Source: Halomonas sp. QHL1
GTDB taxonomy: Bacteria > Pseudomonadota > Gammaproteobacteria > Pseudomonadales > Halomonadaceae
Assembly: GCF_001882345.1 (NCBI RefSeq)
Contig: NZ_MINL01000001.1
Location: 1,759,705-1,823,704, forward strand
Length of the DNA: 64,000 bases
Direction of reading: 5' to 3'
The notes under the pieces are model-generated. The model did not search any database and was not told the DNA's origin. It saw only the letters and a program-made list of their open reading frames with translations. Position 1 is the first letter of the stretch. Each line of letters begins with the position of its first letter. This document shows, piece by piece, positions 1-64,000 of this stretch. A program made the position numbers and the translations under genes.

Positions 1-1138
1 GGCAGGAATTAGTGGGCTAGTGCTGGCTAGCGCTATCAACTCGGCAAATGCGGAAGTCGTTCAGGAATCGCTGGAAACCGAACATTTAAACCTTTCCATT
101 GAGCGTATCGCCGATGGTTTTGAGCACCCTTGGGCGTTGGCGTTTTTACCCGATGGTCGCTATTTAGTCACCGAACGCAGCGGGCAGCTGAAACTCGTCG
201 ACCCCGAAAGCGGTGAATCCAGTACGCTGCAAGGCATGCCAGAAGTGAGTGCTCGGGGCCAGGGCGGGCTGTTAGACGTGGTGTTGCACCCCGATTTTGA
301 AGGGGGGAACGGTGGAGGCGACAACGACTGGATCTATTTCACCTGGAGCAAGCCCGAAGGCAATAACAGCCGTTCAGCGCTATCACGGGTAAAATGGCAG
401 GATGACAAGCTAGGTGAGGTTGAGCACTTGTTTGAACAGGATCGCGCCTCAGGGCCTGGTCGTCACTACGGCTCGCGGTTGGCGTGGCAGCCCGACGGCA
501 CCCTGCTAATGAGTATCGGCGACCGTGGCAGTGAACCACCTCGCGCCCAGGCAAGCGATGACCACGCGGGCTCTACCCTGCGCCTAACCGCCACGGGCGG
601 CGTTCCCGATGACAATCCCTTTGTCGGGGATGACACCACCCTGGATGAAATCTACTCCATGGGAAATCGCAATATTCAAGGCATGACCGTGCTGAGTAAC
701 GGCGAAGCCTGGGCATCAGAGCACGGCCCCCGAACCGGCGACGAGCTAAACCATATCGAAGCGGGCAATAATTATGGCTGGCCGGAAGTTAGTCAGGGCA
801 ATGATTACGCTACCAATGAGCCGATTGGCGAAGACTCGCTCCCCGGCATGATTGACCCGGTGTATATATTTGAAGGGCGTTTCGCCCCCGCCGGCCTTGC
901 CGAAGTGACCAGCGACGCTTTTGGTGAGTGGCAGGGCAACTTATTAGCCGGTGGATTAGGTAGCGAGAAGCTATTGCGCCTGCGCTTAGAAGAGGGCCGT
1001 GTCGCCGAAGAAGAGCTGATTTTACAAGGCGTAGTAGGCCGTATTCGCGATGTTCGCCAAGGCCCTGATGACGCTATTTACTTGCTCACTGACGACCCTC
1101 AGGGCGGCTTGTATCGTCTAGCGCCAACGAACCAGTAG
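1..1138 (+). CDS. PQQ-dependent aldose sugar dehydrogenase, 5' end cut by window
   Basis: Soluble, exported glucose/sorbosone dehydrogenase family (YliI/Asd-like): a six-bladed beta-propeller that oxidises aldose sugars in the periplasm with PQQ. The frame is open from base 2, and the codons before the GTG at 20 read AGISGLV followed by LASAINSANA, which is the hydrophobic core and cleavage region of a signal peptide. The true start therefore lies left of the window and the GTG at 20 is internal. Family motifs are present in order: HPWALAFLPDGR with the conserved His near residue 36 counted from that GTG, GRHYGSRLAW, SIGDRG, RNIQG, and EHGPRTGDELNHIEAGNNYGWP-type residues around 235-255. The C-terminal blade ends GGLYRLAP. 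The family call is firm; substrate range is not visible. The two-component pair downstream is on the same strand but separated by 53 bases. Confidence 0.9.
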   Translation, partial: AGISGLVLASAINSANAEVVQESLETEHLNLSIERIADGFEHPWALAFLPDGRYLVTERSGQLKLVDPESGESSTLQGMPEVSARGQGGLLDVVLHPDFEGGNGGGDNDWIYFTWSKPEGNNSRSALSRVKWQDDKLGEVEHLFEQDRASGPGRHYGSRLAWQPDGTLLMSIGDRGSEPPRAQASDDHAGSTLRLTATGGVPDDNPFVGDDTTLDEIYSMGNRNIQGMTVLSNGEAWASEHGPRTGDELNHIEAGNNYGWPEVSQGNDYATNEPIGEDSLPGMIDPVYIFEGRFAPAGLAEVTSDAFGEWQGNLLAGGLGSEKLLRLRLEEGRVAEEELILQGVVGRIRDVRQGPDDAIYLLTDDPQGGLYRLAPTNQ

Positions 1139-1191
1139 CACTTAGTTCACCCGCTGATACTACAACGTATTAAAACCACCATGGATGCCCC

Positions 1192-2637
1192 ATGCGACTA
1201 CGCAATTTGATTATTTTGACGGTGATTGTGCCGCTGTTTGTCATCCTGGTGGTATTTAGCTTAGTGGCGATCAAATCGCTCGAAGATAACGTACGTTCAA
1301 AGCTACAAACTGAAGTTGAGATTATTACCCGTACGCTGAGCTCCTCGCTCAGCTACGCGGTCACCCCCGACAGCAACACGCCGCTTGAGGAAGCGCTACA
1401 GTCAGCGTTCTCCTTCCATAGAATTTACGGCGCTTATGTCTTCGATACCGAAGGGCGCGATATTTATGGGCTTGGCCTGGGCAAGGATATTTTCAGTCGC
1501 GAAGAGATTCAGCAAATCATCGAACGCGATGACCTTTACAGCAATTACCGACAACACGAGGGTTGGAATTACTACTCTGCGTTGACACCCTTGCGCTCAC
1601 AAGATGGCACTGTATATGGCGTACTTCAGGTTAATCGGCTAAATACCGGTATTGAGAACTACACGGGTTTTATCAGCGTTGTGGCCGTACTAGTGTTTGT
1701 GATTGGTGCGGCCGGGATCGTGTTTAGTATTTGGTGGGGCTTCCGGCGCCATATTGAGCGCCCGCTTAATCGGCTTCTGCACGTAATGCAGTTGGTAGAA
1801 AAAGGGGACCGCAGCCAACGTGCCACCGAAGACGGCCCTATCGAATACCGCCACCTCGCCTCTGGTTTGAATGGCATGCTGGATGCGATGGCCGAGAAAG
1901 ACCAAGAGATCGAAAATCGCCAGCGGCGCGAAATTGAGCTTGAAAAGCGCCTGCGTAAATCGAAAAAGCTGGCCGAGCTCGGCGTACTGGCGGCGGGAGT
2001 TGCCCATGAGATAGGCGCGCCGCTAACGGTGATTAATGGTCAAGCCCAGCGTTTGGCTCGCCGCGATGTCATTGGCGATGACGAACGGGCACGGCTAGGG
2101 CGTATACGCGGCGAAGTAGAGCGCATCGTTGAAATCGTTCGCCAATTGATGGAGTTAGGACGTCAACATAACGTAGAGAAAGGCGAGCTGGCGCTTGATC
2201 AGCTTATTATGAATGCCAGCGATTTAGTTGAAGACGAGCTAGAACCACGCAATATTCGTTTAGACATTGAATTACCGACGCCAGCACCCAACTTACTCGC
2301 CAACGGCCAACAAATTGTGCAGGTGCTGACCAACTTGCTGCGCAATGCAGCGCAAGCCCCCGAAGTAAGCAAAATTCGAGTACGCGCCCAGCAGCAAGAG
2401 AACGAATTACTACTGTGGGTGGAAGATGATGGCCCGGGGATACCCAACTCCCATCACCATAAAGTGTTCGACCCATTTTTTACCACCAAACCGGTTGGCC
2501 AAGGCAGCGGTTTGGGACTCTCTATGGTACATCGCATTATTAACGACCACGGCGGCACGATCGGCGTGTTTGACAGTGCCCTAGGCGGCGCTGGATTTGA
2601 AATTACGCTACCTATTAGTGAAACCGCATCCGCGTGA
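1192..2637 (+). CDS. membrane sensor histidine kinase
   Basis: Two-component sensor of 481 residues. Membrane segments lie at about 7-28 and 158-181 and flank a periplasmic sensor region of about 130 residues. A HAMP linker (about 182-235) and coiled coil follow, then a HisKA box with the phospho-accepting His at 272 in AHEIGAPLTVING, and a HATPase domain with N box (NLLRNAA), G1 (DDGPGIP) and G2 (GQGSGLGLS). The X-region reads HEIGAPL where HEIRNPL or HEINNPL is usual. The stop overlaps the first codons of the regulator's open frame, so the pair is one transcription unit. The architecture resembles AtoS/ZraS-type partners of sigma-54 activators. The signal is unknown. Confidence 0.93.
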   Translation: MRLRNLIILTVIVPLFVILVVFSLVAIKSLEDNVRSKLQTEVEIITRTLSSSLSYAVTPDSNTPLEEALQSAFSFHRIYGAYVFDTEGRDIYGLGLGKDIFSREEIQQIIERDDLYSNYRQHEGWNYYSALTPLRSQDGTVYGVLQVNRLNTGIENYTGFISVVAVLVFVIGAAGIVFSIWWGFRRHIERPLNRLLHVMQLVEKGDRSQRATEDGPIEYRHLASGLNGMLDAMAEKDQEIENRQRREIELEKRLRKSKKLAELGVLAAGVAHEIGAPLTVINGQAQRLARRDVIGDDERARLGRIRGEVERIVEIVRQLMELGRQHNVEKGELALDQLIMNASDLVEDELEPRNIRLDIELPTPAPNLLANGQQIVQVLTNLLRNAAQAPEVSKIRVRAQQQENELLLWVEDDGPGIPNSHHHKVFDPFFTTKPVGQGSGLGLSMVHRIINDHGGTIGVFDSALGGAGFEITLPISETASA

Positions 2638-2648
2638 GGACAACGTTT

Positions 2649-4049
2649 GTGACCCATCAGGAACCCCTATTACCTTTGTTGGTGGTGGAAGATGACGCCG
2701 CTATACTTGAGCTACTAGAAGAAGAACTGCAGGATGCAGGCTACACAACGCTCGGTGTAACTAGCGCTGAAGAGGCGATCGCCTTATTGAGCCACACCAC
2801 CGTCTCACTGGTAATTACCGACGTGCGTTTGCCGGGTATGACCGGCATTCAACTACTCCAGCAGCTCCGCCAAGCAGGCAGTGAGCTGGGCATCATTGTG
2901 ATTACCGCTTTCGGCACTATTGACCAGGCGGTCGAGGCACTAAAACTCGGGGCTGACGACTTTTTAACCAAGCCGCTCGACCTTGATGCCATCCGCGATG
3001 CCGTATTTCGTGTGCTGGAGCGCCAACGCTTGGCGGTTTTCCACGACACGGATATCAGCCATTTCCACGGCATTGTGGGTAAAAGCCAGGTCATGCAGAC
3101 GCTATTCCATGACGCCTCCCGCCTTGCCAAAAGCGATGCCCCCATCCTGATCTTAGGTGAAAGTGGCACCGGCAAAGAGCTACTTGCCCGCGCCATTCAT
3201 CAGGAAAGCCCGCGTCATGACCAGCCGTTTGTGCCGGTTAACTGTGCAAGTATTCCCGCGGATTTGATGGAAAGTGAGTTCTTTGGCCATGTCAAAGGCG
3301 CCTTTACCGGGGCTAACGAAGCACGCCGAGGGTTATTTCATAGCGCCCAGGGCGGCAGCCTGTTTTTAGATGAAATTGGTGAAATGCCGATCAATCTGCA
3401 GGCTAAATTGCTGCGCGCTTTGCAGGAGAAGACCGTGCGCCCAGTGGGCGGCGAGCGCGAAGAGCCGGTAGATGTACGCATCATCGCCGCCACTCACCGC
3501 AACCTGGAGAAAGAGATCGAGCAGGGAAACTTCCGCAGCGATTTGTTTTACCGCTTGGAGACGTTCTCACTGCGTATCCCCCCGCTGCGCGAGCGCGGCA
3601 CCGATATCGAGCATCTTGTATTTGCGCTTATCGACAAGCATTCGGAGGCACAGGGCAAACAGATAGAGCAAATCGAGCCGGAAGCGTTCAGCAATCTACT
3701 CAACTATGCCTACCCCGGTAATGTTCGCGAACTAGAGAACGCCATTATGCGGGCCGTCACTCTGAGCGAAGACGGCTCACTCAGCTATAAAGATCTGCCC
3801 GAGCGACTGCGCGAGCAATCAACAGTGGAAACCGGCACGCCTCTGGTACCTGCAGTCCGCGGCGAAGTGCTGGCTGGAGGTCAAATGCCAACGCCACCGC
3901 CGATCCGCTGGCCCAGCCTGGAAGAAGTTGAAAAGCGCTATATTAACAAGGTGCTAGAAGCAACGGGTGGCAACAAGCGGCGCACGGCGGAGGTCCTTGG
4001 GATTGCTCGTCGGACGCTCTATCGTCGCTTGGAAGATAATGAAGAGTAA
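2649..4049 (+). CDS. sigma-54-dependent response regulator (NtrC family)
   Basis: Activator of sigma-54 promoters and partner of the kinase just upstream. Counting from the GTG at 2649, a receiver domain covers 8-120 with phospho-acceptor Asp near 58 (TDVRLPG). The AAA+ domain follows with Walker A GESGTGKE near 170, the sigma-54 contact motif GAFTGA near 217 and Walker B LFLDEIGEM. A Fis-type helix-turn-helix ends the protein (NKRRTAEVLGIARRTLYRRL). I place the start at GTG 2649, not GTG 2634, because a GAGG box at 2636-2639 stands nine bases before it and the longer form would add five residues ahead of the receiver fold. No target operon is adjacent, so the regulon is unknown. Confidence 0.93.
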   Translation: MTHQEPLLPLLVVEDDAAILELLEEELQDAGYTTLGVTSAEEAIALLSHTTVSLVITDVRLPGMTGIQLLQQLRQAGSELGIIVITAFGTIDQAVEALKLGADDFLTKPLDLDAIRDAVFRVLERQRLAVFHDTDISHFHGIVGKSQVMQTLFHDASRLAKSDAPILILGESGTGKELLARAIHQESPRHDQPFVPVNCASIPADLMESEFFGHVKGAFTGANEARRGLFHSAQGGSLFLDEIGEMPINLQAKLLRALQEKTVRPVGGEREEPVDVRIIAATHRNLEKEIEQGNFRSDLFYRLETFSLRIPPLRERGTDIEHLVFALIDKHSEAQGKQIEQIEPEAFSNLLNYAYPGNVRELENAIMRAVTLSEDGSLSYKDLPERLREQSTVETGTPLVPAVRGEVLAGGQMPTPPPIRWPSLEEVEKRYINKVLEATGGNKRRTAEVLGIARRTLYRRLEDNEE

Positions 4050-4109
4050 CCACTTCGACACTGCTCACTCCCCTTCTAAATCGCGAAGCGACAGGACCTA
4101 CACACAGAC

Positions 4110-4135
4110 AAAAAAAACCCCCGCGGGCGCGGGGG
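4110..4135 (-). terminator. intrinsic terminator of the acidic lipoprotein gene
   Basis: A perfect 7-bp GC stem (4118-4124 with 4129-4135) has a 4-base loop. On the minus strand it is followed by eight T (A at 4110-4117 on the plus strand). Orientation and position, about 105 bases past the lipoprotein stop, assign it to that gene and not to the regulator on the plus strand. Confidence 0.85.
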
Positions 4136-4239
4136 CGGAAAAGATGATAAACCGTGTGGAGCAGCCGCAGGGAACAAACAGCTGGATCGATTTACCATCG
4201 TAGGGAGCGGTACACTTACTCAAAACTCGAAACGGGTAA

Positions 4240-4653
4240 TTAGTTACTGGTCGAATTCTCATCATCATCTTCTTCTACGCCAGGCATTGGTTCAGTACCT
4301 TCACCAAAACCAGGCTCATCTTCTTCTGGATTCATGGTGGTGCCTTCTGCCGGCTCATCCATGGTGTCTTCGGGCATAGTGCCTTCTGCTGCGGGGTCTT
4401 CATTTAAGCCTGGGTCTTGGTCCATTGCTGGCTCTTCATTCATACCCGGCTCTTCATTCATACTTGGTTCTGGCTGAGTGGTCGCATCTTGCTCAAGGGG
4501 CGCCGTTTCATCCGCAGGCGGCGCTGGCTCTTCATTGTCACCGCAGCCAGCCAATACAATAACGCTCGCTGCTGTCGCCATCATGCACAGCGTTAACCAG
4601 CGGGGGCGATTGGCAATTTGCTTACTCTCAATGTGGTCATGTTGCTTGTCCAT
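4240..4653 (-). CDS. acidic, Pro/Glu-repeat lipoprotein of unknown function
   Basis: Predicted 137-residue lipoprotein. I choose ATG 4653 because GGAGGT stands seven bases upstream; the open frame extends 8 codons further but without a ribosome site. A charged start is followed by a hydrophobic run (about 20-35) and the lipobox VLAGC with Cys 37. The mature part is almost wholly Glu, Asp, Pro, Met and Asn, with tandem MNEEP-like units (SMNEEPG, GMNEEPA, AMDQDPG, GLNEDPA) and no Cys after the lipobox. Such low-complexity acidic tails suit a disordered, solvent-exposed envelope protein in a salt-adapted organism, but no function can be assigned. It is monocistronic, with its own terminator. Confidence 0.75.
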   Translation of the reverse strand: MDKQHDHIESKQIANRPRWLTLCMMATAASVIVLAGCGDNEEPAPPADETAPLEQDATTQPEPSMNEEPGMNEEPAMDQDPGLNEDPAAEGTMPEDTMDEPAEGTTMNPEEDEPGFGEGTEPMPGVEEDDDENSTSN

Positions 4654-4734
4654 AATACCCACCTCCATTGCTAACACCGTATGTTTCTAAACGTCTTACT
4701 GGGTAACCGAGAGCCAGTTCTGTACATATAATAT

Positions 4735-4835
4735 GTTGCACACATTTATGCTATTCACTTTACATGCCAAATATTGAAAATTAATGATTACTTAAATAAA
4801 ATCAATTATTTATAAAAATAGCAATGTATCGCCAT
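4735..4835. other. A+T-rich intergenic block upstream of proV
   Basis: The 380 bases between the lipoprotein start (4653) and the proV start (5034) hold no convincing gene. This part is markedly richer in A and T than its surroundings, with A and T runs at about 4770-4825. Such blocks upstream of osmoregulated proU-type operons can be curved and bound by nucleoid proteins in enterobacteria; that role here is inference only. Confidence 0.35.
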
Positions 4836-4849
4836 TAGCGGGTAACTAA

Positions 4850-4862
4850 CCACCTAAGGTGG
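4850..4862. promoter_or_regulatory. perfect inverted repeat, possible operator
   Basis: CCACCT and AGGTGG flank one base, giving a perfect 6-1-6 dyad about 50 bases before the proV -35 box. Its place suits an upstream activator or repressor site. The octamer TGACACAT also occurs twice nearby (4871-4878 and 4912-4919). No known protein site is recognised. Confidence 0.3.
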
Positions 4863-4910
4863 GTAAAAAATGACACATGTAGCGTTAATTGCCCCGTTGA
4901 GCGAGCCGTT

Positions 4911-4939
4911 GTGACACATAGGCTCCACTTATGTATAAT
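4911..4939 (+). promoter_or_regulatory. sigma-70-type promoter of proVWX
   Basis: GTGACA (4911-4916, five of six consensus bases) and a perfect TATAAT (4934-4939) are exactly 17 bases apart. Transcription would begin near 4946, which rules out the GTG at 4911 as the proV start. It leaves a leader of about 90 bases before ATG 5034. Confidence 0.7.
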
Positions 4940-5033
4940 AATTTTTAATAAATTATCCGACTCAAGCTCTTATTTCTTTATGAATGGCGTAGCAACGACA
5001 CACGCCTATTCTGCTCAACAAAAGGCATCGCCG

Positions 5034-6236
5034 ATGGACGAGACACGACCCGTCAAAATTAAAGTGCGCGACTTAAGCAAAGTCTTTGGCAAGCACCCAC
5101 AAAAAGCCATTGAGCTACGTAACCAGGGAATGAAGCGCCCCGAAATTCTGGAGAAAACCGGCCAAACACTGGGGCTATCCAATATTTCGTTTGATGTCTA
5201 TGAAGGCGAATTGCTGGTCATCATGGGACTATCAGGGTCAGGCAAATCGACCTTGATCCGCTGTCTTAACCGTCTGATCGAGACCACCGAAGGTGAGATC
5301 ATCATCGACGGCGAAAATATTCCGACGCTGAAAGAGAAAGCGCTGTTGGAGTGCCGCCGCCGCCACTTCTCTATGGTATTTCAAAATTTCGCGCTATTTC
5401 CCCACCGCACTGTGCAGCAAAATGCCGAGTTCGGTTTGGAAATTCGCGGCGTAGAGAAAACAGAGCGCCATAAAATTGCTCATGATGCGCTCAAGCAAGT
5501 GGGCTTGGAAGGCTGGGAAGACGCCTACCCCAACCAACTTTCCGGCGGCATGCAGCAACGCGTTGGCCTAGCCCGTGCTTTGGCTAACGATGCCACCGTA
5601 CTGTTAATGGATGAGGCCTTCTCCGCGCTCGACCCGTTGATTCGCAAAGACATGCAGCAAGAACTGTTACAGCTGCAATCCAAAATGCAAAAGACCACGG
5701 TTTTCATTACCCACGACTTGGATGAAGCGCTCAACATTGGCGACCGTATCGTGCTGTTGAAAGATGGCGAAGTGGTGCAGATCGGCACACCGGAAGAGAT
5801 TCTGACCAAGCCTGCGGATGACTACGTACGGCGCTTTATCGAAGGCGTTGACCGGGCACGTATTCTGACCGCTGAAAGTGCCATGCGGCCGCTGCGTTCT
5901 ACCGCTCGCGAAAGCGATGGGCCGCGCACGGCACTGCACCGCATGCGCGACCATGCTATCGACTCTATCTATGTGGTTGATCGCGACCGCCGCTTGATCG
6001 GCCTACTCGAGGCCGACGCTGCAAGCCGGGCGATTGAAGAGGGTTCCGATTCGATTATCCCCTACTTAACCCAGGATTTTCGCAAAGTCCCCATGGATGA
6101 GCCGTTGCATAACCTGTTTGCCATGTTTAGCGAAAAGAGCTTCCCTATCGCCGTTATTGATAAGCAAGAGCAGCTGCTGGGCGTGGTGGTTAAAGGCGCA
6201 GTACTCGACGAACTGGCACGAGCAGGAGAGCAATAA
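5034..6236 (+). CDS. proV: glycine betaine/proline ABC transporter ATP-binding subunit
   Basis: ATPase of an osmoprotectant importer (ProU/OpuA type). From ATG 5034 the protein is 400 residues, the usual ProV length, and begins with the family N-terminus (VRDLSKVFG, then the HPQKAIEL and ILEKTGQTLG segments). Walker A is GLSGSGKST at about 65-73, the signature is LSGGMQQRVGLARALA, Walker B is LLMDEAFSALDPLIR, and the switch His is in FITHDLDEA. Two C-terminal CBS motifs (about 285-395) are the part that senses ionic strength in OpuA-type systems. ATG 4980 is also in frame but lacks a ribosome site. The stop overlaps the proW ATG by one base. Confidence 0.96.
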   Translation: MDETRPVKIKVRDLSKVFGKHPQKAIELRNQGMKRPEILEKTGQTLGLSNISFDVYEGELLVIMGLSGSGKSTLIRCLNRLIETTEGEIIIDGENIPTLKEKALLECRRRHFSMVFQNFALFPHRTVQQNAEFGLEIRGVEKTERHKIAHDALKQVGLEGWEDAYPNQLSGGMQQRVGLARALANDATVLLMDEAFSALDPLIRKDMQQELLQLQSKMQKTTVFITHDLDEALNIGDRIVLLKDGEVVQIGTPEEILTKPADDYVRRFIEGVDRARILTAESAMRPLRSTARESDGPRTALHRMRDHAIDSIYVVDRDRRLIGLLEADAASRAIEEGSDSIIPYLTQDFRKVPMDEPLHNLFAMFSEKSFPIAVIDKQEQLLGVVVKGAVLDELARAGEQ

Positions 6237-7069
6237 TGGAGATCCCACGCATCCCGTTAGGTGATTGGATTGAAAGCGGTCTGACTTGGTTGACCAGCGA
6301 ATACTCCCTGGTCACCCGCGGCATATCCCGCTTCACCCAAACCGGTATCGATGTTTTAAATGACGGTTTGATGTGGCTGCCCGAGTGGGCACTGCTCGCG
6401 TTGATCGCCCTACTCTGCTGGAAGCTGGCGGGTCCTCGGCTAGCAATCGGCGCCGTAGCCGGCTTGGCACTGATCTGGAATCTGGGTCTATGGAACCCGA
6501 TGATTGAGACGCTCACGCTGGTGGTATTTGCCACCATGGTGGCCGTCGTCATCGCGTTACCCGTGGGCATTGCCGCGGCGCTGTCTAATCGGCTTTACCG
6601 GGTCATTATGCCGATTTTGGACTTTATGCAGACCATGCCAGCGTTCGTCTATTTGATTCCGGCTATTCCGTTTTTCGGTATTGGCTCGGTCTCGGCGATT
6701 TTTGCCACGGTGATCTTCTCGATGCCCCCGGCTATTCGCTTTACCACCCTGGGTATTCGTCAAGTACCGGTGGAGCTGATCGAAGCCGCCGATGCCTACG
6801 GCGCTACCCGTGGTCAAAAGCTATTTAAAGTGCAGCTACCGCTTTCACTGCCCACGGTAATGGCGGGTATCAACCAAACGATAATGCTTGCCCTCTCCAT
6901 GGTGGTCATCGCTGCCATGATTGGTGCGGACGGTTTGGGCAGCGAAGTATGGCGCGCTATTCAACGCTTGCGCCCTGGCGATGGCTTTGAAGCGGGTATC
7001 GCGGTAGTCATCCTAGCCATGCTGCTTGACCGTCTAACGCAATCGCTTAGAAAAACCCGGAATGGCTAG
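6236..7069 (+). CDS. proW: glycine betaine/proline ABC transporter permease
   Basis: Inner-membrane permease of 277 residues, translationally coupled to proV. A hydrophilic N-terminal stretch (about 1-45) is followed by roughly seven hydrophobic segments. The BPD_transp_1 coupling motif lies at EAADAYGATRGQKLFKVQLP, with the typical EAA...G residues. The segment DFMQTMPAFVYLIPAIPFFG is characteristic of ProW/OpuAB. The substrate-binding subunit follows after a 149-base gap. Confidence 0.96.
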   Translation: MEIPRIPLGDWIESGLTWLTSEYSLVTRGISRFTQTGIDVLNDGLMWLPEWALLALIALLCWKLAGPRLAIGAVAGLALIWNLGLWNPMIETLTLVVFATMVAVVIALPVGIAAALSNRLYRVIMPILDFMQTMPAFVYLIPAIPFFGIGSVSAIFATVIFSMPPAIRFTTLGIRQVPVELIEAADAYGATRGQKLFKVQLPLSLPTVMAGINQTIMLALSMVVIAAMIGADGLGSEVWRAIQRLRPGDGFEAGIAVVILAMLLDRLTQSLRKTRNG

Positions 7070-7218
7070 AACGCGCGAATAGCGTAAAACAGCAGGAGCG
7101 GCTGCGTTGAGTCATTCGCTTGCTTAGTCGCCTCTTGCTAACCATGCTGTGCTTTGCAGCAACCGTGCTCGTTAAGAATCATGCACGTTGATATTTTAGT
7201 ACTCAAGGGAGAAAGTGA

Positions 7219-8094
7219 ATGAAACATCGCACATTGAACCTCCGTATCCGTCTTGCTTCACTGGCACTGTTAGCGGGTGCCGGTGTTGCCGTCAGCAGCA
7301 CAGCGCAGGCCGAAGAAGAGAAAGGCACGGTTAACCTTGCCTACGTAGAGTGGTCTTCCGAAGTCGCTTCAACTAACGTCGTTGCTGCGGTACTTGAGCA
7401 AGCGGGCTACGAGGTCGACCTAACGTCGCTCTCAGCGGCTGCCATGTTCCAGGCGCTCTCGACTGGCGATGCGGATGCCATCGTTGCTGCCTGGCTGCCG
7501 ACTACTCACGCCGATTACATGGAGCGCCTGGGCGATAGCATTGAAGACCTTGGCCCCAACCTGGACGGCACCAAGCTGGGCCTTGTGGTTCCAGAGTATA
7601 CCGACGTCGACTCGATTGCTGACCTTAACGATAACGCCGACAGCTTTAATGGCGAGATCATCGGTATTGACCCCGGTGCAGGCCTAATGGCCCTCACTGA
7701 AGAGGTTGTGGATACCTATGACCTTGAGCTGGATCTGCGTAGTGGCAGCGGCGCAACCATGACGGCAGCGCTATCCAGCGCGATTAATAACGAAGAAGAT
7801 GTCGTTGTTACCGGCTGGACGCCCCACTGGATGTTTGCCCGTTTTGACATCAAATATCTAGAAGATCCTGAAAACGTCTATGGCGGTGCGGAGCAGATCC
7901 ATACCGCGGTTCGTCAAGGCCTGGAAGATGACATGCCGGAAGCCTATGCGATTCTTGACGCTTTCGAGTGGACGCCGGAGCAGATGGGCGAGGTCATGCT
8001 AATGAACCAGGAAGATGGCAGCGACCCCTACGAGAACGCTAAGCAGTGGGTTGAAGATAACCAGGATGTAGTTGAGCAGTGGCTCGATAGCTAA
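7219..8094 (+). CDS. proX: glycine betaine-binding periplasmic protein
   Basis: Substrate-binding subunit of the importer, OpuAC family, 291 residues. A Sec signal peptide ends at AQA (residue 31). The mature protein opens with NLAYVEWSSEVASTNVVAAV, the two-lobe binding protein start, and carries Trp residues in AAWLPTTHADY, VTGWTPHWMF and the C-terminal region that could form the aromatic cage for the quaternary ammonium group. AGGGAG precedes the ATG by seven to eight bases. The gap to proW and the strong ribosome site allow higher expression than the membrane subunits, as is usual. Confidence 0.95.
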   Translation: MKHRTLNLRIRLASLALLAGAGVAVSSTAQAEEEKGTVNLAYVEWSSEVASTNVVAAVLEQAGYEVDLTSLSAAAMFQALSTGDADAIVAAWLPTTHADYMERLGDSIEDLGPNLDGTKLGLVVPEYTDVDSIADLNDNADSFNGEIIGIDPGAGLMALTEEVVDTYDLELDLRSGSGATMTAALSSAINNEEDVVVTGWTPHWMFARFDIKYLEDPENVYGGAEQIHTAVRQGLEDDMPEAYAILDAFEWTPEQMGEVMLMNQEDGSDPYENAKQWVEDNQDVVEQWLDS

Positions 8095-8111
8095 ATGTCC
8101 TGTGCAGTAAC

Positions 8112-8147
8112 TATAACGGGGGGCTTCGGCCCTCTGTTGTCGTTATA
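8112..8147 (+). terminator. hairpin after proX
   Basis: TATAACG (8112-8118) pairs with CGTTATA (8141-8147) around a G-rich inner stem closed by a TTCG loop. There is no clean T run, so it may be a terminator or an mRNA-stabilising 3' stem for proX. Confidence 0.5.
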
Positions 8148-8312
8148 AGCGTAATGTTTTAGCGAATGGGTTCATACTACGTTGAAGGCTGTCTTAACAG
8201 ATTTGCTATTGTGAGCGCCTTAACGCGAGCCATGTAATGTTGGTTGATGCCACATTCGGGTTTTATTCAACATTTTTGATCGACACTTCTTGCTCGAAAT
8301 AGAGAGGCTTCT

Positions 8313-9953
8313 GTGGATAACCACGATGATAAACGTCCCCCTGAAGAGCCGGTCTCTGAGGGCATACCCGCCCCAGATGGCGCGGCGAATCTGATTGATA
8401 CCGATTATGTAATTGGTCAAGACAACATCACCACGAATGCCATGGGTCTTAATCTTGACCTACACGGCAAGGTATTTAGCATTTCGGCGGTTGTGGTGCT
8501 GTTGTTTGTAGTACTGACGCTGGCACTGCAAGACACCATAGCCCCTATTTATGATGCTATTTTCGGTTTTTTGACCGGAAATTTGGCATGGTTCTTTATA
8601 TTAGCGGCGAATATATTCGTCATTTTATGTATTGGTCTGATTTTCTCCCCTTTAGGTAAAATCCGTATTGGTGGCGCCGATGCCAAACCCGATTTTACCT
8701 ATATAGGCTGGTTTTCAATGCTGTTTGCCGCAGGCATGGGCATTGGCCTGATGTTCTTCGGCGTTAATGAACCGCTGACGCACTTTGGCACTTCATTTGA
8801 CGGCGGCAGTTGGGCGCCGCTTGCAGGTGCGGAAGGTAATGCTGCCGGTGCTGAAGCGTTAGCTATGGCCGCAACCATCTTTCACTGGGGCCTGCACCCT
8901 TGGGCAATTTACGCGGTAGTGGCGCTTTCGCTGGCGCTGTTCTCGTTCAATAAGGGTTTGCCACTCTCTATGCGTTCGGTGTTTTACCCGATTTTAGGTG
9001 AACGCGTCTGGGGCTGGCCAGGCCATGTAATTGATATTTTGGCTGTATTTGCAACGTTGTTTGGCCTGGCCACCTCATTGGGCCTAGGCGCTACCCAGGC
9101 CGCGGCGGGTCTTACCTACTTGTTTGACGCGCCGGAAAGCGATATCACCATGATCCTGTTGATCGTTGGTATTACGATTATCGCCATCGGCTCGATTCTA
9201 GCGGGCGTCGATAAAGGTGTTCAGCTACTCTCAAAAATCAACATCGCCATGGCGGCAGCCCTGCTGTTCTTTGTGATTGCAGTCGGCCCTACCCTGTTGA
9301 TTGCCACCGGCTTCTTTGAAAACCTGTTGAACTATGCGGTTCATCTACCTGCGCTGTCGAACCCCTTCGGCCGTGAAGATGCCAACTTCAGCCAAGGCTG
9401 GACGGCCTTCTATTGGGCATGGTGGATCTCCTGGTCCCCGTACGTCGGCATGTTTATCGCCCGGGTATCCCGTGGCCGCACCGTTCGCGAATTCCTGATA
9501 TCCGTTATGCTGGTGCCCTTTTTCGTGTCGGTGCTATGGATGACTACCTTCGGTGGAACCGCCATTGATCAATATGTGAGCCAGGGCATTGAAGCCGTGC
9601 GTGACGCCGGAGTGGATCTACAGCTGTTCGTCATGCTGGAGCAGTTGCCGCTGTCACAAATCACCTCGTTCATCGCGATTCTATTGGTGATTATCTTCTT
9701 TGTGACCTCTTCTGACTCCGGTTCGCTGGTGATCGACTCGATTACGGCGGGCGGCAAGGTCGATGCGCCAAAACCACAGCGCGTGTTCTGGGCGATCATC
9801 GAAGGTGCAATTGCCATTGCGCTACTGCTCGGCGGTGGCTTGACCGCGCTGCAAACCATGGCTGTCTCCACAGGCTTCCCGTTCACCATCATCTTGCTGG
9901 TGGCCTGCTATGCCATTATCAAGGGGTTGATGAGCGAGCCAAAAGCAGTTTAA
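8313..9953 (+). CDS. BCCT-family osmoprotectant/choline transporter
   Basis: Secondary carrier for betaine, choline, carnitine or related compounds, 546 residues. It starts at GTG with AGAGG five to six bases upstream. A hydrophilic 50-residue N-terminus precedes about 12 membrane segments. Diagnostic motifs are AAGMGIGLMFFGVNEPL (the glycine-rich stretch of sodium- or proton-coupled members), FHWGLHPWAIYA, and the near-invariant WWISWSPYVGMFIARVSRGR. The C-terminal tail after the last segment is very short, unlike carriers whose long tails sense osmolarity. Its place right after proVWX points to osmoprotection; substrate cannot be read from the sequence. Confidence 0.93.
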   Translation: MDNHDDKRPPEEPVSEGIPAPDGAANLIDTDYVIGQDNITTNAMGLNLDLHGKVFSISAVVVLLFVVLTLALQDTIAPIYDAIFGFLTGNLAWFFILAANIFVILCIGLIFSPLGKIRIGGADAKPDFTYIGWFSMLFAAGMGIGLMFFGVNEPLTHFGTSFDGGSWAPLAGAEGNAAGAEALAMAATIFHWGLHPWAIYAVVALSLALFSFNKGLPLSMRSVFYPILGERVWGWPGHVIDILAVFATLFGLATSLGLGATQAAAGLTYLFDAPESDITMILLIVGITIIAIGSILAGVDKGVQLLSKINIAMAAALLFFVIAVGPTLLIATGFFENLLNYAVHLPALSNPFGREDANFSQGWTAFYWAWWISWSPYVGMFIARVSRGRTVREFLISVMLVPFFVSVLWMTTFGGTAIDQYVSQGIEAVRDAGVDLQLFVMLEQLPLSQITSFIAILLVIIFFVTSSDSGSLVIDSITAGGKVDAPKPQRVFWAIIEGAIAIALLLGGGLTALQTMAVSTGFPFTIILLVACYAIIKGLMSEPKAV

Positions 9954-9980
9954 GACTTCTTTTAGCTTTAGCTAGCAAGC

Positions 9981-10013
9981 AAAACGGGCAGCCCAAAGGG
10001 TTGCCCGTTTTTT
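9981..10013. terminator. bidirectional intrinsic terminator
   Basis: A 14-bp stem (9981-9994 with 9998-10011, one G-T pair) has a 3-base loop and T runs on both strands, six T on the plus strand. It lies between the convergent BCCT and exonuclease genes and can serve both. Confidence 0.88.
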
Positions 10014-10036
10014 GTTGATATCTTGGCAGCGAGCCT

Positions 10037-10762
10037 TTAACACCAAATATCGTTCAATGGCGTTTCAGGCTGATAATGGGTGGCAATTTGCGCCTGCAAC
10101 AGCTCTGCGGTTGCCAGCGCATCCACTAAGGCATGATGCCCTTGATAAGCAGGTAAGCCATAGCGTTCGCGGCTAGCGTGCAGGCGGATGGAAACTGGCG
10201 GGCGACCCAGCCAGCGACGAAACCGGGCCCACAGGGTTTGGCGATGCAGCCGCGCTTCCAGCGACATGGTATCAATCATTGGAAACAGCACCCCTTCCCC
10301 ACGTCGGGCTTTGACGGCTGCATCCAAAAAGGGCCGCTCAATATTGCGAAAATGCACCACCACTAAGCGCCCCGCTAACTGGGCCAGCAGTTCGTCCAGG
10401 ACCTCTTCTAAGTCCGGCGCCTGGGCGATCTCCGAGTGGGTAATATGATGGTAGGCAATCGAGGCTTCATCCAATGGCCTTGGCGGCTTGACGACCCAAT
10501 AGCGTCGCTCGGCCAACTTGATACGGCCTAACGTGAACGGTACAACACCAATGCTGACAATCCCATGACGCCGCTCATCCAGCCCGGTGGTTTCCATATC
10601 CAGCGCCACCATCGGCACGTCGGCTATCGGGGTTTCAGGGTCAGGCAGCAGCGTACCAAAAAATTGCTGGATGGCAGGATTTTTCGCCTGCTGCGCTCGC
10701 TGGGCCATATAGCCCTGCCAGTCAGCCTGGGTGATTTTCTGACGAGGACGTATACCGAACAT
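10037..10762 (-). CDS. DnaQ-like 3'-5' exonuclease
   Basis: DEDDh-type exonuclease of 241 residues. ExoI is present as VALDMETTGLD (about 54-63), ExoII in the region around HFRNIERPFLD, and ExoIII as HHALVDALATAELL with the catalytic His and Asp. It is much closer to the family found beside DUF294 proteins than to the replicative DnaQ. The ATG stands one base after the stop of that DUF294 gene, so the two are co-translated. The biological role of this pair is not established; a link to nucleotide signalling is inference. Confidence 0.9.
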   Translation of the reverse strand: MFGIRPRQKITQADWQGYMAQRAQQAKNPAIQQFFGTLLPDPETPIADVPMVALDMETTGLDERRHGIVSIGVVPFTLGRIKLAERRYWVVKPPRPLDEASIAYHHITHSEIAQAPDLEEVLDELLAQLAGRLVVVHFRNIERPFLDAAVKARRGEGVLFPMIDTMSLEARLHRQTLWARFRRWLGRPPVSIRLHASRERYGLPAYQGHHALVDALATAELLQAQIATHYQPETPLNDIWC

Positions 10763-10763
10763 T

Positions 10764-12674
10764 TTAACGCCCCTGCCGCTGAGCGGGCATGGGGTAGCGG
10801 AATTTGAGAAATTTTTGCGCGTTGCTCAGCACCTGGAAGGCGTCTTTCAGGGTGTGGCGTTCGCTATCCGCAACGTTTTCGGGCTCGATATTATTATCCG
10901 GCAAGCGATCCTCTTGCAGATCGATCATTTGATGGCGAATCCGCGACATGCATAAAAACTCAAATGCGTAGCTTAGCTTGTCGCTCATGCCGGTCGCTAA
11001 TAGCTGGGTCTTGCTGATGTCATTCAAGCGCTGAAAGGAGTTCTGTGCCTTGGAGCCGCTGGCCAAGGCATGAATCCGCACCAAATCCACCATCGGTGCG
11101 GTACCGCGGCGCTTCAAGTTGATGGAGTTGTTGTGCTTACCATCTTGTTCCATCACAAAGGTGCGGAAAAATCCTAGCGGCGGCGTACGATTTAAGGCAT
11201 TACGTGCCATGGCGGCTAAAAACAGCGGTGATTTTGGCGCTGTCTCGGCAATCAAATCCTGCAGCGTTTCCACATAGAGGTCTTCGCCGTAACAGCTATC
11301 CAGATCGAAGAAAATAGAGCTGTGCAGCAGTCTTTCAGGCGTGGGGTTGGCCATCCAATCCTGAAAATAACTTTTCCAAACGCTGAGCGGCTGACGCCAC
11401 TGAGCGTTAGTCGCCATGACATCACCTTTGCAGTAGGTGTAGCCGCAGGCGTCTAAGCCATCGCTAACAATTTTTGCCAGCGCGTAAAAGTAGTCATCAT
11501 GCTCTTCAGGGTTAAACTCGTCGGAGAGGATCAGCGCATTATCCTGGTCGGTGACAATGCTCTGCTCATTACGCGCCATGGAGCCATTGACCATAAAACA
11601 GTAAGGCACCGGCGGTGGGCCGAGTTCCGCTTCGGCCATTTCCAGCAACCGCCGCGTAAAGCTTCGCCCAATGGTAGAGAGCGCGCTGCCCACCATCTGT
11701 GAGTTAGCCCCCTCTTGCACCATACGTACAAACGCCGCGCTTACATCTGGCGCTAAGCGTGCTAGCCCCTGGGCGCTAGACTGATTAAAGATATTGCTGA
11801 CTAAATAGAGGCCGCTATGGGTCTCGTAGCGGATAATATCGGAGAGGTGCGCCACCCCCACCGGGCGCTGACGGTATAGCACAGGCAGGTGATGCACGTT
11901 ACTGCGCAGCATCGTCAGCATGGCTTCATAAACAGAGGCGTCAGATTGAATGGTAATTAGCCGTGAGGAAACCACCTCCCCGACCGAGGTTTGTGGCGAT
12001 AACCCCTCGGCCACAATGCGGGTACGAAAATCACTGTCGGTTAAAATCCCGCACATCTGCCAGGTTTGGCCTTCGCTATCTTTAAAACTGTAGCGCGGGT
12101 TATCGCTACCCTCTTTTATGACCAGCAGCGCGGAGGCTTGGGCTTCGCTCATTTGCTGCGCGGCGAGCTGAACGCTGGTAGAGGTTTCCACCATTACCGG
12201 GTAGCGGGTTAGCAGTTTGCGTATCCGCGTAACCATCATGTCGTTGGACTTCTTTTGCTGTTCGGCGGCGCTCTCTAGCCGCGGCCGCTCCAACTCAACA
12301 AAATCGGCAAAATGGTCATCCTCCTCGCACAGCCGTAGAAAGACGGCTTTAGGGATAAAATAAATCAGCGTATCTTCGATAGCCTTGGCAGGAAAACGTA
12401 CTTTGTGGTTACGCAGCAGGCTGAAATGGCCAAAAATATCGCCTTCGCCCAGGCGGTTATACAGTTCCCCCTGACTACGATAAACCTCCACGGCGCCACT
12501 GCGGATATAACACAGATCATTGAGCATCTCGTTGAGCGCTAATATATCGCTGCCGGTTTTGAAGTAACTCACTTCCACCTGTTCAGCAATGGCATCAAGC
12601 AGATCATCCGACAGCCCATCAAAAGGGGGAAAGCGTCCCATATGTTGGCGTATTTCTAACAGTTCGACATCCAT
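10764..12674 (-). CDS. cNMP-binding, CBS and DUF294 nucleotidyltransferase-like protein
   Basis: Cytoplasmic multidomain protein of 636 residues from ATG 12674, which has GAGGAG six bases upstream; the open frame runs 13 codons further without a ribosome site. Order: a cyclic-nucleotide-binding beta roll (about 10-130), two CBS motifs (about 165-285), then a DUF294 nucleotidyltransferase-like domain with the GSMARNEQSIVTDQDNALI signature near 360-380, and the DUF294 C-terminal helical domain. The DxD-like TDQDNA is kept, so activity is plausible. In Pseudomonas and Vibrio relatives this pair commonly lies near acetate genes (acs, actP); none is seen here. Confidence 0.88.
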   Translation of the reverse strand: MDVELLEIRQHMGRFPPFDGLSDDLLDAIAEQVEVSYFKTGSDILALNEMLNDLCYIRSGAVEVYRSQGELYNRLGEGDIFGHFSLLRNHKVRFPAKAIEDTLIYFIPKAVFLRLCEEDDHFADFVELERPRLESAAEQQKKSNDMMVTRIRKLLTRYPVMVETSTSVQLAAQQMSEAQASALLVIKEGSDNPRYSFKDSEGQTWQMCGILTDSDFRTRIVAEGLSPQTSVGEVVSSRLITIQSDASVYEAMLTMLRSNVHHLPVLYRQRPVGVAHLSDIIRYETHSGLYLVSNIFNQSSAQGLARLAPDVSAAFVRMVQEGANSQMVGSALSTIGRSFTRRLLEMAEAELGPPPVPYCFMVNGSMARNEQSIVTDQDNALILSDEFNPEEHDDYFYALAKIVSDGLDACGYTYCKGDVMATNAQWRQPLSVWKSYFQDWMANPTPERLLHSSIFFDLDSCYGEDLYVETLQDLIAETAPKSPLFLAAMARNALNRTPPLGFFRTFVMEQDGKHNNSINLKRRGTAPMVDLVRIHALASGSKAQNSFQRLNDISKTQLLATGMSDKLSYAFEFLCMSRIRHQMIDLQEDRLPDNNIEPENVADSERHTLKDAFQVLSNAQKFLKFRYPMPAQRQGR

Positions 12675-12802
12675 ACGGACTCCTCGGGCTTGCCGGTCAA
12701 TAGACTGGGTCATCTACACACAATGCAAAGTGTGGCGGGAAGCCTAAGTCAGGTAAACCCCACCACACATAATAAAACTGCCCGTTGGTGAAGCGACCCG
12801 CA

Positions 12803-12838
12803 AAACAAAAAGCCCGGTGCTGTTATGCACCGGGCTTT
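12803..12838 (-). terminator. intrinsic terminator of the DUF4168 gene
   Basis: A perfect 12-bp stem (12809-12820 with 12827-12838) has a 6-base loop and a T-rich tail on the minus strand. It stands about 90 bases past the DUF4168 stop. The 250-base gap between the neighbouring genes shows nothing else. Confidence 0.85.
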
Positions 12839-12926
12839 GATGGCCTAAGCCATACTGATAATCACTCTGCTAAATGATGATTAATGTATTAGCAAAACCA
12901 AAATCAGATACTGTCAGCGGTATGGC

Positions 12927-13319
12927 TTAAGATTGGCTAGCCATTTCCTGCACACGCTGCATCATTTCTGGATCTTGCTGAATGGATTGACCAATAGCAT
13001 TGAAGGTATCAACATCAAGGCCACTGTCTTCGACCACTTCGATCATGCGGTCGTTAGCTTCAGTGCGTACTTCCTGTTGTGCTGATTCATCTTCCGCTTC
13101 CTGCAGACGCTGGGTATATTCCTGAGAAATAACCGCAATTTCTTGAGAAGCATCGGCAAACTGCTGGAGCTGGTCGTCAGAAAAATCCTGGGCAGGTGCT
13201 TGCTGGGTCGCCATTGGATCTTGTGCTGCGCCTTGTTGCTCTTCCTGGGCGTGGGCAGTAGCCGTCATCAGACCGGTTGCGAGCAGAGCAGCGGAGAACA
13301 GAGCAGTCATACGTTGCAT
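12927..13319 (-). CDS. DUF4168 exported protein
   Basis: Small secreted protein, 130 residues from ATG 13319, chosen because GAGG stands eight bases upstream and a signal peptide (residues 1-22, ending AHA) follows directly. The mature part has a Gln/Ala-rich linker and then the DUF4168 helical domain: FSDDQLQQFADASQEI, a charged helix, and a C-terminal run ending in Gln and Met residues. The family is common in halophilic and marine proteobacteria and has no assigned function. It is monocistronic, divergent from the EamA gene across an A+T-rich gap. Confidence 0.85.
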   Translation of the reverse strand: MQRMTALFSAALLATGLMTATAHAQEEQQGAAQDPMATQQAPAQDFSDDQLQQFADASQEIAVISQEYTQRLQEAEDESAQQEVRTEANDRMIEVVEDSGLDVDTFNAIGQSIQQDPEMMQRVQEMASQS

Positions 13320-13463
13320 AGAAGAAACCTCAATATTGCGTTGTGTATGTGCCCACTGTGACGCGCCTAATCCAAGCAGGTTCAATTTATTATGTAAAAG
13401 TTAGTAACAAAAAGAACTTTATGTATCACAAAAATAGCTAAAACACCCTACTATGGAAACGAT

Positions 13464-14402
13464 ATGCCAAGCTTATTCAACAAGTTACGTCAAAATGACC
13501 TGCCCTCCGCAGGGTTGGCCGCCATGCCCGCACTTTTTGTTCTGCTTTGGAGCACCGGCTTTATCGGCGCTAAGTTTGGCCTGCCTTACGCAGAACCCTT
13601 TACGTTTTTATTTATCCGCTTTGTACTCACGCTGCTGCTACTGATACCGCTGGTCGTCGTGATGCGTATACCTTGGCCTTCATCACCCAGGTTATGGACA
13701 CACATCGCTATATCAGGTTTTCTAGTCCATGGTGCCTATTTAGGTGGCGTCTTCTACGGAATTTACCTAGGTATGCCCGCTGGCCTAGCAGCATTACTGG
13801 TGGGGCTCCAGCCACTTCTGACGGCCGCCTTTGCCGGGCCTTTATTAGGTGAACAACTCACTTGGCGCCAATGGGTAGGGTTAGGGCTGGGCCTGATTGG
13901 CATCTGCCTAGTGCTCGGCAGTAAGCTTGATCTGGGTGAGTCACTGTTTGATGGCTTCGGGATTAGCGCTCTGCTGTGTGTCACTGCCGCTTTAATGGGA
14001 ATTTCACTGGGCACGCTTTATCAGAAAAGGTATTGCACCAGTATGCCGCTGCTTTCTGGGGCGGTTATTCAGTACTTGGCGGCTGGCGCTCTACTCGGGA
14101 TGGGTGCCCTGGTTTTTGAGACCCGCCAAGTGGAGTGGACCAGCACTTTTGTGCTGACCCTGGGCTGGCTGGTGTTGATTCTCTCAATTGCCGCTATCCT
14201 GTTACTCATGGCATTGATTAAAAAGGGGGAAGCCTCGCGTGTGGCGAGTCTTTTTTATCTTGTGCCACCGGTCACGGCGCTTCAGGCGTGGTGGCTGTTT
14301 GACGAACGTCTTCCCTTATTAGGACTTGTAGGGATGTTGGTCGCCATCACTGGGGTGGTGATGGTTATACGAAAACCCGCCCCTAAGACGGTTAGACGAT
14401 AA
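13464..14402 (+). CDS. EamA/DMT-family transporter
   Basis: Drug/metabolite transporter of 312 residues with about ten hydrophobic segments in two EamA repeats (about 20-150 and 165-305). Typical features are the N-terminal LLWSTGFIGAKFGLPYAEP, the helix GMPAGLAALLVGLQPLLTA that closes the first repeat, and the C-terminal VTALQAWWLFDERLPLLGLVG. Members export amino acids, metabolites or dyes; substrate cannot be inferred. The EAL gene follows 48 bases later on the same strand. Confidence 0.9.
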   Translation: MPSLFNKLRQNDLPSAGLAAMPALFVLLWSTGFIGAKFGLPYAEPFTFLFIRFVLTLLLLIPLVVVMRIPWPSSPRLWTHIAISGFLVHGAYLGGVFYGIYLGMPAGLAALLVGLQPLLTAAFAGPLLGEQLTWRQWVGLGLGLIGICLVLGSKLDLGESLFDGFGISALLCVTAALMGISLGTLYQKRYCTSMPLLSGAVIQYLAAGALLGMGALVFETRQVEWTSTFVLTLGWLVLILSIAAILLLMALIKKGEASRVASLFYLVPPVTALQAWWLFDERLPLLGLVGMLVAITGVVMVIRKPAPKTVRR

Positions 14403-14450
14403 CGCGATATTTATAATTATCGATAATTTTATTCCAGGGCTTGGATAAAC

Positions 14451-15218
14451 ATGTCAGTACAACACCACTGTGCCAGGGTGAACGGACACTGTAACCGTTG
14501 CGATTCTCCGGTACCTTTTGCATTTACGATGGCATTTCAACCGATCGTCAATGTCAGTCAGCGACAAATCATTTCCTACGAGGCATTAGTACGCGGCCCG
14601 AGTGGTGAATCTGCTTTTTCAATACTGGGCCAAGTGACCGATGAGTTGATGTACCGCTTTGACCAGGCATGCCGTATTAAAGCCATTGAGCTAGCTAGCG
14701 AACTGGGCATGCGGGAACGGCTCTCTATTAACTTTCTGCCTAATGCGGTTTATGAGCCTCAGGCCTGCATCCAAGCCACCCTGGAAACAGCGCACCGTGT
14801 TGGCTGGCCCACTGAGCGGCTCAATTTCGAAATTACCGAAACCGAGCGGGTCAATGACCGCATGCATATGCGTACGATTATTGAGAGCTACCGCGAGATG
14901 GGCTTTACCACCTCGCTGGATGACTTTGGTAACGGCTATGCCAATCTCGATCTGTTGACCGACCTACGGCCTGATACGTTGAAAATCGACCGTGACCTGG
15001 TAATGGGGTGCGATAGCGACAAGCGCCGCCAAGCCATCCTACGTAGCCTGGTGGCACTCGCAGAAACATTGGGGACACAGCTGATTGCAGAGGGCATTGA
15101 AACCCGCGAGGAGTCCCGCTGCTTGCTGGAATTGGGTATTCCCATGCAGCAGGGCTATTACTTCTCCTATCCCAATCTAGAAGCACTGGCGGAAATTGAC
15201 GACGCCAAATACGACTAG
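14451..15218 (+). CDS. stand-alone EAL-domain c-di-GMP phosphodiesterase
   Basis: 255-residue protein made almost wholly of an EAL domain, which hydrolyses cyclic di-GMP. Catalytic positions are kept: YEALVRG (EAL), SINFLPN, FEITETE, LDDFGNGYANLD, LKIDRDL, IAEGIE and QGYYF. The sequence resembles EAL domains linked to BLUF sensors (LSINFLPNAVYEP type), but no BLUF domain is present. Instead, a 25-residue N-terminus carries two His and three Cys in HHCARVNGHCNRCD, a spacing that could bind metal or sense redox. That role is inference. The gene stands alone between an EamA transporter and the opposing mtgA. Confidence 0.9.
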   Translation: MSVQHHCARVNGHCNRCDSPVPFAFTMAFQPIVNVSQRQIISYEALVRGPSGESAFSILGQVTDELMYRFDQACRIKAIELASELGMRERLSINFLPNAVYEPQACIQATLETAHRVGWPTERLNFEITETERVNDRMHMRTIIESYREMGFTTSLDDFGNGYANLDLLTDLRPDTLKIDRDLVMGCDSDKRRQAILRSLVALAETLGTQLIAEGIETREESRCLLELGIPMQQGYYFSYPNLEALAEIDDAKYD

Positions 15219-15233
15219 CGTGGATAAAAACCG

Positions 15234-15950
15234 CTATAGGTGTTGCAAATAATCAGCCCCACCTAAGTTACGCATCTGCTGGCGAATCCACTGGCTTCGC
15301 CGCTCAACCTGGGCATCGGGACGGGCGGCGCTGCGCGTCAGCGGGCTGGGCAAAATAGCCGCAAGAAGACTCGCCTGGCGCTCAGTTAACGAGCTCGAAG
15401 AGACGCCAAAATAGTGCTGAGCAGCGGCCTCTAGCCCAAAGACACCGCGATCCCACTCGGCGACATTGAGATAGACCTCCAAAATACGCTGCTTGCTCCA
15501 GAGTATCTCAATCAGTAGCGTAAACCACGCCTCTAGCCCCTTGCGCGTCCAGCTGCGACCTGTCCACAGAAAAACGTTTTTAGCCGTTTGCTGGCTCAAG
15601 GTACTGGCACCGCGCAACCGTCCGCCGTCTCGGCTGGCCTGCAGTGCGCGACGCAATTCGACCAGATCAAACCCGCTGTGATGCGGAAAGCGCTGGTCCT
15701 CCGAGGCGATCACCGCTAGCTTGGCGTTTACCGAGAGCGAATCCCAACCACGCCACTCACGCTGTATACGAATCGGTTCGCTGTGGACCCAACTCTGTAT
15801 TTTGCGCTCGACCATCACCATTGAGCCCGGCGGAGGAACGACACGAAACAGCAGGACCAGCGCGACCGACAGCAGCACAAACGCTAAAACGCCGCGCCAA
15901 ACTATCCGCCATAGCAGACGCATAAAACGGCGCAGCGAGCGATTGAGCAT
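15234..15950 (-). CDS. mtgA: monofunctional biosynthetic peptidoglycan transglycosylase
   Basis: Glycosyltransferase family 51 enzyme of 238 residues that polymerises lipid II without a transpeptidase domain. One membrane anchor lies at about 17-37. The GT51 motifs are VIASEDQRFPHHSGFD with catalytic Glu 84, RGASTLSQQTAKNVFLW, and ILEVYLNVAEWDRGVFGLEAAA. Length matches MtgA. It begins ten bases after the fghA stop, so it probably shares that transcript. Confidence 0.95.
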   Translation of the reverse strand: MLNRSLRRFMRLLWRIVWRGVLAFVLLSVALVLLFRVVPPPGSMVMVERKIQSWVHSEPIRIQREWRGWDSLSVNAKLAVIASEDQRFPHHSGFDLVELRRALQASRDGGRLRGASTLSQQTAKNVFLWTGRSWTRKGLEAWFTLLIEILWSKQRILEVYLNVAEWDRGVFGLEAAAQHYFGVSSSSLTERQASLLAAILPSPLTRSAARPDAQVERRSQWIRQQMRNLGGADYLQHL

Positions 15951-15960
15951 CCAGTTATCC

Positions 15961-16815
15961 TTAACGCTTCATGAGGTGGTCTGCATGATAGCGCAGATGA
16001 TCCTCAATGAACGAGGCAATGAAGAAGTAACTGTGATCGTAGCCCGGTTGGCGACGCAGCGTTAACGGATGGTCGTGCTCTTCGCACACGGCTTCTAAAC
16101 GCTCTGGCTGAAGCTGCTCCTCCAGAAATTGATCCGCTTCGCCCTGGTCGATAAACAGGCGTTGGCGTGATGCGCCATTGGCCACCAGTTCGCAGGCATC
16201 GTACTGGCGCCAGCGTGACTGATCATCACCCAAATAGGCGTTAAACGCCTGCTGCCCCCAGGGGCAGTTCATCGGGTTGACCACCGGAGAGAAGGCCGAT
16301 ACCGAACGAAAACGCCCTGGATGACGCAGCGCCAGGATCAATGCCCCGTGCCCACCCATCGAGTGCCCGCTAATGGATTCGCGCCCATTGACCGGGAAGT
16401 GCTGACGCACAACGGAAGGCAACTCCTCAATCACATAGTCGTACATGCGATAGTGGGCCTTCCAGGGCGACTCGGTGGCATTGACGTAAAACCCAGCCCC
16501 AGAGCCTAAATCAAAGCTCTCATGCTCGCCGGGCAAGTCGGTGCCCCGTGGGCTGGTGTCAGGGCAAACAATCGCTACGCCTAGCTCTGCGGCAATACGG
16601 TGCGCACCCGCCTTCTGCATGAAATTTTCGTCATTACAGGTCAGCCCCGAGAGCCACCAAAGCAGGGGTACACGCGCGTTTTCCGCCTGGGGCGGCAGGT
16701 AAACGGCGAAGATCATGTCGCAATCCAACGCACGGGAGTAGTGGCGGTAGCGCTTATGCCAGCCACCGAAACTACGGTTGGCGGACACCAGTTCTAAAGT
16801 TTCACTCATGCTCAT
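15961..16815 (-). CDS. fghA: S-formylglutathione hydrolase
   Basis: Serine esterase of 284 residues that releases formate and glutathione from S-formylglutathione, the last step of glutathione-dependent formaldehyde removal. Diagnostic segments are LLWWLSGLTCNDENFMQKAG, ETDTSPRG-like CPDTSPRGTDLPGE and the nucleophile elbow SGHSMGGHGAL with Ser 152. A GYDHSYFFIASFI segment near the end holds the catalytic His. AAGGAA lies seven bases before the ATG. It follows frmA, its partner enzyme, after a 96-base gap that carries a hairpin. Confidence 0.96.
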   Translation of the reverse strand: MSMSETLELVSANRSFGGWHKRYRHYSRALDCDMIFAVYLPPQAENARVPLLWWLSGLTCNDENFMQKAGAHRIAAELGVAIVCPDTSPRGTDLPGEHESFDLGSGAGFYVNATESPWKAHYRMYDYVIEELPSVVRQHFPVNGRESISGHSMGGHGALILALRHPGRFRSVSAFSPVVNPMNCPWGQQAFNAYLGDDQSRWRQYDACELVANGASRQRLFIDQGEADQFLEEQLQPERLEAVCEEHDHPLTLRRQPGYDHSYFFIASFIEDHLRYHADHLMKR

Positions 16816-16838
16816 GGGCAGGTTCCTTTAAATGCAGC

Positions 16839-16867
16839 AAACGCGGCAGGTCTACCCTACCGCGTTT
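16839..16867 (-). other. hairpin between frmA and fghA
   Basis: Arms 16839-16850 and 16856-16867 pair at 11 of 12 positions around a 5-base loop. On the minus strand only three T follow, so it may be a leaky terminator or an mRNA-stabilising stem that tunes fghA against frmA. Confidence 0.45.
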
Positions 16868-16911
16868 TAGCGTTTCAAACGTGCTTCCTATACTACTTAA
16901 TAATGCTAGGC

Positions 16912-18045
<1,134 letters not shown>

Positions 18046-18065
18046 TCAAAAATATTAACTAAGGC

Positions 18066-19043
18066 TTACTCGTCAGTTGCCACTGGGCCAAACTCGATCG
18101 GTAGCCAGCGATAACCCTCTTCATCTTCTACAATATGACCAATGCCGGGGAAAGGCATATGGGCACCGGCGATCCAGTGTTTATCTTCAACGGCACTTTC
18201 GAGCACTTCTTCTCGAGTGCGAATGGCTTGCTCGGGGTCAGAATCAAACTCAATAGCCACAGTAGGGTCGGCAAATTGAACGCCGTAACTGTGCACCACG
18301 TCACCCCATACCAGCATGGCGTCATCATCGCTATTGAGCATAAAGCTTGAGTGCCCGGCGGTGTGGCCATGGGTATCTTGGGCAACGATGCCCATCAGCA
18401 CTTCATCACCGGCCGTGAAGGGGTTGAAACGATCTGCTTCCTGGTAAGGCGCAACCGCGTCTTGAGCCATAGTAAAGAAGGCCTGGGCAGATTCGGGAGC
18501 CGCAGCTGCGCGCTCCTCATCCAGCCAAAAATCGGCATCCGCTTGGCTGGCACGCAGTTCAGCATTGGGATAAACCGCTTCGCCCTCCTCATTGGCCAAA
18601 CCACACACGTGATCAGGATGCAGGTGGGTCATTAATACTGTATCAACATCATCCGGCGAGTAGCCGGAAGCGCGCAGGTTGCTCTCTACCTGACCCAATG
18701 AGGGGCCAAAGCAAGCAGCAGAACCGGCGTCAACCAGTACAAGGTTGTCGCCTGTGTGAATAAGAAAGGCGTTTACCGCGGTTTGCATGCCACTTTCGGC
18801 ATCGATAAATAACGCATCCAGATGGCGGAGAATCTCTTCTTGTTCCATGCCTTTTAGCAAGGAGGTATCAATAGCCGTATGGCCGTCGTAAAGAGCGGTC
18901 ACCTCATACTCACCGACCATCATACGAAACCAGCCCGGCGCCTGCTCCTGCTGCTGGGTGGGTAGCTCTGCCTGAGCACTAACAGCCCAGCCTGCACTAA
19001 TAGCGACTGCCAGCACACCGCGTGACCACTGTGGTATAGGCAT
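18066..19043 (-). CDS. exported metallo-beta-lactamase-fold hydrolase
   Basis: Predicted secreted zinc hydrolase, 325 residues from ATG 19043; the open frame continues upstream but only from this ATG is there a clean signal peptide (1-25, ending AQA) and a GGAG box. Zinc motif THLHPDH has His 140, His 142, Asp 144 and His 145, with later ligands in HGHTAGH and GAHMPFPGIGH. The C-terminal AHMPFPGIGH and overall layout resemble the methyl-parathion-hydrolase/lactonase-like branch more than glyoxalase II. Physiological substrate unknown. It heads the run toward frmA and fghA and is divergent from a LysR gene. Confidence 0.85.
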   Translation of the reverse strand: MPIPQWSRGVLAVAISAGWAVSAQAELPTQQQEQAPGWFRMMVGEYEVTALYDGHTAIDTSLLKGMEQEEILRHLDALFIDAESGMQTAVNAFLIHTGDNLVLVDAGSAACFGPSLGQVESNLRASGYSPDDVDTVLMTHLHPDHVCGLANEEGEAVYPNAELRASQADADFWLDEERAAAAPESAQAFFTMAQDAVAPYQEADRFNPFTAGDEVLMGIVAQDTHGHTAGHSSFMLNSDDDAMLVWGDVVHSYGVQFADPTVAIEFDSDPEQAIRTREEVLESAVEDKHWIAGAHMPFPGIGHIVEDEEGYRWLPIEFGPVATDE

Positions 19044-19173
19044 AAGCAAAAGGCTCCATTGATAAGTTAACGTTGCTAGCAGTGTAGGCCAGCTAGGCGC
19101 TTTTGATAAACCGGGATACACTCATAAGATTATTGCCACACAGCAACAATCGCTATCAACCCAGGGAGTTAGC

Positions 19174-20070
19174 ATGCAGCATTGGAGCCGTATCGAAGCC
19201 TTTGTTGAGGTCGTGCGTTTAGGCACGTTCTCTGCTGCGGCCCGCCACCTGAAGGTATCGACCTCGCATATAAGCCGCTTGGTCAGTCAGCTCGAAAATC
19301 AGTTGGGCGTGCAGTTGCTCTATCGCACCACTCGCCAGATCCGCTTAACCGATGCGGGCGCGACCTACGTGGAATACTGCCGCCATCTATTTGATGGGTT
19401 GCGCGATGCCGAGCAGGCGCTTAGCGAACTTCAGGCCAAGCCCAGTGGGCTGCTTAAACTCACCTCGGCCACGACCTTTGGAGAGCGCTTTATCGCACCA
19501 CTGGTTAATGACTTTCAGTGTTTGCATCCGCAGCTGGGCGTTCACATGCACTTCACTAACCGACCGGTGGAACTGATTGAAGAGGGCTACGATATTGCCA
19601 TTCGGATGGGAGTGTTAAAGGATTCCAGCCTGATCGCCAGACGCCTATGCGACCGCCGCGAGTATATCGTCGGCTCACAAAGCTACTTTCGCCAAGCGCC
19701 GCGCCCGCACACCTTGGCGGAGCTTAGTCAGCACCGCTGTCTAATTGGCTCACGGCCCAACTGGTTGTTTGAAATGAACGGCCAACGCCGCGAGGTACGT
19801 GTCGAGGGGAGCTGGACAGGAAACTCCGGCCCGGCGCTGCTAGACGCGGCACGCAAGGGGCTCGGCCTTGCGCAACTGCCCGACTATTACGTGGCTCCCT
19901 ATTTGGCAAACGGTGAGCTGGTGGCTGTGCTTGAGCCTTTTCAGCACCACGATACTGCCGTTTGGGCGGTGTATCCTCGCCACCGTCACCTATCGCCTAA
20001 AATCCGCCAGCTGGTCGACTACCTGGTCGCCAACATTGACAGCTTATTGCCCAGTAACCCGCTGGCCTAG
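19174..20070 (+). CDS. LysR-family transcriptional regulator
   Basis: 298 residues with an N-terminal winged helix-turn-helix (FSAAARHLKVSTSHISRLVSQLE, about 20-42) and a type 2 periplasmic-binding-like effector domain (about 90-290). AGGGAG precedes the ATG. It is divergent from the MBL-fold gene across 130 bases, the usual LysR layout, so it probably controls that gene and perhaps frmA-fghA behind it. The effector is unknown. Its stop codon lies in a short tandem array shared with the sdaA 3' end. Confidence 0.92.
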   Translation: MQHWSRIEAFVEVVRLGTFSAAARHLKVSTSHISRLVSQLENQLGVQLLYRTTRQIRLTDAGATYVEYCRHLFDGLRDAEQALSELQAKPSGLLKLTSATTFGERFIAPLVNDFQCLHPQLGVHMHFTNRPVELIEEGYDIAIRMGVLKDSSLIARRLCDRREYIVGSQSYFRQAPRPHTLAELSQHRCLIGSRPNWLFEMNGQRREVRVEGSWTGNSGPALLDAARKGLGLAQLPDYYVAPYLANGELVAVLEPFQHHDTAVWAVYPRHRHLSPKIRQLVDYLVANIDSLLPSNPLA

Positions 20071-20106
20071 CACTCGATGACCTAGACTTGATGGCCTAGC
20101 ACTCGA
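20063..20106. repeat. three 14-15 bp tandem units across two gene ends
   Basis: Units TGGCCTAGCACTCGA (20063-20077), TGACCTAGACTTGA (20078-20091) and TGGCCTAGCACTCGA (20092-20106) follow head to tail. The first holds the lysR stop and the third holds the sdaA stop, because CTAG gives a stop on both strands. Confidence 0.8.
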
Positions 20107-21463
20107 TGGCATTCACAGCGAGCCCGCCCTTGGATGTCTCTTTATACTTATCCTGCATATCGCGGCCAGTATCGCGCATGGTGCGGATCACTTTATCCAG
20201 CGATATAAAGTGCTCACCATCGCCGTGCATCGCCATACGCGCGGCATTAATAGCTTTGACGGAGGCAATCGCATTGCGCTCGATACAAGGCACCTGAACG
20301 AGCCCGCCGACCGGGTCACAGGTCAAACCGAGGTTATGCTCCAAGCCAATTTCAGCGGCGTTCTCCACCTGGCCCGGCGAGCCGCCAAGCACCTCGGCAA
20401 GCCCAGCAGCCGCCATGGCGCAGGCTGAGCCAACCTCACCCTGGCAACCCACCTCCGCACCGGAAATGGAGGCGTTCTTTTTGCATAAAATGCCTACTGC
20501 GCCGGCGGTCAGCAGAAAATCCACCACATCGGCTTCGCTAGCGTCAGGCTCAAACTTCAAATAGTACGCCAATACGGCGGGCACAATACCCGCTGCGCCG
20601 TTGGTTGGCGCAGTGACCATCCGCCGCCCCGCGGCGTTCTCTTCATTTACCGCCAGCGCGAATACGTTGACCCAATCCATGACGGTAAAACTCGACACGA
20701 TCAGGCGCTGATTAGCCGGTGGATGAAGCAACTGCTGATGGAGCAGCTGCGCACGACGGCGCACATTTAAACCGCCCGGCAAATGGCCAGTGGCGCGCAG
20801 ACCATTCTCTATACTGTCGCTCATGGCGTGCCAAATGGTCAGCAGCTCCTCACGAATGGCCGCTTCGCTGCGCCAGGCTTTTTCATTTTCAAGCATCAGC
20901 TGGCTAATGCGCAGCTGATGCTGCTGACATAGCGCGAGCAGTTCGGCCGCCGTATTGAAGGGGTAAGGCAGTTCAGTAGCGTCTTCGTCAACCTCGCCTT
21001 GATCTGCCTTCGCTTGATCGACATAGAAACCGCCGCCGAGGGAGTAAAACGTATTGGTCGCTACCAACGCATCTTCACAATAGGCGCTCAGCACCATGGC
21101 ATTGGGGTGAAAAGGCAGGCAGGTCTCATCCCACTCCACATCATTACGGGCATCAAAAGCGATCTGCTGCCCATTGGCAAGCACCAGCAGCTCTCCCTTT
21201 TCAAGATGTTTTAACCGCGAAGCGATGGTATCCGGATCAATGCTTTCAGGCGCTTCGCCCATCAGCCCCATAATTACCGCCTGATCGGTGCCGTGACCCA
21301 CCCCGGTGGCGGCTAGCGAACCATGCAGCCTTGCCACCAGCCGGGTAACGCGTATATCGCCAAGCGCCAGGGCAAAATCGTGGGCTGCGCGCATCGGGCC
21401 CACCGTATGGGAACTTGAGGGCCCAATGCCAATTCGGAAAAGATCAAACACACTAATAGCCAT
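20096..21463 (-). CDS. sdaA: L-serine ammonia-lyase, iron-sulfur type
   Basis: Single-chain L-serine deaminase of 455 residues that converts serine to pyruvate and ammonia. The N-terminal beta domain opens [20 protein letters not shown]. The alpha domain carries the [4Fe-4S] Cys ligands in [25 protein letters not shown]-type segments and in [15 protein letters not shown] use ATG 21463, which gives the usual length; GTG 21472 lies too close to the GAGG box. It is monocistronic and convergent with the LysR gene. Confidence 0.95.
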
Positions 21464-21556
21464 ACCTATCACGCCTCACAACGCTGTTATTACCTGTCTA
21501 CTAGTTACTTTGCAGCGCCGATGCCTAAACGTCGAGTGATTAACCGCAATATCGAC

Positions 21557-21585
21557 GTGCGAACACATAAGTGTGACGATATAAT
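21557..21585 (+). promoter_or_regulatory. possible promoter of the 215-residue membrane protein
   Basis: A perfect TATAAT (21580-21585) is preceded at 17 bases by a weak GTGCGA (21557-21562). The start of the gene is 66 bases further on. Confidence 0.35.
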
Positions 21586-21651
21586 GAACATTCAGCTATG
21601 CATGTTTCAATACGCGAATAGCGACGCCGCTTACCCACAAAGGATGTTGGA

Positions 21652-22299
21652 ATGTCTTCCCCGCCCACCTGGCCCATCGGGTTTCAAACTATTTTAGTGC
21701 GTGCCGTGCTATATGTACTGTTTATCGGTGCGATTGCCCAAGGCGCCTATTTAGAAGCGCTTTACCTCCCTTCAGTACGCTTTACTGAGTTGGGCTTTAC
21801 CGAATTTACCCAAACGCTGGTACTGGCCACCTGCTGCGCCATGCTGATTTATATTCGCCAGGTACTTAAAGTCTGGCCCACCGTTACTCTGCTGCTGCTG
21901 GCGTTTGTGGCCGCCTCACTGGTGCGCGAGCAAGATTATTTTTTGGATGAGTTCATAGCTCGCAACACCTGGAAAGTGCTGGTATCACTGATCGTCATTC
22001 CCTCAATTGCCTGGGTCGTCATTAAGCGGCGTCACTTTCTTGAGGAGTTTGCCCATTACAGCAACACCTTTGCCTTTGGTTTGTTTACGGCCGGCGTGCT
22101 GACCACTTATATATTCTCGCGCTTATATGGACGTCAGGATTTTTGGCGCGCCGTACTCGAAGACAACTTCACGCGCGAATTCAAAGATGTCGCCGAAGAA
22201 GTCGTCGAACTGCTAGGTTATAGCTTAATTTTGATCGCCACCTTAGAGTTACTGCTACTGGCCCGGCGCATTTATAAAGCCAGGCAACTATCCACTTAA
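21652..22299 (+). CDS. integral membrane protein of unknown function
   Basis: Not recognised. 215 residues with an AAAGGA ribosome site nine bases upstream. About five to six hydrophobic helices are seen (around 12-32, 48-66, 73-90, 107-125, 140-158 and 187-205), separated by charged loops that include EQDYFLDEF and RRHFLEEFAHYSNT with His residues. No signal peptide, catalytic motif or Cys pair stands out. It is transcribed alone toward rpoD and ends before a bidirectional terminator. Codon use is like its neighbours. Confidence 0.75.
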   Translation: MSSPPTWPIGFQTILVRAVLYVLFIGAIAQGAYLEALYLPSVRFTELGFTEFTQTLVLATCCAMLIYIRQVLKVWPTVTLLLLAFVAASLVREQDYFLDEFIARNTWKVLVSLIVIPSIAWVVIKRRHFLEEFAHYSNTFAFGLFTAGVLTTYIFSRLYGRQDFWRAVLEDNFTREFKDVAEEVVELLGYSLILIATLELLLLARRIYKARQLST

Positions 22300-22322
22300 A
22301 CGCAGCCACAATTGCCTTCAAC

Positions 22323-22357
22323 AAAAAGCCCGTCGTTCTGAGAACGACGGGCTTTTT
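22323..22357. terminator. bidirectional intrinsic terminator after rpoD
   Basis: AAAAAGCCCGTCGTTCT (22323-22339) and its exact complement (22341-22357) form a long stem with A and T tails on both sides, so it serves rpoD on the minus strand and the membrane protein on the plus strand. Confidence 0.9.
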
Positions 22358-22396
22358 ACTTTCTATCTACCGCTTACTATTCACTATTTAAGGCAT

Positions 22397-24247
22397 TCAC
22401 TCGTCAAGGAACGAACGCAGCGGCTCAGAGCGGCTGGGGTGACGTAGCTTACGCAACGCTTTGGCTTCAATCTGACGAATTCGCTCGCGGGTTACGTCAA
22501 ACTGCTTGCCCACCTCTTCCAGCGTATGGTCGGTGTTCATATCGATACCGAAACGCATGCGCAAGACTTTGGCTTCGCGGGCGGTCAAGCCGCCTAACAC
22601 GTTACGCGTGGCTTCGATAAGACCTTCACCCGTGGCCATATCGATCGGCAGCAGCATGGTGCCATCTTCGATAAAGTCGCCCAGGTGTGAATCATCATCG
22701 TCACCAATCGGCGTCTCCATGGAGATCGGCTCTTTGGCGATTTTGAGCACCTTGCGTACTTTATCTTCCGGCATTTCCAAACGCTCGCCGAGCTCTTCCG
22801 GCGTCGGCTCACGACCCATTTCCTGCAGCATCTGACGCGATACGCGATTGAGCTTGTTGATCGTCTCAATCATATGCACCGGGATACGGATGGTGCGGGC
22901 CTGGTCGGCAATCGAGCGGGTGATTGCCTGACGAATCCACCAGGTGGCATAGGTCGAGAACTTATAGCCACGGCGGTATTCGAACTTATCGACTGCTTTC
23001 ATCAAGCCGATGTTGCCTTCCTGGATGAGATCCAGGAACTGCAACCCACGGTTGGTATACTTCTTGGCAATCGAGATAACCAGACGCAGGTTGGCCTCAA
23101 CCATCTCTTTCTTGGCGCGGCGCGCTTTCGCCTCGCCAATCGAGAGCTTGCGATTCACCTCTTTAAGGTCGGCAACCGAGAGTTGCACCATATCCTCTTC
23201 GAAGGCGATCTTGCGCTGGGCGCGGGCAATATCGGCGCGCAGCGGCTCAAGGCGGTCGGCGTACTTGCTCTGCGCTGCCTGGAAATCATCCAGCCAGGTT
23301 TTGCGCGACTCGTTGCCAGGAAACGACTTGATAAACGTCTTACGCGGCACCTTGGCTTTTTTCACGCACAGCTGCATGACCGCTTTCTCTTGGGCACGCA
23401 CCTGCTCAACGCTGATACGCACCTGACCGACCAAGCGCTCAAAGTGCTTTGGCACCAGCTTGATGGGCGAGAAAAGTACCGCCAAGCGAGCCTGCTCACT
23501 TTTTAGCTCGGCGCTGCCGCGGCCATGCTTGGCAAACGCCGCTTCGACTAAGGCATTCTGCTCGCGAATCTGCTCGAAACGCGCACGCGCCTCTTCGGGA
23601 TCCGGGCCGCCCTCGCTGGCTGTGGAGTCTTCGTCCTCATCATCGCCGTCGCCTTCCACGTCCTCTTCAAGTTCGGACTCGGGCTCCGGTTCGGGCACCT
23701 CTGCTTCGGCAACGCCGGGGATGCCCTCATCGGGATCGATGAAACCAGAAAACAGATCCGAAAGACGCCCCGGCGCTTCTTCATCCTGAGTGGCGTCATA
23801 GGCGTCCAGAATAGACGCGACGGCTCCCGGCAAATAGGCCAGAGACGACATCACTTCACGGGTGCCCTCTTCGATCCGTTTGGCGATTTCAATTTCGCCT
23901 TCACGGGTCAAAAGCTCAACCGTGCCCATTTCACGCATATACATGCGTACGGGGTCAGTGGTGCGGCCTACATCGCTTTCCACGGCGGCAAGGGCCGCTA
24001 CGGCCTCTTCCGCAGCGGACTCGTCCGTGGATTGATCCGACATCATCAAAGTGTCTTCATCTGGCGCTTCTTCAGCGACACTTATACCCATGTCGTTGAT
24101 CATGCCAATGATGTCTTCCACTTGATCCGGGTCGGCGATATCCTCGGGTAGATGGTCGTTGACCTCGGCATAGGTCAGGTAGCCCTGTTCCTTGCCTCGA
24201 GCGATCAACTCCTTCAGACGCGACTGCTGCTGCGCATTTCCAGCCAT
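22397..24247 (-). CDS. rpoD: RNA polymerase primary sigma factor (sigma-70)
   Basis: Housekeeping sigma factor of 616 residues. Region 1.1 is at the N-terminus ([27 protein letters not shown]), region 1.2 at [21 protein letters not shown], region 2 at [39 protein letters not shown]-type residues with the -10 recognition helix, and region 4 near the end ([28 protein letters not shown]) with the -35 helix. The non-conserved region after 1.2 carries a strongly acidic stretch of Glu/Asp/Ser. It is the last gene of the rpsU-dnaG-rpoD unit, 226 bases after dnaG, with its own promoter in that gap. Confidence 0.98.
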
Positions 24248-24318
24248 AGAAACCCTATCTCGACGAAGAAGAATGAAACACCTGGTGCGCTGAATCGATT
24301 AAACTCAACAAGCCGTAC

Positions 24319-24348
24319 AGTATAGCGTAAAAAGCAGGAAATTTTCCA
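24319..24348 (-). promoter_or_regulatory. possible rpoD promoter in the dnaG-rpoD gap
   Basis: On the minus strand TGGAAA (24348-24343) is followed after 18 bases by TATACT (24324-24319), about 70 bases before the rpoD start. It would let rpoD be expressed apart from dnaG. Confidence 0.4.
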
Positions 24349-24473
24349 GCTCGACGTATTTGCGCGGTAATTCAGGTGTGTTAGTTTGTTCGGTTAGGCC
24401 AGCGCTAGGTGGCTGAACCTATATCTGGTGCTGAAACGCTAGGAATTCAACCCCCATCGCCCAAGACACCGCC

Positions 24474-26327
24474 TCATTGACGCTGGGCAAGCTCCATTAC
24501 CAAGCTTGCCAAACGCTGGCGCTGCTCCTTATCTAACTTTTGCCCGGCGCGCTCCTGCGCCAGCAACGCCGTGTACTCCTCTTGGGGAGAACGCTGACGC
24601 TGAACGTACTGCAAGTGTTCCACCAAACCCTTCAGCTCTGCTTCCCGATCTGGCTTGGGAATCAGCAGTTCGCGCTTAGCGAAGGCCGCCAACGCCTGCC
24701 CCTGCTGGCTGCCTTGAAAATGCGCCAACACTACTTGCGGGCTGCGGTAGCGACCCGCCTTTAGCAGTGCGACCAGTTCTCTGCATAGCGGTGCGTCATC
24801 ATCTTCCGGTAGCCACTCCAAATCATCCGGGAGCGAAGCCACCAAATTGGGTTCATGCAGCAACAGCTGCACGATACGCCCAACCGGGGAGAGCGCCTGA
24901 GAACGTGAGCGCGATGAATGGGCTGGCGCTGCCAATACCGCACCCTGCATCGCTGATGACGCCGAATCCGGTTCTACCTGCTCCGCCTGCCTCTGCGAAG
25001 CGTGGCGCTGCGACACTTGGGCACGCTTTTCAAGCAGTACTTTCAACTGCTCTTGTGCCAGCCCACTACGCTGCGCCAATGACTCCAGCAGTAACGATTT
25101 GAGCATGCCTTCGGGCACTTTGTTCAATGCTTCAAGCACCTGACTGGCAAAACGCTCGCGCCCTTCCACCGTATTTAAGTCGCGCCCCTGGGAAGCTTGC
25201 TCAAACAGAAACTCCGACAGCGGCATGGCACAGGTCACACGATCCTGAAATGCCTCGGTACCTTCACGGCGCACCAAGGTGTCCGGGTCATCACCTTCAG
25301 GCAGAAACAGAAAGCGTGCTTCACGGCCATCAATCATTTGTGGCAGTGCGGTTTCCAACGCTCGGCTAGCCGCCTGTCTTCCCGCACGGTCACCGTCGAA
25401 GCAGAATACTACCCGACTCACCAGCCGGAACAGGCGGGTCAAATGGTCTTCCGTGGTCGCGGTACCCAGCGTCGCCACGGCGTTATGAATACCGTATTGC
25501 GCCAGCGCCACCACATCCATATAGCCTTCGACCATGACCAGCTGCTCAAGCTTGTTCGAGACTTGGCGCGCCTCATACAATCCGTAGAGTTCACGACCTT
25601 TATGGAATACGGGCGTTTCCGGTGAGTTGAGGTATTTGGGCTGATCATCACCCATTACCCGGCCACCGAAGGCGATGGTACGCCCACGCAAATCACGAAT
25701 CGGGAACATTACCCGGTCACGAAAGCGGTCGTAGGTACGCCCGGTATCCTCACGATGAATCAGCAGGCCGTACTCCACCTGCACCGGCTCACCAATACCG
25801 CGCTCGCTGAGGTGCTGTTTGAGCGCCTCCCAACCCGCCGGAGCATAGCCAATGCCATAGGTCTTGATTACATCGTCCGAAAGCCCACGACCCGAAAGAT
25901 AGCGCTGGGCGGACTGGCCCTCATGCATTTTTAATCGCTCGCGATAAAAACTCGCGGCGAGTTCGAGGAGGTTTACGCCCTCTTTGCGCTTCTTTTCGCG
26001 CTGCTGGGCACGCGGGTCATCGGCGCCTTCACGCGGCACTTCAATACCCAGGCGCCCGGCCAACTGCTCTACCGCCTCAGGAAACGGTAGCTTGTCGTAC
26101 TCCATCAAGAAGCGTAGTGCATTACCATTAGCCCCGCAGCCAAAGCAGTGATAAAACTGCTTATCAGCACTGACGGTAAACGATGGAGTTTTCTCTTGAT
26201 GGAAGGGACATAGCCCAGAGTAGTTACGGCCAGCCTTTTTAAGCTGCACACGCTCACCAACCACCTCGACCACGTCAACGCGGCCTAACAGGTCATCAAT
26301 GAAACGCTGTGGAATTTGGCCTGCCAT
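24474..26327 (-). CDS. dnaG: DNA primase
   Basis: Replicative primase of 617 residues that makes RNA primers at the fork. The zinc finger CPFHQEKTPSF...YHCFGCGANG lies at about 40-67 with its CHCC ligands. The catalytic core and Toprim domain follow (MVEGYMDVVALAQYGIHNAVATLGTA residues and VFCFDGDRAGRQA), and a C-terminal DnaB-binding region covers about 470-617. Length is slightly over the E. coli protein. Middle gene of the macromolecular synthesis operon, preceded by a 267-base gap with a probable attenuator. Confidence 0.98.
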   Translation of the reverse strand: MAGQIPQRFIDDLLGRVDVVEVVGERVQLKKAGRNYSGLCPFHQEKTPSFTVSADKQFYHCFGCGANGNALRFLMEYDKLPFPEAVEQLAGRLGIEVPREGADDPRAQQREKKRKEGVNLLELAASFYRERLKMHEGQSAQRYLSGRGLSDDVIKTYGIGYAPAGWEALKQHLSERGIGEPVQVEYGLLIHREDTGRTYDRFRDRVMFPIRDLRGRTIAFGGRVMGDDQPKYLNSPETPVFHKGRELYGLYEARQVSNKLEQLVMVEGYMDVVALAQYGIHNAVATLGTATTEDHLTRLFRLVSRVVFCFDGDRAGRQAASRALETALPQMIDGREARFLFLPEGDDPDTLVRREGTEAFQDRVTCAMPLSEFLFEQASQGRDLNTVEGRERFASQVLEALNKVPEGMLKSLLLESLAQRSGLAQEQLKVLLEKRAQVSQRHASQRQAEQVEPDSASSAMQGAVLAAPAHSSRSRSQALSPVGRIVQLLLHEPNLVASLPDDLEWLPEDDDAPLCRELVALLKAGRYRSPQVVLAHFQGSQQGQALAAFAKRELLIPKPDREAELKGLVEHLQYVQRQRSPQEEYTALLAQERAGQKLDKEQRQRLASLVMELAQRQ

Positions 26328-26365
26328 GAACTACGGGCATCCTCGCGCAAAGCGCTAGCTTTCGA

Positions 26366-26510
26366 GACTGTTTTTTAAAAGTTCTGTTTTTAAAACCAGT
26401 TTTTAAAGCACTGCCTAAGGTCATCAGACCCATTACCAGATCAGATCATCATAAACACCGACAGTCTTGAACGACAGCTTTGAAAAACGATGGCTTTAAA
26501 AACAACAGTC
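26366..26510. repeat. A/T-rich imperfect inverted and tandem repeats in the rpsU-dnaG leader
   Basis: The left arm (26366-26409) has three imperfect 15-16 bp units built on CTGTTTTTAAAA. The right arm (26477-26510) has units built on GCTTTAAAAAC in the opposite sense. Outer ends GACTGTT and AACAGTC are exact complements, so the dnaG leader RNA could fold into one long imperfect stem. Confidence 0.6.
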
Positions 26511-26540
26511 AAAAACAAACGGCCACCTAGTGGCGGCCGC
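26510..26540 (-). terminator. probable attenuator between rpsU and dnaG
   Basis: On the minus strand a short GC stem (GCCAC, 3-base loop, GTGGC) is followed by TTTGTTTTTG. In E. coli a partial terminator lies at the same place and lowers dnaG expression relative to rpsU. The stem is short, so leakiness is expected. Confidence 0.5.
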
Positions 26541-26594
26541 TTGGCATCCCTCTTGAGACGACCAGCTAACTGCTCCGGCCCCCTCGGGTACGGA

Positions 26595-26810
26595 TCAATA
26601 GAGCCGTTCGAAACGCTTTTGCTCACGCTGCACTTTCTTAGCGTGGCGTTTTACGGCAGCTGCCGCTTTGCGTTTACGCTCAGCAGTCGGCTTCTCATAG
26701 TGCTCGCGGCGGCGTACTTCAGAAAGAACACCGGCTTTTTCGCAAGAACGCTTGAAGCGACGCAGGGCGACGTCAAACGGCTCGTTATCACGTACTTTTA
26801 CAGAAGGCAT
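26595..26810 (-). CDS. rpsU: 30S ribosomal protein S21
   Basis: 71-residue basic protein with the standard S21 sequence ([46 protein letters not shown]). It joins the 30S subunit platform and aids initiation. First gene of the rpsU-dnaG-rpoD unit, with AAGG-GAG ribosome site upstream and tsaD diverging 225 bases away. Confidence 0.98.
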
Positions 26811-27035
26811 TAAGCACTCACCTACCTTAAGGAGTCTTGAGTTCGGATAGTACGTACACTGCGATATTACGATTTAGAACACGGTGTACGACCCAGTTTT
26901 ACAGCGCACAGTAGTTTAGTCGCCGCTGACCATCTTTGCAAATGCTTACGCTGACCTACAGCGACAATGCTAGACTAGTGCTCTTGTGTTTTTCACCTTT
27001 ACATCTTTTTGAATAGCCTTTGAGAGTCCCTTTTT

Positions 27036-28091
27036 ATGCGAGTTCTGGGCATTGAAACATCCTGCGACGAAACAGGTGTCGCGCTTTACGATACCTCGTT
27101 AACCGGCGGCCAGGGGCTGCTTGCCGATGCGCTATATAGCCAAATCGCCATGCATGCAGAATTTGGCGGCGTAGTGCCCGAACTCGCCTCTCGCGATCAC
27201 ACCCGCAAACTACTGCCGCTGATTGAACAGGTGCTCAGTGACGCTAAGCTGACGCGACACGATCTGGATGGCATCACCTATACCGCAGGCCCGGGGTTAG
27301 TCGGCGCATTAATGGTGGGTGCCAGCACTGCCCATGGAATGGCCCGCGCCTTAAACATCCCCGTGCTCGGTGTACACCATATGGAAGGCCATTTATTGGC
27401 ACCGATGCTGGAAGACGAACCTCCTGAGTTCCCCTTCGTGGCGCTGTTGGTCTCCGGCGGCCATACCCAGCTCGTCGAAGTGCAGGGGCTGGGGCGTTAT
27501 CAACTGCTGGGCGAATCGGTGGATGACGCTGCCGGTGAAGCGTTTGATAAAGCCGCCAAGATGCTCGGACTGGCCTATCCAGGCGGCCCTCAGGTCGCCA
27601 AGTTAGCGGAACAGGGTGACCCCAAGCGCTTTCGTTTTCCGCGGCCCATGACCGACCGGCCGGGACTCGACTTCAGCTTTTCGGGCTTAAAAACCCATAC
27701 CATGACGGCCATCCGCCAGCTGGAAGCAGCCGATGAACTCGACACCCAGGCCCGCGCCGATGTTGCCCGCGCTTTTGAAGAGGCCGTTGTCGATACGCTG
27801 GTAATTAAGTGCCGTCGAGCGCTGGATCAAACCGGCTTGAAGCGCTTAGTGGTCGCGGGAGGAGTCAGCGCCAATCATCGCCTGCGCGAACGACTGCACG
27901 CTGAGTGTGGAAAACGCCAGGCCCGCGCCTACTACCCGCGCGGGCGATTCTGTACCGACAATGGCGCCATGATTGCCTACGTCGGCGCTCAACGCCTGGC
28001 GGCGGGCGAGTACGACACACCCGGTATGATGCAGGCGACGCCCCGCTGGCCGCTGGATCAATTGGCGCCTCCAGCAACCTCTGGCAGCTAG
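27036..28091 (+). CDS. tsaD: tRNA N6-threonylcarbamoyladenosine transferase subunit
   Basis: Kae1/TsaD protein of 351 residues that transfers threonylcarbamoyl to A37 of ANN-decoding tRNAs with TsaB and TsaE. Motifs: [15 protein letters not shown] at the start, metal-binding [12 protein letters not shown] with His 115 and His 119, [35 protein letters not shown] and [10 protein letters not shown]. The position divergent from rpsU is the conserved gammaproteobacterial arrangement. Confidence 0.98.
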
Positions 28092-28115
28092 CAGCACTCT
28101 TGACCTAGTTACGCC

Positions 28116-28688
28116 TTAGGAGCCGCGAAACGGCGGCTCTTCACCGCGTCGCAGTCGGCGAATATTAAGCCCGTGGCGGGCCAGCACCAGCAGGCTGAAT
28201 CCACTCACCACCATGATGTAATCCGGCGCTAACCAGCCACAGGCAAGCGGCGCCACGAGTGCGCTCACTAGCGAGGCCAGTGCCGCCGTTTTTAGTCGCC
28301 ACGCTAGCAGCGCCCATATCGCGGCACTCAGTAGTGCCACCTGCGGCACCAACACCAGCAGCACGCCGAACGCACTGGCGACTGCCTTACCACCACGAAA
28401 GCCATGCCATAATGGAAAGCTGTGACCTAGCAATACTGCCAACCCCACTAGGCCCTGCAGCCAGACCGGGCAGCTCATTAGCTTTGCGCCGAGAACAGCG
28501 GGCATGGCTTTTAAGGCGTCTAAGAGTAGTGTCGCTGCGGCTAAGCGGGGGCCATATAGGCGTAGTACGTTGGAAAAGCCTGGGTTAAATGAGCCGTGTA
28601 GACGGGGATCGCCCACGCCAGCCAGGCGGCAAACGCTTATCGCTGCCAGCCAGCTGCCGCTTAAATAACCCACCACTATCCATACCAT
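28116..28688 (-). CDS. plsY: glycerol-3-phosphate acyltransferase
   Basis: Five-helix inner-membrane enzyme of 190 residues that acylates glycerol-3-phosphate from acyl-phosphate, the first step of phospholipid synthesis. Motif 2 (GHSFPLWHGFRGGKAVAS) and motif 3 (RHGLNIRRLRRGEE) are normal. Motif 1 reads GSFNPGFSNVLR where GSGNPGATNVLR is usual in E. coli, keeping Ser, Asn, Pro, Gly, Asn and Arg but changing three small residues. It neighbours folB in the usual order. Confidence 0.93.
   Translation of the reverse strand: MVWIVVGYLSGSWLAAISVCRLAGVGDPRLHGSFNPGFSNVLRLYGPRLAAATLLLDALKAMPAVLGAKLMSCPVWLQGLVGLAVLLGHSFPLWHGFRGGKAVASAFGVLLVLVPQVALLSAAIWALLAWRLKTAALASLVSALVAPLACGWLAPDYIMVVSGFSLLVLARHGLNIRRLRRGEEPPFRGS
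28120..28139 (+). terminator. GC hairpin downstream of tsaD
   Basis: GAGCCGC (28120-28126) and GCGGCTC (28133-28139) form a perfect 7-bp stem with a GAAACG loop. It overlaps the last codons of plsY on the other strand and lacks a T run, so its action as a tsaD terminator is uncertain. Confidence 0.4.
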
Positions 28689-28791
28689 GGCGCCCTGCTC
28701 GCTTTATAGACCGTCTCGATAACCCGGCATACTGTCGTTTAACCCTATCCTAACGTACAATCGCCCGCTTGTTACCGTAGGGGGAAGCTGG

Positions 28792-29172
28792 ATGGATCGC
28801 ATTTTGATTGAAGCGTTAAGCGTCGATACCGTGATTGGTGTCTACGACTGGGAGCGCTCGATTCAACAGTCGCTAAGCCTAGACTTGGTCCTGGCGACCG
28901 ATATTCGCTCTGCGGCGGCCACCGACGATTTACGCCTCACCCTGGATTACGCTGCTATCTGCCAGCGCATTCAGCAGTTTGCCGATGTCCATCAGTTCGC
29001 CCTCGTTGAGACCTTCGCCGAACGCCTCGCGGAGTGCCTGCGTACAGAGTTCCCTATCACTTGGCTGCGCTTGACGGTACGTAAACCGGGCGCGGTTGCC
29101 AACGCCGTTAGCGTCGGCCTGGAAATTACCCGCGGCAACCTGCCGGAGGCAACCCAGGAGATCAGCGCATGA
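28792..29172 (+). CDS. folB: dihydroneopterin aldolase
   Basis: 126-residue folate enzyme that cleaves 7,8-dihydroneopterin to 6-hydroxymethyl-dihydropterin and glycolaldehyde. It has the family start DRILIEALSVDTVIGVYDWER, with catalytic Glu in the IGVYDWE region, the LDYAAICQRI segment, LVETFAERLAE and LRLTVRKPGAV with the catalytic Lys. The stop overlaps the folK ATG by four bases (ATGA). Confidence 0.96.
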   Translation: MDRILIEALSVDTVIGVYDWERSIQQSLSLDLVLATDIRSAAATDDLRLTLDYAAICQRIQQFADVHQFALVETFAERLAECLRTEFPITWLRLTVRKPGAVANAVSVGLEITRGNLPEATQEISA

Positions 29173-29717
29173 ACCTGGTGACCGTCAGCTTAGGCAGCAA
29201 TATTCACCCTACTCGGCATATTCGCTGCTGCCTTGATGCGCTTGCTGATACCTTCGGCCCCCTGCAGATCTCTCGCGTGTTTGAAAGCGAACCGGTCGGC
29301 TTCGCCGACAGCCGCAATTTCTATAACTTGGTGGTGGCGTTTCACAGCGCCTGGACGCCCGGCGAACTTCAGGCGTGGGGTAAGCAGCTGGAAATAGAGC
29401 ATGGCCGCCTGCCCGACATTGCCAAATTCAGCCCCCGCGCGCTGGATATCGACTTGCTCACCGTAGGCAGTCTCTGCGGCACTGTTGACGACGTCGCCCT
29501 ACCGCGAAGCGAAATCACCCATAATGCATTTGTGTTACAGCCGCTTGCTGAGCTGCTGCCTGAGCAGCGTCACCCCAGCTGCGGCACGCCCTATGCCGCG
29601 CTATGGAGCGCCTTTGAGCTCGGTAGCCAACGTCTTTGGGCGGTGGATTTCAGCTGGCGCGGCCGTTGGATCTCACAGGCTGACGAACAGCCCCTGCTGG
29701 CGGCAGCACGCCGATAA
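29169..29717 (+). CDS. folK: 2-amino-4-hydroxy-6-hydroxymethyldihydropteridine pyrophosphokinase
   Basis: 182-residue kinase that pyrophosphorylates the FolB product. HPPK signatures are VSLGSNI at the start, FYNLVVAFHSAW, FSPRALDIDLLTVG (RxLDxDLL with the magnesium-binding Asp pair) and the C-terminal HNAFVLQPLAEL. Translationally coupled to folB. It ends one base from the cca stop on the opposite strand. Confidence 0.94.
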   Translation: MNLVTVSLGSNIHPTRHIRCCLDALADTFGPLQISRVFESEPVGFADSRNFYNLVVAFHSAWTPGELQAWGKQLEIEHGRLPDIAKFSPRALDIDLLTVGSLCGTVDDVALPRSEITHNAFVLQPLAELLPEQRHPSCGTPYAALWSAFELGSQRLWAVDFSWRGRWISQADEQPLLAAARR

Positions 29718-29718
29718 G

Positions 29719-30882
29719 CTACTTAGTTAGCGCCGACGCCACGGCCTGCCCGCGGCGCTCTCGCAAGGCCTCGCCCAGCGCTTCTCCTTGATACCCCTCG
29801 GCTATGAGTGCCTGGGGGCTAACCTCCCGGGCAGCCTGCCAGGCGTTTTCGAGCGGGCCAACCTGCTCAGGCGCCAGCACCTTAACTAACGCCAACTGCG
29901 CCTCGACCTGTTCAGGCTTGCGCCAGCCATCCAATCGCTCCAGCCAGCGTAGCACGCTGGGGCCCTCTAATGCGTCGGCAGGCAGTGTCTGGTTTGTTAG
30001 CGAATGGTTTATTAAAGAATAGGTAAGCGCGGTATGGCGAGCTAATTGGGCAACGGCATTGGGCAATTTGAGTCGTTCCGACAAAGCATCGCGCTGATCA
30101 GCGGTTAGCGATGATACCAGCTGCGCATGGCGCCAATGAGCCAATGAGAACATGTCGCTATCAGGCACCTGAGCCATCGCCGCCAAGCCCTTCACTAATG
30201 CTTCGCCCACCAATTCTGGCCACCACACGTTGAGTGCGTCGCAACGTTCAAGGGTAGTGAAATAGACCTCTGGGCTTGGCTCACCCAGCGCTTTTTCGGT
30301 TTCGACCCACACCCGCTCGGCAGCCAGATGCTCAAGTTCGCCGCTTTGACTCACCTTGCGCATTAGCGCCAGTGTTTCAGGGGCAATGGTGAAGCCCAGC
30401 GACGCATAGCGGGCCATAAAGCGCGCGGTACGAAGCACCCGCAACGGGTCTTCGCTAAACGCCGCTGAAATATGCCGCAACACGCGCCGTTCGATATCAC
30501 CTTGACCATTAAACGGATCGGTTAATTCACCCTCAGTGCCCTGGGCAATGGCGTTAATGGTTAAATCACGCCGCAGCAGATCCTCTTCCAGGCTAACGTC
30601 GGGGCTGGCGTGTACTTCAAACCCGGCATAGCCGTGGCCAGACTTGCGTTCGGTGCGGGCCAGGGCGTACTCCTCGGCGCTCTCTGGATGCAGGAAGACC
30701 GGAAAGTCGCGCCCCACGGGCTTAAAGCCGCGCTTGCGCATGGCATCTGGCGTAGCGCCTACCACGACCCAGTCATTGTCATAAACCGGCCAGCCGAGTA
30801 ACTCATCGCGTACAGCGCCGCCTACCCGATACACTTTTAGACCCGCTAAGCGGGGATCACTGCTTATCTCTTTCACTGTCAT
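29719..30882 (-). CDS. cca: CCA tRNA nucleotidyltransferase without a visible HD domain
   Basis: Class II nucleotidyltransferase that builds or repairs the tRNA CCA end, 387 residues. The head domain has RVGGAVRDELLG (GGAVRD at 21-26), the metal motif DND at 35-37, GRDFPVFLHPE, ALARTERK and EEDLLRRDLTINAIAQ. The neck and body follow. The C-terminal HD phosphohydrolase domain of E. coli Cca (412 residues, CHDLGK and HGH motifs) is not seen: the region reads from FSLAHWRHAQ straight to KLPNAVAQLARH. It is therefore a CCA-adding enzyme without the 2',3'-cyclic phosphodiesterase part. Its ATG overlaps the apaH stop by four bases. Confidence 0.92.
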   Translation of the reverse strand: MTVKEISSDPRLAGLKVYRVGGAVRDELLGWPVYDNDWVVVGATPDAMRKRGFKPVGRDFPVFLHPESAEEYALARTERKSGHGYAGFEVHASPDVSLEEDLLRRDLTINAIAQGTEGELTDPFNGQGDIERRVLRHISAAFSEDPLRVLRTARFMARYASLGFTIAPETLALMRKVSQSGELEHLAAERVWVETEKALGEPSPEVYFTTLERCDALNVWWPELVGEALVKGLAAMAQVPDSDMFSLAHWRHAQLVSSLTADQRDALSERLKLPNAVAQLARHTALTYSLINHSLTNQTLPADALEGPSVLRWLERLDGWRKPEQVEAQLALVKVLAPEQVGPLENAWQAAREVSPQALIAEGYQGEALGEALRERRGQAVASALTK

Positions 30883-31694
30883 TTTCCCCGCTGATGGCTA
30901 GCTACACTGGTTCGCTCGCCGCTGTCCAGATTGAGCGCAGTTAGCCGCCCTCCCCAAACGCAGCCCGTATCCAACGCCTCAACGGGCACCCGCGCCTGCG
31001 GGGTATTCCCCTCCAGCGCCGCCCAGTGGCCGAAGAGCAGCCGTGTATCATCGTCGCGCGGGTATTGAAACCAGGGCAGAAAGCCCTCTGGCGCACTGTC
31101 CAGCCCCTCTTTGGCGGCAAAGTCCAAATGCCCCTGGGCATCAATAAATCGCATCCGGGTCAGTACATTAACAATCAGGCGCAGGCGATCCATGCCGTCC
31201 AGGTCGTCGCGCCAGCTATCCGGCTGGTTGCCAAATAGCTGGGTTAAAAACTCACCCGATGCTTCACTGCCAAGCGCCGCCTGCACTTCACGCCCCAGAG
31301 ACTCGGTTTGAGCCACGCTCCATTGGGGAAGCAGCCCCGCATGGGTCATTAGCGTACTGTTTTTAAACACGCTTAGCGGTTGGCTCTGTAGCCAATCCAG
31401 CAACACTTCGCGATCAGGCGCGCCCAGAATATCGCTCAAGGTGTCGTTTTTTTTCAGCTTCCCACCGCCGCGCGCCACGACCAGCAAATGAAAATCGTGG
31501 TTACCCAATACGCTGCGTGTCGAGCTACCCAGTGCGCGCACTTCTCGCAGGCATTCCAAAGACCCAGGCCCACGATTGATCAAATCGCCCACCAGCCATA
31601 GCGTATCCCGTGCGGGGTTGAAGCTGAGCTTCCCAAGAAGGGCTAAAAATTCGGCGTGACAGCCGTGCAAATCGCCGATCGCATAGGTGCTCAT
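30879..31694 (-). CDS. apaH: symmetrical diadenosine tetraphosphatase
   Basis: 271-residue metallophosphatase that splits Ap4A and related caps, including NpnN-capped RNA, into two ADP. The phosphoesterase motifs are YAIGDLHGCHAEF, WLVGDLINRGPGSLE and VLGNHDFHLL with its GNHD core, and a later TMLTHAG-like LMTHAGLLPQWS. In most gammaproteobacteria apaH directly follows apaG. Here a GMC oxidoreductase module on the plus strand separates them, and apaH instead leads cca. Confidence 0.97.
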   Translation of the reverse strand: MSTYAIGDLHGCHAEFLALLGKLSFNPARDTLWLVGDLINRGPGSLECLREVRALGSSTRSVLGNHDFHLLVVARGGGKLKKNDTLSDILGAPDREVLLDWLQSQPLSVFKNSTLMTHAGLLPQWSVAQTESLGREVQAALGSEASGEFLTQLFGNQPDSWRDDLDGMDRLRLIVNVLTRMRFIDAQGHLDFAAKEGLDSAPEGFLPWFQYPRDDDTRLLFGHWAALEGNTPQARVPVEALDTGCVWGGRLTALNLDSGERTSVASHQRGK

Positions 31695-31783
31695 GCGGGA
31701 GGCCTTATTAATAAAATGAGTGGGTTAAATACTACCACTTCACCGACATCCTCTGCCTGTCGATATATTGATGATTAACACTG

Positions 31784-31813
31784 GTGAAAAGGGCGAACCT
31801 AGATCACTATAAA
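31784..31813 (+). promoter_or_regulatory. possible promoter of the Tat-leader/GMC pair
   Basis: GTGAAA (31784-31789) and TATAAA (31808-31813) are 18 bases apart, giving four and five of six consensus matches. It lies about 100 bases before ATG 31922. The 227-base gap shows no other signal. Confidence 0.35.
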
Positions 31814-31921
31814 AAGTACGCTTTGGCCCTCTTAAGCCTCTCGCTAGCTTAGCCACTCAATCGAGCAGTTGGTCAATCGAGTAGCCACCTCGCAATAACT
31901 GTTAAGGAAAACGATACGCTT

Positions 31922-32101
31922 ATGACAATGGATCACTCACGACGCGGGCTGCTGCGAGCGGCAACGCTTGCTGGCCTTGGTGCACTCATACTTCCCGGCA
32001 CAACGCTTCTTCCTGCCGCACGAGCTGCCGCTCCCAAGCTTGGCCCACCGCCCACTGCGGCGACGGTTAATGGCTGGCTACTGCGCAACAGTGACCGCTG
32101 A
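31922..32101 (+). CDS. 59-residue twin-arginine leader protein coupled to GMC oxidoreductase
   Basis: Short gene of 59 codons. It starts MTMDHSRRGLLRAATLAGLG: a twin-arginine motif SRRGLL, a mild hydrophobic core to about residue 28, and an ARA cleavage site near residue 36-37. The mature peptide would be only about 24 residues, Pro/Ala-rich and ending NGWLLRNSDR. Its TGA overlaps the ATG of the GMC gene (TGATG), so the two are co-translated. Small Tat-exported subunits of GMC dehydrogenases (gluconate and fructose dehydrogenase gamma-type) are known but are about 150-200 residues; this looks like a minimal form that could carry the leaderless flavoprotein out as a complex. Ribosome site AAGGAA is rather far upstream. 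Confidence 0.65.
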   Translation: MTMDHSRRGLLRAATLAGLGALILPGTTLLPAARAAAPKLGPPPTAATVNGWLLRNSDR

Positions 32102-33549
32102 TGTATATCGCTTTTGAGGATATCAGTGAGCACAGCGAGGCAGTGGATGTTTGCATCATCGGCGCGGGTGCGGCGGGCATTTCCATGGCCGTTACCCTTG
32201 CAGAGCGGGGGCACCGGGTACTGCTCTGCGAAGGAGGCGATGCGGAGTACAGCGAACGCTCCCAGGATTGCTACCGAGGGGAAGTCGTCGGAGACCCTTA
32301 TATTCCCCTCTATGGCGCTCGCCTGCGCCATTTAGGCGGGTCGACCAACCACTGGGGTGGCATCTGCCGACCACTCGATCGCTATGACTTTACCGCCAAG
32401 AGAGCCGCCAGTGAGACGGCCTGGCCTATTGGCCGGGATGCGTTAGCGCCCTACTACCGCATTGCCGCCAGCGTGCTCGACTTGGCGTCTACACCTGCTG
32501 ATCAGCCGATCACGAACTCTGGGCTCAAGCGCATCTATTTCTCACTGGGCCACCCGACGCGCCTTAAGGAGAAATATGCCACCACTTTGAGCGAGTCGAC
32601 CACGCTGGAGTGCTGCCTAACAGCCAACTTGGTTGCGCTGGAAAGCCAAGATGGCAAGGTCACCGGTGCCACTTTCAAAAACTACCAAGGTGAGTATCGA
32701 AAGGTTCAGGCGCGCTACTTTGTACTGGCCTGCGGCGGCATCGACAACTCGCGCCTGCTGCTGTGGTGCAATCAGCAGTTAAATGGCCAGCTAATACCTC
32801 AAGCTGGCACCTTAGGTCGCTACTGGATGGAGCACCCCCACGCTACGGTGGGCAAAGCGCTACTTTTCGAACCAGCGGCACTGGGTCTGGACGAAGTTTA
32901 CAACGTGTTCCTCTCCCCCACCGCTCACTCCATCAGCTCTCGCCAAATACTAAACTGCGGACTGCGCTTACACCGTATGAACGCTGAAGCCACCCAGGAG
33001 CTGATTGACGAGCTAGCCGATCAGGCGCCAACGCTGGCGGGACGACTGCGCGTCTGGCAGGCCCAGGGGCGGGTGATACACGGCACGGCGGTAAGAGCCG
33101 CCTGGGAGCAAGAACCTCGCTTTGACAATCGCATAGAGTTAAGCGAAGAACTGGATGAGCTGGGCGTACCGCGTAGCCGCTTGGTGTGGCAGCAGTCCGA
33201 GCTGGATCGTCATACTATCCGCGAGAGCATGCTGCTATTGGGTGAGTATCTGCGCGACAACGAGATCGGTAGGCTACAACTGGCTGACTGGCTCGTCGAT
33301 ACGCCGGTAAAGTTGCCCACCGAGGGCGAGTTGGCTGGCCGTCACCATATGGGCGGCACGCGCATGAGCCTTAATGCCGAGCAAGGCATCGTTAACACCG
33401 ACTGCCAACTGTTTGCCCAGGATAACTTCTACGTGGCGGGTTCCAGCGTTTTTGCCAGCGCCGGACACGCCAACCCTACTTTAACGCTAGTACAGTTGGC
33501 CCTGCGGCTTTGCGACCATCTAGAGAGCAGGCTAACGCAAACCGTCTAA
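32101..33549 (+). CDS. GMC-family FAD-dependent oxidoreductase
   Basis: Flavoprotein of 482 residues, at the short end for GMC enzymes. The FAD-binding Rossmann motif VDVCIIGAGAAGISMA lies at about 15-30, with the ribose-binding Glu in LLCEGGD. LGGSTNHWGGICRPLD is the second FAD-contact segment. The C-terminal GMC domain has HHMGGTRMS, NTDCQLFAQDNFYVAGSSVF and SAGHANPTLT, where the His-Asn pair is the expected catalytic site. There is no own signal peptide, but the overlapping upstream gene supplies a Tat leader. No cytochrome or electron-acceptor subunit is nearby. The substrate, probably an alcohol or sugar, is not readable. It sits inverted between apaG and apaH, ending three bases inside the apaG stop. 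Confidence 0.85.
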   Translation: MYIAFEDISEHSEAVDVCIIGAGAAGISMAVTLAERGHRVLLCEGGDAEYSERSQDCYRGEVVGDPYIPLYGARLRHLGGSTNHWGGICRPLDRYDFTAKRAASETAWPIGRDALAPYYRIAASVLDLASTPADQPITNSGLKRIYFSLGHPTRLKEKYATTLSESTTLECCLTANLVALESQDGKVTGATFKNYQGEYRKVQARYFVLACGGIDNSRLLLWCNQQLNGQLIPQAGTLGRYWMEHPHATVGKALLFEPAALGLDEVYNVFLSPTAHSISSRQILNCGLRLHRMNAEATQELIDELADQAPTLAGRLRVWQAQGRVIHGTAVRAAWEQEPRFDNRIELSEELDELGVPRSRLVWQQSELDRHTIRESMLLLGEYLRDNEIGRLQLADWLVDTPVKLPTEGELAGRHHMGGTRMSLNAEQGIVNTDCQLFAQDNFYVAGSSVFASAGHANPTLTLVQLALRLCDHLESRLTQTV

Positions 33550-33923
33550 TGGAGCTGGAGCGGTACGGCTAACCTAAAGGGGGTAATGGCTACCTCAAAA
33601 ACGCGCTGAGTAGAGGTATCTAACAGCGTATAGGCACCCTCCATTACCCCCACTGGGGTTTGCAGAATGGCGCGACTGGTGTAACGAAAACTCTGGCCAG
33701 GGCCAATCAGCGGCTGTTGGCCGACGACGCCTTTGCCGCGCACTTCCTGGCAGTCGCCGCTGCCCTGGGTGATTTTCCAGTAGCGCGCCATCAGCTGAAC
33801 ACTATGGGGGCTCTGATTGTGGACAGTCACGGTGTAGCTAAACACATAGCGCGATTCGCCATCGCTAGACTCATCAGCGCGATAGCTAGGGACAACATTG
33901 ACTTTGATCGCTAGGTCACTCAC
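33546..33923 (-). CDS. apaG: ApaG, DUF525 protein
   Basis: 125-residue immunoglobulin-like fold protein with the canonical ApaG sequence: YVFSYTVTVHNQSPHSVQLMARYW, the conserved GKGVVGQQPLIGPGQSFRYTS and PVGVMEGAYTL. It starts at GTG overlapping the rsmA stop (GTGA). Linked to magnesium/cobalt tolerance genetically in enterobacteria; biochemical role unclear. Last gene of the lptD-surA-pdxA-rsmA-apaG unit here. Confidence 0.97.
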   Translation of the reverse strand: MSDLAIKVNVVPSYRADESSDGESRYVFSYTVTVHNQSPHSVQLMARYWKITQGSGDCQEVRGKGVVGQQPLIGPGQSFRYTSRAILQTPVGVMEGAYTLLDTSTQRVFEVAITPFRLAVPLQLH

Positions 33924-34747
33924 GTTTGACTGCCCCGCTCACCGCTTGCCTGCTCATCGGCGGCGACACGGTTGGCAATCGCCACGTACTCCGCCACGGT
34001 TAAGGTTTGTGGACGGCGAATGGGGTCAATGCCCAGGTCTTCCAAGGTATCGGGACTCACTCGCCCTTTGAAGTTATTACGCAGCGTTTTGCGCCGCTGG
34101 CCAAAGGCGAGCTTCACCAACTCAAACAGCAGCGCTGGGTCATCCGCCGGATGGGGCAGCGTTTCATGGGGGGTTAAGCGCACGATCGCTGAGTCGACCT
34201 TGGGGCGCGGCACAAAGGCTTCCGGAGGCACGATAAACAGCTGTTCGACCTGGCAGTAGTACTGGGCCATGACCGATAGACGCCCCCAATCAGCGCCACC
34301 GGGCTCTGCGGCTAAGCGTTCAACCACCTCTTTTTGCAGCATAAAGTGCATATCTTCTATGGCACTTCCTGCAGCCAGCAGATGTATTATCAGTGGTGTG
34401 GAGATGTTATAGGGCAGGTTGCCCACTACGCGCAGCGCGGGCCCATCACCTTTTAGCGAGGCAAAATCAAACTTCAGCGCATCGCCTTCATGAATTACAA
34501 AGTCGGGGTAGTTGAAGAACTGCACCCGCAGGCCGGGAATCAGGTCGCGATCAAGCTCGATAACTTCCAAGTGCCCCGCGGCTTCCAGCAGCGGTTCGGT
34601 CAGCGCCCCCTGTCCTGGGCCAATTTCGACAAGGCGATCCGTCGAGCGCGGGCCAACGGCGCGAACAATCCGCGAGATAATGCCAAGGTCGCGTAAAAAG
34701 TTCTGACCAAAGCGTTTACGAGCGCGGTGTTGGGGCACAGTAGACAT
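33920..34747 (-). CDS. rsmA: 16S rRNA (adenine1518/1519-N6)-dimethyltransferase
   Basis: KsgA methyltransferase that dimethylates two adjacent adenosines at the 3' end of 16S rRNA, late in 30S assembly. From ATG 34747, with an AAGGA box about ten bases upstream, it has 275 residues, the usual length. Motifs: ARKRFGQNFLRD, SAM-binding VEIGPGQGALTEPLL, GDALKFDF and the catalytic VGNLPYNISTPL (NLPY). The next gene apaG overlaps by four bases. Confidence 0.97.
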   Translation of the reverse strand: MSTVPQHRARKRFGQNFLRDLGIISRIVRAVGPRSTDRLVEIGPGQGALTEPLLEAAGHLEVIELDRDLIPGLRVQFFNYPDFVIHEGDALKFDFASLKGDGPALRVVGNLPYNISTPLIIHLLAAGSAIEDMHFMLQKEVVERLAAEPGGADWGRLSVMAQYYCQVEQLFIVPPEAFVPRPKVDSAIVRLTPHETLPHPADDPALLFELVKLAFGQRRKTLRNNFKGRVSPDTLEDLGIDPIRRPQTLTVAEYVAIANRVAADEQASGERGSQT

Positions 34748-34800
34748 CAAACGGTGTTCCTTGGAGTGCGGATTCAATCGGAAGTGTGTAGCAGCGAATG

Positions 34801-35865
34801 CTAGGCAGTAGCAGACAACCGCTGCGCGGCTAAACGGCGCGCAAGGTCGATAGCGACTTTTAGGCTGCTGGGGTCTGCCACGCCTTTGCCAGCCAGATCC
34901 AGCGCGGTGCCATGGTCGACCGAAGTGCGAACCAATGGCAAGCCCAGGGTAATATTAGCGGCCTGACCAAAGCCTGCGTATTTTAACACCGCCAACCCCT
35001 GGTCATGGTACATCGCCAGCACCGCATCAACACCTGCCAAGTGCCTGGGGGTAAACAGCGTGTCGGCTGGCAAGGGGCCAAGGATATCCATTCCCTCTGC
35101 GCGCAACGCATCAAGCGCGGGAATAATGATATCTAGCTCTTCGCTCCCCAAGTGACCCTCTTCACCGGCGTGTGGGTTTAAGCCACACACCGCAATAAGT
35201 GGCTGGGCAATCCCAAACTGGCGCTGCAAGTCGGCCGCCAGCAGTCGGCTAACACGGGTTACCCGCTCAAAGGTGATAGCGTCGGCAACCTTGCGCAGCG
35301 GCAAATGGGTAGTCACCAGTGCCACACGAAGGTCGCCACTGCCCTGCCAACCTGAGGCGCTGGCATGCAGTGCCGCATCGGTAGCGAGCATCATCACCAC
35401 CTCATCAACACCACAGGCATCGCGCAACCACTCGGTGTGTCCAGTAAAGTCTGGATAGCCGCCCTCAATGATAACGCCTTTGTGCAGCGGCGCCGTGACC
35501 ATGGCAGCAGCAAGGCCACGTTGGCAGGCATCCACCGCCAGCGCCAAGGTAGCCAGCACATAGTCAGCGTTGGCCGGATTGAGAACCCCCGGCGTGGCCG
35601 GTTCGTTCAGCGCAACCGGCCAAACCGGCAAACCGTTGACGCCACTTGGAGACTCGCCGGGCGAACACTCAACTAGCGTAACATTAAGCCCCAACGCTGC
35701 GGCACGCTGGCGCAGCATATCCGGGTCGCCAATCGCCACCGCATTGGCGGGAAGATCACCCTGGGCCGCCAGCATGAGCATTAATTCTGGGCCGATACCC
35801 GCCGGTTCGCCAGTGGTGACTGCCACCGGCAAAATGCTATCGGGTGATAAAGTGCCCGCTACCAT
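34801..35865 (-). CDS. pdxA: 4-hydroxythreonine-4-phosphate dehydrogenase
   Basis: Zinc- and NAD-dependent enzyme of 354 residues in the DXP-dependent pyridoxal phosphate pathway. Signatures: VAVTTGEPAGIGPELML, VTAPLHKGVIIEGGYPDFTGHTE-type residues with a metal His, LNPHAGEEGHLG with metal His, YHDQGLAVLKY and LVRTSVDHGTALDLAGKG. The ATG overlaps the surA stop by one base. Confidence 0.97.
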   Translation of the reverse strand: MVAGTLSPDSILPVAVTTGEPAGIGPELMLMLAAQGDLPANAVAIGDPDMLRQRAAALGLNVTLVECSPGESPSGVNGLPVWPVALNEPATPGVLNPANADYVLATLALAVDACQRGLAAAMVTAPLHKGVIIEGGYPDFTGHTEWLRDACGVDEVVMMLATDAALHASASGWQGSGDLRVALVTTHLPLRKVADAITFERVTRVSRLLAADLQRQFGIAQPLIAVCGLNPHAGEEGHLGSEELDIIIPALDALRAEGMDILGPLPADTLFTPRHLAGVDAVLAMYHDQGLAVLKYAGFGQAANITLGLPLVRTSVDHGTALDLAGKGVADPSSLKVAIDLARRLAAQRLSATA

Positions 35866-36890
35866 CAGAGACGAATATCAACAAAAGCCTGCGAGCGAAT
35901 CTCTTGCTGCCAAGTCTCTAACTCTTCATTTGCGCGACGCTGGAAAATAGCTTGACGAACCTGCTCGCGCTGGCTCTCTTGGGTGACGTTCTGACGGCGG
36001 CGCTCTTGCACCTCAATGATGTGATAGCCGAACTGAGAGCGAACCGGCTGAGATACTTGGTTAATACTTAGCTCGCGCATCGCTTCTTCAAAAGCGGGGA
36101 CGGTTTGTCCTGGGCGTACCCAGCCTAGTTCGCCACCACTAAGTGCACTGCCGCTGTCGTCACTCATTTCGCGCGCCACAGAGGCAAAATCCTCACCTTG
36201 AGATAAGCGTTCACGCACTTCTTCCGCTAATGCACGGGCTTGATTTTCATCACGAGTGGGGGTCAGCTCAATCAATACATGGCGAGCGCGGATCTCTTCG
36301 ATAAAGTCCTGGTCGCCGGATTGGCCAGGCTGCTGATTGAGAAAGCGCTCAACGTCACGATCACTCACCGTTACGCGGTTGCTGATTTGCCGCTGCTGCA
36401 CCTGACGCATCAACATTTCACGGCGAACGTCTTCGCGCACACTCGCCAGCGTTGAGCCTTCAGCTTCCACTGCATCAGCAAACTCATCGAGCGTCATGCC
36501 GTTGGATTCGGCAATCGAGCGTACCTGGCCGTTTAGCTCGGTATCATCAATGCTCAAATTGGCATCTTCCGCCATCTGTAGCTGAATCTCCTCAACCACC
36601 ATGCGCTCAAGCACCTGACGCTCCAACTGGGAGCGCGGTGGAAGATTGCCGCCCTGGGCTTGGGCCTGCTGCTCGATTTGCAACATCCGGTCGTCTAACT
36701 CGCTACGCATAATCACATCGTCATTGACCACGGCCACGACGCTGTCCAGCACTTGGCGCTGGGTAGATTGGAAGTTCTGCGCCTGCAGGACTAGCGGGGC
36801 CAACGCAAGGCCTGTGCCTACACACAGCGCCAGCAAACTACCAGCAGAAAGCTGTTTCATACGGCCTAGCAAGGGCTTTCTCATTTTCAT
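35865..36890 (-). CDS. surA: periplasmic chaperone/peptidyl-prolyl isomerase with one parvulin domain
   Basis: Outer-membrane protein chaperone. From ATG 36890 it has 341 residues: a signal peptide ending LQAQ (about residue 35), the N-terminal chaperone core (VVAVVNDDVIMRSELDDR), then one parvulin domain (IRARHVLIELTP to FGYHIIEVQER, about 205-305) and a C-terminal helix. E. coli SurA has 428 residues and two parvulin domains; only one is present here. Upstream in-frame ATGs at 36908 and 36929 are possible; the last directly abuts the lptD stop, so the start is uncertain. Confidence 0.93.
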   Translation of the reverse strand: MKMRKPLLGRMKQLSAGSLLALCVGTGLALAPLVLQAQNFQSTQRQVLDSVVAVVNDDVIMRSELDDRMLQIEQQAQAQGGNLPPRSQLERQVLERMVVEEIQLQMAEDANLSIDDTELNGQVRSIAESNGMTLDEFADAVEAEGSTLASVREDVRREMLMRQVQQRQISNRVTVSDRDVERFLNQQPGQSGDQDFIEEIRARHVLIELTPTRDENQARALAEEVRERLSQGEDFASVAREMSDDSGSALSGGELGWVRPGQTVPAFEEAMRELSINQVSQPVRSQFGYHIIEVQERRRQNVTQESQREQVRQAIFQRRANEELETWQQEIRSQAFVDIRL

Positions 36891-36929
36891 AACAAACGTC
36901 TCTTTCATTAGCCATTCTATGGAAGTCAT

Positions 36930-39362
36930 TTACAGGGTAGTCGGACGATAGCCAGGGATTTTCTGTTCAAAATAGCTATCCGCCTCCTGACCAACGCCGC
37001 CTAAACCTCGGAATACAAAGCGCAAAAATAGCCCGCGATCGTTAAAGTCATCATCGATACGCGCGTTGTCATTATCATCGACCCATTCCCGCCATACTAA
37101 CTGCAAGCCATAGCAGCAGTCGCTCCACTGTACGCCTGCCAGTTGCTCAAGTGAGCGGTCATTGGTTTGATCGTGAATGTAACGGCCGATCAGATCAATC
37201 TGCGGGCTTGCCTTCCACGCAAATGACAGATCCCATTCTTCACGATCGTAGTTGCGAAAGCTGTCATCATCGGCTTCTACGCCAGGGTCGAAGTTTTGGA
37301 TTTCCCAACGGTAGCCAAGGTTCACTACGTGGCCTTGAGGGTGGCGATAGCGTACATCCACGCTTGAGCGCTCGGTGCGGTCGAGGTTATCGTCGTAGAG
37401 CCATTCGTAGCCAGTGCTCCAGCGGTCACTAATCTGCCAGTCGACGCGTGTAACCAGTGGCGATTTATCGCGCGTGGCCTGGTAATAACCCACACCGTCC
37501 GTGCGTGGTGGTAGCGTATCAGCATCGCCCACAATATCAATTCGGCGATCATCAAAGTAAACGCTCTGGCCTACCCCGAACGAGAGCCGGTCACGACCGG
37601 ACGCGTCTTCAAGCAAGCGCGATTCCACGCCCAAAGAGAGTCGGTTGAGATCGCCCACGCGGTCAGCGCCGGAAAAGCGTTGGGCCGACCAAAGCTGATT
37701 CCAGGAGAAAGCGCGCTCGCGGCTATCGAAGTCGGGTAGCTCGCTCTGGTCAGTGCGCGGTACATAGGCGTAGTTCAAACGCGGCTCTAAGGTTTGGCGA
37801 TAGTCACGCCCCCCCAGAGAGAGTTCCCGGTCAAACGCCAAGCCGCTGTCAACCGAGGTTATCGCAATACTGCGACTGGGCGAGTCGCTACGCTGCGTGT
37901 CGCGCTCGCCGTAATCCAATTGATAGTTGGTCTGCCACAGCTCTGTTCGTGGCTCCAGATAGCCCCAGGGGCGCTCAAACCGCCAACCCAGGGCTGGCGT
38001 TAAGTGCACACGACTACCCGTGGCGGCCTCACGCTCAATTACCCGCTGTTCATTCACATCCCGCCAGAAATAGGTCGCGTTGGAGCGCCATTGGCTATAA
38101 AAGCCATTGCCCAACTGCCAACTGGCATTGGCGCTTAAGCTAGGCAGGCGATAGAACGGTTTATCGCGCTCGTTGAGGGGGTCGTCCAAGCGCTGGAACC
38201 CTTGAGCTCGAGCATCAAGCTGCCAGCGTTCACCACGGTAATCGACCCGGGCCAAGCGCTCCATACTGACGCGATCATTGTCGCCAAACTCGCCACCAAA
38301 ATCATCGAAATAGCGACCGTCGCTGGCCGCACCGTAGCGCAAGCTATAATTACTACGTTCGTTAACACGACCAGCATGGCGGGCATCCACATACCAACGA
38401 TCCTCGCCTTCGAAGCGATTATCACCGCCGCCTGAGCCGCCGTTATCGCTACTTAAATAGCCGCCCTCAACGATGCCCGCACTCTCTTTAAACAGGTAGC
38501 GGTACTCACCGTTCATCAGCAACCCGTGATCGCTCATCCAGCGCGGCGTGATAGTCGCATCGCGATTGGGCGCGATATTCCAATAAAACGGTTGCGTGAA
38601 GTCCAAACTATCGGCTGAAAAGCTAATGGAGGGCGTCAACAGACCTGTGTGTCGGCGATCGTCGATGGGAAAGCGTAACCATGGCCAGTAAAATACCGGC
38701 ACATCTTTCACTTGCAGACGCGCATGACGCGCAGTGCCAAATCCTTCGGCTTGGTTCAGGCGAATATCACTGCTGACCAATTGCCAACTATTGGCGCCGG
38801 GGTCACAGGTAGTAAAGCTTGCGTCTTGCAGGCGGTACTCGCTCTCCCCGGTTTGCTCTAGCTGGCGGGCCTGGCCGCGTAGATGCTGGTCGTAAAGCAC
38901 ATAGTGGCTATTGCCCAGGGTGGCCCGATCTTCGTTAAGCCTTAGCATCGCCTGTTCGCCGCGTACCAAAGCCAGCCCGTCGCGTATGGCGATATTGCCT
39001 TCAGCATCGATCTGCTGACGGTCGGCGGGTAAAAAGACCCGCTCCGCTTCCACTTCCTCATTGCCGCGGCGCAACACAACATCACCGCGTAGTAACGCCT
39101 CGCCATTAGCAGCATAATCGACGTCGCTGGCCTCAAGTGAGAGGGTTTCCGGGTTTTCTTCCGCAGGTAAGCGGTAGCTGGGCATGACGTAGCGCCCACG
39201 GCACAGTTGATTAGCCGCTTCCTCTTTTCCCCAGGGTTGCCAATCCAATGCTTCAGCTGATAAGGCTTCCCCTTGAGCCACCGCCGTAAACGAGGCGCCA
39301 GCAAGCAAACTGCCCATTAGCGTATGCGTAACCGGCAACGTGCGCGAAAATCGCTTGCCCAT
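36930..39362 (-). CDS. lptD: LPS-assembly outer-membrane protein LptD
   Basis: Outer-membrane beta barrel that, with LptE, places lipopolysaccharide in the outer leaflet. From ATG 39362 (AAGGAT eight bases upstream) it has 810 residues with a signal peptide ending VAQG. The OstA-like N-terminal jelly roll covers about 70-200 and the barrel the rest. The four disulfide Cys are kept in pattern: one in NQLCRGRY, one in FTTCDPGANSW, and the adjacent pair in WSDCCYGLQL. First gene of lptD-surA-pdxA-rsmA-apaG and divergent from amgK. Confidence 0.97.
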   Translation of the reverse strand: MGKRFSRTLPVTHTLMGSLLAGASFTAVAQGEALSAEALDWQPWGKEEAANQLCRGRYVMPSYRLPAEENPETLSLEASDVDYAANGEALLRGDVVLRRGNEEVEAERVFLPADRQQIDAEGNIAIRDGLALVRGEQAMLRLNEDRATLGNSHYVLYDQHLRGQARQLEQTGESEYRLQDASFTTCDPGANSWQLVSSDIRLNQAEGFGTARHARLQVKDVPVFYWPWLRFPIDDRRHTGLLTPSISFSADSLDFTQPFYWNIAPNRDATITPRWMSDHGLLMNGEYRYLFKESAGIVEGGYLSSDNGGSGGGDNRFEGEDRWYVDARHAGRVNERSNYSLRYGAASDGRYFDDFGGEFGDNDRVSMERLARVDYRGERWQLDARAQGFQRLDDPLNERDKPFYRLPSLSANASWQLGNGFYSQWRSNATYFWRDVNEQRVIEREAATGSRVHLTPALGWRFERPWGYLEPRTELWQTNYQLDYGERDTQRSDSPSRSIAITSVDSGLAFDRELSLGGRDYRQTLEPRLNYAYVPRTDQSELPDFDSRERAFSWNQLWSAQRFSGADRVGDLNRLSLGVESRLLEDASGRDRLSFGVGQSVYFDDRRIDIVGDADTLPPRTDGVGYYQATRDKSPLVTRVDWQISDRWSTGYEWLYDDNLDRTERSSVDVRYRHPQGHVVNLGYRWEIQNFDPGVEADDDSFRNYDREEWDLSFAWKASPQIDLIGRYIHDQTNDRSLEQLAGVQWSDCCYGLQLVWREWVDDNDNARIDDDFNDRGLFLRFVFRGLGGVGQEADSYFEQKIPGYRPTTL

Positions 39363-39432
39363 GTTCGTTATCCTTGGCATCCAGAATCGGTATTATACAG
39401 CCCGCATGATGCCCGACCAGCAAGGAGCTTGC

Positions 39433-41123
<1,691 letters not shown>

Positions 41124-41126
41124 CCT

Positions 41127-41549
41127 ATGCATCTTCGCTATTTACGTGAAGCCATCGCTGACACGCCACGGGTAGCGGTCTACGGCACGCTCAAGCAAGG
41201 TTTCAACAATGCCCACTGCCTAAGCGGTGCCACTCTGCTCGGGAGCGACATTACCCCAGCGCTCACGCTCTACGATATCGGCCCCTACCCCGGCGCCAAA
41301 TGGCAACCGTCAAAAGGGGTCACAATAGAAGTCTATCGGATCAACGTTGACCACCTGGCCGAGCTAGACCGTTTAGAGGATTACCGCATTGATGCACCGA
41401 CCGAGGGCGAATATGTCCGTCAGCAGATAACCACCCGCTTTAGCCGCGCTTGGGTGTATCTTTACAATCCAAGCGTGGTGGGTAAACCAGCCATCTATGA
41501 GGGCGGCTGGCGCATGCCGAACAGTCGCAATGTTCAACCAGGGCGCTGA
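41127..41549 (+). CDS. gamma-glutamylcyclotransferase (AIG2-like) family protein
   Basis: 140-residue small beta-barrel protein. RVAVYGTLKQGFNNAHCL carries the substrate-binding YGTL motif. ELDRLEDYR holds the conserved Glu that acts as catalytic base in GGCT-like enzymes. It starts three bases after the murU stop, so it may join the wall-recycling transcript. Members act on gamma-glutamyl amines or peptides; the actual substrate is unknown. Confidence 0.85.
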   Translation: MHLRYLREAIADTPRVAVYGTLKQGFNNAHCLSGATLLGSDITPALTLYDIGPYPGAKWQPSKGVTIEVYRINVDHLAELDRLEDYRIDAPTEGEYVRQQITTRFSRAWVYLYNPSVVGKPAIYEGGWRMPNSRNVQPGR

Positions 41550-41620
41550 GAAGAGGCGCGCAGGCCAAGAAATGTTATGCTGCGCGACTTACCTTTCGTC
41601 GCCTAGATGAGGAGAGCAGC

Positions 41621-42049
41621 GTGAAAGCACGGGTAAAATGGACAGAAGGCCGTCAATTCGTGGCGGAATCCGGTAGCGGGCACAGCGTTGTGATCGACGG
41701 TCCGCCCGACCATGGCGGCCGCAATACTGGGCCTCGCCCAATGGAAATGCTGTTGATGGGCATGGGCAGCTGCACCGCTTTTGATATCTTGAATATTCTT
41801 GATAAAGCGCGTGCTGATGTGTCCGACTGCGTTGCTGAGCTAGACGCCGAACGTGCCGATGAAGTGCCCGCCGTGTTTACCAAGATCCACGTCCATTTCG
41901 TGGTCACTGGACGCGCGCTGAAAGAGAAGCAGGTTGCCCGCGCGGTTGAACTTTCCGCTGAAAAGTACTGCAGTGCATCGATCATGCTCGTTAACGGCGG
42001 CGTTAAGATCACCCATTCCTTTGAGATTATGGAGGAGGCTCGGACGTGA
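41621..42049 (+). CDS. OsmC/Ohr-family protein (YhfA-like)
   Basis: 142-residue redox protein starting at GTG with GAGGAG six to seven bases upstream. The two reactive Cys are 51 (GSCTAFD) and 117 (EKYCSAS), consistent with a thiol peroxidase-like fold. The same gene precedes speD in Pseudomonas, where a vfr gene lies further upstream; vfr is absent here. The stop overlaps the speD GTG by four bases. Confidence 0.9.
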
Positions 42050-42840
42050 CAGACAATCTCCGACTCCACGGGTTTAACAACCTGACCAGCTCGCTGAGCT
42101 TCAACATTTACGACATCTGTTATGCCAAAACAGAAGAGCAGCGTGGGGCTTACATCGACTATATCGATGAGCTTTACAACGCCGAACGTTTAACGCAGAT
42201 TCTTAAAGACGTCACCAATATCATCGGCGCTCATGTGCTCAATATCGCCCGTCAGGACTACGAGCCCCACGGCGCTAGCGTGACGATTTTGATTGCCGAA
42301 CATGAGCTTGACGAGGCGGCGCCTGAGCAAATTAAACCAGGCCCCGGGCCACTACCGGAAACGGTGGTTGGGCACCTGGATAAAAGCCACGTTACGGTGC
42401 ATAGCTACCCCGAGTCGCATCCTGACAACGGTATCAGCACCTTCCGTCTGGATATCGACGTCTCCACCTGTGGTCATATCAGCCCGTTAAAAGCGCTGAA
42501 CTACCTGATCCACAGTTTCGACTCCGACATTGTCACCATGGATTACCGGGTGCGTGGTTTTACCCGCGATGTGGATGGTAAAAAATTGTTTATCGATCAC
42601 GGCATTACCTCCATTCAAGACTACCTTGCTGAAGATACCAAGCATGCGTACCAGATGATGGACGTCAACGTGTATCAGGAAAACATGTTCCACACCAAGA
42701 TGCTGCTCAAAGACTTTGAGCTGGATAATTACCTGTTCGGCACTTCGCGCCGCGATATTACCTTTGAAGAAGCCCGTGACATTGAGGGCCGTCTGCGTAA
42801 AGAGATGCTGGAAATTTTCTACTCCCGCAACTTGGATTAA
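42046..42840 (+). CDS. speD: S-adenosylmethionine decarboxylase proenzyme
   Basis: 264-residue pyruvoyl enzyme of the E. coli type that makes decarboxylated SAM for spermidine synthesis. Self-cleavage should fall between Lys 113 and Ser 114 ([15 protein letters not shown]), giving a beta chain and a pyruvoyl alpha chain. [19 protein letters not shown] and [13 protein letters not shown] are near identical to E. coli. It starts at GTG coupled to the OsmC gene and ends before an intrinsic terminator. Confidence 0.97.
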
Positions 42841-42876
42841 GCCCCAATCTGCACTCAACGCAGCACCGGAACGCCC

Positions 42877-42903
42877 AAAAGCCAGCTCATGCTGGCTTTT
42901 TTT
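42877..42903 (+). terminator. intrinsic terminator of speD
   Basis: A 10-bp stem (42877-42886 with 42891-42900) has a TCAT loop and is followed by a run of seven T on the plus strand. It lies 36 bases past the speD stop. Confidence 0.9.
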
Positions 42904-42924
42904 ATTACATATCAACTAAATATA

Positions 42925-43139
42925 CTGGCTTATATGTCATTGCGAGGAGCCTGCGACGAAGCAATCTCTACCTACGGTGGCACTCAAGCCCAGATCGCCG
43001 CGCTTCGCTCGCGATGACAGGAAGGGCATTAGGAGCCTGGCTTATATGTCATTGCGAGGAGCCTGCGACGAAGCAATCTCTACCCGCGGTGGCACTCAAG
43101 CCCAGATCGCCGCGCTTCGCTCGCGATGACATGAAGGGC
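42925..43139. repeat. tandem pair of 103-bp palindromic, MITE-like elements
   Basis: Copies at 42925-43027 and 43037-43139 differ at only three positions and are separated by 9 bases (period 112). Within each, an 85-bp core (42935-43019 and 43047-43131) begins TGTCATTGCGAGG and ends CTCGCGATGACA, which are imperfect terminal inverted repeats. Core sequences of the type CATTGCGAG...AAGCAATCTC are a familiar non-coding repeat in several unrelated bacteria. No transposase is nearby. The 308-base gap between speD and lpxL holds only this and the speD terminator. Confidence 0.85.
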
Positions 43140-43148
43140 TGTCGCTGT

Positions 43149-44063
43149 TTAATAAACGCTAGGCTCGCCTTCGGGGCGAGTCTTAAAGCGCCGGTGTAGC
43201 CATAGATACTGCTCGGGGTGCTTGCGAATCGCCAGCTCAATAAACTGGTTGATCCGCGTTGCATCGGCCACTTCATCGCCGCTGGGAAACCCTTCCAAAG
43301 CGGGCAGACTTTCAATGGTGTAAGTAGCGTTATCCGGGTTGCGGTGAAACATCATCGGCACCACAGGTGCACCGGTCATACGCGCCAGCTTGGCCGTTAA
43401 ACGAATAGTCGCGGCCTGTTGGCCAAATAGCGGTGCGAAAACGCTGACATCGCGGCCAAAATCCTGATCCGGTGAGTACCACACCATGCGGCCCGCTTTT
43501 AGCTGACGCACTGCCCCGCGCAGGTCATAACGGTCAATCGCGACGCCGAAGTTACGCTTTCTGGCACGGGTCATAAAGCGCTCAAAGAGCGGGTTATTAT
43601 GCGGGCGATAGACCGCATCGGCAGAGAAAAACAGCGCGTGAATGGCCCCCCCTAAATCTAACGACGAGAAGTGAACGCCAACAATGATCACGCCTTTACC
43701 CTGGGCCTCGGCGCGGGCCATATGCTCCTCGCCGATGTAAGCGACCCGGTGGCGCAGGCTTTCGCCGTCGCGACACCAGCCCGTTGCGGTTTCAATCAGA
43801 CCAATGCCATTGGCAATAAAGGTATCTTTGACAAGCTGGCGCTGTTGCCCGGCGCTCTTTTCGGGGAAGCAGAGCGCTATGTTGATTTCGGTAATACGCC
43901 GCCGACGTTTGGCAAAGCGCCATGCGAGCAGCCCTAGCCCTTTACCAATGGCCATTTTTATACGCCAAGGTAGCCAAGCAGCGATATACATTGCGCCAAT
44001 AGCAAGCCATGTGGGCCAGTATCGCGGGTGGGCGAAAGAGCGTGGATAACGTGATTTCGACAT
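43149..44063 (-). CDS. lpxL: lipid A biosynthesis lauroyl acyltransferase (LpxL/HtrB-like)
   Basis: 304-residue late acyltransferase that adds a secondary acyl chain to Kdo-lipid A. One membrane segment lies at about 17-36. The catalytic HX4D/E motif is HFSSLD with His 131 and Asp 136 (Glu in E. coli LpxL). WYSPDQDFGR and the C-terminal PEQYLWLHRRFKTRPEG are close to LpxL. It begins 12 bases after the alr stop, so the two form one unit. Confidence 0.92.
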   Translation of the reverse strand: MSKSRYPRSFAHPRYWPTWLAIGAMYIAAWLPWRIKMAIGKGLGLLAWRFAKRRRRITEINIALCFPEKSAGQQRQLVKDTFIANGIGLIETATGWCRDGESLRHRVAYIGEEHMARAEAQGKGVIIVGVHFSSLDLGGAIHALFFSADAVYRPHNNPLFERFMTRARKRNFGVAIDRYDLRGAVRQLKAGRMVWYSPDQDFGRDVSVFAPLFGQQAATIRLTAKLARMTGAPVVPMMFHRNPDNATYTIESLPALEGFPSGDEVADATRINQFIELAIRKHPEQYLWLHRRFKTRPEGEPSVY

Positions 44064-44075
44064 GTAAACAACCGT

Positions 44076-45176
44076 TTAAGCAGACCGCCCATGATAACGC
44101 CGCGGCGCCCTTGGCAATACCCCTGTGAGTAGCGTATAGCTAATGGTATCGCAGTAACGGGCCACTTCATCCACCGACAGCACTTCGCCGTTGCTGGCCC
44201 TGCCCCACAATACAACGTCGCTGCCAATCGCGGCATCGGGGACGTCCGTCACATCAACGGTCAGCATATCCATGGAGACTTTACCGGCAATCGCGCAGCG
44301 CTGGCCGTTGACCAGTACCGGCGTGCCATCGCGGGCATGGCGGTCGTAGCCATCACCGTAGCCGCAGGCGACCACGGCAATGCGTGAACGCCGCGGCGCT
44401 CGCCAGCGCCCGCTATAGCCCACAGGTTCGCCCTCTTCTAACTCCCGCAAAGCAATAATTTCCGAGCGAAGGGTCATCACTGGCTGCAGCTGTCGGGTGA
44501 TTTCATTGGCGACTTCCAAGGGGTCGCTGCCGTAAAGCATCACCCCTGGCCGGTTCCAGTCGCCGTGGGCCACCGGCCACGCCAGGGTAGCCGGTGAATT
44601 GGCCAAACACAGCGGTGCTTCTAGCTCGCTGGCAAGCCCCTGCAGCCGGGTCATTTGCTGGTTGAAGTAGCTGTTATCGCGGGAATCAGCGCTGGCAAAG
44701 TGGCTCATGAGATGCAGTGAGGCCACGCTTGGCGCGGCATCTAACTGACGCCAGATAGCGGCGGCTTCGTCGATGGCAAAGCCCAAGCGGTGCATGCCCG
44801 AGTCGACTTTTAACCAAACGGGAATAGGTGCCTGCGGTGAGGCGGCTAGCAAGACATCGACCTGCCACTGACTGTGTACCGCAATCCAGAAGCCGTGGGT
44901 GTCCACCAGCGCCAGCTCATCGGCGCTGAAAATGCCTTCCAATAGGATAATGGGTTGGGTAATGCCGCCCTGGCGCAGGGTTAGGGCTTCTTCGATACAG
45001 GCGACGGCAAACGCAGGGGCTAGGTGCTCCAGCGCCTGGGCGCAGGCCAGCGCGCCATGCCCATACCCATCGGCTTTGATAACGGCCACTGAGCGACTTT
45101 GTGGCGCGCAGCGACACGCCAATTGATAGTTGTGACGCAGCGCGTCCAGATCAATGTCAGCCACAAGGGGGCGCAT
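44076..45176 (-). CDS. alr: alanine racemase
   Basis: PLP enzyme of 366 residues that makes D-alanine for peptidoglycan. From ATG 45176 it opens RPLVADIDLDALRHNYQLA, and the PLP Lys is 34 in VIKADGYGHGAL. The C-terminal domain has EPVGYSGRW-type residues with the second catalytic Tyr and VDVTDVPDAAIGSDVVLWG. Biosynthetic Alr and catabolic DadX cannot be told apart by sequence alone; the lack of a dadA neighbour favours Alr. It precedes lpxL on the same strand. Confidence 0.95.
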   Translation of the reverse strand: MRPLVADIDLDALRHNYQLACRCAPQSRSVAVIKADGYGHGALACAQALEHLAPAFAVACIEEALTLRQGGITQPIILLEGIFSADELALVDTHGFWIAVHSQWQVDVLLAASPQAPIPVWLKVDSGMHRLGFAIDEAAAIWRQLDAAPSVASLHLMSHFASADSRDNSYFNQQMTRLQGLASELEAPLCLANSPATLAWPVAHGDWNRPGVMLYGSDPLEVANEITRQLQPVMTLRSEIIALRELEEGEPVGYSGRWRAPRRSRIAVVACGYGDGYDRHARDGTPVLVNGQRCAIAGKVSMDMLTVDVTDVPDAAIGSDVVLWGRASNGEVLSVDEVARYCDTISYTLLTGVLPRAPRRYHGRSA

Positions 45177-45233
45177 GTACTCTCTCACTTACCTGATTTA
45201 GCAATAAAGCTAATGAATAACAATTTCGGCAAT

Positions 45234-45264
45234 AAAAAACCGAGTAAGCGCTCAATGGCACTCG
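45234..45264 (-). terminator. probable rpoS terminator
   Basis: On the minus strand CGAGT and ACTCG close a 14-base loop containing AGCGCT and are followed by a run of six T (A at 45234-45239). The stem is only five to six pairs, so confidence is moderate. Confidence 0.45.
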
Positions 45265-45296
45265 CCCGGCTTAGAGGGGTGTTGCGCTTTACGCTC

Positions 45297-45315
45297 ACCT
45301 AAGCTTCACTTAGGT
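45297..45315 (-). other. hairpin overlapping the rpoS stop codon
   Basis: ACCTAAG and CTTAGGT form a perfect 7-bp stem with a 5-base loop that includes the rpoS TAA. No T run follows directly. It may protect the mRNA 3' end. Confidence 0.4.
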
Positions 45316-46284
45316 TTCAAACAGCGCTTCCAGAGAAAGCCCCTGTTTTTCCAGCGAACGGCGGAGTTTCTTGAGTGCTTCGACTTGAATCTGGCGAACC
45401 CGTTCGCGGGTTAAGCCGATTTCGGCACCCACTTCTTCCAGGGTTGCAGACTCGTGACCTCGTAAGCCAAAGCGGCGGACAACCACTTCGCGCTGCTTTT
45501 CACTTAGTTCATCCAACCAAAGATCCACATGCTCTTTGACGTCGCCATCCACCAGGCGTGCCTCTGGGCCTTGAACCTCATCGTCAGCCAACGTATCGAT
45601 CAGCGGCTTATCGCTCTCGCCACCCATGGGGTAGTCGACCGACGACACTCGCTCATTAAGGCCGAGCATCTTTTTCACCACATCGACCGGTTTATCGAGG
45701 TGATCGGCGATCTCTTCGGCGGTGGCTTCGTGATCAAACTTCTGGGTCAGTTCACGCGCCGCACGCAGGTAAATATTCAGCTCTTTGACCACATGAATGG
45801 GCAAGCGGATCGTACGCGTCTGGTTCATCAGCGCCCGCTCGATGGTCTGACGTATCCACCAAGTGGCATAGGTCGAGAAACGGAAGCCCCGTTCAGGGTC
45901 AAACTTCTCCACAGCACGGATCAAGCCTAAATTGCCCTCTTCAATCAAATCCAGCAGCGTTAAGCCGCGGTTTAGGTAGCGACGGGCAATCTTCACTACC
46001 AGGCGCAGGTTGGATTCAATCATCCGCGAGCGCCCCATTGGGTCACCCTTACGCGCTAAGCGGCCATAGTAAACTTCCTCTTCTGGCGTTAACAGTGGCG
46101 AAAAGCCGATTTCGTTGAGGTAGATTTGCGTAGCATCCAAGCTTTGGGTCGATTGACGATCCTCGCGCCCTAGTGCTTTTTCGAAAGCGTCTTCTTCTAC
46201 CGTGACCTCATCATCAGTATCATCAAGCGCCCCCTCAGCAGCATCCAGGTCAACCTCCTGTAGATCTTTCTCCAACATACTCAT
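45310..46284 (-). CDS. rpoS: RNA polymerase sigma factor RpoS
   Basis: Stationary-phase and general stress sigma factor, 324 residues from ATG 46284 (GAGGGG nine bases upstream). Region 1.2 begins at [21 protein letters not shown], region 2 at [20 protein letters not shown] with [20 protein letters not shown], region 3 at [18 protein letters not shown] and region 4 at [21 protein letters not shown]. The short N-terminus is strongly acidic. It follows nlpD, inside whose coding region the main rpoS promoter lies in enterobacteria; the 166-base gap could form a regulated 5' leader. Confidence 0.97.
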
Positions 46285-46450
46285 GGCCTTACCCCTCGAT
46301 TGTCGCCTACCCGCCATTTAGAAAGCCAAAGGAGTGCACTCTAAGACGCACACCATATTGTTATGTGACATTTGTTATATGACGCTCGAATATAGCCATT
46401 CGGGCAACGTCCAAGTTAAACGCTGTTTACTCGCTCTACCGGTGAGTGCA

Positions 46451-47536
46451 CTAACGGGAAGGCAGAAAGTCCATGGGATCTTGAGGCTGCCCATCACGGC
46501 GAACCTCAAAGTGTAATCTGACGTTTTCTGCATCGCTATCCCCCATCGTGGCGATAACTTCGCCAGCCTCTACTACGTCGTTTTCACTGACTCGTAAGCT
46601 GTCGTTATGGGCATACGCACTAAGGAATTGATCGTTGTGCTTGAGAAGGATCAGGTTGCCATAGCCCCTGACGCCACTGCCCGCATAAACCACGATGCCA
46701 GGGCCAGCTGCTTTAACAGGTTGCCCCTTTTCACCAGCGATATCAATCCCGGCGGTGATGCTATCTCCCTGCCCAAATGCCCCGACGACATTGCCATCAG
46801 CAGGCCACTGCCAAGCGATGTTTTCAGCAGGCGTATAGGTACGTGAAGAGCGATCCACGCTAGCGCTTTGTGTGTCTGGAGCAGCTTCGGGCTGTGGCTG
46901 TGGTTCTGGTTCTGGCTCAGAGACTGGCTGCGGCTCAGGCGCTTGTTCGGGTTCTGATGCTGGCTGAGGAGCCGGTTGTTGGGCCGGCTCTGGATCAGCC
47001 GCCGCGACCACTTCAGGCTGAGGCGTGGACGAAGGGCTATTGGCCGACTCAGCCACTTGCTCGGCTGCATCGACGGCATCTCGCTCAGCGGTGAGGCGCT
47101 GATTACGCTGAATGGCCGACTCATCGGGCAGCAACCAATCCAGCTCCTGATCATTACTCGCCACAGACGCCGCCTGCGGGTTCAACCCGGTCGCCACAGC
47201 GCCACCGCCCCGAGAGGTATCAGCAGGCTGGTTACTGGCGATTGATCCTGATGAGCCACCTTCGCGCAGGGTGATCGTTTGCCCCGGCCGAATTTGATAA
47301 GGCGGGGCAATATTATTCATTGCTGCGAGCTGGCGATAATCCACATTGTGCTGCCACGCAATGCCATACAGGGTATCGCCTGCCTTGACAGTGTATTGGG
47401 GCGAGTTTTCCACCGCCTGACGTGCGTGGCTTAAATCCCGCACTTGGGGGCTTCCGCCTTGCTGGCTGGCACAGCCAGCAATGGCGAGTGCCAGCGCCGA
47501 TATCATTAGTGCTTTAGGTAGATAACCTTTATGCAT
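46451..47536 (-). CDS. nlpD: NlpD-type murein hydrolase activator lipoprotein
   Basis: 361-residue lipoprotein that activates amidases at the division site. Lipobox AIAGC with Cys 22, a LysM domain near 50-95 (YTVKAGDTLYGIAWQHNVDY), a long Pro/Glu/Gln linker made of repeats, and a C-terminal LytM/M23 domain (GIDIAGEKGQPVKAAGPGIV to RLHFEVRRDGQ). The zinc-binding HxxxD of active M23 peptidases is replaced by GIDI, so it is non-catalytic, as in E. coli NlpD. AAGGAG precedes the ATG. It lies six bases after the DUF368 gene. Confidence 0.96.
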   Translation of the reverse strand: MHKGYLPKALMISALALAIAGCASQQGGSPQVRDLSHARQAVENSPQYTVKAGDTLYGIAWQHNVDYRQLAAMNNIAPPYQIRPGQTITLREGGSSGSIASNQPADTSRGGGAVATGLNPQAASVASNDQELDWLLPDESAIQRNQRLTAERDAVDAAEQVAESANSPSSTPQPEVVAAADPEPAQQPAPQPASEPEQAPEPQPVSEPEPEPQPQPEAAPDTQSASVDRSSRTYTPAENIAWQWPADGNVVGAFGQGDSITAGIDIAGEKGQPVKAAGPGIVVYAGSGVRGYGNLILLKHNDQFLSAYAHNDSLRVSENDVVEAGEVIATMGDSDAENVRLHFEVRRDGQPQDPMDFLPSR

Positions 47537-47542
47537 ACAAAC

Positions 47543-48502
47543 CTACTCCTTTTCAGCGCCAAGTTGGGTATCGATTGGCCGACGATCCGCATGTCGGTTG
47601 AGTAACACGACAATGAGGGCGCCCACGGCCATTAGCGCGATAACACCGGCCACTTGTGCCGAAGCACCGGTCAATACGGCATAGTCGGCGGGCAATAAAT
47701 AGCGGTGTTCCAGAGGAATCATTTGCCCTTCTGGCCCAATTTGGTAGCGTAACAGCTCGCGCCATGGCCAGAGAACCGGTAGCGAACCGACAATAAACCC
47801 CAGCAGCAGTTGCATCGTTGAGGTGTGGTGGCGCCGTAACAGCCAGGACAAGAGCCGTGAAAACAGCGCCAATCCCACCATACAACCCATGCCAAACAGC
47901 ACAATAATGCCCATATCCAGACTGCGAATTGCACCCATGATAGTGCCGTAGAGGCCCATGGTCAGCAGTAGAAAGCTGCCTGACACCCCCGGCAGCAGCA
48001 TGGCACTAATCGCGATACAACCTGCCACCATCACTACCAGCGCTTCATTACCGATTAATAACACCAGCGGCATCATGCCGGGCAACGCTTGGGCGAGCAC
48101 TAGCCCCACCAGTAGCGGCAATAGATACCACACTTTCCAACCGTTACTCGCCTGCCCCACCACTAGTGCAGAGGCTGCCACCAAACCGAAAAAGAACCCA
48201 TCCAGCAGCAGCGGGTGCGCTTCCATCAACCAGAGCGCTAAATGCGCTACGCTAAACAGACTAACCGCGACCCCCGCCAGCAACGGCACCAGAAAGGCGA
48301 GATTCAGATGGTTACTCAGGGCTCGCCAGCCGCCGCGGCGCCAAGTGCCAATAGCACTGGGGCCAAACTGCTTGATCGTGTTGATCAGCTCTTCATAAAT
48401 ACCGCTAATAAACGCAATCGTTCCTCCCGACACGCCGGGTACCGCGTCGGCGGCGCCCATCCCTGCGCCTCGTAAAAATATTCCCAAGGGTTGCCGCTTC
48501 AA
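47543..48502 (-). CDS. DUF368 membrane protein, PopT-type polyprenyl-phosphate transporter
   Basis: 319-residue inner-membrane protein of about nine to ten helices. Family motifs: GAGMGAADAVPGVSGGTIAFI at the start and the inverted copy AISAMLLPGVSGSFLLLTMG near 165-185. DUF368 proteins have recently been shown to return undecaprenyl phosphate across the membrane in Vibrio and Staphylococcus. That role is family knowledge. Its ATG overlaps the pcm stop by four bases, and nlpD follows six bases later, placing a lipid-carrier recycler inside the pcm-nlpD-rpoS unit. Confidence 0.9.
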   Translation of the reverse strand: MKRQPLGIFLRGAGMGAADAVPGVSGGTIAFISGIYEELINTIKQFGPSAIGTWRRGGWRALSNHLNLAFLVPLLAGVAVSLFSVAHLALWLMEAHPLLLDGFFFGLVAASALVVGQASNGWKVWYLLPLLVGLVLAQALPGMMPLVLLIGNEALVVMVAGCIAISAMLLPGVSGSFLLLTMGLYGTIMGAIRSLDMGIIVLFGMGCMVGLALFSRLLSWLLRRHHTSTMQLLLGFIVGSLPVLWPWRELLRYQIGPEGQMIPLEHRYLLPADYAVLTGASAQVAGVIALMAVGALIVVLLNRHADRRPIDTQLGAEKE

Positions 48503-49131
48503 TCCACTACTCCTTGCAGTAAGGGTACAAAACGCACGGGCTCAAGCCGACGTTTTTCAAAGGCACTGCCAATGCGCTTTACCTGCGTAAGCCACTGGCT
48601 GCCGTCGGGCTCTTCCAACGGAGCGATCAGCACCCCGTCGTGGCTCAATTGCTCTAGTAGCGCTGTAGGCAGCGTATGAGCACAGGCGGTTAACAAAATA
48701 ACGTCAAACGGCGCGACGCCAGGCCAACCATAGCCACCGTCCGCTACCGCCAGCCTGGCAGGGGCCGCTAGCCGCCTTAAACGCTCTGCCGCACGCTCAT
48801 GTAGCGCGCTGATGCGCTCAATGGAGTAGAGCTCTTCAACCAATCGCGACAGTATTAACGTTTGATAGCCAGACCCTGTGCCCAGTTCCAACACCCGATG
48901 CGGCCCGGCTCGCAGTACGAGCTCCGTCATCCGCGCCACAATGAACGGCTGCGACAACGTTTGGCTAAAGCCAATCGGTAAAGCGGTATCTTCGTAAGCG
49001 CGATGGGCCAGCGCTTCATCAACAAACAGATGACGCGGCTCGTTGGCCATTACCTCCAGCACACGGGGATCGCTGATGCCCTGCCGCATAAGGCGCTTGA
49101 CCATACGGTCACGGGTGCGCTGGGAGGTCAT
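48499..49131 (-). CDS. pcm: protein-L-isoaspartate O-methyltransferase
   Basis: SAM-dependent repair enzyme for isoaspartyl damage. From ATG 49131 it starts MTSQRTRDRMVKRLMRQGI, the start seen in Pseudomonas Pcm, and has 210 residues. Motifs: FVDEALAHRAYEDTALPIGF, QTLSQPFIVARMTE and SAM-binding LELGTGSGYQT. An upstream ATG at 49176 has a better ribosome site and would overlap surE by 14 bases, so the start is uncertain. Confidence 0.94.
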   Translation of the reverse strand: MTSQRTRDRMVKRLMRQGISDPRVLEVMANEPRHLFVDEALAHRAYEDTALPIGFSQTLSQPFIVARMTELVLRAGPHRVLELGTGSGYQTLILSRLVEELYSIERISALHERAAERLRRLAAPARLAVADGGYGWPGVAPFDVILLTACAHTLPTALLEQLSHDGVLIAPLEEPDGSQWLTQVKRIGSAFEKRRLEPVRFVPLLQGVVD

Positions 49132-49162
49132 GCCGCGACCGCGCAGCTCTCCTGGAGAGATA

Positions 49163-49909
49163 TCAGGCAAAAACATCCAACCAATCCTGCACATCGTTAA
49201 GCGCGGGGTGCCGCGTCAGGTCTGTTTGTAGCGGTGAAATCGACACATAGCCCGCCTCAACGGCAGCAAAATCGGTATCGTCACCGTCGTCTGCATTGGC
49301 CGCTACCGGCGCAATCCAGTAGCGCGTGCGTCCACGCGGGTCCAGTACCGCTAACGGCTTCTCTGCCGGCCCACGATAGCCTAGACGAGTCACTTTAACG
49401 CCTTTAATCTCCTCCCAGGGCACATCAGGCACATTGACATTTAGCAGCGTCCGAGGCGGTAGCGAGAGCTGATCAGCGGCACCAATCAGTGTCGCAGCCA
49501 CCCTGGCAGCGGTGGCGAAATGGCGCTCGCCACACAGCGACATGGCAATCGCCGTCATACCTAAATTGCGCCCCTCCATCGCCGCCGCGACAGTGCCAGA
49601 ATAGAGCACATCGTCACCCAGGTTACTGCCATGATTGATGCCAGAGATGACTAAATCGGGTTTTTCGTCCCATACGCCATGAACGCCCAAATAAACACAG
49701 TCCGCGGGCGTGCCATCGACGCTATAAAAGCCGTTATCCAGCGGCGTCAACGAGAGTGGCCGTGACAGAGTGAGCGAGTTGCTGGCACCGCTTCGGTCTC
49801 GGTCAGGAGCCACTACGCGAATATTGGCATGGGCCAACAGCGCATCGTGCAGCGCACGCAGTCCCGGCGCGTGCACACCGTCATCATTGGAAAGCAGTAA
49901 TCGCCGCAT
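49163..49909 (-). CDS. surE: 5'/3'-nucleotidase SurE
   Basis: 248-residue metal-dependent nucleotidase and exopolyphosphatase. [14 protein letters not shown] holds the metal Asp pair; [20 protein letters not shown] and [27 protein letters not shown] are diagnostic. It is followed by pcm, as in most proteobacteria, and lies 114 bases after truD. Confidence 0.97.
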
Positions 49910-50023
49910 GGCGGGTCTCCTTGATCATAAGCTCGTAACGTGGCGGCTCATATCCATCACTTTTACTAACCTATAGGCCTTATTAGTTATGCAGGCACTA
50001 ACGACTGAATCAGCCTACCGCTA

Positions 50024-51055
50024 TCAGTTCGCTAACATCAGCTCACCCAGCACGGCGGTGGCAAAACTACCCCGAGGCAGCGCAAACGAAAGCCGGACGG
50101 CACCAGATTCCCAGGTAAGCTGGGGTTCCAGCAACCGCATACGCACTGCGCGGCGCGCCTGCTTTACCCCGCTGCGCTCTAAGCCACTGCATAGCCCAGG
50201 GTAATGCTCCAGCAAACGAGCTTCATAGCCAGCGGCGTCGCCCTGTCCTGCTTCACCAACGCCCCAAAGCACCCCAGTGGGATGCACATCCAGCTCAGCG
50301 GCGCGGGCCTGAAGCGTCGCATCGGTGACGTCGACACGAAATACGCTTTGCGTACCGTCCAGCATTAACGTATCTCCCGCCAGCGGCTGCGACCAGGTGC
50401 CATCCGCAATGCGCGCGCTGAGCAGTTCGTTAAACAAAAAACTGCGCGCCGTAGAGAGCATCATACCCTGGCGATCGTCGCGTTTGCGCCAACCTCGGTT
50501 AAGTAATGCTTCGGCACGCTGAAGATTACGCCCTTCGGGTCCAAAGCGCTGGGGGCCAAAATAGTTAGGCACACCATGCTGACAAAGGGCTTCCCAGCGG
50601 CCGACAAAATCTTCGCTTTCAATGGCCTCACCGCTCAGACGCAACACAAAACGGTTAGTGCGGTGCACGCCACGCTTCAACTTCCGTGGATGCCGCGCCT
50701 GTTCAACGACAGTAATTCCCAGCGCTTGAAGGGACTGCTCAAGCTCTGGGGGCGCGTCGCGGCCGGGCAGATGCACGCTCAGCCACTGGCGCGTGACGGC
50801 AACACGGTCTTTCATGCCAGAGTAACCAATATCGCGGGGCGTTACGTTACAAAGCCGACTTAAGTTTTTAACGACATCTAATGTGGTTTGATTGCGCTTT
50901 TCAACTCGCAGCCACAGATGCTCACCGTGTGCCTCGGGGGTAAAATCAAGCTGCTCATCGACCCAGAAGTCTTCCGGCTGGGCACGGTATTGGCCCGGCT
51001 TGGGAGAGCCAAATTGAGCATCTAAACAGCGCTGCCATTCAGGCATATTAATCAT
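50024..51055 (-). CDS. truD: tRNA pseudouridine(13) synthase
   Basis: 343-residue enzyme that makes pseudouridine 13 in tRNA-Glu. The TruD signature with the catalytic Asp is [38 protein letters not shown] and [11 protein letters not shown]-type segments support it. I start at ATG 51055, which has GAGG six bases upstream and overlaps the ispF stop by eight bases. Confidence 0.96.
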
Positions 51056-51536
51056 TAAGCGCCTCGGCACGGTTAAGCAGCACCACTGCCTCCGCGGCGA
51101 TGCCTTCACCACGCCCGGTGAAACCTAATCGTTCGGTGGTGGTGGCTTTAACATTGACCTGACCAAGCGCGACCCCAAGATCAGCGGCAATAACTTCCCG
51201 CATTGCCTCGATATGCGGCGCCATTTTTGGCGCTTGGGCCATCAGCGTGGCGTCGACATTGACCACCCCATAACCCTGACCTTGAATAAGCGTGACCACA
51301 TGACGCAACAGCTCGCGGCTGTCGGCCCCTGCCCACGCCGAATCAGTATCGGGAAAATGGCGGCCAATATCGCCCAGCGCACAGGCGCCCAACAGTGCAT
51401 CACTGACAGCGTGGAGCAGCACATCGCCGTCGGAGTGAGCCACAAAGCCGTGTTCAAACGGTAGCTTAACGCCGCCGATCATTAAATGATCGCCGGGGCC
51501 GAAGCGGTGTACATCGAATCCGTGGCCGATCCGCAT
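51048..51536 (-). CDS. ispF: 2-C-methyl-D-erythritol 2,4-cyclodiphosphate synthase
   Basis: 162-residue zinc enzyme of the MEP isoprenoid pathway. Zinc ligands lie in [11 protein letters not shown] (Asp 8, His 10) and [13 protein letters not shown] (His 42). [11 protein letters not shown] and [21 protein letters not shown] complete the signature. It follows ispD by 16 bases. Confidence 0.98.
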
Positions 51537-51552
51537 TATGAGCTCCTAATGA

Positions 51553-52260
51553 TTAAAGCCCGCCGGGCGTGCTAGCGGCTTGGGCCGCCATAATCGCGGC
51601 AGCCAGGGCTAAGTCGTCCGGGTGGGTAATTTTCAGGTTGTCGCGGCGCCCGCTTACCAACTGTGGGCACTCGCCCAAGGCTTCAACCGCCGAAGCTTCA
51701 TCGGTCACCAGCGTTTGCTGCTGGCGGGCGGTTTCCAGTGCTCGCCGTAGCAGCGCGTAGCGAAAGCCTTGGGGCGTTAGCGCGTGCCACAAGCCATCCC
51801 GGGGTTCGGTTTGTGTACTCAGGCACTGGTCATCGGCACGTTTCATGGTATCAGCTACCGGCATCGCCAAGAGCGCGCCTGCAGGGTGCGTCGCGGCGGC
51901 CTGATACAGCGCCTGGAGATCGCTCGTGGTAATGCAGGGGCGGGCCACATCATGCACCATTACCACGTCATTATCGTCGGCCGCCATGGCATGCAGTGCA
52001 TTTAACACGCTGTCCATTCGTTCGCTACCGCCCGCCACGCGCTGCCAATCAGTGAAAGGCACCCAGCGTGGTGAAAACCAGCGGTCGTCGGTATCTAAAC
52101 AGAGCACCAAGCGAGCACTAGGAAAGGCGCTATGAAGGCGCGCCAAAGTATGCGCCAGCACTGGCTGCTCGTCGCCCAAGGTCAAGTACTGTTTGGGTTT
52201 GTCGGCGCCCATGCGACGGCCCTGACCCGCCGCGGGAACAATTAACCAGGTTTGACTCAC
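51553..52260 (-). CDS. ispD: 2-C-methyl-D-erythritol 4-phosphate cytidylyltransferase
   Basis: 235-residue cytidylyltransferase of the MEP pathway. VPAAGQGRRMGADKPKQYL is the CTP-binding start; VMVHDVARPCIT and the C-terminal LKITHPDDLALAAAI are typical. The ATG overlaps the ftsB stop by four bases. Confidence 0.97.
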   Translation of the reverse strand: MSQTWLIVPAAGQGRRMGADKPKQYLTLGDEQPVLAHTLARLHSAFPSARLVLCLDTDDRWFSPRWVPFTDWQRVAGGSERMDSVLNALHAMAADDNDVVMVHDVARPCITTSDLQALYQAAATHPAGALLAMPVADTMKRADDQCLSTQTEPRDGLWHALTPQGFRYALLRRALETARQQQTLVTDEASAVEALGECPQLVSGRRDNLKITHPDDLALAAAIMAAQAASTPGGL

Positions 52261-52595
52261 TGCGGTGGCTCCTGGGGAGCGACTAACCCTGCATTGATGC
52301 CGATCAACTCATTTTGGATCGCTACCCCCGGCACCCAGAAGAACTGTTCGTCGGTGCGTACCATACCCATATCGCTGCGGGCACGCTCCTCAATGGCGTC
52401 TAACCCGGTTTTCAAATCCGTCACTTCGGCCGCCAGCCGCGCATTACGCTCACGTAAGGGCACATTGGCCGCCTCTTGCACCGCGACCCGCTGCTCCACG
52501 TGCTGTAAATCGCGCCAGCCGCCGTTGCCCAACCACAGCTCGTACTGGAGCAGCGCCAAGACAGCGAGCAATGTCATCACTAACCATTTGCGCAT
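52257..52595 (-). CDS. ftsB: cell division protein FtsB
   Basis: 112-residue bitopic divisome protein that bridges FtsQ and FtsL. From ATG 52595 (GGAG seven bases upstream) it has one membrane helix (about 4-22), a periplasmic coiled coil (about 30-75) and the conserved end ERARSDMGMVRTDEQFFWV. Its place before ispD is standard. Confidence 0.95.
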   Translation of the reverse strand: MRKWLVMTLLAVLALLQYELWLGNGGWRDLQHVEQRVAVQEAANVPLRERNARLAAEVTDLKTGLDAIEERARSDMGMVRTDEQFFWVPGVAIQNELIGINAGLVAPQEPPQ

Positions 52596-52743
52596 CACTG
52601 CTCTCCGATAACCTATCTTTTCCAGCCTATCGACCAAGCTGAATATAAAAAATGACGTATTAAAACAGCGGTTGTTGCCAATTGACGCGCTGATTGGCGC
52701 GCATTATGCCATTAAGGTGCATCACCAGCGAGCCGCGCATCAT

Positions 52744-52791
52744 TTAAATAACAGCTTAAATGACCGCTTAGATAACTACTTAAATGGCAGC
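52744..52791. repeat. four 12-bp tandem units at the end of the FemAB-like gene
   Basis: Units TTAAATAACAGC, TTAAATGACCGC, TTAGATAACTAC and TTAAATGGCAGC follow head to tail. The stop codon of the leftward gene lies in the third unit, and the remaining units keep the same reading phase beyond it. Confidence 0.75.
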
Positions 52792-53924
52792 GCCTGATGG
52801 GCCGCATCGCGGTAGGCGCTGACATGTTCGCCCTCTTCATGACAAAACTGGGCAACACCGGCGGCAAGCCCTGGGTGGCTAATATAGTGCAGCGAGCGCA
52901 CCCGCTGGGGTGCAAACCCGCGCACCAGTTTGTGCTCGCCCTGGGTGCCCGGGTCAAACAGCGTTAAGCCACGCTGCAAGCAGTACTCAATGCCTTGGTA
53001 GTAACACGCCTCAAAATGCAGACAATCGGCGACGACTTCGCTCCCCCAATAGCGCCCATAGAGCGTGCTAGTGCCACGAAAATAGAGGGCTGCCGCCACC
53101 GGGCGCTCTTCAACGTAGGCTTGTACCAGCACCAGCGCTTCGGGCATGGTTTGGCGCAGGCGCTCAAAAAAGTCATGGTTTAAATAAGGTGGCCTGCCGC
53201 GCTCATGGTAAGTAATCGCATAGCAGCGATAGAAATGCGCCATAGCCGCTGATGTAATCGCATCCCCCTCTAAACGCGATACCTCTAAGCCCTGCTCGGC
53301 GACCAAGCGTCGCTCGCGTTTGATCATCTTGCGCCGCTTCGAGGTCAGGCTGGCCAGAAAACCATCAAAATCACCGAAGCCACGATCACGCCACTGAAAC
53401 TGTACCCCTTCACGGGTGATCAATTCTGGGCACTGCGCCTGCCAGGCGGTGACATCCAATTCATCGGCGAACAGCAAGTGCCAGCTAGATAGCCCAAGGT
53501 TTTCGCACTGTTCACGCCATGCCTCGGCCAGCAGAGCTCGCACGGCACGGGCATCGGCATGCTTGGCGATTAGCGTGCGCGCACCAGGCACCGGCGTGAA
53601 CGGCACCGCACTGAGGGCTTTGGGGTAGTAGCGGCCACCGGCGCGCTCTAGCGCTTCTGCCCAGCCCCAATCAAACACATACTCGCCGTAGGAGTGATGT
53701 TTGCGATACATCGGCAGCGCCGCGACCAGCTGCTCGCCTTGCCATACACTCAGGTGGCAGGGCTCCCAGCCCGTAGCGACGCTCACAGAGCCACTGGCCT
53801 CCAGGGCGTGTAAAAAACCATGACGTAAAAAGGGCTGATCATCATCGACCAGTGAATCCCACTGGCTTGCCGTAACGGCCTCAATGGTGGGTAGAATAGT
53901 GATCGACAGTGGGGGTAACGGCAT
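52776..53924 (-). CDS. FemAB-like GNAT-fold protein (DUF482 family)
   Basis: 382-residue protein of the FemAB_like/DUF482 family (PF04339), related to peptidyl-transferases of the GNAT fold. Family segments: the N-terminal FLRHGFLHALEASGSV, LPMYRKHHSYGEYVFDWGWA, RRKMIKRERR, HFYRCYAITYHERGRPPYLN and the C-terminal GRYWGSEVVADCLHFEACYYQGIEY with FDPGTQGEHKLVRGF. Substrate is unknown; a role in amino-acyl transfer or cell-wall modification is only suggested by the fold. It stands alone, divergent from the aldehyde dehydrogenase across a tandem-repeat region. Confidence 0.88.
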   Translation of the reverse strand: MPLPPLSITILPTIEAVTASQWDSLVDDDQPFLRHGFLHALEASGSVSVATGWEPCHLSVWQGEQLVAALPMYRKHHSYGEYVFDWGWAEALERAGGRYYPKALSAVPFTPVPGARTLIAKHADARAVRALLAEAWREQCENLGLSSWHLLFADELDVTAWQAQCPELITREGVQFQWRDRGFGDFDGFLASLTSKRRKMIKRERRLVAEQGLEVSRLEGDAITSAAMAHFYRCYAITYHERGRPPYLNHDFFERLRQTMPEALVLVQAYVEERPVAAALYFRGTSTLYGRYWGSEVVADCLHFEACYYQGIEYCLQRGLTLFDPGTQGEHKLVRGFAPQRVRSLHYISHPGLAAGVAQFCHEEGEHVSAYRDAAHQALPFK

Positions 53925-53959
53925 AGCATCTTCCCGAACGTGTGGGGCTAAAAGGCCAC

Positions 53960-54050
53960 TTTACACTAACTGTTTATATAAACCGTTTACACTAACCTTC
54001 TACACCGATTGTCACTATCGACTGGCTACATCAACTGGCTATGCCAACGA
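53960..54050. repeat. seven imperfect 13-bp tandem units between divergent genes
   Basis: Starting at 53960, 53973, 53986, 53999, 54012, 54025 and 54038, each unit fits a loose TYTACAYTAACTG pattern; units one and three share TTTACACTAAC exactly. The join of units one and two makes a perfect palindrome GTTTATATAAAC (53972-53983). It fills about half of the gap between the FemAB-like and aldehyde dehydrogenase genes. Confidence 0.7.
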
Positions 54051-54121
54051 AGGCAGATGCGAGGTTTAACTTGCACTGCATTGCACCATGCCATGCCGGT
54101 AACGGCACATAAGGAGAGGCC

Positions 54122-55477
54122 ATGACGCGCGATCTGACGGGTGACTTCCAAACGCAGCGCCAGGCTGCCGACCAAATGCCCTATCCGACGCTAACGGAGC
54201 GCCGCGACCGGCTGGCCCGCCTAGCGCGTATGACCAAGCATCACCAGCTTGAGATTATCCGCGCTATTCAAACGGATTTTGGTCAGCGCAGCGACGTGGA
54301 AATACGCATAGCTGAAATCAGCGCGGTGCTCCACGCTATTCGCCACGCCAGACTGCATCTATGGCGCTGGATGCGCCCGTGGTCGGTCAGCATGCCGTGG
54401 CGATTAATGCCTGCCCGAGCACGCATCGCGCCGCAGCCGCTGGGCGTTATCGGTGTGATGTCACCTTGGAATTACCCTTGGAGCTTGGCACTAATGCCAA
54501 TAGTGGATGCGTTTGCAGCGGGCAATGTGGCGATGCTTAAGCCTAGCGAGCACTCCCCTGCCACCAGCGCTCTGCTGAAACAACTGGTGCCGCAATACTT
54601 CACTCCCGAAGAGTTCAAGGTAGTGGAAGGCGGTGTGGACGTGGCGCGTCGTTTTAGCGGTTTGCCGTTCGATCACTTAGTGTTCACCGGCTCCAGCGCG
54701 GTAGGCCGGCAAGTGGCCCAAGCAGCCGCGGCGAACTTGACCCCAACGACACTCGAACTAGGTGGCAAGTCGCCCGCTATCGTGGCAGGGGATGCGGATT
54801 TTACTAACGCGGCAGCGGATATTATTTTTGGTAAAGGCATGAACGGCGGGCAAACCTGTATCGCCCCCGACTACGTGCTGGTAGAAAGCCGCCATATGAG
54901 TGCACTGGTTAAAGCATTAAGCGAGGCTATTCAGCATCAGCGCCCCAATGAACATGCTGCCACCCATGCAATTAACGCGGCCCACCAGCAGCGGCTAGAT
55001 GCCATGCTGCAAGAAGCCCAAGACCATAGCTGCAGAGTCGTCGATCACGGACCTCATGCGCCTGCGCTGATTATCGACCCTCACCAGGGGCTGCAGATGA
55101 TGCGCGAAGAGATTTTTGGCCGCTGTCTACCGGTCATTGGCGTAAGCGATATATCAGCGGCAATACGTTATGTGAATGCCCGCCCTCACCCGTTAGCACT
55201 GTATGCCTTCACAAATGATAAGGGCTTACAGCAGCAGTTGCTGCAAACGACACGCTCTGGCGCGCTGGTGTTTAATGCCACGCTGCTTCATCACGCCGTT
55301 CCTTCACTGCCCTTTGGCGGCGTTGGCGAGAGCGGCATGGGTGCTTACCATGGCCGTCACGGCTTTGAACGTTTTAGCCACTTACGCAGCGTTTTTTATC
55401 AAGCCAAACGAACCACTAGCCGCCTGCTTTACCCACCTTATCGACGCTGGCTAATAAAACTTATAGGTCTTGGCTAA
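54122..55477 (+). CDS. coniferyl-aldehyde-dehydrogenase-type aldehyde dehydrogenase
   Basis: NAD(P)-dependent aldehyde dehydrogenase of 451 residues, of the short, membrane-associated class 3-like group often called coniferyl aldehyde dehydrogenase. AAGGAGAGG lies just before the ATG. Motifs: GVIGVMSPWNYPWSLALMP, NVAMLKPSEHSPATS, VFTGSSAVGRQVA, LELGGKSPAI with the general-base Glu, GGQTCIAPDYVLV with the nucleophile Cys, and the C-terminal PFGGVGESGMGAYHG. The last 30 residues are basic and hydrophobic. Substrate is probably a long-chain or aromatic aldehyde; specificity is not readable. Confidence 0.92.
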   Translation: MTRDLTGDFQTQRQAADQMPYPTLTERRDRLARLARMTKHHQLEIIRAIQTDFGQRSDVEIRIAEISAVLHAIRHARLHLWRWMRPWSVSMPWRLMPARARIAPQPLGVIGVMSPWNYPWSLALMPIVDAFAAGNVAMLKPSEHSPATSALLKQLVPQYFTPEEFKVVEGGVDVARRFSGLPFDHLVFTGSSAVGRQVAQAAAANLTPTTLELGGKSPAIVAGDADFTNAAADIIFGKGMNGGQTCIAPDYVLVESRHMSALVKALSEAIQHQRPNEHAATHAINAAHQQRLDAMLQEAQDHSCRVVDHGPHAPALIIDPHQGLQMMREEIFGRCLPVIGVSDISAAIRYVNARPHPLALYAFTNDKGLQQQLLQTTRSGALVFNATLLHHAVPSLPFGGVGESGMGAYHGRHGFERFSHLRSVFYQAKRTTSRLLYPPYRRWLIKLIGLG

Positions 55478-55559
55478 AGCTTGTGGGTTAATGTCCGATA
55501 TTTAATTACCTATTGGTCTAACGATCTTATCCTAGGTTTTATTAACCTTCTGCTTTGGA

Positions 55560-57803
55560 ATGGCCATGCAAGCCCCAGATACTCCCCATAATGAAACACA
55601 GCGTCTGGCGGCCTTGCATGCTTTAAAGGTGCTCGACACCCCTATCGACTCGGCTTTTGAACGGTTGACGCAACTGGCCCGCGATCTGTTCGATGTGCCT
55701 ATCGCCTTAGTGTCTTTACTCGATGAAGAGCGCCAGTGGTTTAAATCACACCAGGGGTTTGAACTGTGCGCAACCAACCGAGCCATCTCATTCTGCGCCC
55801 ATGCCATCGCCCATGATGCGCCGCTAGTGATTGAAGACACCCATGAGGACGAGCGCTTTGCAGACAATCCACTGGTCACGGACTCGCCGCGTATCCGCTT
55901 TTACGCGGGGTTTCCACTCCGGCCGCTGGAAGGCTTGGCCGTTGGCACGCTGTGCATCATTGACCACCAGCCACGTCAGTTCAGCGAGCGGGATTTAAAG
56001 CTACTCGGCAGTTTAGCGGGTCAGGTTGAAGAGCTACTTCGTCAACATAAGTTACAGCTGGAACTAGCCCACACCGCTCATCGGATGCACAAAGAGCAGA
56101 AGCTGCTCAAAATACTCCACCAAGGCATTACGGATTATCAAGCCCTGATGTCGGGAAAACGGCTGTGGGTATTTCTAATGGAGGCGCTGCGCGAACTTAC
56201 CGATAGCGACTACGCGCTGATTGGCGAAGTACTGCCTACCAACACCACCAATGCCCTTAAAATCCATGCAATAACCGATCTGCCCTGGAGTGAGGAGTCG
56301 CGCCACCTGATGGAGCAGCTGCGTAGCGGCGATATGATATTGACGAATAGCAAGACGCTGCTGGGCCAGGTATTTGCGTTTGGCGAAGTGATGATGACTG
56401 ACGATGTCGATAGCCACCCCCAACGTGGCGGTTTTCCTCCCGGGCATCCGCCGCTACATAATTACCTCGGTGTGCCAATCTTCAGCGGCGAACGGCTTCT
56501 AGGCATGTACGCTATCGCCAACAGCAAACAGCCGCTGAATCAAGCGCTGCTGGATTGGTTACAGCCGTTTACCGATACCTGCGCACTGCTGATCAATCTT
56601 TATAGCCAAATGGCCGAGCGTGAGCAGGTCATGGGCGACCTAGCCGCCGCTCGAGACCAGGCGGAAACCGCCAGCCGGGCAAAAAGTGAATTTCTCTCGT
56701 CGATGAGTCATGAGCTACGCACCCCGCTCAATGCCATCATTGGTTTCTCGCAAATTCTGGCTAATAGCCGCCGCGACCCGCTGGGGGAAAAGCAAAAGCG
56801 CCAAGTCTCCCAAATCGAGAGAAGCGGTCAACACCTGCTCAGTCTTATTAATGAAGTGCTTGATTTAGCCAAGATCGAAGCAGGCCATATGACGCTCTCC
56901 ATCGAGCCGATTATTCTCGCCAATGTGGTTAACGACGCATGTTCCACCCTGGAACCCAGCGCTGAGGCGGCAGGCATTCATTTTCGCTATACCTTGCCGA
57001 ACGACCGGTGGCAGGTAAACGCCGACTACACGCGCACCAAACAGATACTTTTAAACCTGCTCTCCAATGCGATTAAGTACAACAGCACCAACGGCTCAAT
57101 CGACATTACGGTGGCATACCTAGTCGACCATGTGCGTATCAGCGTAACGGACACCGGCCCTGGCATTGCCCCTGAACGCCAGCACGAGCTATTTGAGCCT
57201 TTTAATCGCCTTGATGCAGAAGGCGGCAGCCTAGAAGGCTCTGGCATTGGCCTGGCGATTACCCGCGAGCTGGTGGAGCGTATGAACGGAGAGATGGGGG
57301 TAGAGAGCCAGCTAGGCCAAGGCGCCACCTTCTGGTTTACCTTACCCACGGCTAACGCCAGCGCCACCGCGGATGAAGCCTCTACGCCTAACTCGATTCA
57401 TACCCAGCCCAGCAACGCCTTTACGCTGCTCTATATTGAAGATAACCCCGCCAATCAGCGGCTAATGGAAGACATCATCGATGAGATAGGTGAGATAAAG
57501 TTGCAAATCGCGCCTAGTGCAGAAATTGGCCTGGAAATAATGCGTCACTGCTCACCGGCCCTGGTGATGATGGATATCCACCTGCCGGGCATGAACGGCT
57601 ACCAGGCATTGGAAGCGATGCGCCGCGACCCACTGTTGCAAGCCTTGCCGGTGGTCGCCCTCTCGGCCAATGCCATGCCTGGCGACATCAAGCGCGGTTT
57701 GGAGGCGGGCTTTAACGCCTACCTCACCAAACCGCTCGAACTTGATAAACTAGAAGCCACCATTGCTCAGTTTATTCAGACTGCTTCAGGGAAGGAACCA
57801 TGA
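55560..57803 (+). CDS. soluble hybrid histidine kinase with two GAF domains and a receiver
   Basis: 747-residue sensor without membrane helices. Order: GAF 1 (about 30-160, opening FERLTQLARDLFDVPIALVSLLD), GAF 2 (about 195-350, with GVPIFSGERLLGMYAIAN), a coiled coil, HisKA with His 384 in SMSHELRTPLNAIIGFS, HATPase (NLLSNAIKYN, DTGPGIAPE, GSGIGLAI) and a C-terminal receiver with phospho-Asp in MMDIHLPGMNGY. It should respond to a cytoplasmic small ligand or redox state. The stop overlaps the next regulator by four bases (ATGA), so the downstream REC-EAL protein is the likely phosphorelay target. Confidence 0.93.
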   Translation: MAMQAPDTPHNETQRLAALHALKVLDTPIDSAFERLTQLARDLFDVPIALVSLLDEERQWFKSHQGFELCATNRAISFCAHAIAHDAPLVIEDTHEDERFADNPLVTDSPRIRFYAGFPLRPLEGLAVGTLCIIDHQPRQFSERDLKLLGSLAGQVEELLRQHKLQLELAHTAHRMHKEQKLLKILHQGITDYQALMSGKRLWVFLMEALRELTDSDYALIGEVLPTNTTNALKIHAITDLPWSEESRHLMEQLRSGDMILTNSKTLLGQVFAFGEVMMTDDVDSHPQRGGFPPGHPPLHNYLGVPIFSGERLLGMYAIANSKQPLNQALLDWLQPFTDTCALLINLYSQMAEREQVMGDLAAARDQAETASRAKSEFLSSMSHELRTPLNAIIGFSQILANSRRDPLGEKQKRQVSQIERSGQHLLSLINEVLDLAKIEAGHMTLSIEPIILANVVNDACSTLEPSAEAAGIHFRYTLPNDRWQVNADYTRTKQILLNLLSNAIKYNSTNGSIDITVAYLVDHVRISVTDTGPGIAPERQHELFEPFNRLDAEGGSLEGSGIGLAITRELVERMNGEMGVESQLGQGATFWFTLPTANASATADEASTPNSIHTQPSNAFTLLYIEDNPANQRLMEDIIDEIGEIKLQIAPSAEIGLEIMRHCSPALVMMDIHLPGMNGYQALEAMRRDPLLQALPVVALSANAMPGDIKRGLEAGFNAYLTKPLELDKLEATIAQFIQTASGKEP

Positions 57804-59566
57804 GCCTCACTGAAAAACACCTGTTAATAGTGGATGACAGCACGATTAACATCGAGCTCATGTTTGATCTTCTCGACGAGTATGGGTTTGAGAACATCCA
57901 CGGGATCAACGACCCCCGCGAGGTGCTTCCCCACTGCCAGCGGCAGCTGCCAGACCTACTGCTGCTAGATATTCGCATGCCACATCTAGACGGCTACGCG
58001 GTTATTGAACAGCTAAGTACGCACTTTGCCGAGCAGATGCCGCCGATTATCGTGCTTACGGCACAAATTGATGACGCTACTCGCCAACGCGCGCTAGCCA
58101 TGGGTGTGCGTGACTTTATTACCAAGCCCTTTAAGCAAGATGAAGTCTTACAGCGCATCCGTAATACCTTAAACATTGAGCACCGCTATCAGGTGCGCGA
58201 AAAGCAGGTCGACACCCTAGAGCTAATGGTTGCCAAGCGCACCCAGGAGTTAGACCGCCAGTCTCGCACCGACCCCATTACCCAGTTGCCCAACCGCCGT
58301 GGATTAAGCCAAGCGCTCCACGCCGCGGCCCTTCAGGCCTCGGGCACGGGGCTACTATTTATCGCTATTGATAAACTCGATGATGTGGTGCGCCTGCACG
58401 GCTACCGGGTTGCCGATCAGCTACTGCGTTTCATTAGCCAGCGGCTTCGTCAACAGCTCAACGCGGAGTGTCTGTTAGGGCTTTGGGGGGGAAGCGAGCT
58501 GCTCGTCATTACCTCCACGGCAAACCCAGACAAGCTGCTGCACCTAGCCGAGCAGCTGCTCGTCTGTTTCGAAAATGATCAGGCGTTGGGAGAGCTTTTA
58601 CTTCCCCTCAGCGCACGTATCGGCATTAGCGCCGAAGCTGGCTATTTTGAGACGGAACGGCTGGTGCATATGGCCGCGTTAGCCCTACCTCCTCTGGAAT
58701 CGATAAAGGTTCAGTACTACACACCCGCGCTCGAGATTACACAGCGGCACCGGCTGCATATTCAGCAGGCGATTCGCGGCGCCACAGAGCGCGGCGAAAT
58801 GGCGCTCGCCTTTCAGCCTAAGCTATCGCTGGCTGACCACAAGATTCTAGGCGCGGAAGCGTTGCTGCGTTGGCAGCACCCGGAGTTCGGGCTTATCTCT
58901 CCAGTTGAATTTATTCCGTTAGCAGAGGCCAGTGGTGATATTCTCAGCATAGGTGATTGGGTGCTGAATGAAGCCATGCGCTATATCAGTATCTGGCGGG
59001 CACAGGGGCTGCTCAATGATGACTTTCATATCGCGGTGAATGTGGCCGCTCGCCAGTTGACCCGCAAAGACTTTGCCCAACAGCTGCTTGCTCGTCTCGA
59101 GCAGTGGCAAATTCCCCAGCGCTTCTTGGCCCTGGAAGTGACCGAGTCGGGGCTGATGAGTGACATGAACCATGCCCGTCAGCAGCTTGCCCAATTGGCA
59201 GACATGAATATCGCCGTCGCCATCGACGATTTTGGCACCGGCCAATCGTCGCTGGCGTATATTAAAACGCTGCCTTTCTCGACGCTCAAAATAGATCGCG
59301 CCTTTGTGATGGACTTGGAAACCAGCGCGATCGACCGTCAACTGGCTCATACCATTACCCAGCTTGCCCACAGCGTGGGCTGCGATGTGGTAGCGGAAGG
59401 CATCGAGACTTCGGCTCAGGCCGCTTATTTAAGCTCTATCGGCTGTGAAGCTGCGCAAGGTTACTTCTACGCCCGGCCGCTGCCTGCTGAGGCATTTGTG
59501 TCCTGGTGCAGCGAATGGAAACCGCTTTTTTCTACCCCTCACACGGAGACCGTTAATGGCTCATGA
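57800..59566 (+). CDS. response regulator with receiver, degenerate GGDEF and intact EAL domains
   Basis: 588-residue output protein. The receiver has phospho-Asp 57 ([14 protein letters not shown]). A GGDEF-fold domain (about 158-310) has GGSEL at 230-234 instead of GGDEF, and the segment before it is reduced, so cyclase activity is unlikely. The EAL domain (about 320-575) keeps [58 protein letters not shown] and QGYFYARPL, so phosphodiesterase activity is expected. It overlaps the kinase gene by four bases and the hexR gene by 11, a tight unit from sensor to c-di-GMP hydrolysis. Confidence 0.93.
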
Positions 59567-60419
59567 CTTACTTGACCGCTTACGCGAACGCTTAGAAGAA
59601 CTCAACCGCTCCGAGCGTAAAGTCGCCAATGTAATTCTTGAAGACCCGACGGTTGCCACTAGTCTAAGCATTGCCAGCCTCGCTCAGGCGGCAAGCGTCA
59701 GCGAGCCCACGGTTAACCGCTTTTGCCGTAACTTTGGTGCCAAGGGCTATCCCGATTTTAAAATCAAACTGGCCCAGAGTTTAGCTGGTGGCACGCCCTA
59801 CGTGACCCGCGCGGTGGAACCTGGCGATACCGCCACTCAGTACACCCATAAGATTTTTGGCGCCACCATCGCCGCCCTCGATGAAGCCCAGCGCGAAATC
59901 GATATGGGCGCCGTTGAGCGCATGGTCGACTACCTCACCCAGGCCAAACAGATCCACATTTTTGGCTTGGGCGCCTCCGGCGCGGTGGCCCAGGATGCCC
60001 AGCACAAGTTCTTCCGCTTCAACCTGCCGGTGATGGCTTACATCGATGTATTGATGCAGCGCATGGTCGCCGCGGCTTGCCACACGGGGGATGTGGTGGT
60101 GATTATCTCCTACACCGGACGCACGCGGGAGCTGGTGGATATCGCCCGTTTGGCAAGGGATGCCGGGGCCGTCGTTCTCGGGATAACCGCGCCCAACTCA
60201 CCGCTGGCTAACGAGTGCACTGCCACCCTGGATGTTGCTACTCCTGAAGACACCGACCACTACATGCCGATGACCTCGCGGGTAATTCAGTTAACGCTGA
60301 TTGATGCGCTAGCCACTGGGGTGACCTTGAGGCGTGGTGAAGACTTCTTACCTCACCTCAAGAAGATCAAAGACAGCCTGCGCGATACCCGCTTTCCAGT
60401 GGAAAAGCCTGTGAAGTAA
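59556..60419 (+). CDS. hexR: HexR-type transcriptional regulator of central carbon metabolism
   Basis: RpiR-family repressor of 287 residues with start ATG 59556 (GGAG seven bases upstream, inside the EAL gene). N-terminal helix-turn-helix: [20 protein letters not shown] and [26 protein letters not shown] sugar-phosphate domain: [21 protein letters not shown] and [16 protein letters not shown]. The end [13 protein letters not shown] matches HexR. In Pseudomonas HexR senses KDPG and controls zwf, edd and gap; those genes are not in the window. Confidence 0.93.
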
Positions 60420-60423
60420 ATCG

Positions 60424-60783
60424 TTAGCGGCTAACTGCAGCAGTGACGGTAATTTCCACTTTGAGCTCATCAGCGGGCAGGGGTGCGCAAACGCAGGTGC
60501 GCGCAGGTGCGTAGCCTTCCGGCACCCAGGCATCCCATACCTCGTTCATGGCGGCCACGTCGCTGCCATCTTTTAGATAAACCGTCGCACTAAGCAGTTG
60601 CTCACGGCTTGAACCAATCTCTTTTAACAACGCATCTACCCGCGCCAGCATGCTTTCCGTTTGGGCAGTAATGTCCCCCTCGCGGGCCTCTGGGCCAGCC
60701 ACCTGGCCGCACAGGTAAGCCACACCCTGATGAATAACCGCACGGCTCATACGGGCTTTCGTATCGTGGCGCTGAATGGTCAT
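60424..60783 (-). CDS. RidA/YjgF-family protein
   Basis: 119-residue trimeric-fold protein. The conserved Arg lies in [19 protein letters not shown], as in active imine deaminases, and AYLCGQVAG and [17 protein letters not shown] are typical. It differs from canonical RidA in the surrounding residues, so it may be a paralogue (Rid subfamily other than RidA). It shares strand with the Lrp gene 72 bases upstream and ends four bases from the hexR stop. Confidence 0.88.
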
Positions 60784-60855
60784 AGGGAAAACTCCTAGCA
60801 GGTTGAAAAACAGCAGTCTAAACCGCCGACATTACCCTTGACCATGGGTAGCTTA

Positions 60856-61341
60856 TTAAGCCCGGTCCGTGGGCACCGGGCGATGCTCAAAGACCCGTCG
60901 CAGTACAAAGCTGGTGTGCGCGCCTGTCACCCCTTCGATGCGGTTAATCACATGCAGCAGGAGGTGTTGGTAGTCGTCCATGTCGCGTACCAGGATTTTG
61001 AGCTGAAAATCCGCCGCCTGACCGGTAATGATCAGGCACTCGATGACATTGGGGATCTCACGAATATGGCGCTCAAAATTATCGAAGCGCTCCGGCGTGT
61101 GTTGATCCATGGAAATATGCAGCAGCGCCATTAACTGATAGCCCAATTGGCGGGAATCTACCTCCGCGCGATAGCGCAGTATAAGGCCATGCTCTTCCAG
61201 GGCCCGCACTCGGCGCAAACAGGGCGAAGGTGAAAGCCCGATACGATCCGCCAGTTCCTGATTACTAATGCGCCCTTCTAACTGCACTATATCTAAGATA
61301 TGGCGATCAAAACGGTCCAACACAAGCGGGGTTGCGGCCAT
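60856..61341 (-). CDS. Lrp/AsnC-family transcriptional regulator
   Basis: 161-residue regulator with the N-terminal helix-turn-helix (LDIVQLEGRISNQELADRIGLSPSPCLRRVRALEEHGL-type residues) and the C-terminal RAM ligand domain (about 75-150). It is divergent from leuA across 202 bases, so control of leucine synthesis is plausible, though target and effector are inference. The intergenic stretch shows no leucine-rich leader peptide. Confidence 0.92.
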   Translation of the reverse strand: MAATPLVLDRFDRHILDIVQLEGRISNQELADRIGLSPSPCLRRVRALEEHGLILRYRAEVDSRQLGYQLMALLHISMDQHTPERFDNFERHIREIPNVIECLIITGQAADFQLKILVRDMDDYQHLLLHVINRIEGVTGAHTSFVLRRVFEHRPVPTDRA

Positions 61342-61543
61342 AGAAAGCAGCTCCTGCTAAAACAATTTAATTAAAAGACATACTCTGCCAATTATCTCCC
61401 CATCCTACCTTTCTTCGCAAGAACCTAGCGCGGCAAACCCCTTACACTATTTGAACTGCCAAAAGCAGCGAATCAGCAGCACGGCCGCCACAAGCAGCCG
61501 CTATCTATAACACTGTGACGACCACTACTTTAGGAACACCGCC

Positions 61544-63229
61544 ATGCCTGCTTTCGATCATCGCAAATATCGCCCGGCGCCCCGCGTGCCTGCCTTCAAT
61601 CGCCAATGGCCGGATCGTGATCTAGCACACGCCCCGATCTGGGTGAGCGAAGACCTACGCGACGGCAACCAGGCGCTGCTTGAGCCGATGACCGTTGAGC
61701 ATAAGCAGCGCTTCTGGCAGCAGATCGTTAAAGTGGGTATTAAAGAAGTCATGGTAGGCTTTCCTTCGGCCAGCCAGCCCGATTACGACTTCGTGCGCTG
61801 GCTGATAGAAGAGAATCAAATCCCCGATGACGTCACCATTGCGGTACTGGTGCAGTGCCGTGAACACCTGATTGAAAAGACCTTTGCCTCGCTGGTGGGT
61901 GCCAAGCGTGCCATTGTTCACCTGTATAACTCCACCTCCACCGTTCAGCGCGAGAGGGTATTTGAGATGGATCGCGCCGGTATTGTGGATATCGCGGTTC
62001 AGGGCGCCACCTGGGTCAAAACCTACGCCGATCAATATCCCGAGATTGAGTGGTGTTTCGAGTACACCCCGGAAAGTTTTTCCAGCACCGAGATCGATTT
62101 CTCGCTTGAGATCTGCGAGGCGGTGATGGACGTCTGGCAGCCAACGCCGGACAACAAATGCATTCTCAACCTGCCTACCACGGTGGAAGTGGCGGGCCCC
62201 CATCATCACGCCGACCAGATCGAATACTTCTGCCAGCACATCAGCCGCCGCGACAGCGTGATTATCTCGGTGCACACCCACAATGACCGCGGTGGCGCGG
62301 TCGCCTCCGCCGAGCTCGCCCTGCTGGCGGGCGCCGAGCGAGTGGAAGGCACCCTGCTGGGCAATGGCGAGCGCACCGGCAATATGGATATCGTCACCCT
62401 GGCGATGAACCTCTACAGCCAGGGCATCGATCCTGAATTGGATCTCTCCAATCCTGATGAAATTATTCAGGTGGCCAACGAGTGCACCGGTATCGCCATG
62501 CACCCGCGCCACCCCTGGGTGGGCGAGATGGTCTACACCGCCTTCTCGGGTAGCCACCAGGATGCGATCCGCAAATCCCTCAAGCACCAGAAGCCTGATG
62601 AGCCCTGGCAAGTCGCCTATTTGCCGATTGATCCGCATGATATTGGCCGCGACTACCAGGCGGTGATTCGCGTCAATAGTCAGTCCGGCAAGGGCGGCAT
62701 GGCTTTCCTGCTTGAGCGCGATTACGGCATCAACCTGCCGCGCTGGATGATGCTGGCCTTGGCGCCTTACGTGCAGCGGGAGAGCGAACAGCGCGCCAGC
62801 GAACTCTCCAGTAAAATGATTCGCCAGGTGATGTTCGATAATTTCACCCAGGAAGCGCCATTGTCTCTGGTGGATTACCAGCTCTCCAAAGGCCAGCAGG
62901 AAGGTATTGAGCTGACGCTGCAACAGGGTGACAAAACGCTGCGCCTTTCTGGCAAAGGCAACGGTGCGATGTCTGCATTTACCGATGCGTGGCAACGCCA
63001 CTCCGGCAGCAGTGTAGGGATTATCGATTACAGCGAGCACTCCCTCGGGGCCAGCAGTGAAGCCAATGCCATTGCCTTCGTTCAGCTCAATATCGATGGC
63101 CAGCGGCTCTGCGCAGTGGCCGAGGATAGCGACACCGTGAGTGCATCGCTTAAGGCGCTGCTGTCAGGCATTAACGCAGCCCAGGCAACTGAGCTGCACC
63201 AGCAGAAAGAAGCTGCCGCCGAGGCTTAA
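61544..63229 (+). CDS. leuA: 2-isopropylmalate synthase
   Basis: 561-residue first enzyme of leucine synthesis, type 2 form as in Pseudomonas. The TIM barrel starts VSEDLRDGNQALLEPM with the metal Asp, and the metal His pair is in ISVHTHNDRGGAVASAELAL. GAERVEGTLLGNGERTGN, GIAMHPRHPWVGE and the C-terminal regulatory domain (about 430-550, KTLRLSGKGNGAMSAF) follow. No attenuator is visible upstream; regulation may be by the divergent Lrp protein and by leucine binding to the enzyme. Confidence 0.96.
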   Translation: MPAFDHRKYRPAPRVPAFNRQWPDRDLAHAPIWVSEDLRDGNQALLEPMTVEHKQRFWQQIVKVGIKEVMVGFPSASQPDYDFVRWLIEENQIPDDVTIAVLVQCREHLIEKTFASLVGAKRAIVHLYNSTSTVQRERVFEMDRAGIVDIAVQGATWVKTYADQYPEIEWCFEYTPESFSSTEIDFSLEICEAVMDVWQPTPDNKCILNLPTTVEVAGPHHHADQIEYFCQHISRRDSVIISVHTHNDRGGAVASAELALLAGAERVEGTLLGNGERTGNMDIVTLAMNLYSQGIDPELDLSNPDEIIQVANECTGIAMHPRHPWVGEMVYTAFSGSHQDAIRKSLKHQKPDEPWQVAYLPIDPHDIGRDYQAVIRVNSQSGKGGMAFLLERDYGINLPRWMMLALAPYVQRESEQRASELSSKMIRQVMFDNFTQEAPLSLVDYQLSKGQQEGIELTLQQGDKTLRLSGKGNGAMSAFTDAWQRHSGSSVGIIDYSEHSLGASSEANAIAFVQLNIDGQRLCAVAEDSDTVSASLKALLSGINAAQATELHQQKEAAAEA

Positions 63230-63279
63230 ATTTCAGTTAGAAATACAACTCTCGTTAACGTGCTGCCAAGGCATGTTGA

Positions 63280-63633
63280 CCCACTTGGGTAACACGCGCC
63301 ATCGCTATGCTAATGGCGCTAACCATCGGCGGGAATATCACTATTTGGGTACTAATGGTCGGCGGCGGACTGGTCATGGGCGCGCAAGAGCTAATTGCCT
63401 CAGGCCTGCTGATTAAGCTGTAGGGTGCTGCACATCTAGGCCGGGTACGTTCCGCGCTTAGCGCAGCCATGGTGTTCTCCACCGGCATCGCGCCTGCGGT
63501 ACTGGGGTTGGCCATCAGCGCAGGCGCTCCGTTTCATGCGCTGCTATTGGGCATGCTGGGGTTTATCATCGCCGGATGGCTACTGGCCCAGCGAGTACTG
63601 TGGGAAGCCTCCAACATCACGGCTGAGCCATAA
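63280..63633 (+). pseudogene. C-terminal remnant of an MFS transporter with internal stop
   Basis: Reading from 63283, the frame encodes RAIAMLMALTIGGNITIWVL, MVGGGLVMGAQELIAS, a TAG at 63421, then GRVRSALSAAMVFSTGIAPA, VLGLAISAGAPF and a final hydrophobic helix ending at TAA 63631-63633. This is the last three to four helices of a major facilitator carrier. A TGA at 63277-63279 and the absence of the first two thirds show decay. It fills the gap after leuA. Confidence 0.75.
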
Positions 63634-64000
63634 AAGTGCCGCAATCAGCGCAAAATAAAATTAGCACCGGCAGCTGGGCTTTACGCAACATCGTGGTGGT
63701 AGTGCTGCCGATCAAAAGGTGGCGAATGCGCGAGTGGCTGTAGGCACCCATCACCAACATATCGATATTATGCTCTTGCTTATAGCTACGCAGCGTCTCT
63801 TCCACTTCGCCCGCGCGAATAGCCCCTTCGGCGGTGTGGCCAGCCTCGCGTAAGGTTTCCAGTGCCCAAGTTAGCTGCGAGCGATTTTCAGCGGTTTCCG
63901 CGCCCACAATCACGACATGGCAGGTGGCGCCCTCAAACAGTGGGCTTTTGGCCAGCATCTCCACGCCTTTGCGGGCCGTTTTACTGCCCCCTAAAACATT
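63617..64000 (-). CDS. universal stress protein (UspA family), 5' end cut by window
   Basis: Nucleotide-binding stress protein, seen only in its C-terminal part. The frame is open to the right edge: codons before the GTG at 63964 read NVLGGSKTARKG, the normal start of a Usp domain, so that GTG is not the start. The fold ends with MGAYSHSRIRHLLIGSTTTT, which carries the ATP-binding GxGxxG-like loop region. It is most like the second half of two-domain Usp proteins. The last 12 residues (CADCGTFMAQP and neighbours) extend past the usual end and overlap the MFS remnant, which suggests loss of the original stop. Confidence 0.85.
   Translation of the reverse strand, partial: NVLGGSKTARKGVEMLAKSPLFEGATCHVVIVGAETAENRSQLTWALETLREAGHTAEGAIRAGEVEETLRSYKQEHNIDMLVMGAYSHSRIRHLLIGSTTTTMLRKAQLPVLILFCADCGTFMAQP

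Follow-up and report, generated by a model that had tools for sequence, protein, structure and literature searches.

Within the window analysed here, a stretch of 64,000 nucleotides from Halomonas sp. QHL1, a very short gene with a twin-arginine (Tat) leader stands directly in front of a gene for a GMC flavoprotein that has no leader of its own. We consider it probable, at roughly three chances in four, that the product of the short gene is a Tat hitchhiker subunit of minimal size, which co-exports the folded GMC flavoprotein. The argument draws on selection acting on the short protein, on the recurrence of the pair in other genomes, on longer partners that carry the same C-terminal motif, and on the likeness of the pair to GMC enzymes for which a Tat partner has been documented.

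The short gene occupies positions 31922-32101 of the window (+ strand, stop codon included), where it is identified by homologues and a codon test, and its translation is MTMDHSRRGLLRAATLAGLGALILPGTTLLPAARAAAPKLGPPPTAATVNGWLLRNSDR*, a protein of 59 residues. The initial annotation had described a 59-codon frame with SRRGLL, a hydrophobic core and an ARA site; translation confirms all three, and by direct count a cut after ARA would leave the 24 residues (about 24 had been proposed). The Tat leader would thus comprise residues 1-35 (31922-32026, + strand), with SRRGLL in the n-region followed by the hydrophobic core and ARA as the predicted cleavage point, and the putative remainder would span 32027-32098 (+ strand). 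The remainder ends in a conserved C-terminal motif, TVNGWLLRNSDR (32063-32098, + strand), which was delimited by alignment and codon test and whose counterpart in a homologue is predicted to form a beta-hairpin and a helical turn. A Shine-Dalgarno-like AAGGA lies 13 nt ahead of the first ATG (31904-31908, + strand), and 15 of 16 close homologues likewise have AAGGA no more than 35 nt 5' of the start chosen for them. In the window, translation could equally well begin at the second in-frame ATG (31928). Scanning for promoters and terminators gave no signal above chance. The TIGR01409 profile scores the window protein at 13.0 bits, below its curated cut-off of 16.7, and is matched by 13 of 36 short homologues at E<=0.1.

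The stretch 31922-32101 is a protein-coding gene in which leader and tail are both kept. Two arginines (R7 and R8) and one Trp are invariant in 36/36 aligned short proteins, an alignment whose members were partly picked for RR/KR, Trp and hydrophobic residues; with that selection in mind, the twin Arg is retained in relatives as had been anticipated. In the same alignment the Gly before the Trp, the Leu two positions after it and the Asp six positions after it each reach at least 90%, and the tail as a whole has the consensus V-x-V-[ND]-G-W-[LIV]-L-x-x-x-D. An [ND]-G flanked by two alternating hydrophobic segments looks like a tight beta turn. A larger set of 66 motif rows was chosen by pattern (a Trp preceded by one of [GSR] and followed by two hydrophobic residues), and here residues outside the selection pattern are conserved as well, with [ND] at -2 of the Trp in 53 rows and Asp at +6 in 63. 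Across 15 indel-free homologues, whose pairs are non-independent, pN/pS is 0.315 for the whole small frame; by part, the leader has 0.249, the linker 0.656 and the C-terminal 12 residues 0.250, to be read against references of 0.145 for the GMC gene and of 1.18 and 1.75 for two shifted frames of the small gene. Alignment and codon test together therefore bear out the suggestion that the last residues are conserved besides the leader. The idea of the tail as noise behind the leader was dropped on its low pN/pS and its retention in distant taxa. Several homologues (L086 and L105, for example) are without an AxA site. Scans of the short proteins against Pfam and NCBIfam yielded no family assignment, a PDB profile search with the short family returned 53 weak matches that fall nearly all on the leader part, and in the literature searched we recognised no paper on this short Tat partner.

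A search with the small protein in 58 genomes, its own included, gave matches in 17 at E<=1.1e-6; this, together with purifying selection and the tail kept in distant taxa, argues that the small frame is more than chance. Weaker matches (E 2.8e-4 and above) fall in genomes without this GMC gene or at second places in genomes that also have the pair, with the exception of G027, in which the small gene is real but divergent. The GMC protein matches 21 of the same 58 genomes, 20 of them in the genus of the window, and judged by position the small gene, or what remains of it, precedes all 20 same-genus GMC genes, a count that includes G032 (frameshift in the small frame) and G012 (stop in the GMC gene). 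The initial annotation had proposed to look for the coupled short gene in other Halomonadaceae, and it does recur there: among 201 genomes of the family, 35 carry the GMC gene (E<=1e-110) and 34 of these have a short Tat gene upstream, the sole exception (locus L166 of G941) being a truncated GMC gene from which the small gene is absent. Confinement to that family proved too narrow, since short Tat genes also stand beside GMC genes in Hyphomicrobiales, Roseobacteraceae, Azospirillum and Myxococcales loci.

Broader samples give a similar picture at the level of single loci. A contig scan produced 40 loci, of which L083, L088 and L090 (GMC cut) were left out; the 37 examined span Vreelandella, Halomonas, Modicisalibacter, two Hyphomicrobiales MAGs, a Myxococcales MAG and Maritimibacter, and 36 have the short gene upstream (L059 and L066, with a broken small frame, are counted among these), with L093 the one without. 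The phylum sample of 398 genomes contains 12 GMC places at E<=1e-90 in 11 genomes, with a short gene upstream at nine and a long partner downstream at L103; at L097 and L104, as at L053, no partner was found near the GMC gene. A sample of 385 genomes from the class of G288 holds 11 GMC places in 10 genomes, of which L097 and L105 were already counted in the phylum sample: the short gene is upstream at L105, L106, L107, L112, L113 and L114 and downstream at L108 and L110, a long partner is upstream at L111, L097 has none, and L109 is cut by the contig end. Family f69 (101 genomes) has the short gene in 10/10 GMC-bearing genomes, and a short or a long partner accompanies the GMC gene in 3/3 GMC records of the plasmid collection. 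G288 itself carries two GMC copies about 5.6 kb apart, with the small gene at just one of them.

The presumed cargo is encoded at 32101-33549 (+ strand) and is 482 aa long. It belongs to the GMC oxidoreductase family, with PF05199 (GMC_oxred_C) at 63 bits (cut-off 24.6) and FAD_binding_2 at 39.3 (cut-off 20.4). It shows no leader because its start lies only about 15 residues before the FAD-binding motif, and the aligned GMC rows likewise begin shortly ahead of this motif. Its best PDB matches by sequence are glucose dehydrogenase 6a2u (E 7e-21, over residues 410-476 only) and then fructose dehydrogenase (4.2e-14). Compared by fold, the GMC protein of L106 is closest to fructose dehydrogenase (Z 34.9, rmsd 4.3, 422 aligned), followed further down by choline oxidase (Z 31.1), the alpha subunit of the glucose dehydrogenase BcGDH (Z 29.9, rmsd 4.0, 414 aligned) and, close behind, pyranose oxidases; since choline oxidase ranks above BcGDH alpha and pyranose oxidases lie so near, fold alone is not specific for a hitchhiker cargo. 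No clear clue to a substrate came from the neighbourhoods of distant loci, where open frames were judged solely by their first residues. By the same kind of judgement, the GMC genes of some distant loci (L154 of G288, L091, L089) lie near genes resembling those of sugar-nucleotide or polysaccharide synthesis.

These properties of the flavoprotein bear on an alternative in which the small protein leaves the cytoplasm by itself and works as a peptide that is secreted or held at the membrane (for example an electron-transfer or anchoring factor), while the GMC protein is exported otherwise or stays inside. Binding between the two proteins is something we infer, and homologues that lack AxA, such as L086 and L105, could stay anchored in the membrane, both of which leave room for such an arrangement. 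Against it, Tat serves folded cargo, and the GMC rows have no leader by which to travel. Moreover, the nearest enzyme by sequence, glucose dehydrogenase, is itself a documented hitchhiker cargo in the available part of PMC6719666, and on balance we regard export of the small protein alone as unlikely.

The closest documented parallel to a hitchhiker pair is BcGDH (PDB 6a2u/8grj). According to the available part of PMC6719666, its gamma chain is the Tat hitchhiker subunit of the FAD glucose dehydrogenase alpha, has five helices, and ends in a hydrophobic C-terminal tail, with Phe158 and Trp159, that covers the contact area on alpha like a lid. The window pair resembles this arrangement in that the Tat leader is carried by the small partner of a GMC cargo, and both of its marks in sequence, a leaderless GMC protein and an adjacent partner gene, are found in the window; BcGDH alpha is furthermore the best PDB sequence match of the window GMC protein and is among the near folds of the L106 protein. 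By analogy, the tail of the short protein may be comparable to the lid tail of gamma. Unlike gamma, the short protein has no helical body between leader and tail, with 24 residues in all after ARA. The pair also departs from complexes of the BcGDH/FDH type: cysteines in a 3Fe-4S-like arrangement (C-x4-6-C-x2-4-C within residues 120-260) occur in 0/62 GMC rows, by a pattern scan rather than a residue-level alignment to BcGDH, and a cytochrome c subunit is absent from the two immediate neighbours of the window pair, which are Metallophos and ApaG proteins.

Other known systems share single aspects of the pair. The small subunit of fructose dehydrogenase (FdhS) is comparable as the small partner of the GMC enzyme with the nearest fold; FdhS carries a Tat signal, is much longer, and is one of three subunits in an enzyme that has a cytochrome. 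TIGR02811 (formate dehydrogenase region TAT target) likewise describes a very short Tat protein that is named for a neighbouring redox enzyme, in a model of 66 positions, and is weakly matched by 10 of 36 short proteins (best E 4.4e-4). It differs from the present family in its cargo, and the window protein reaches 17.4 bits, short of the cut-off of 48.45, in a match of profile positions 7-41 to residues 3-37, that is, on the leader part. FAD-glycoside oxidoreductase (FAD-GO) is likened to the window pair here by its gene layout: in the available part of PMC4650693 it is described as a GMC enzyme with an adjacent Tat small subunit and a start/stop overlap in two strains, with the partner gene downstream of the enzyme gene, unlike the order in the window.

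FAD-GO also offers what support there is for a small protein that acts as a cytoplasmic assembly chaperone of the GMC enzyme and whose Tat-like N-terminus is incidental or membrane-holding, in that the Tat partner raised the soluble yield of FAD-GO enzymes (PMC4650693, available part). Such a role fits poorly with a leader under selection and with an RR that is invariant in the 36 aligned members, even if these were partly picked for RR/KR, and we consider it quite unlikely.

The overlap between the two genes, TGATG at 32099-32103 (+ strand), is present in the sequence as first noted, with TGA at 32099-32101 and the GMC start ATG at 32101-32103. Offsets of the GMC start relative to the end of the small-gene stop were tabulated in 62 distinct pairs, two of which (L016 and L059) have broken small frames; they are -1 in 43 pairs and -4 in 13, more rarely +1 (2), +2 (2), -11 (1) and +10 (1), so that 56/62 pairs have an overlap of the TGATG or ATGA type. 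In the window, the bases directly ahead of the GMC start hold no Shine-Dalgarno-like sequence, and a Shine-Dalgarno-like tetramer is found in this position in just 19 of 60 tabulated pairs. Frequent overlap with few such tetramers would suit a small frame that is mainly a translational leader, setting the level of GMC by coupled re-initiation while the peptide itself has no job, but this reading is very unlikely given protein-level selection on both leader and tail, the tail kept in distant taxa, a longer partner with the same tail, and the position of the short gene downstream of GMC in L108 and L110, where it is not merely a translational leader; the gene as a coupling device only was dropped on these grounds.

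The longer partners were found beside more distant relatives of the GMC protein, in six instances (L111, L174, L186, L176, L187 and L167). These proteins of 118-140 aa, for which there is no name, have in common with the short form a Tat leader and a terminal DGW motif, and differ from it by an extra region between the two. A search for long partners in 240 genomes found 14 GMC places in 13 of them, with a long partner at 5/14; none was found at the other nine places, among which L175, L180 and L182 were incompletely scanned. When the profiles of the short and the long family are compared, the tails align over 15 columns (E 1.1e-4 for one comparison, probability 57%), and the short family against the single protein L111 gives E 0.0012 with a probability of 19%. 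Among the six long partners none matches Pfam at E<=1, the two weak matches to NCBIfam look unrelated, a PDB profile search with the long family gave nothing convincing, and a plasmid search with one long partner gave no match. That related GMC genes have beside them a longer Tat partner, ending in the motif of the short form, supports the initial proposal of a hitchhiker system reduced to little more than its leader, of which binding and export are the parts that we infer.

On a 62-row GMC tree, the rows with a short partner form one supported group (SH-aLRT 100) of 51 rows, made up of 46 with the short gene upstream, 2 with it downstream, L097, L109 and the artefact row L179 (branch 7.52, 47% filled); L107 has no row. 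The long-partner rows lie outside this group, in an unresolved fork and in no supported clade, and the difference between long and short partner amounts to one change on the tree. The long Tat partner may be either an ancestor or a derivative of the short form.

A structure model was obtained from locus L106 of G632 (1495-3156, - strand), where the small frame is in phase with the GMC frame and split from it by one TAG and two codons. This is the only in-phase pair seen, and may reflect read-through or a former fusion. With the TAG read through, the pair was modelled as a single chain in AlphaFold2 from two alignments, A7 (24 rows) and A8 (16 rows), giving pTM 0.80 and 0.79. Both runs fold the motif as a strand (36-39), a turn, a second strand (42-45) and a short helix (46-49). 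Block pLDDT for the motif region is 58 and 65 in one run and 60 and 69 in the other, and the block preceding it has 35 and 39. A model of such modest confidence supports a beta-hairpin for the tail motif, one that the artificial link may help to form. In these runs a docking place of the hairpin on the GMC protein was not seen, and the rows listed by VIA-align span 66-554, which does not cover the hairpin part.

The pair lies in the window segment 30879-33923, flanked by apaG- and apaH-like genes that run on the opposite strand. Six same-genus genomes were chosen because no GMC gene was found in them, and apaG and apaH are adjacent in all six, which means that the two genes are either both there or both missing, as a single unit of about 1.7 kb: the site is a two-gene insertion, or loss, in a housekeeping cluster. 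TatC is encoded in the same genome as the window (233.5 bits). Damage was seen in either gene of the pair. The small frame is frameshifted while the GMC frame remains open in L059 (AP019416.1, a complete Halomonas genome) and in L016/L066 (a MAG), where the frameshifts are either sequencing error or decay; in L011/L081 (Halomonas sp. JB37) a stop interrupts the GMC gene and the small gene is intact. In two plasmid records (L149, 5802-5990; L187, 3717-3992) the annotated partner starts inside the frame and the annotation drops the twin-arginine part.

Taken as a hitchhiker pair, the two genes suggest the following course of events. Both proteins would be made together by translational coupling, for which the overlap provides the opportunity, and the GMC protein would fold and take up FAD in the cytoplasm, as is general for this class of enzymes. 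The VxVNGWLLxxSD tail, probably a beta-hairpin to judge from its conservation and the modest-confidence model, would dock on the folded flavoprotein, and the twin-arginine leader of the small protein would then take the complex through the Tat pore. In the lineage of the window, cleavage of the leader at ARA may reduce the small protein to a subunit of 24 residues, and where lineages lack an AxA site the leader may remain as an anchor in the membrane.

The partners of documented GMC hitchhikers are larger, and it is hard to separate leader, body and interface in them. With the body missing and some 12 conserved residues left for the cargo, the minimal tie between leader and cargo becomes testable with very short peptides. 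We somewhat favour the wider view that the pair represents a widespread, unnamed class of two-piece Tat substrates, in which a separate protein supplies the leader and adds to it only a portable hairpin of about 15 residues for docking. Few natural hitchhiker partners would be as short; a longer partner would be either their source or their descendant, and folded flavoproteins could be exported with them as ready-made, detachable tags. If the hitchhiker reading is true, it would place a group of leaderless-looking GMC enzymes in the periplasm, and would provide protein export with a short docking tag of natural origin.
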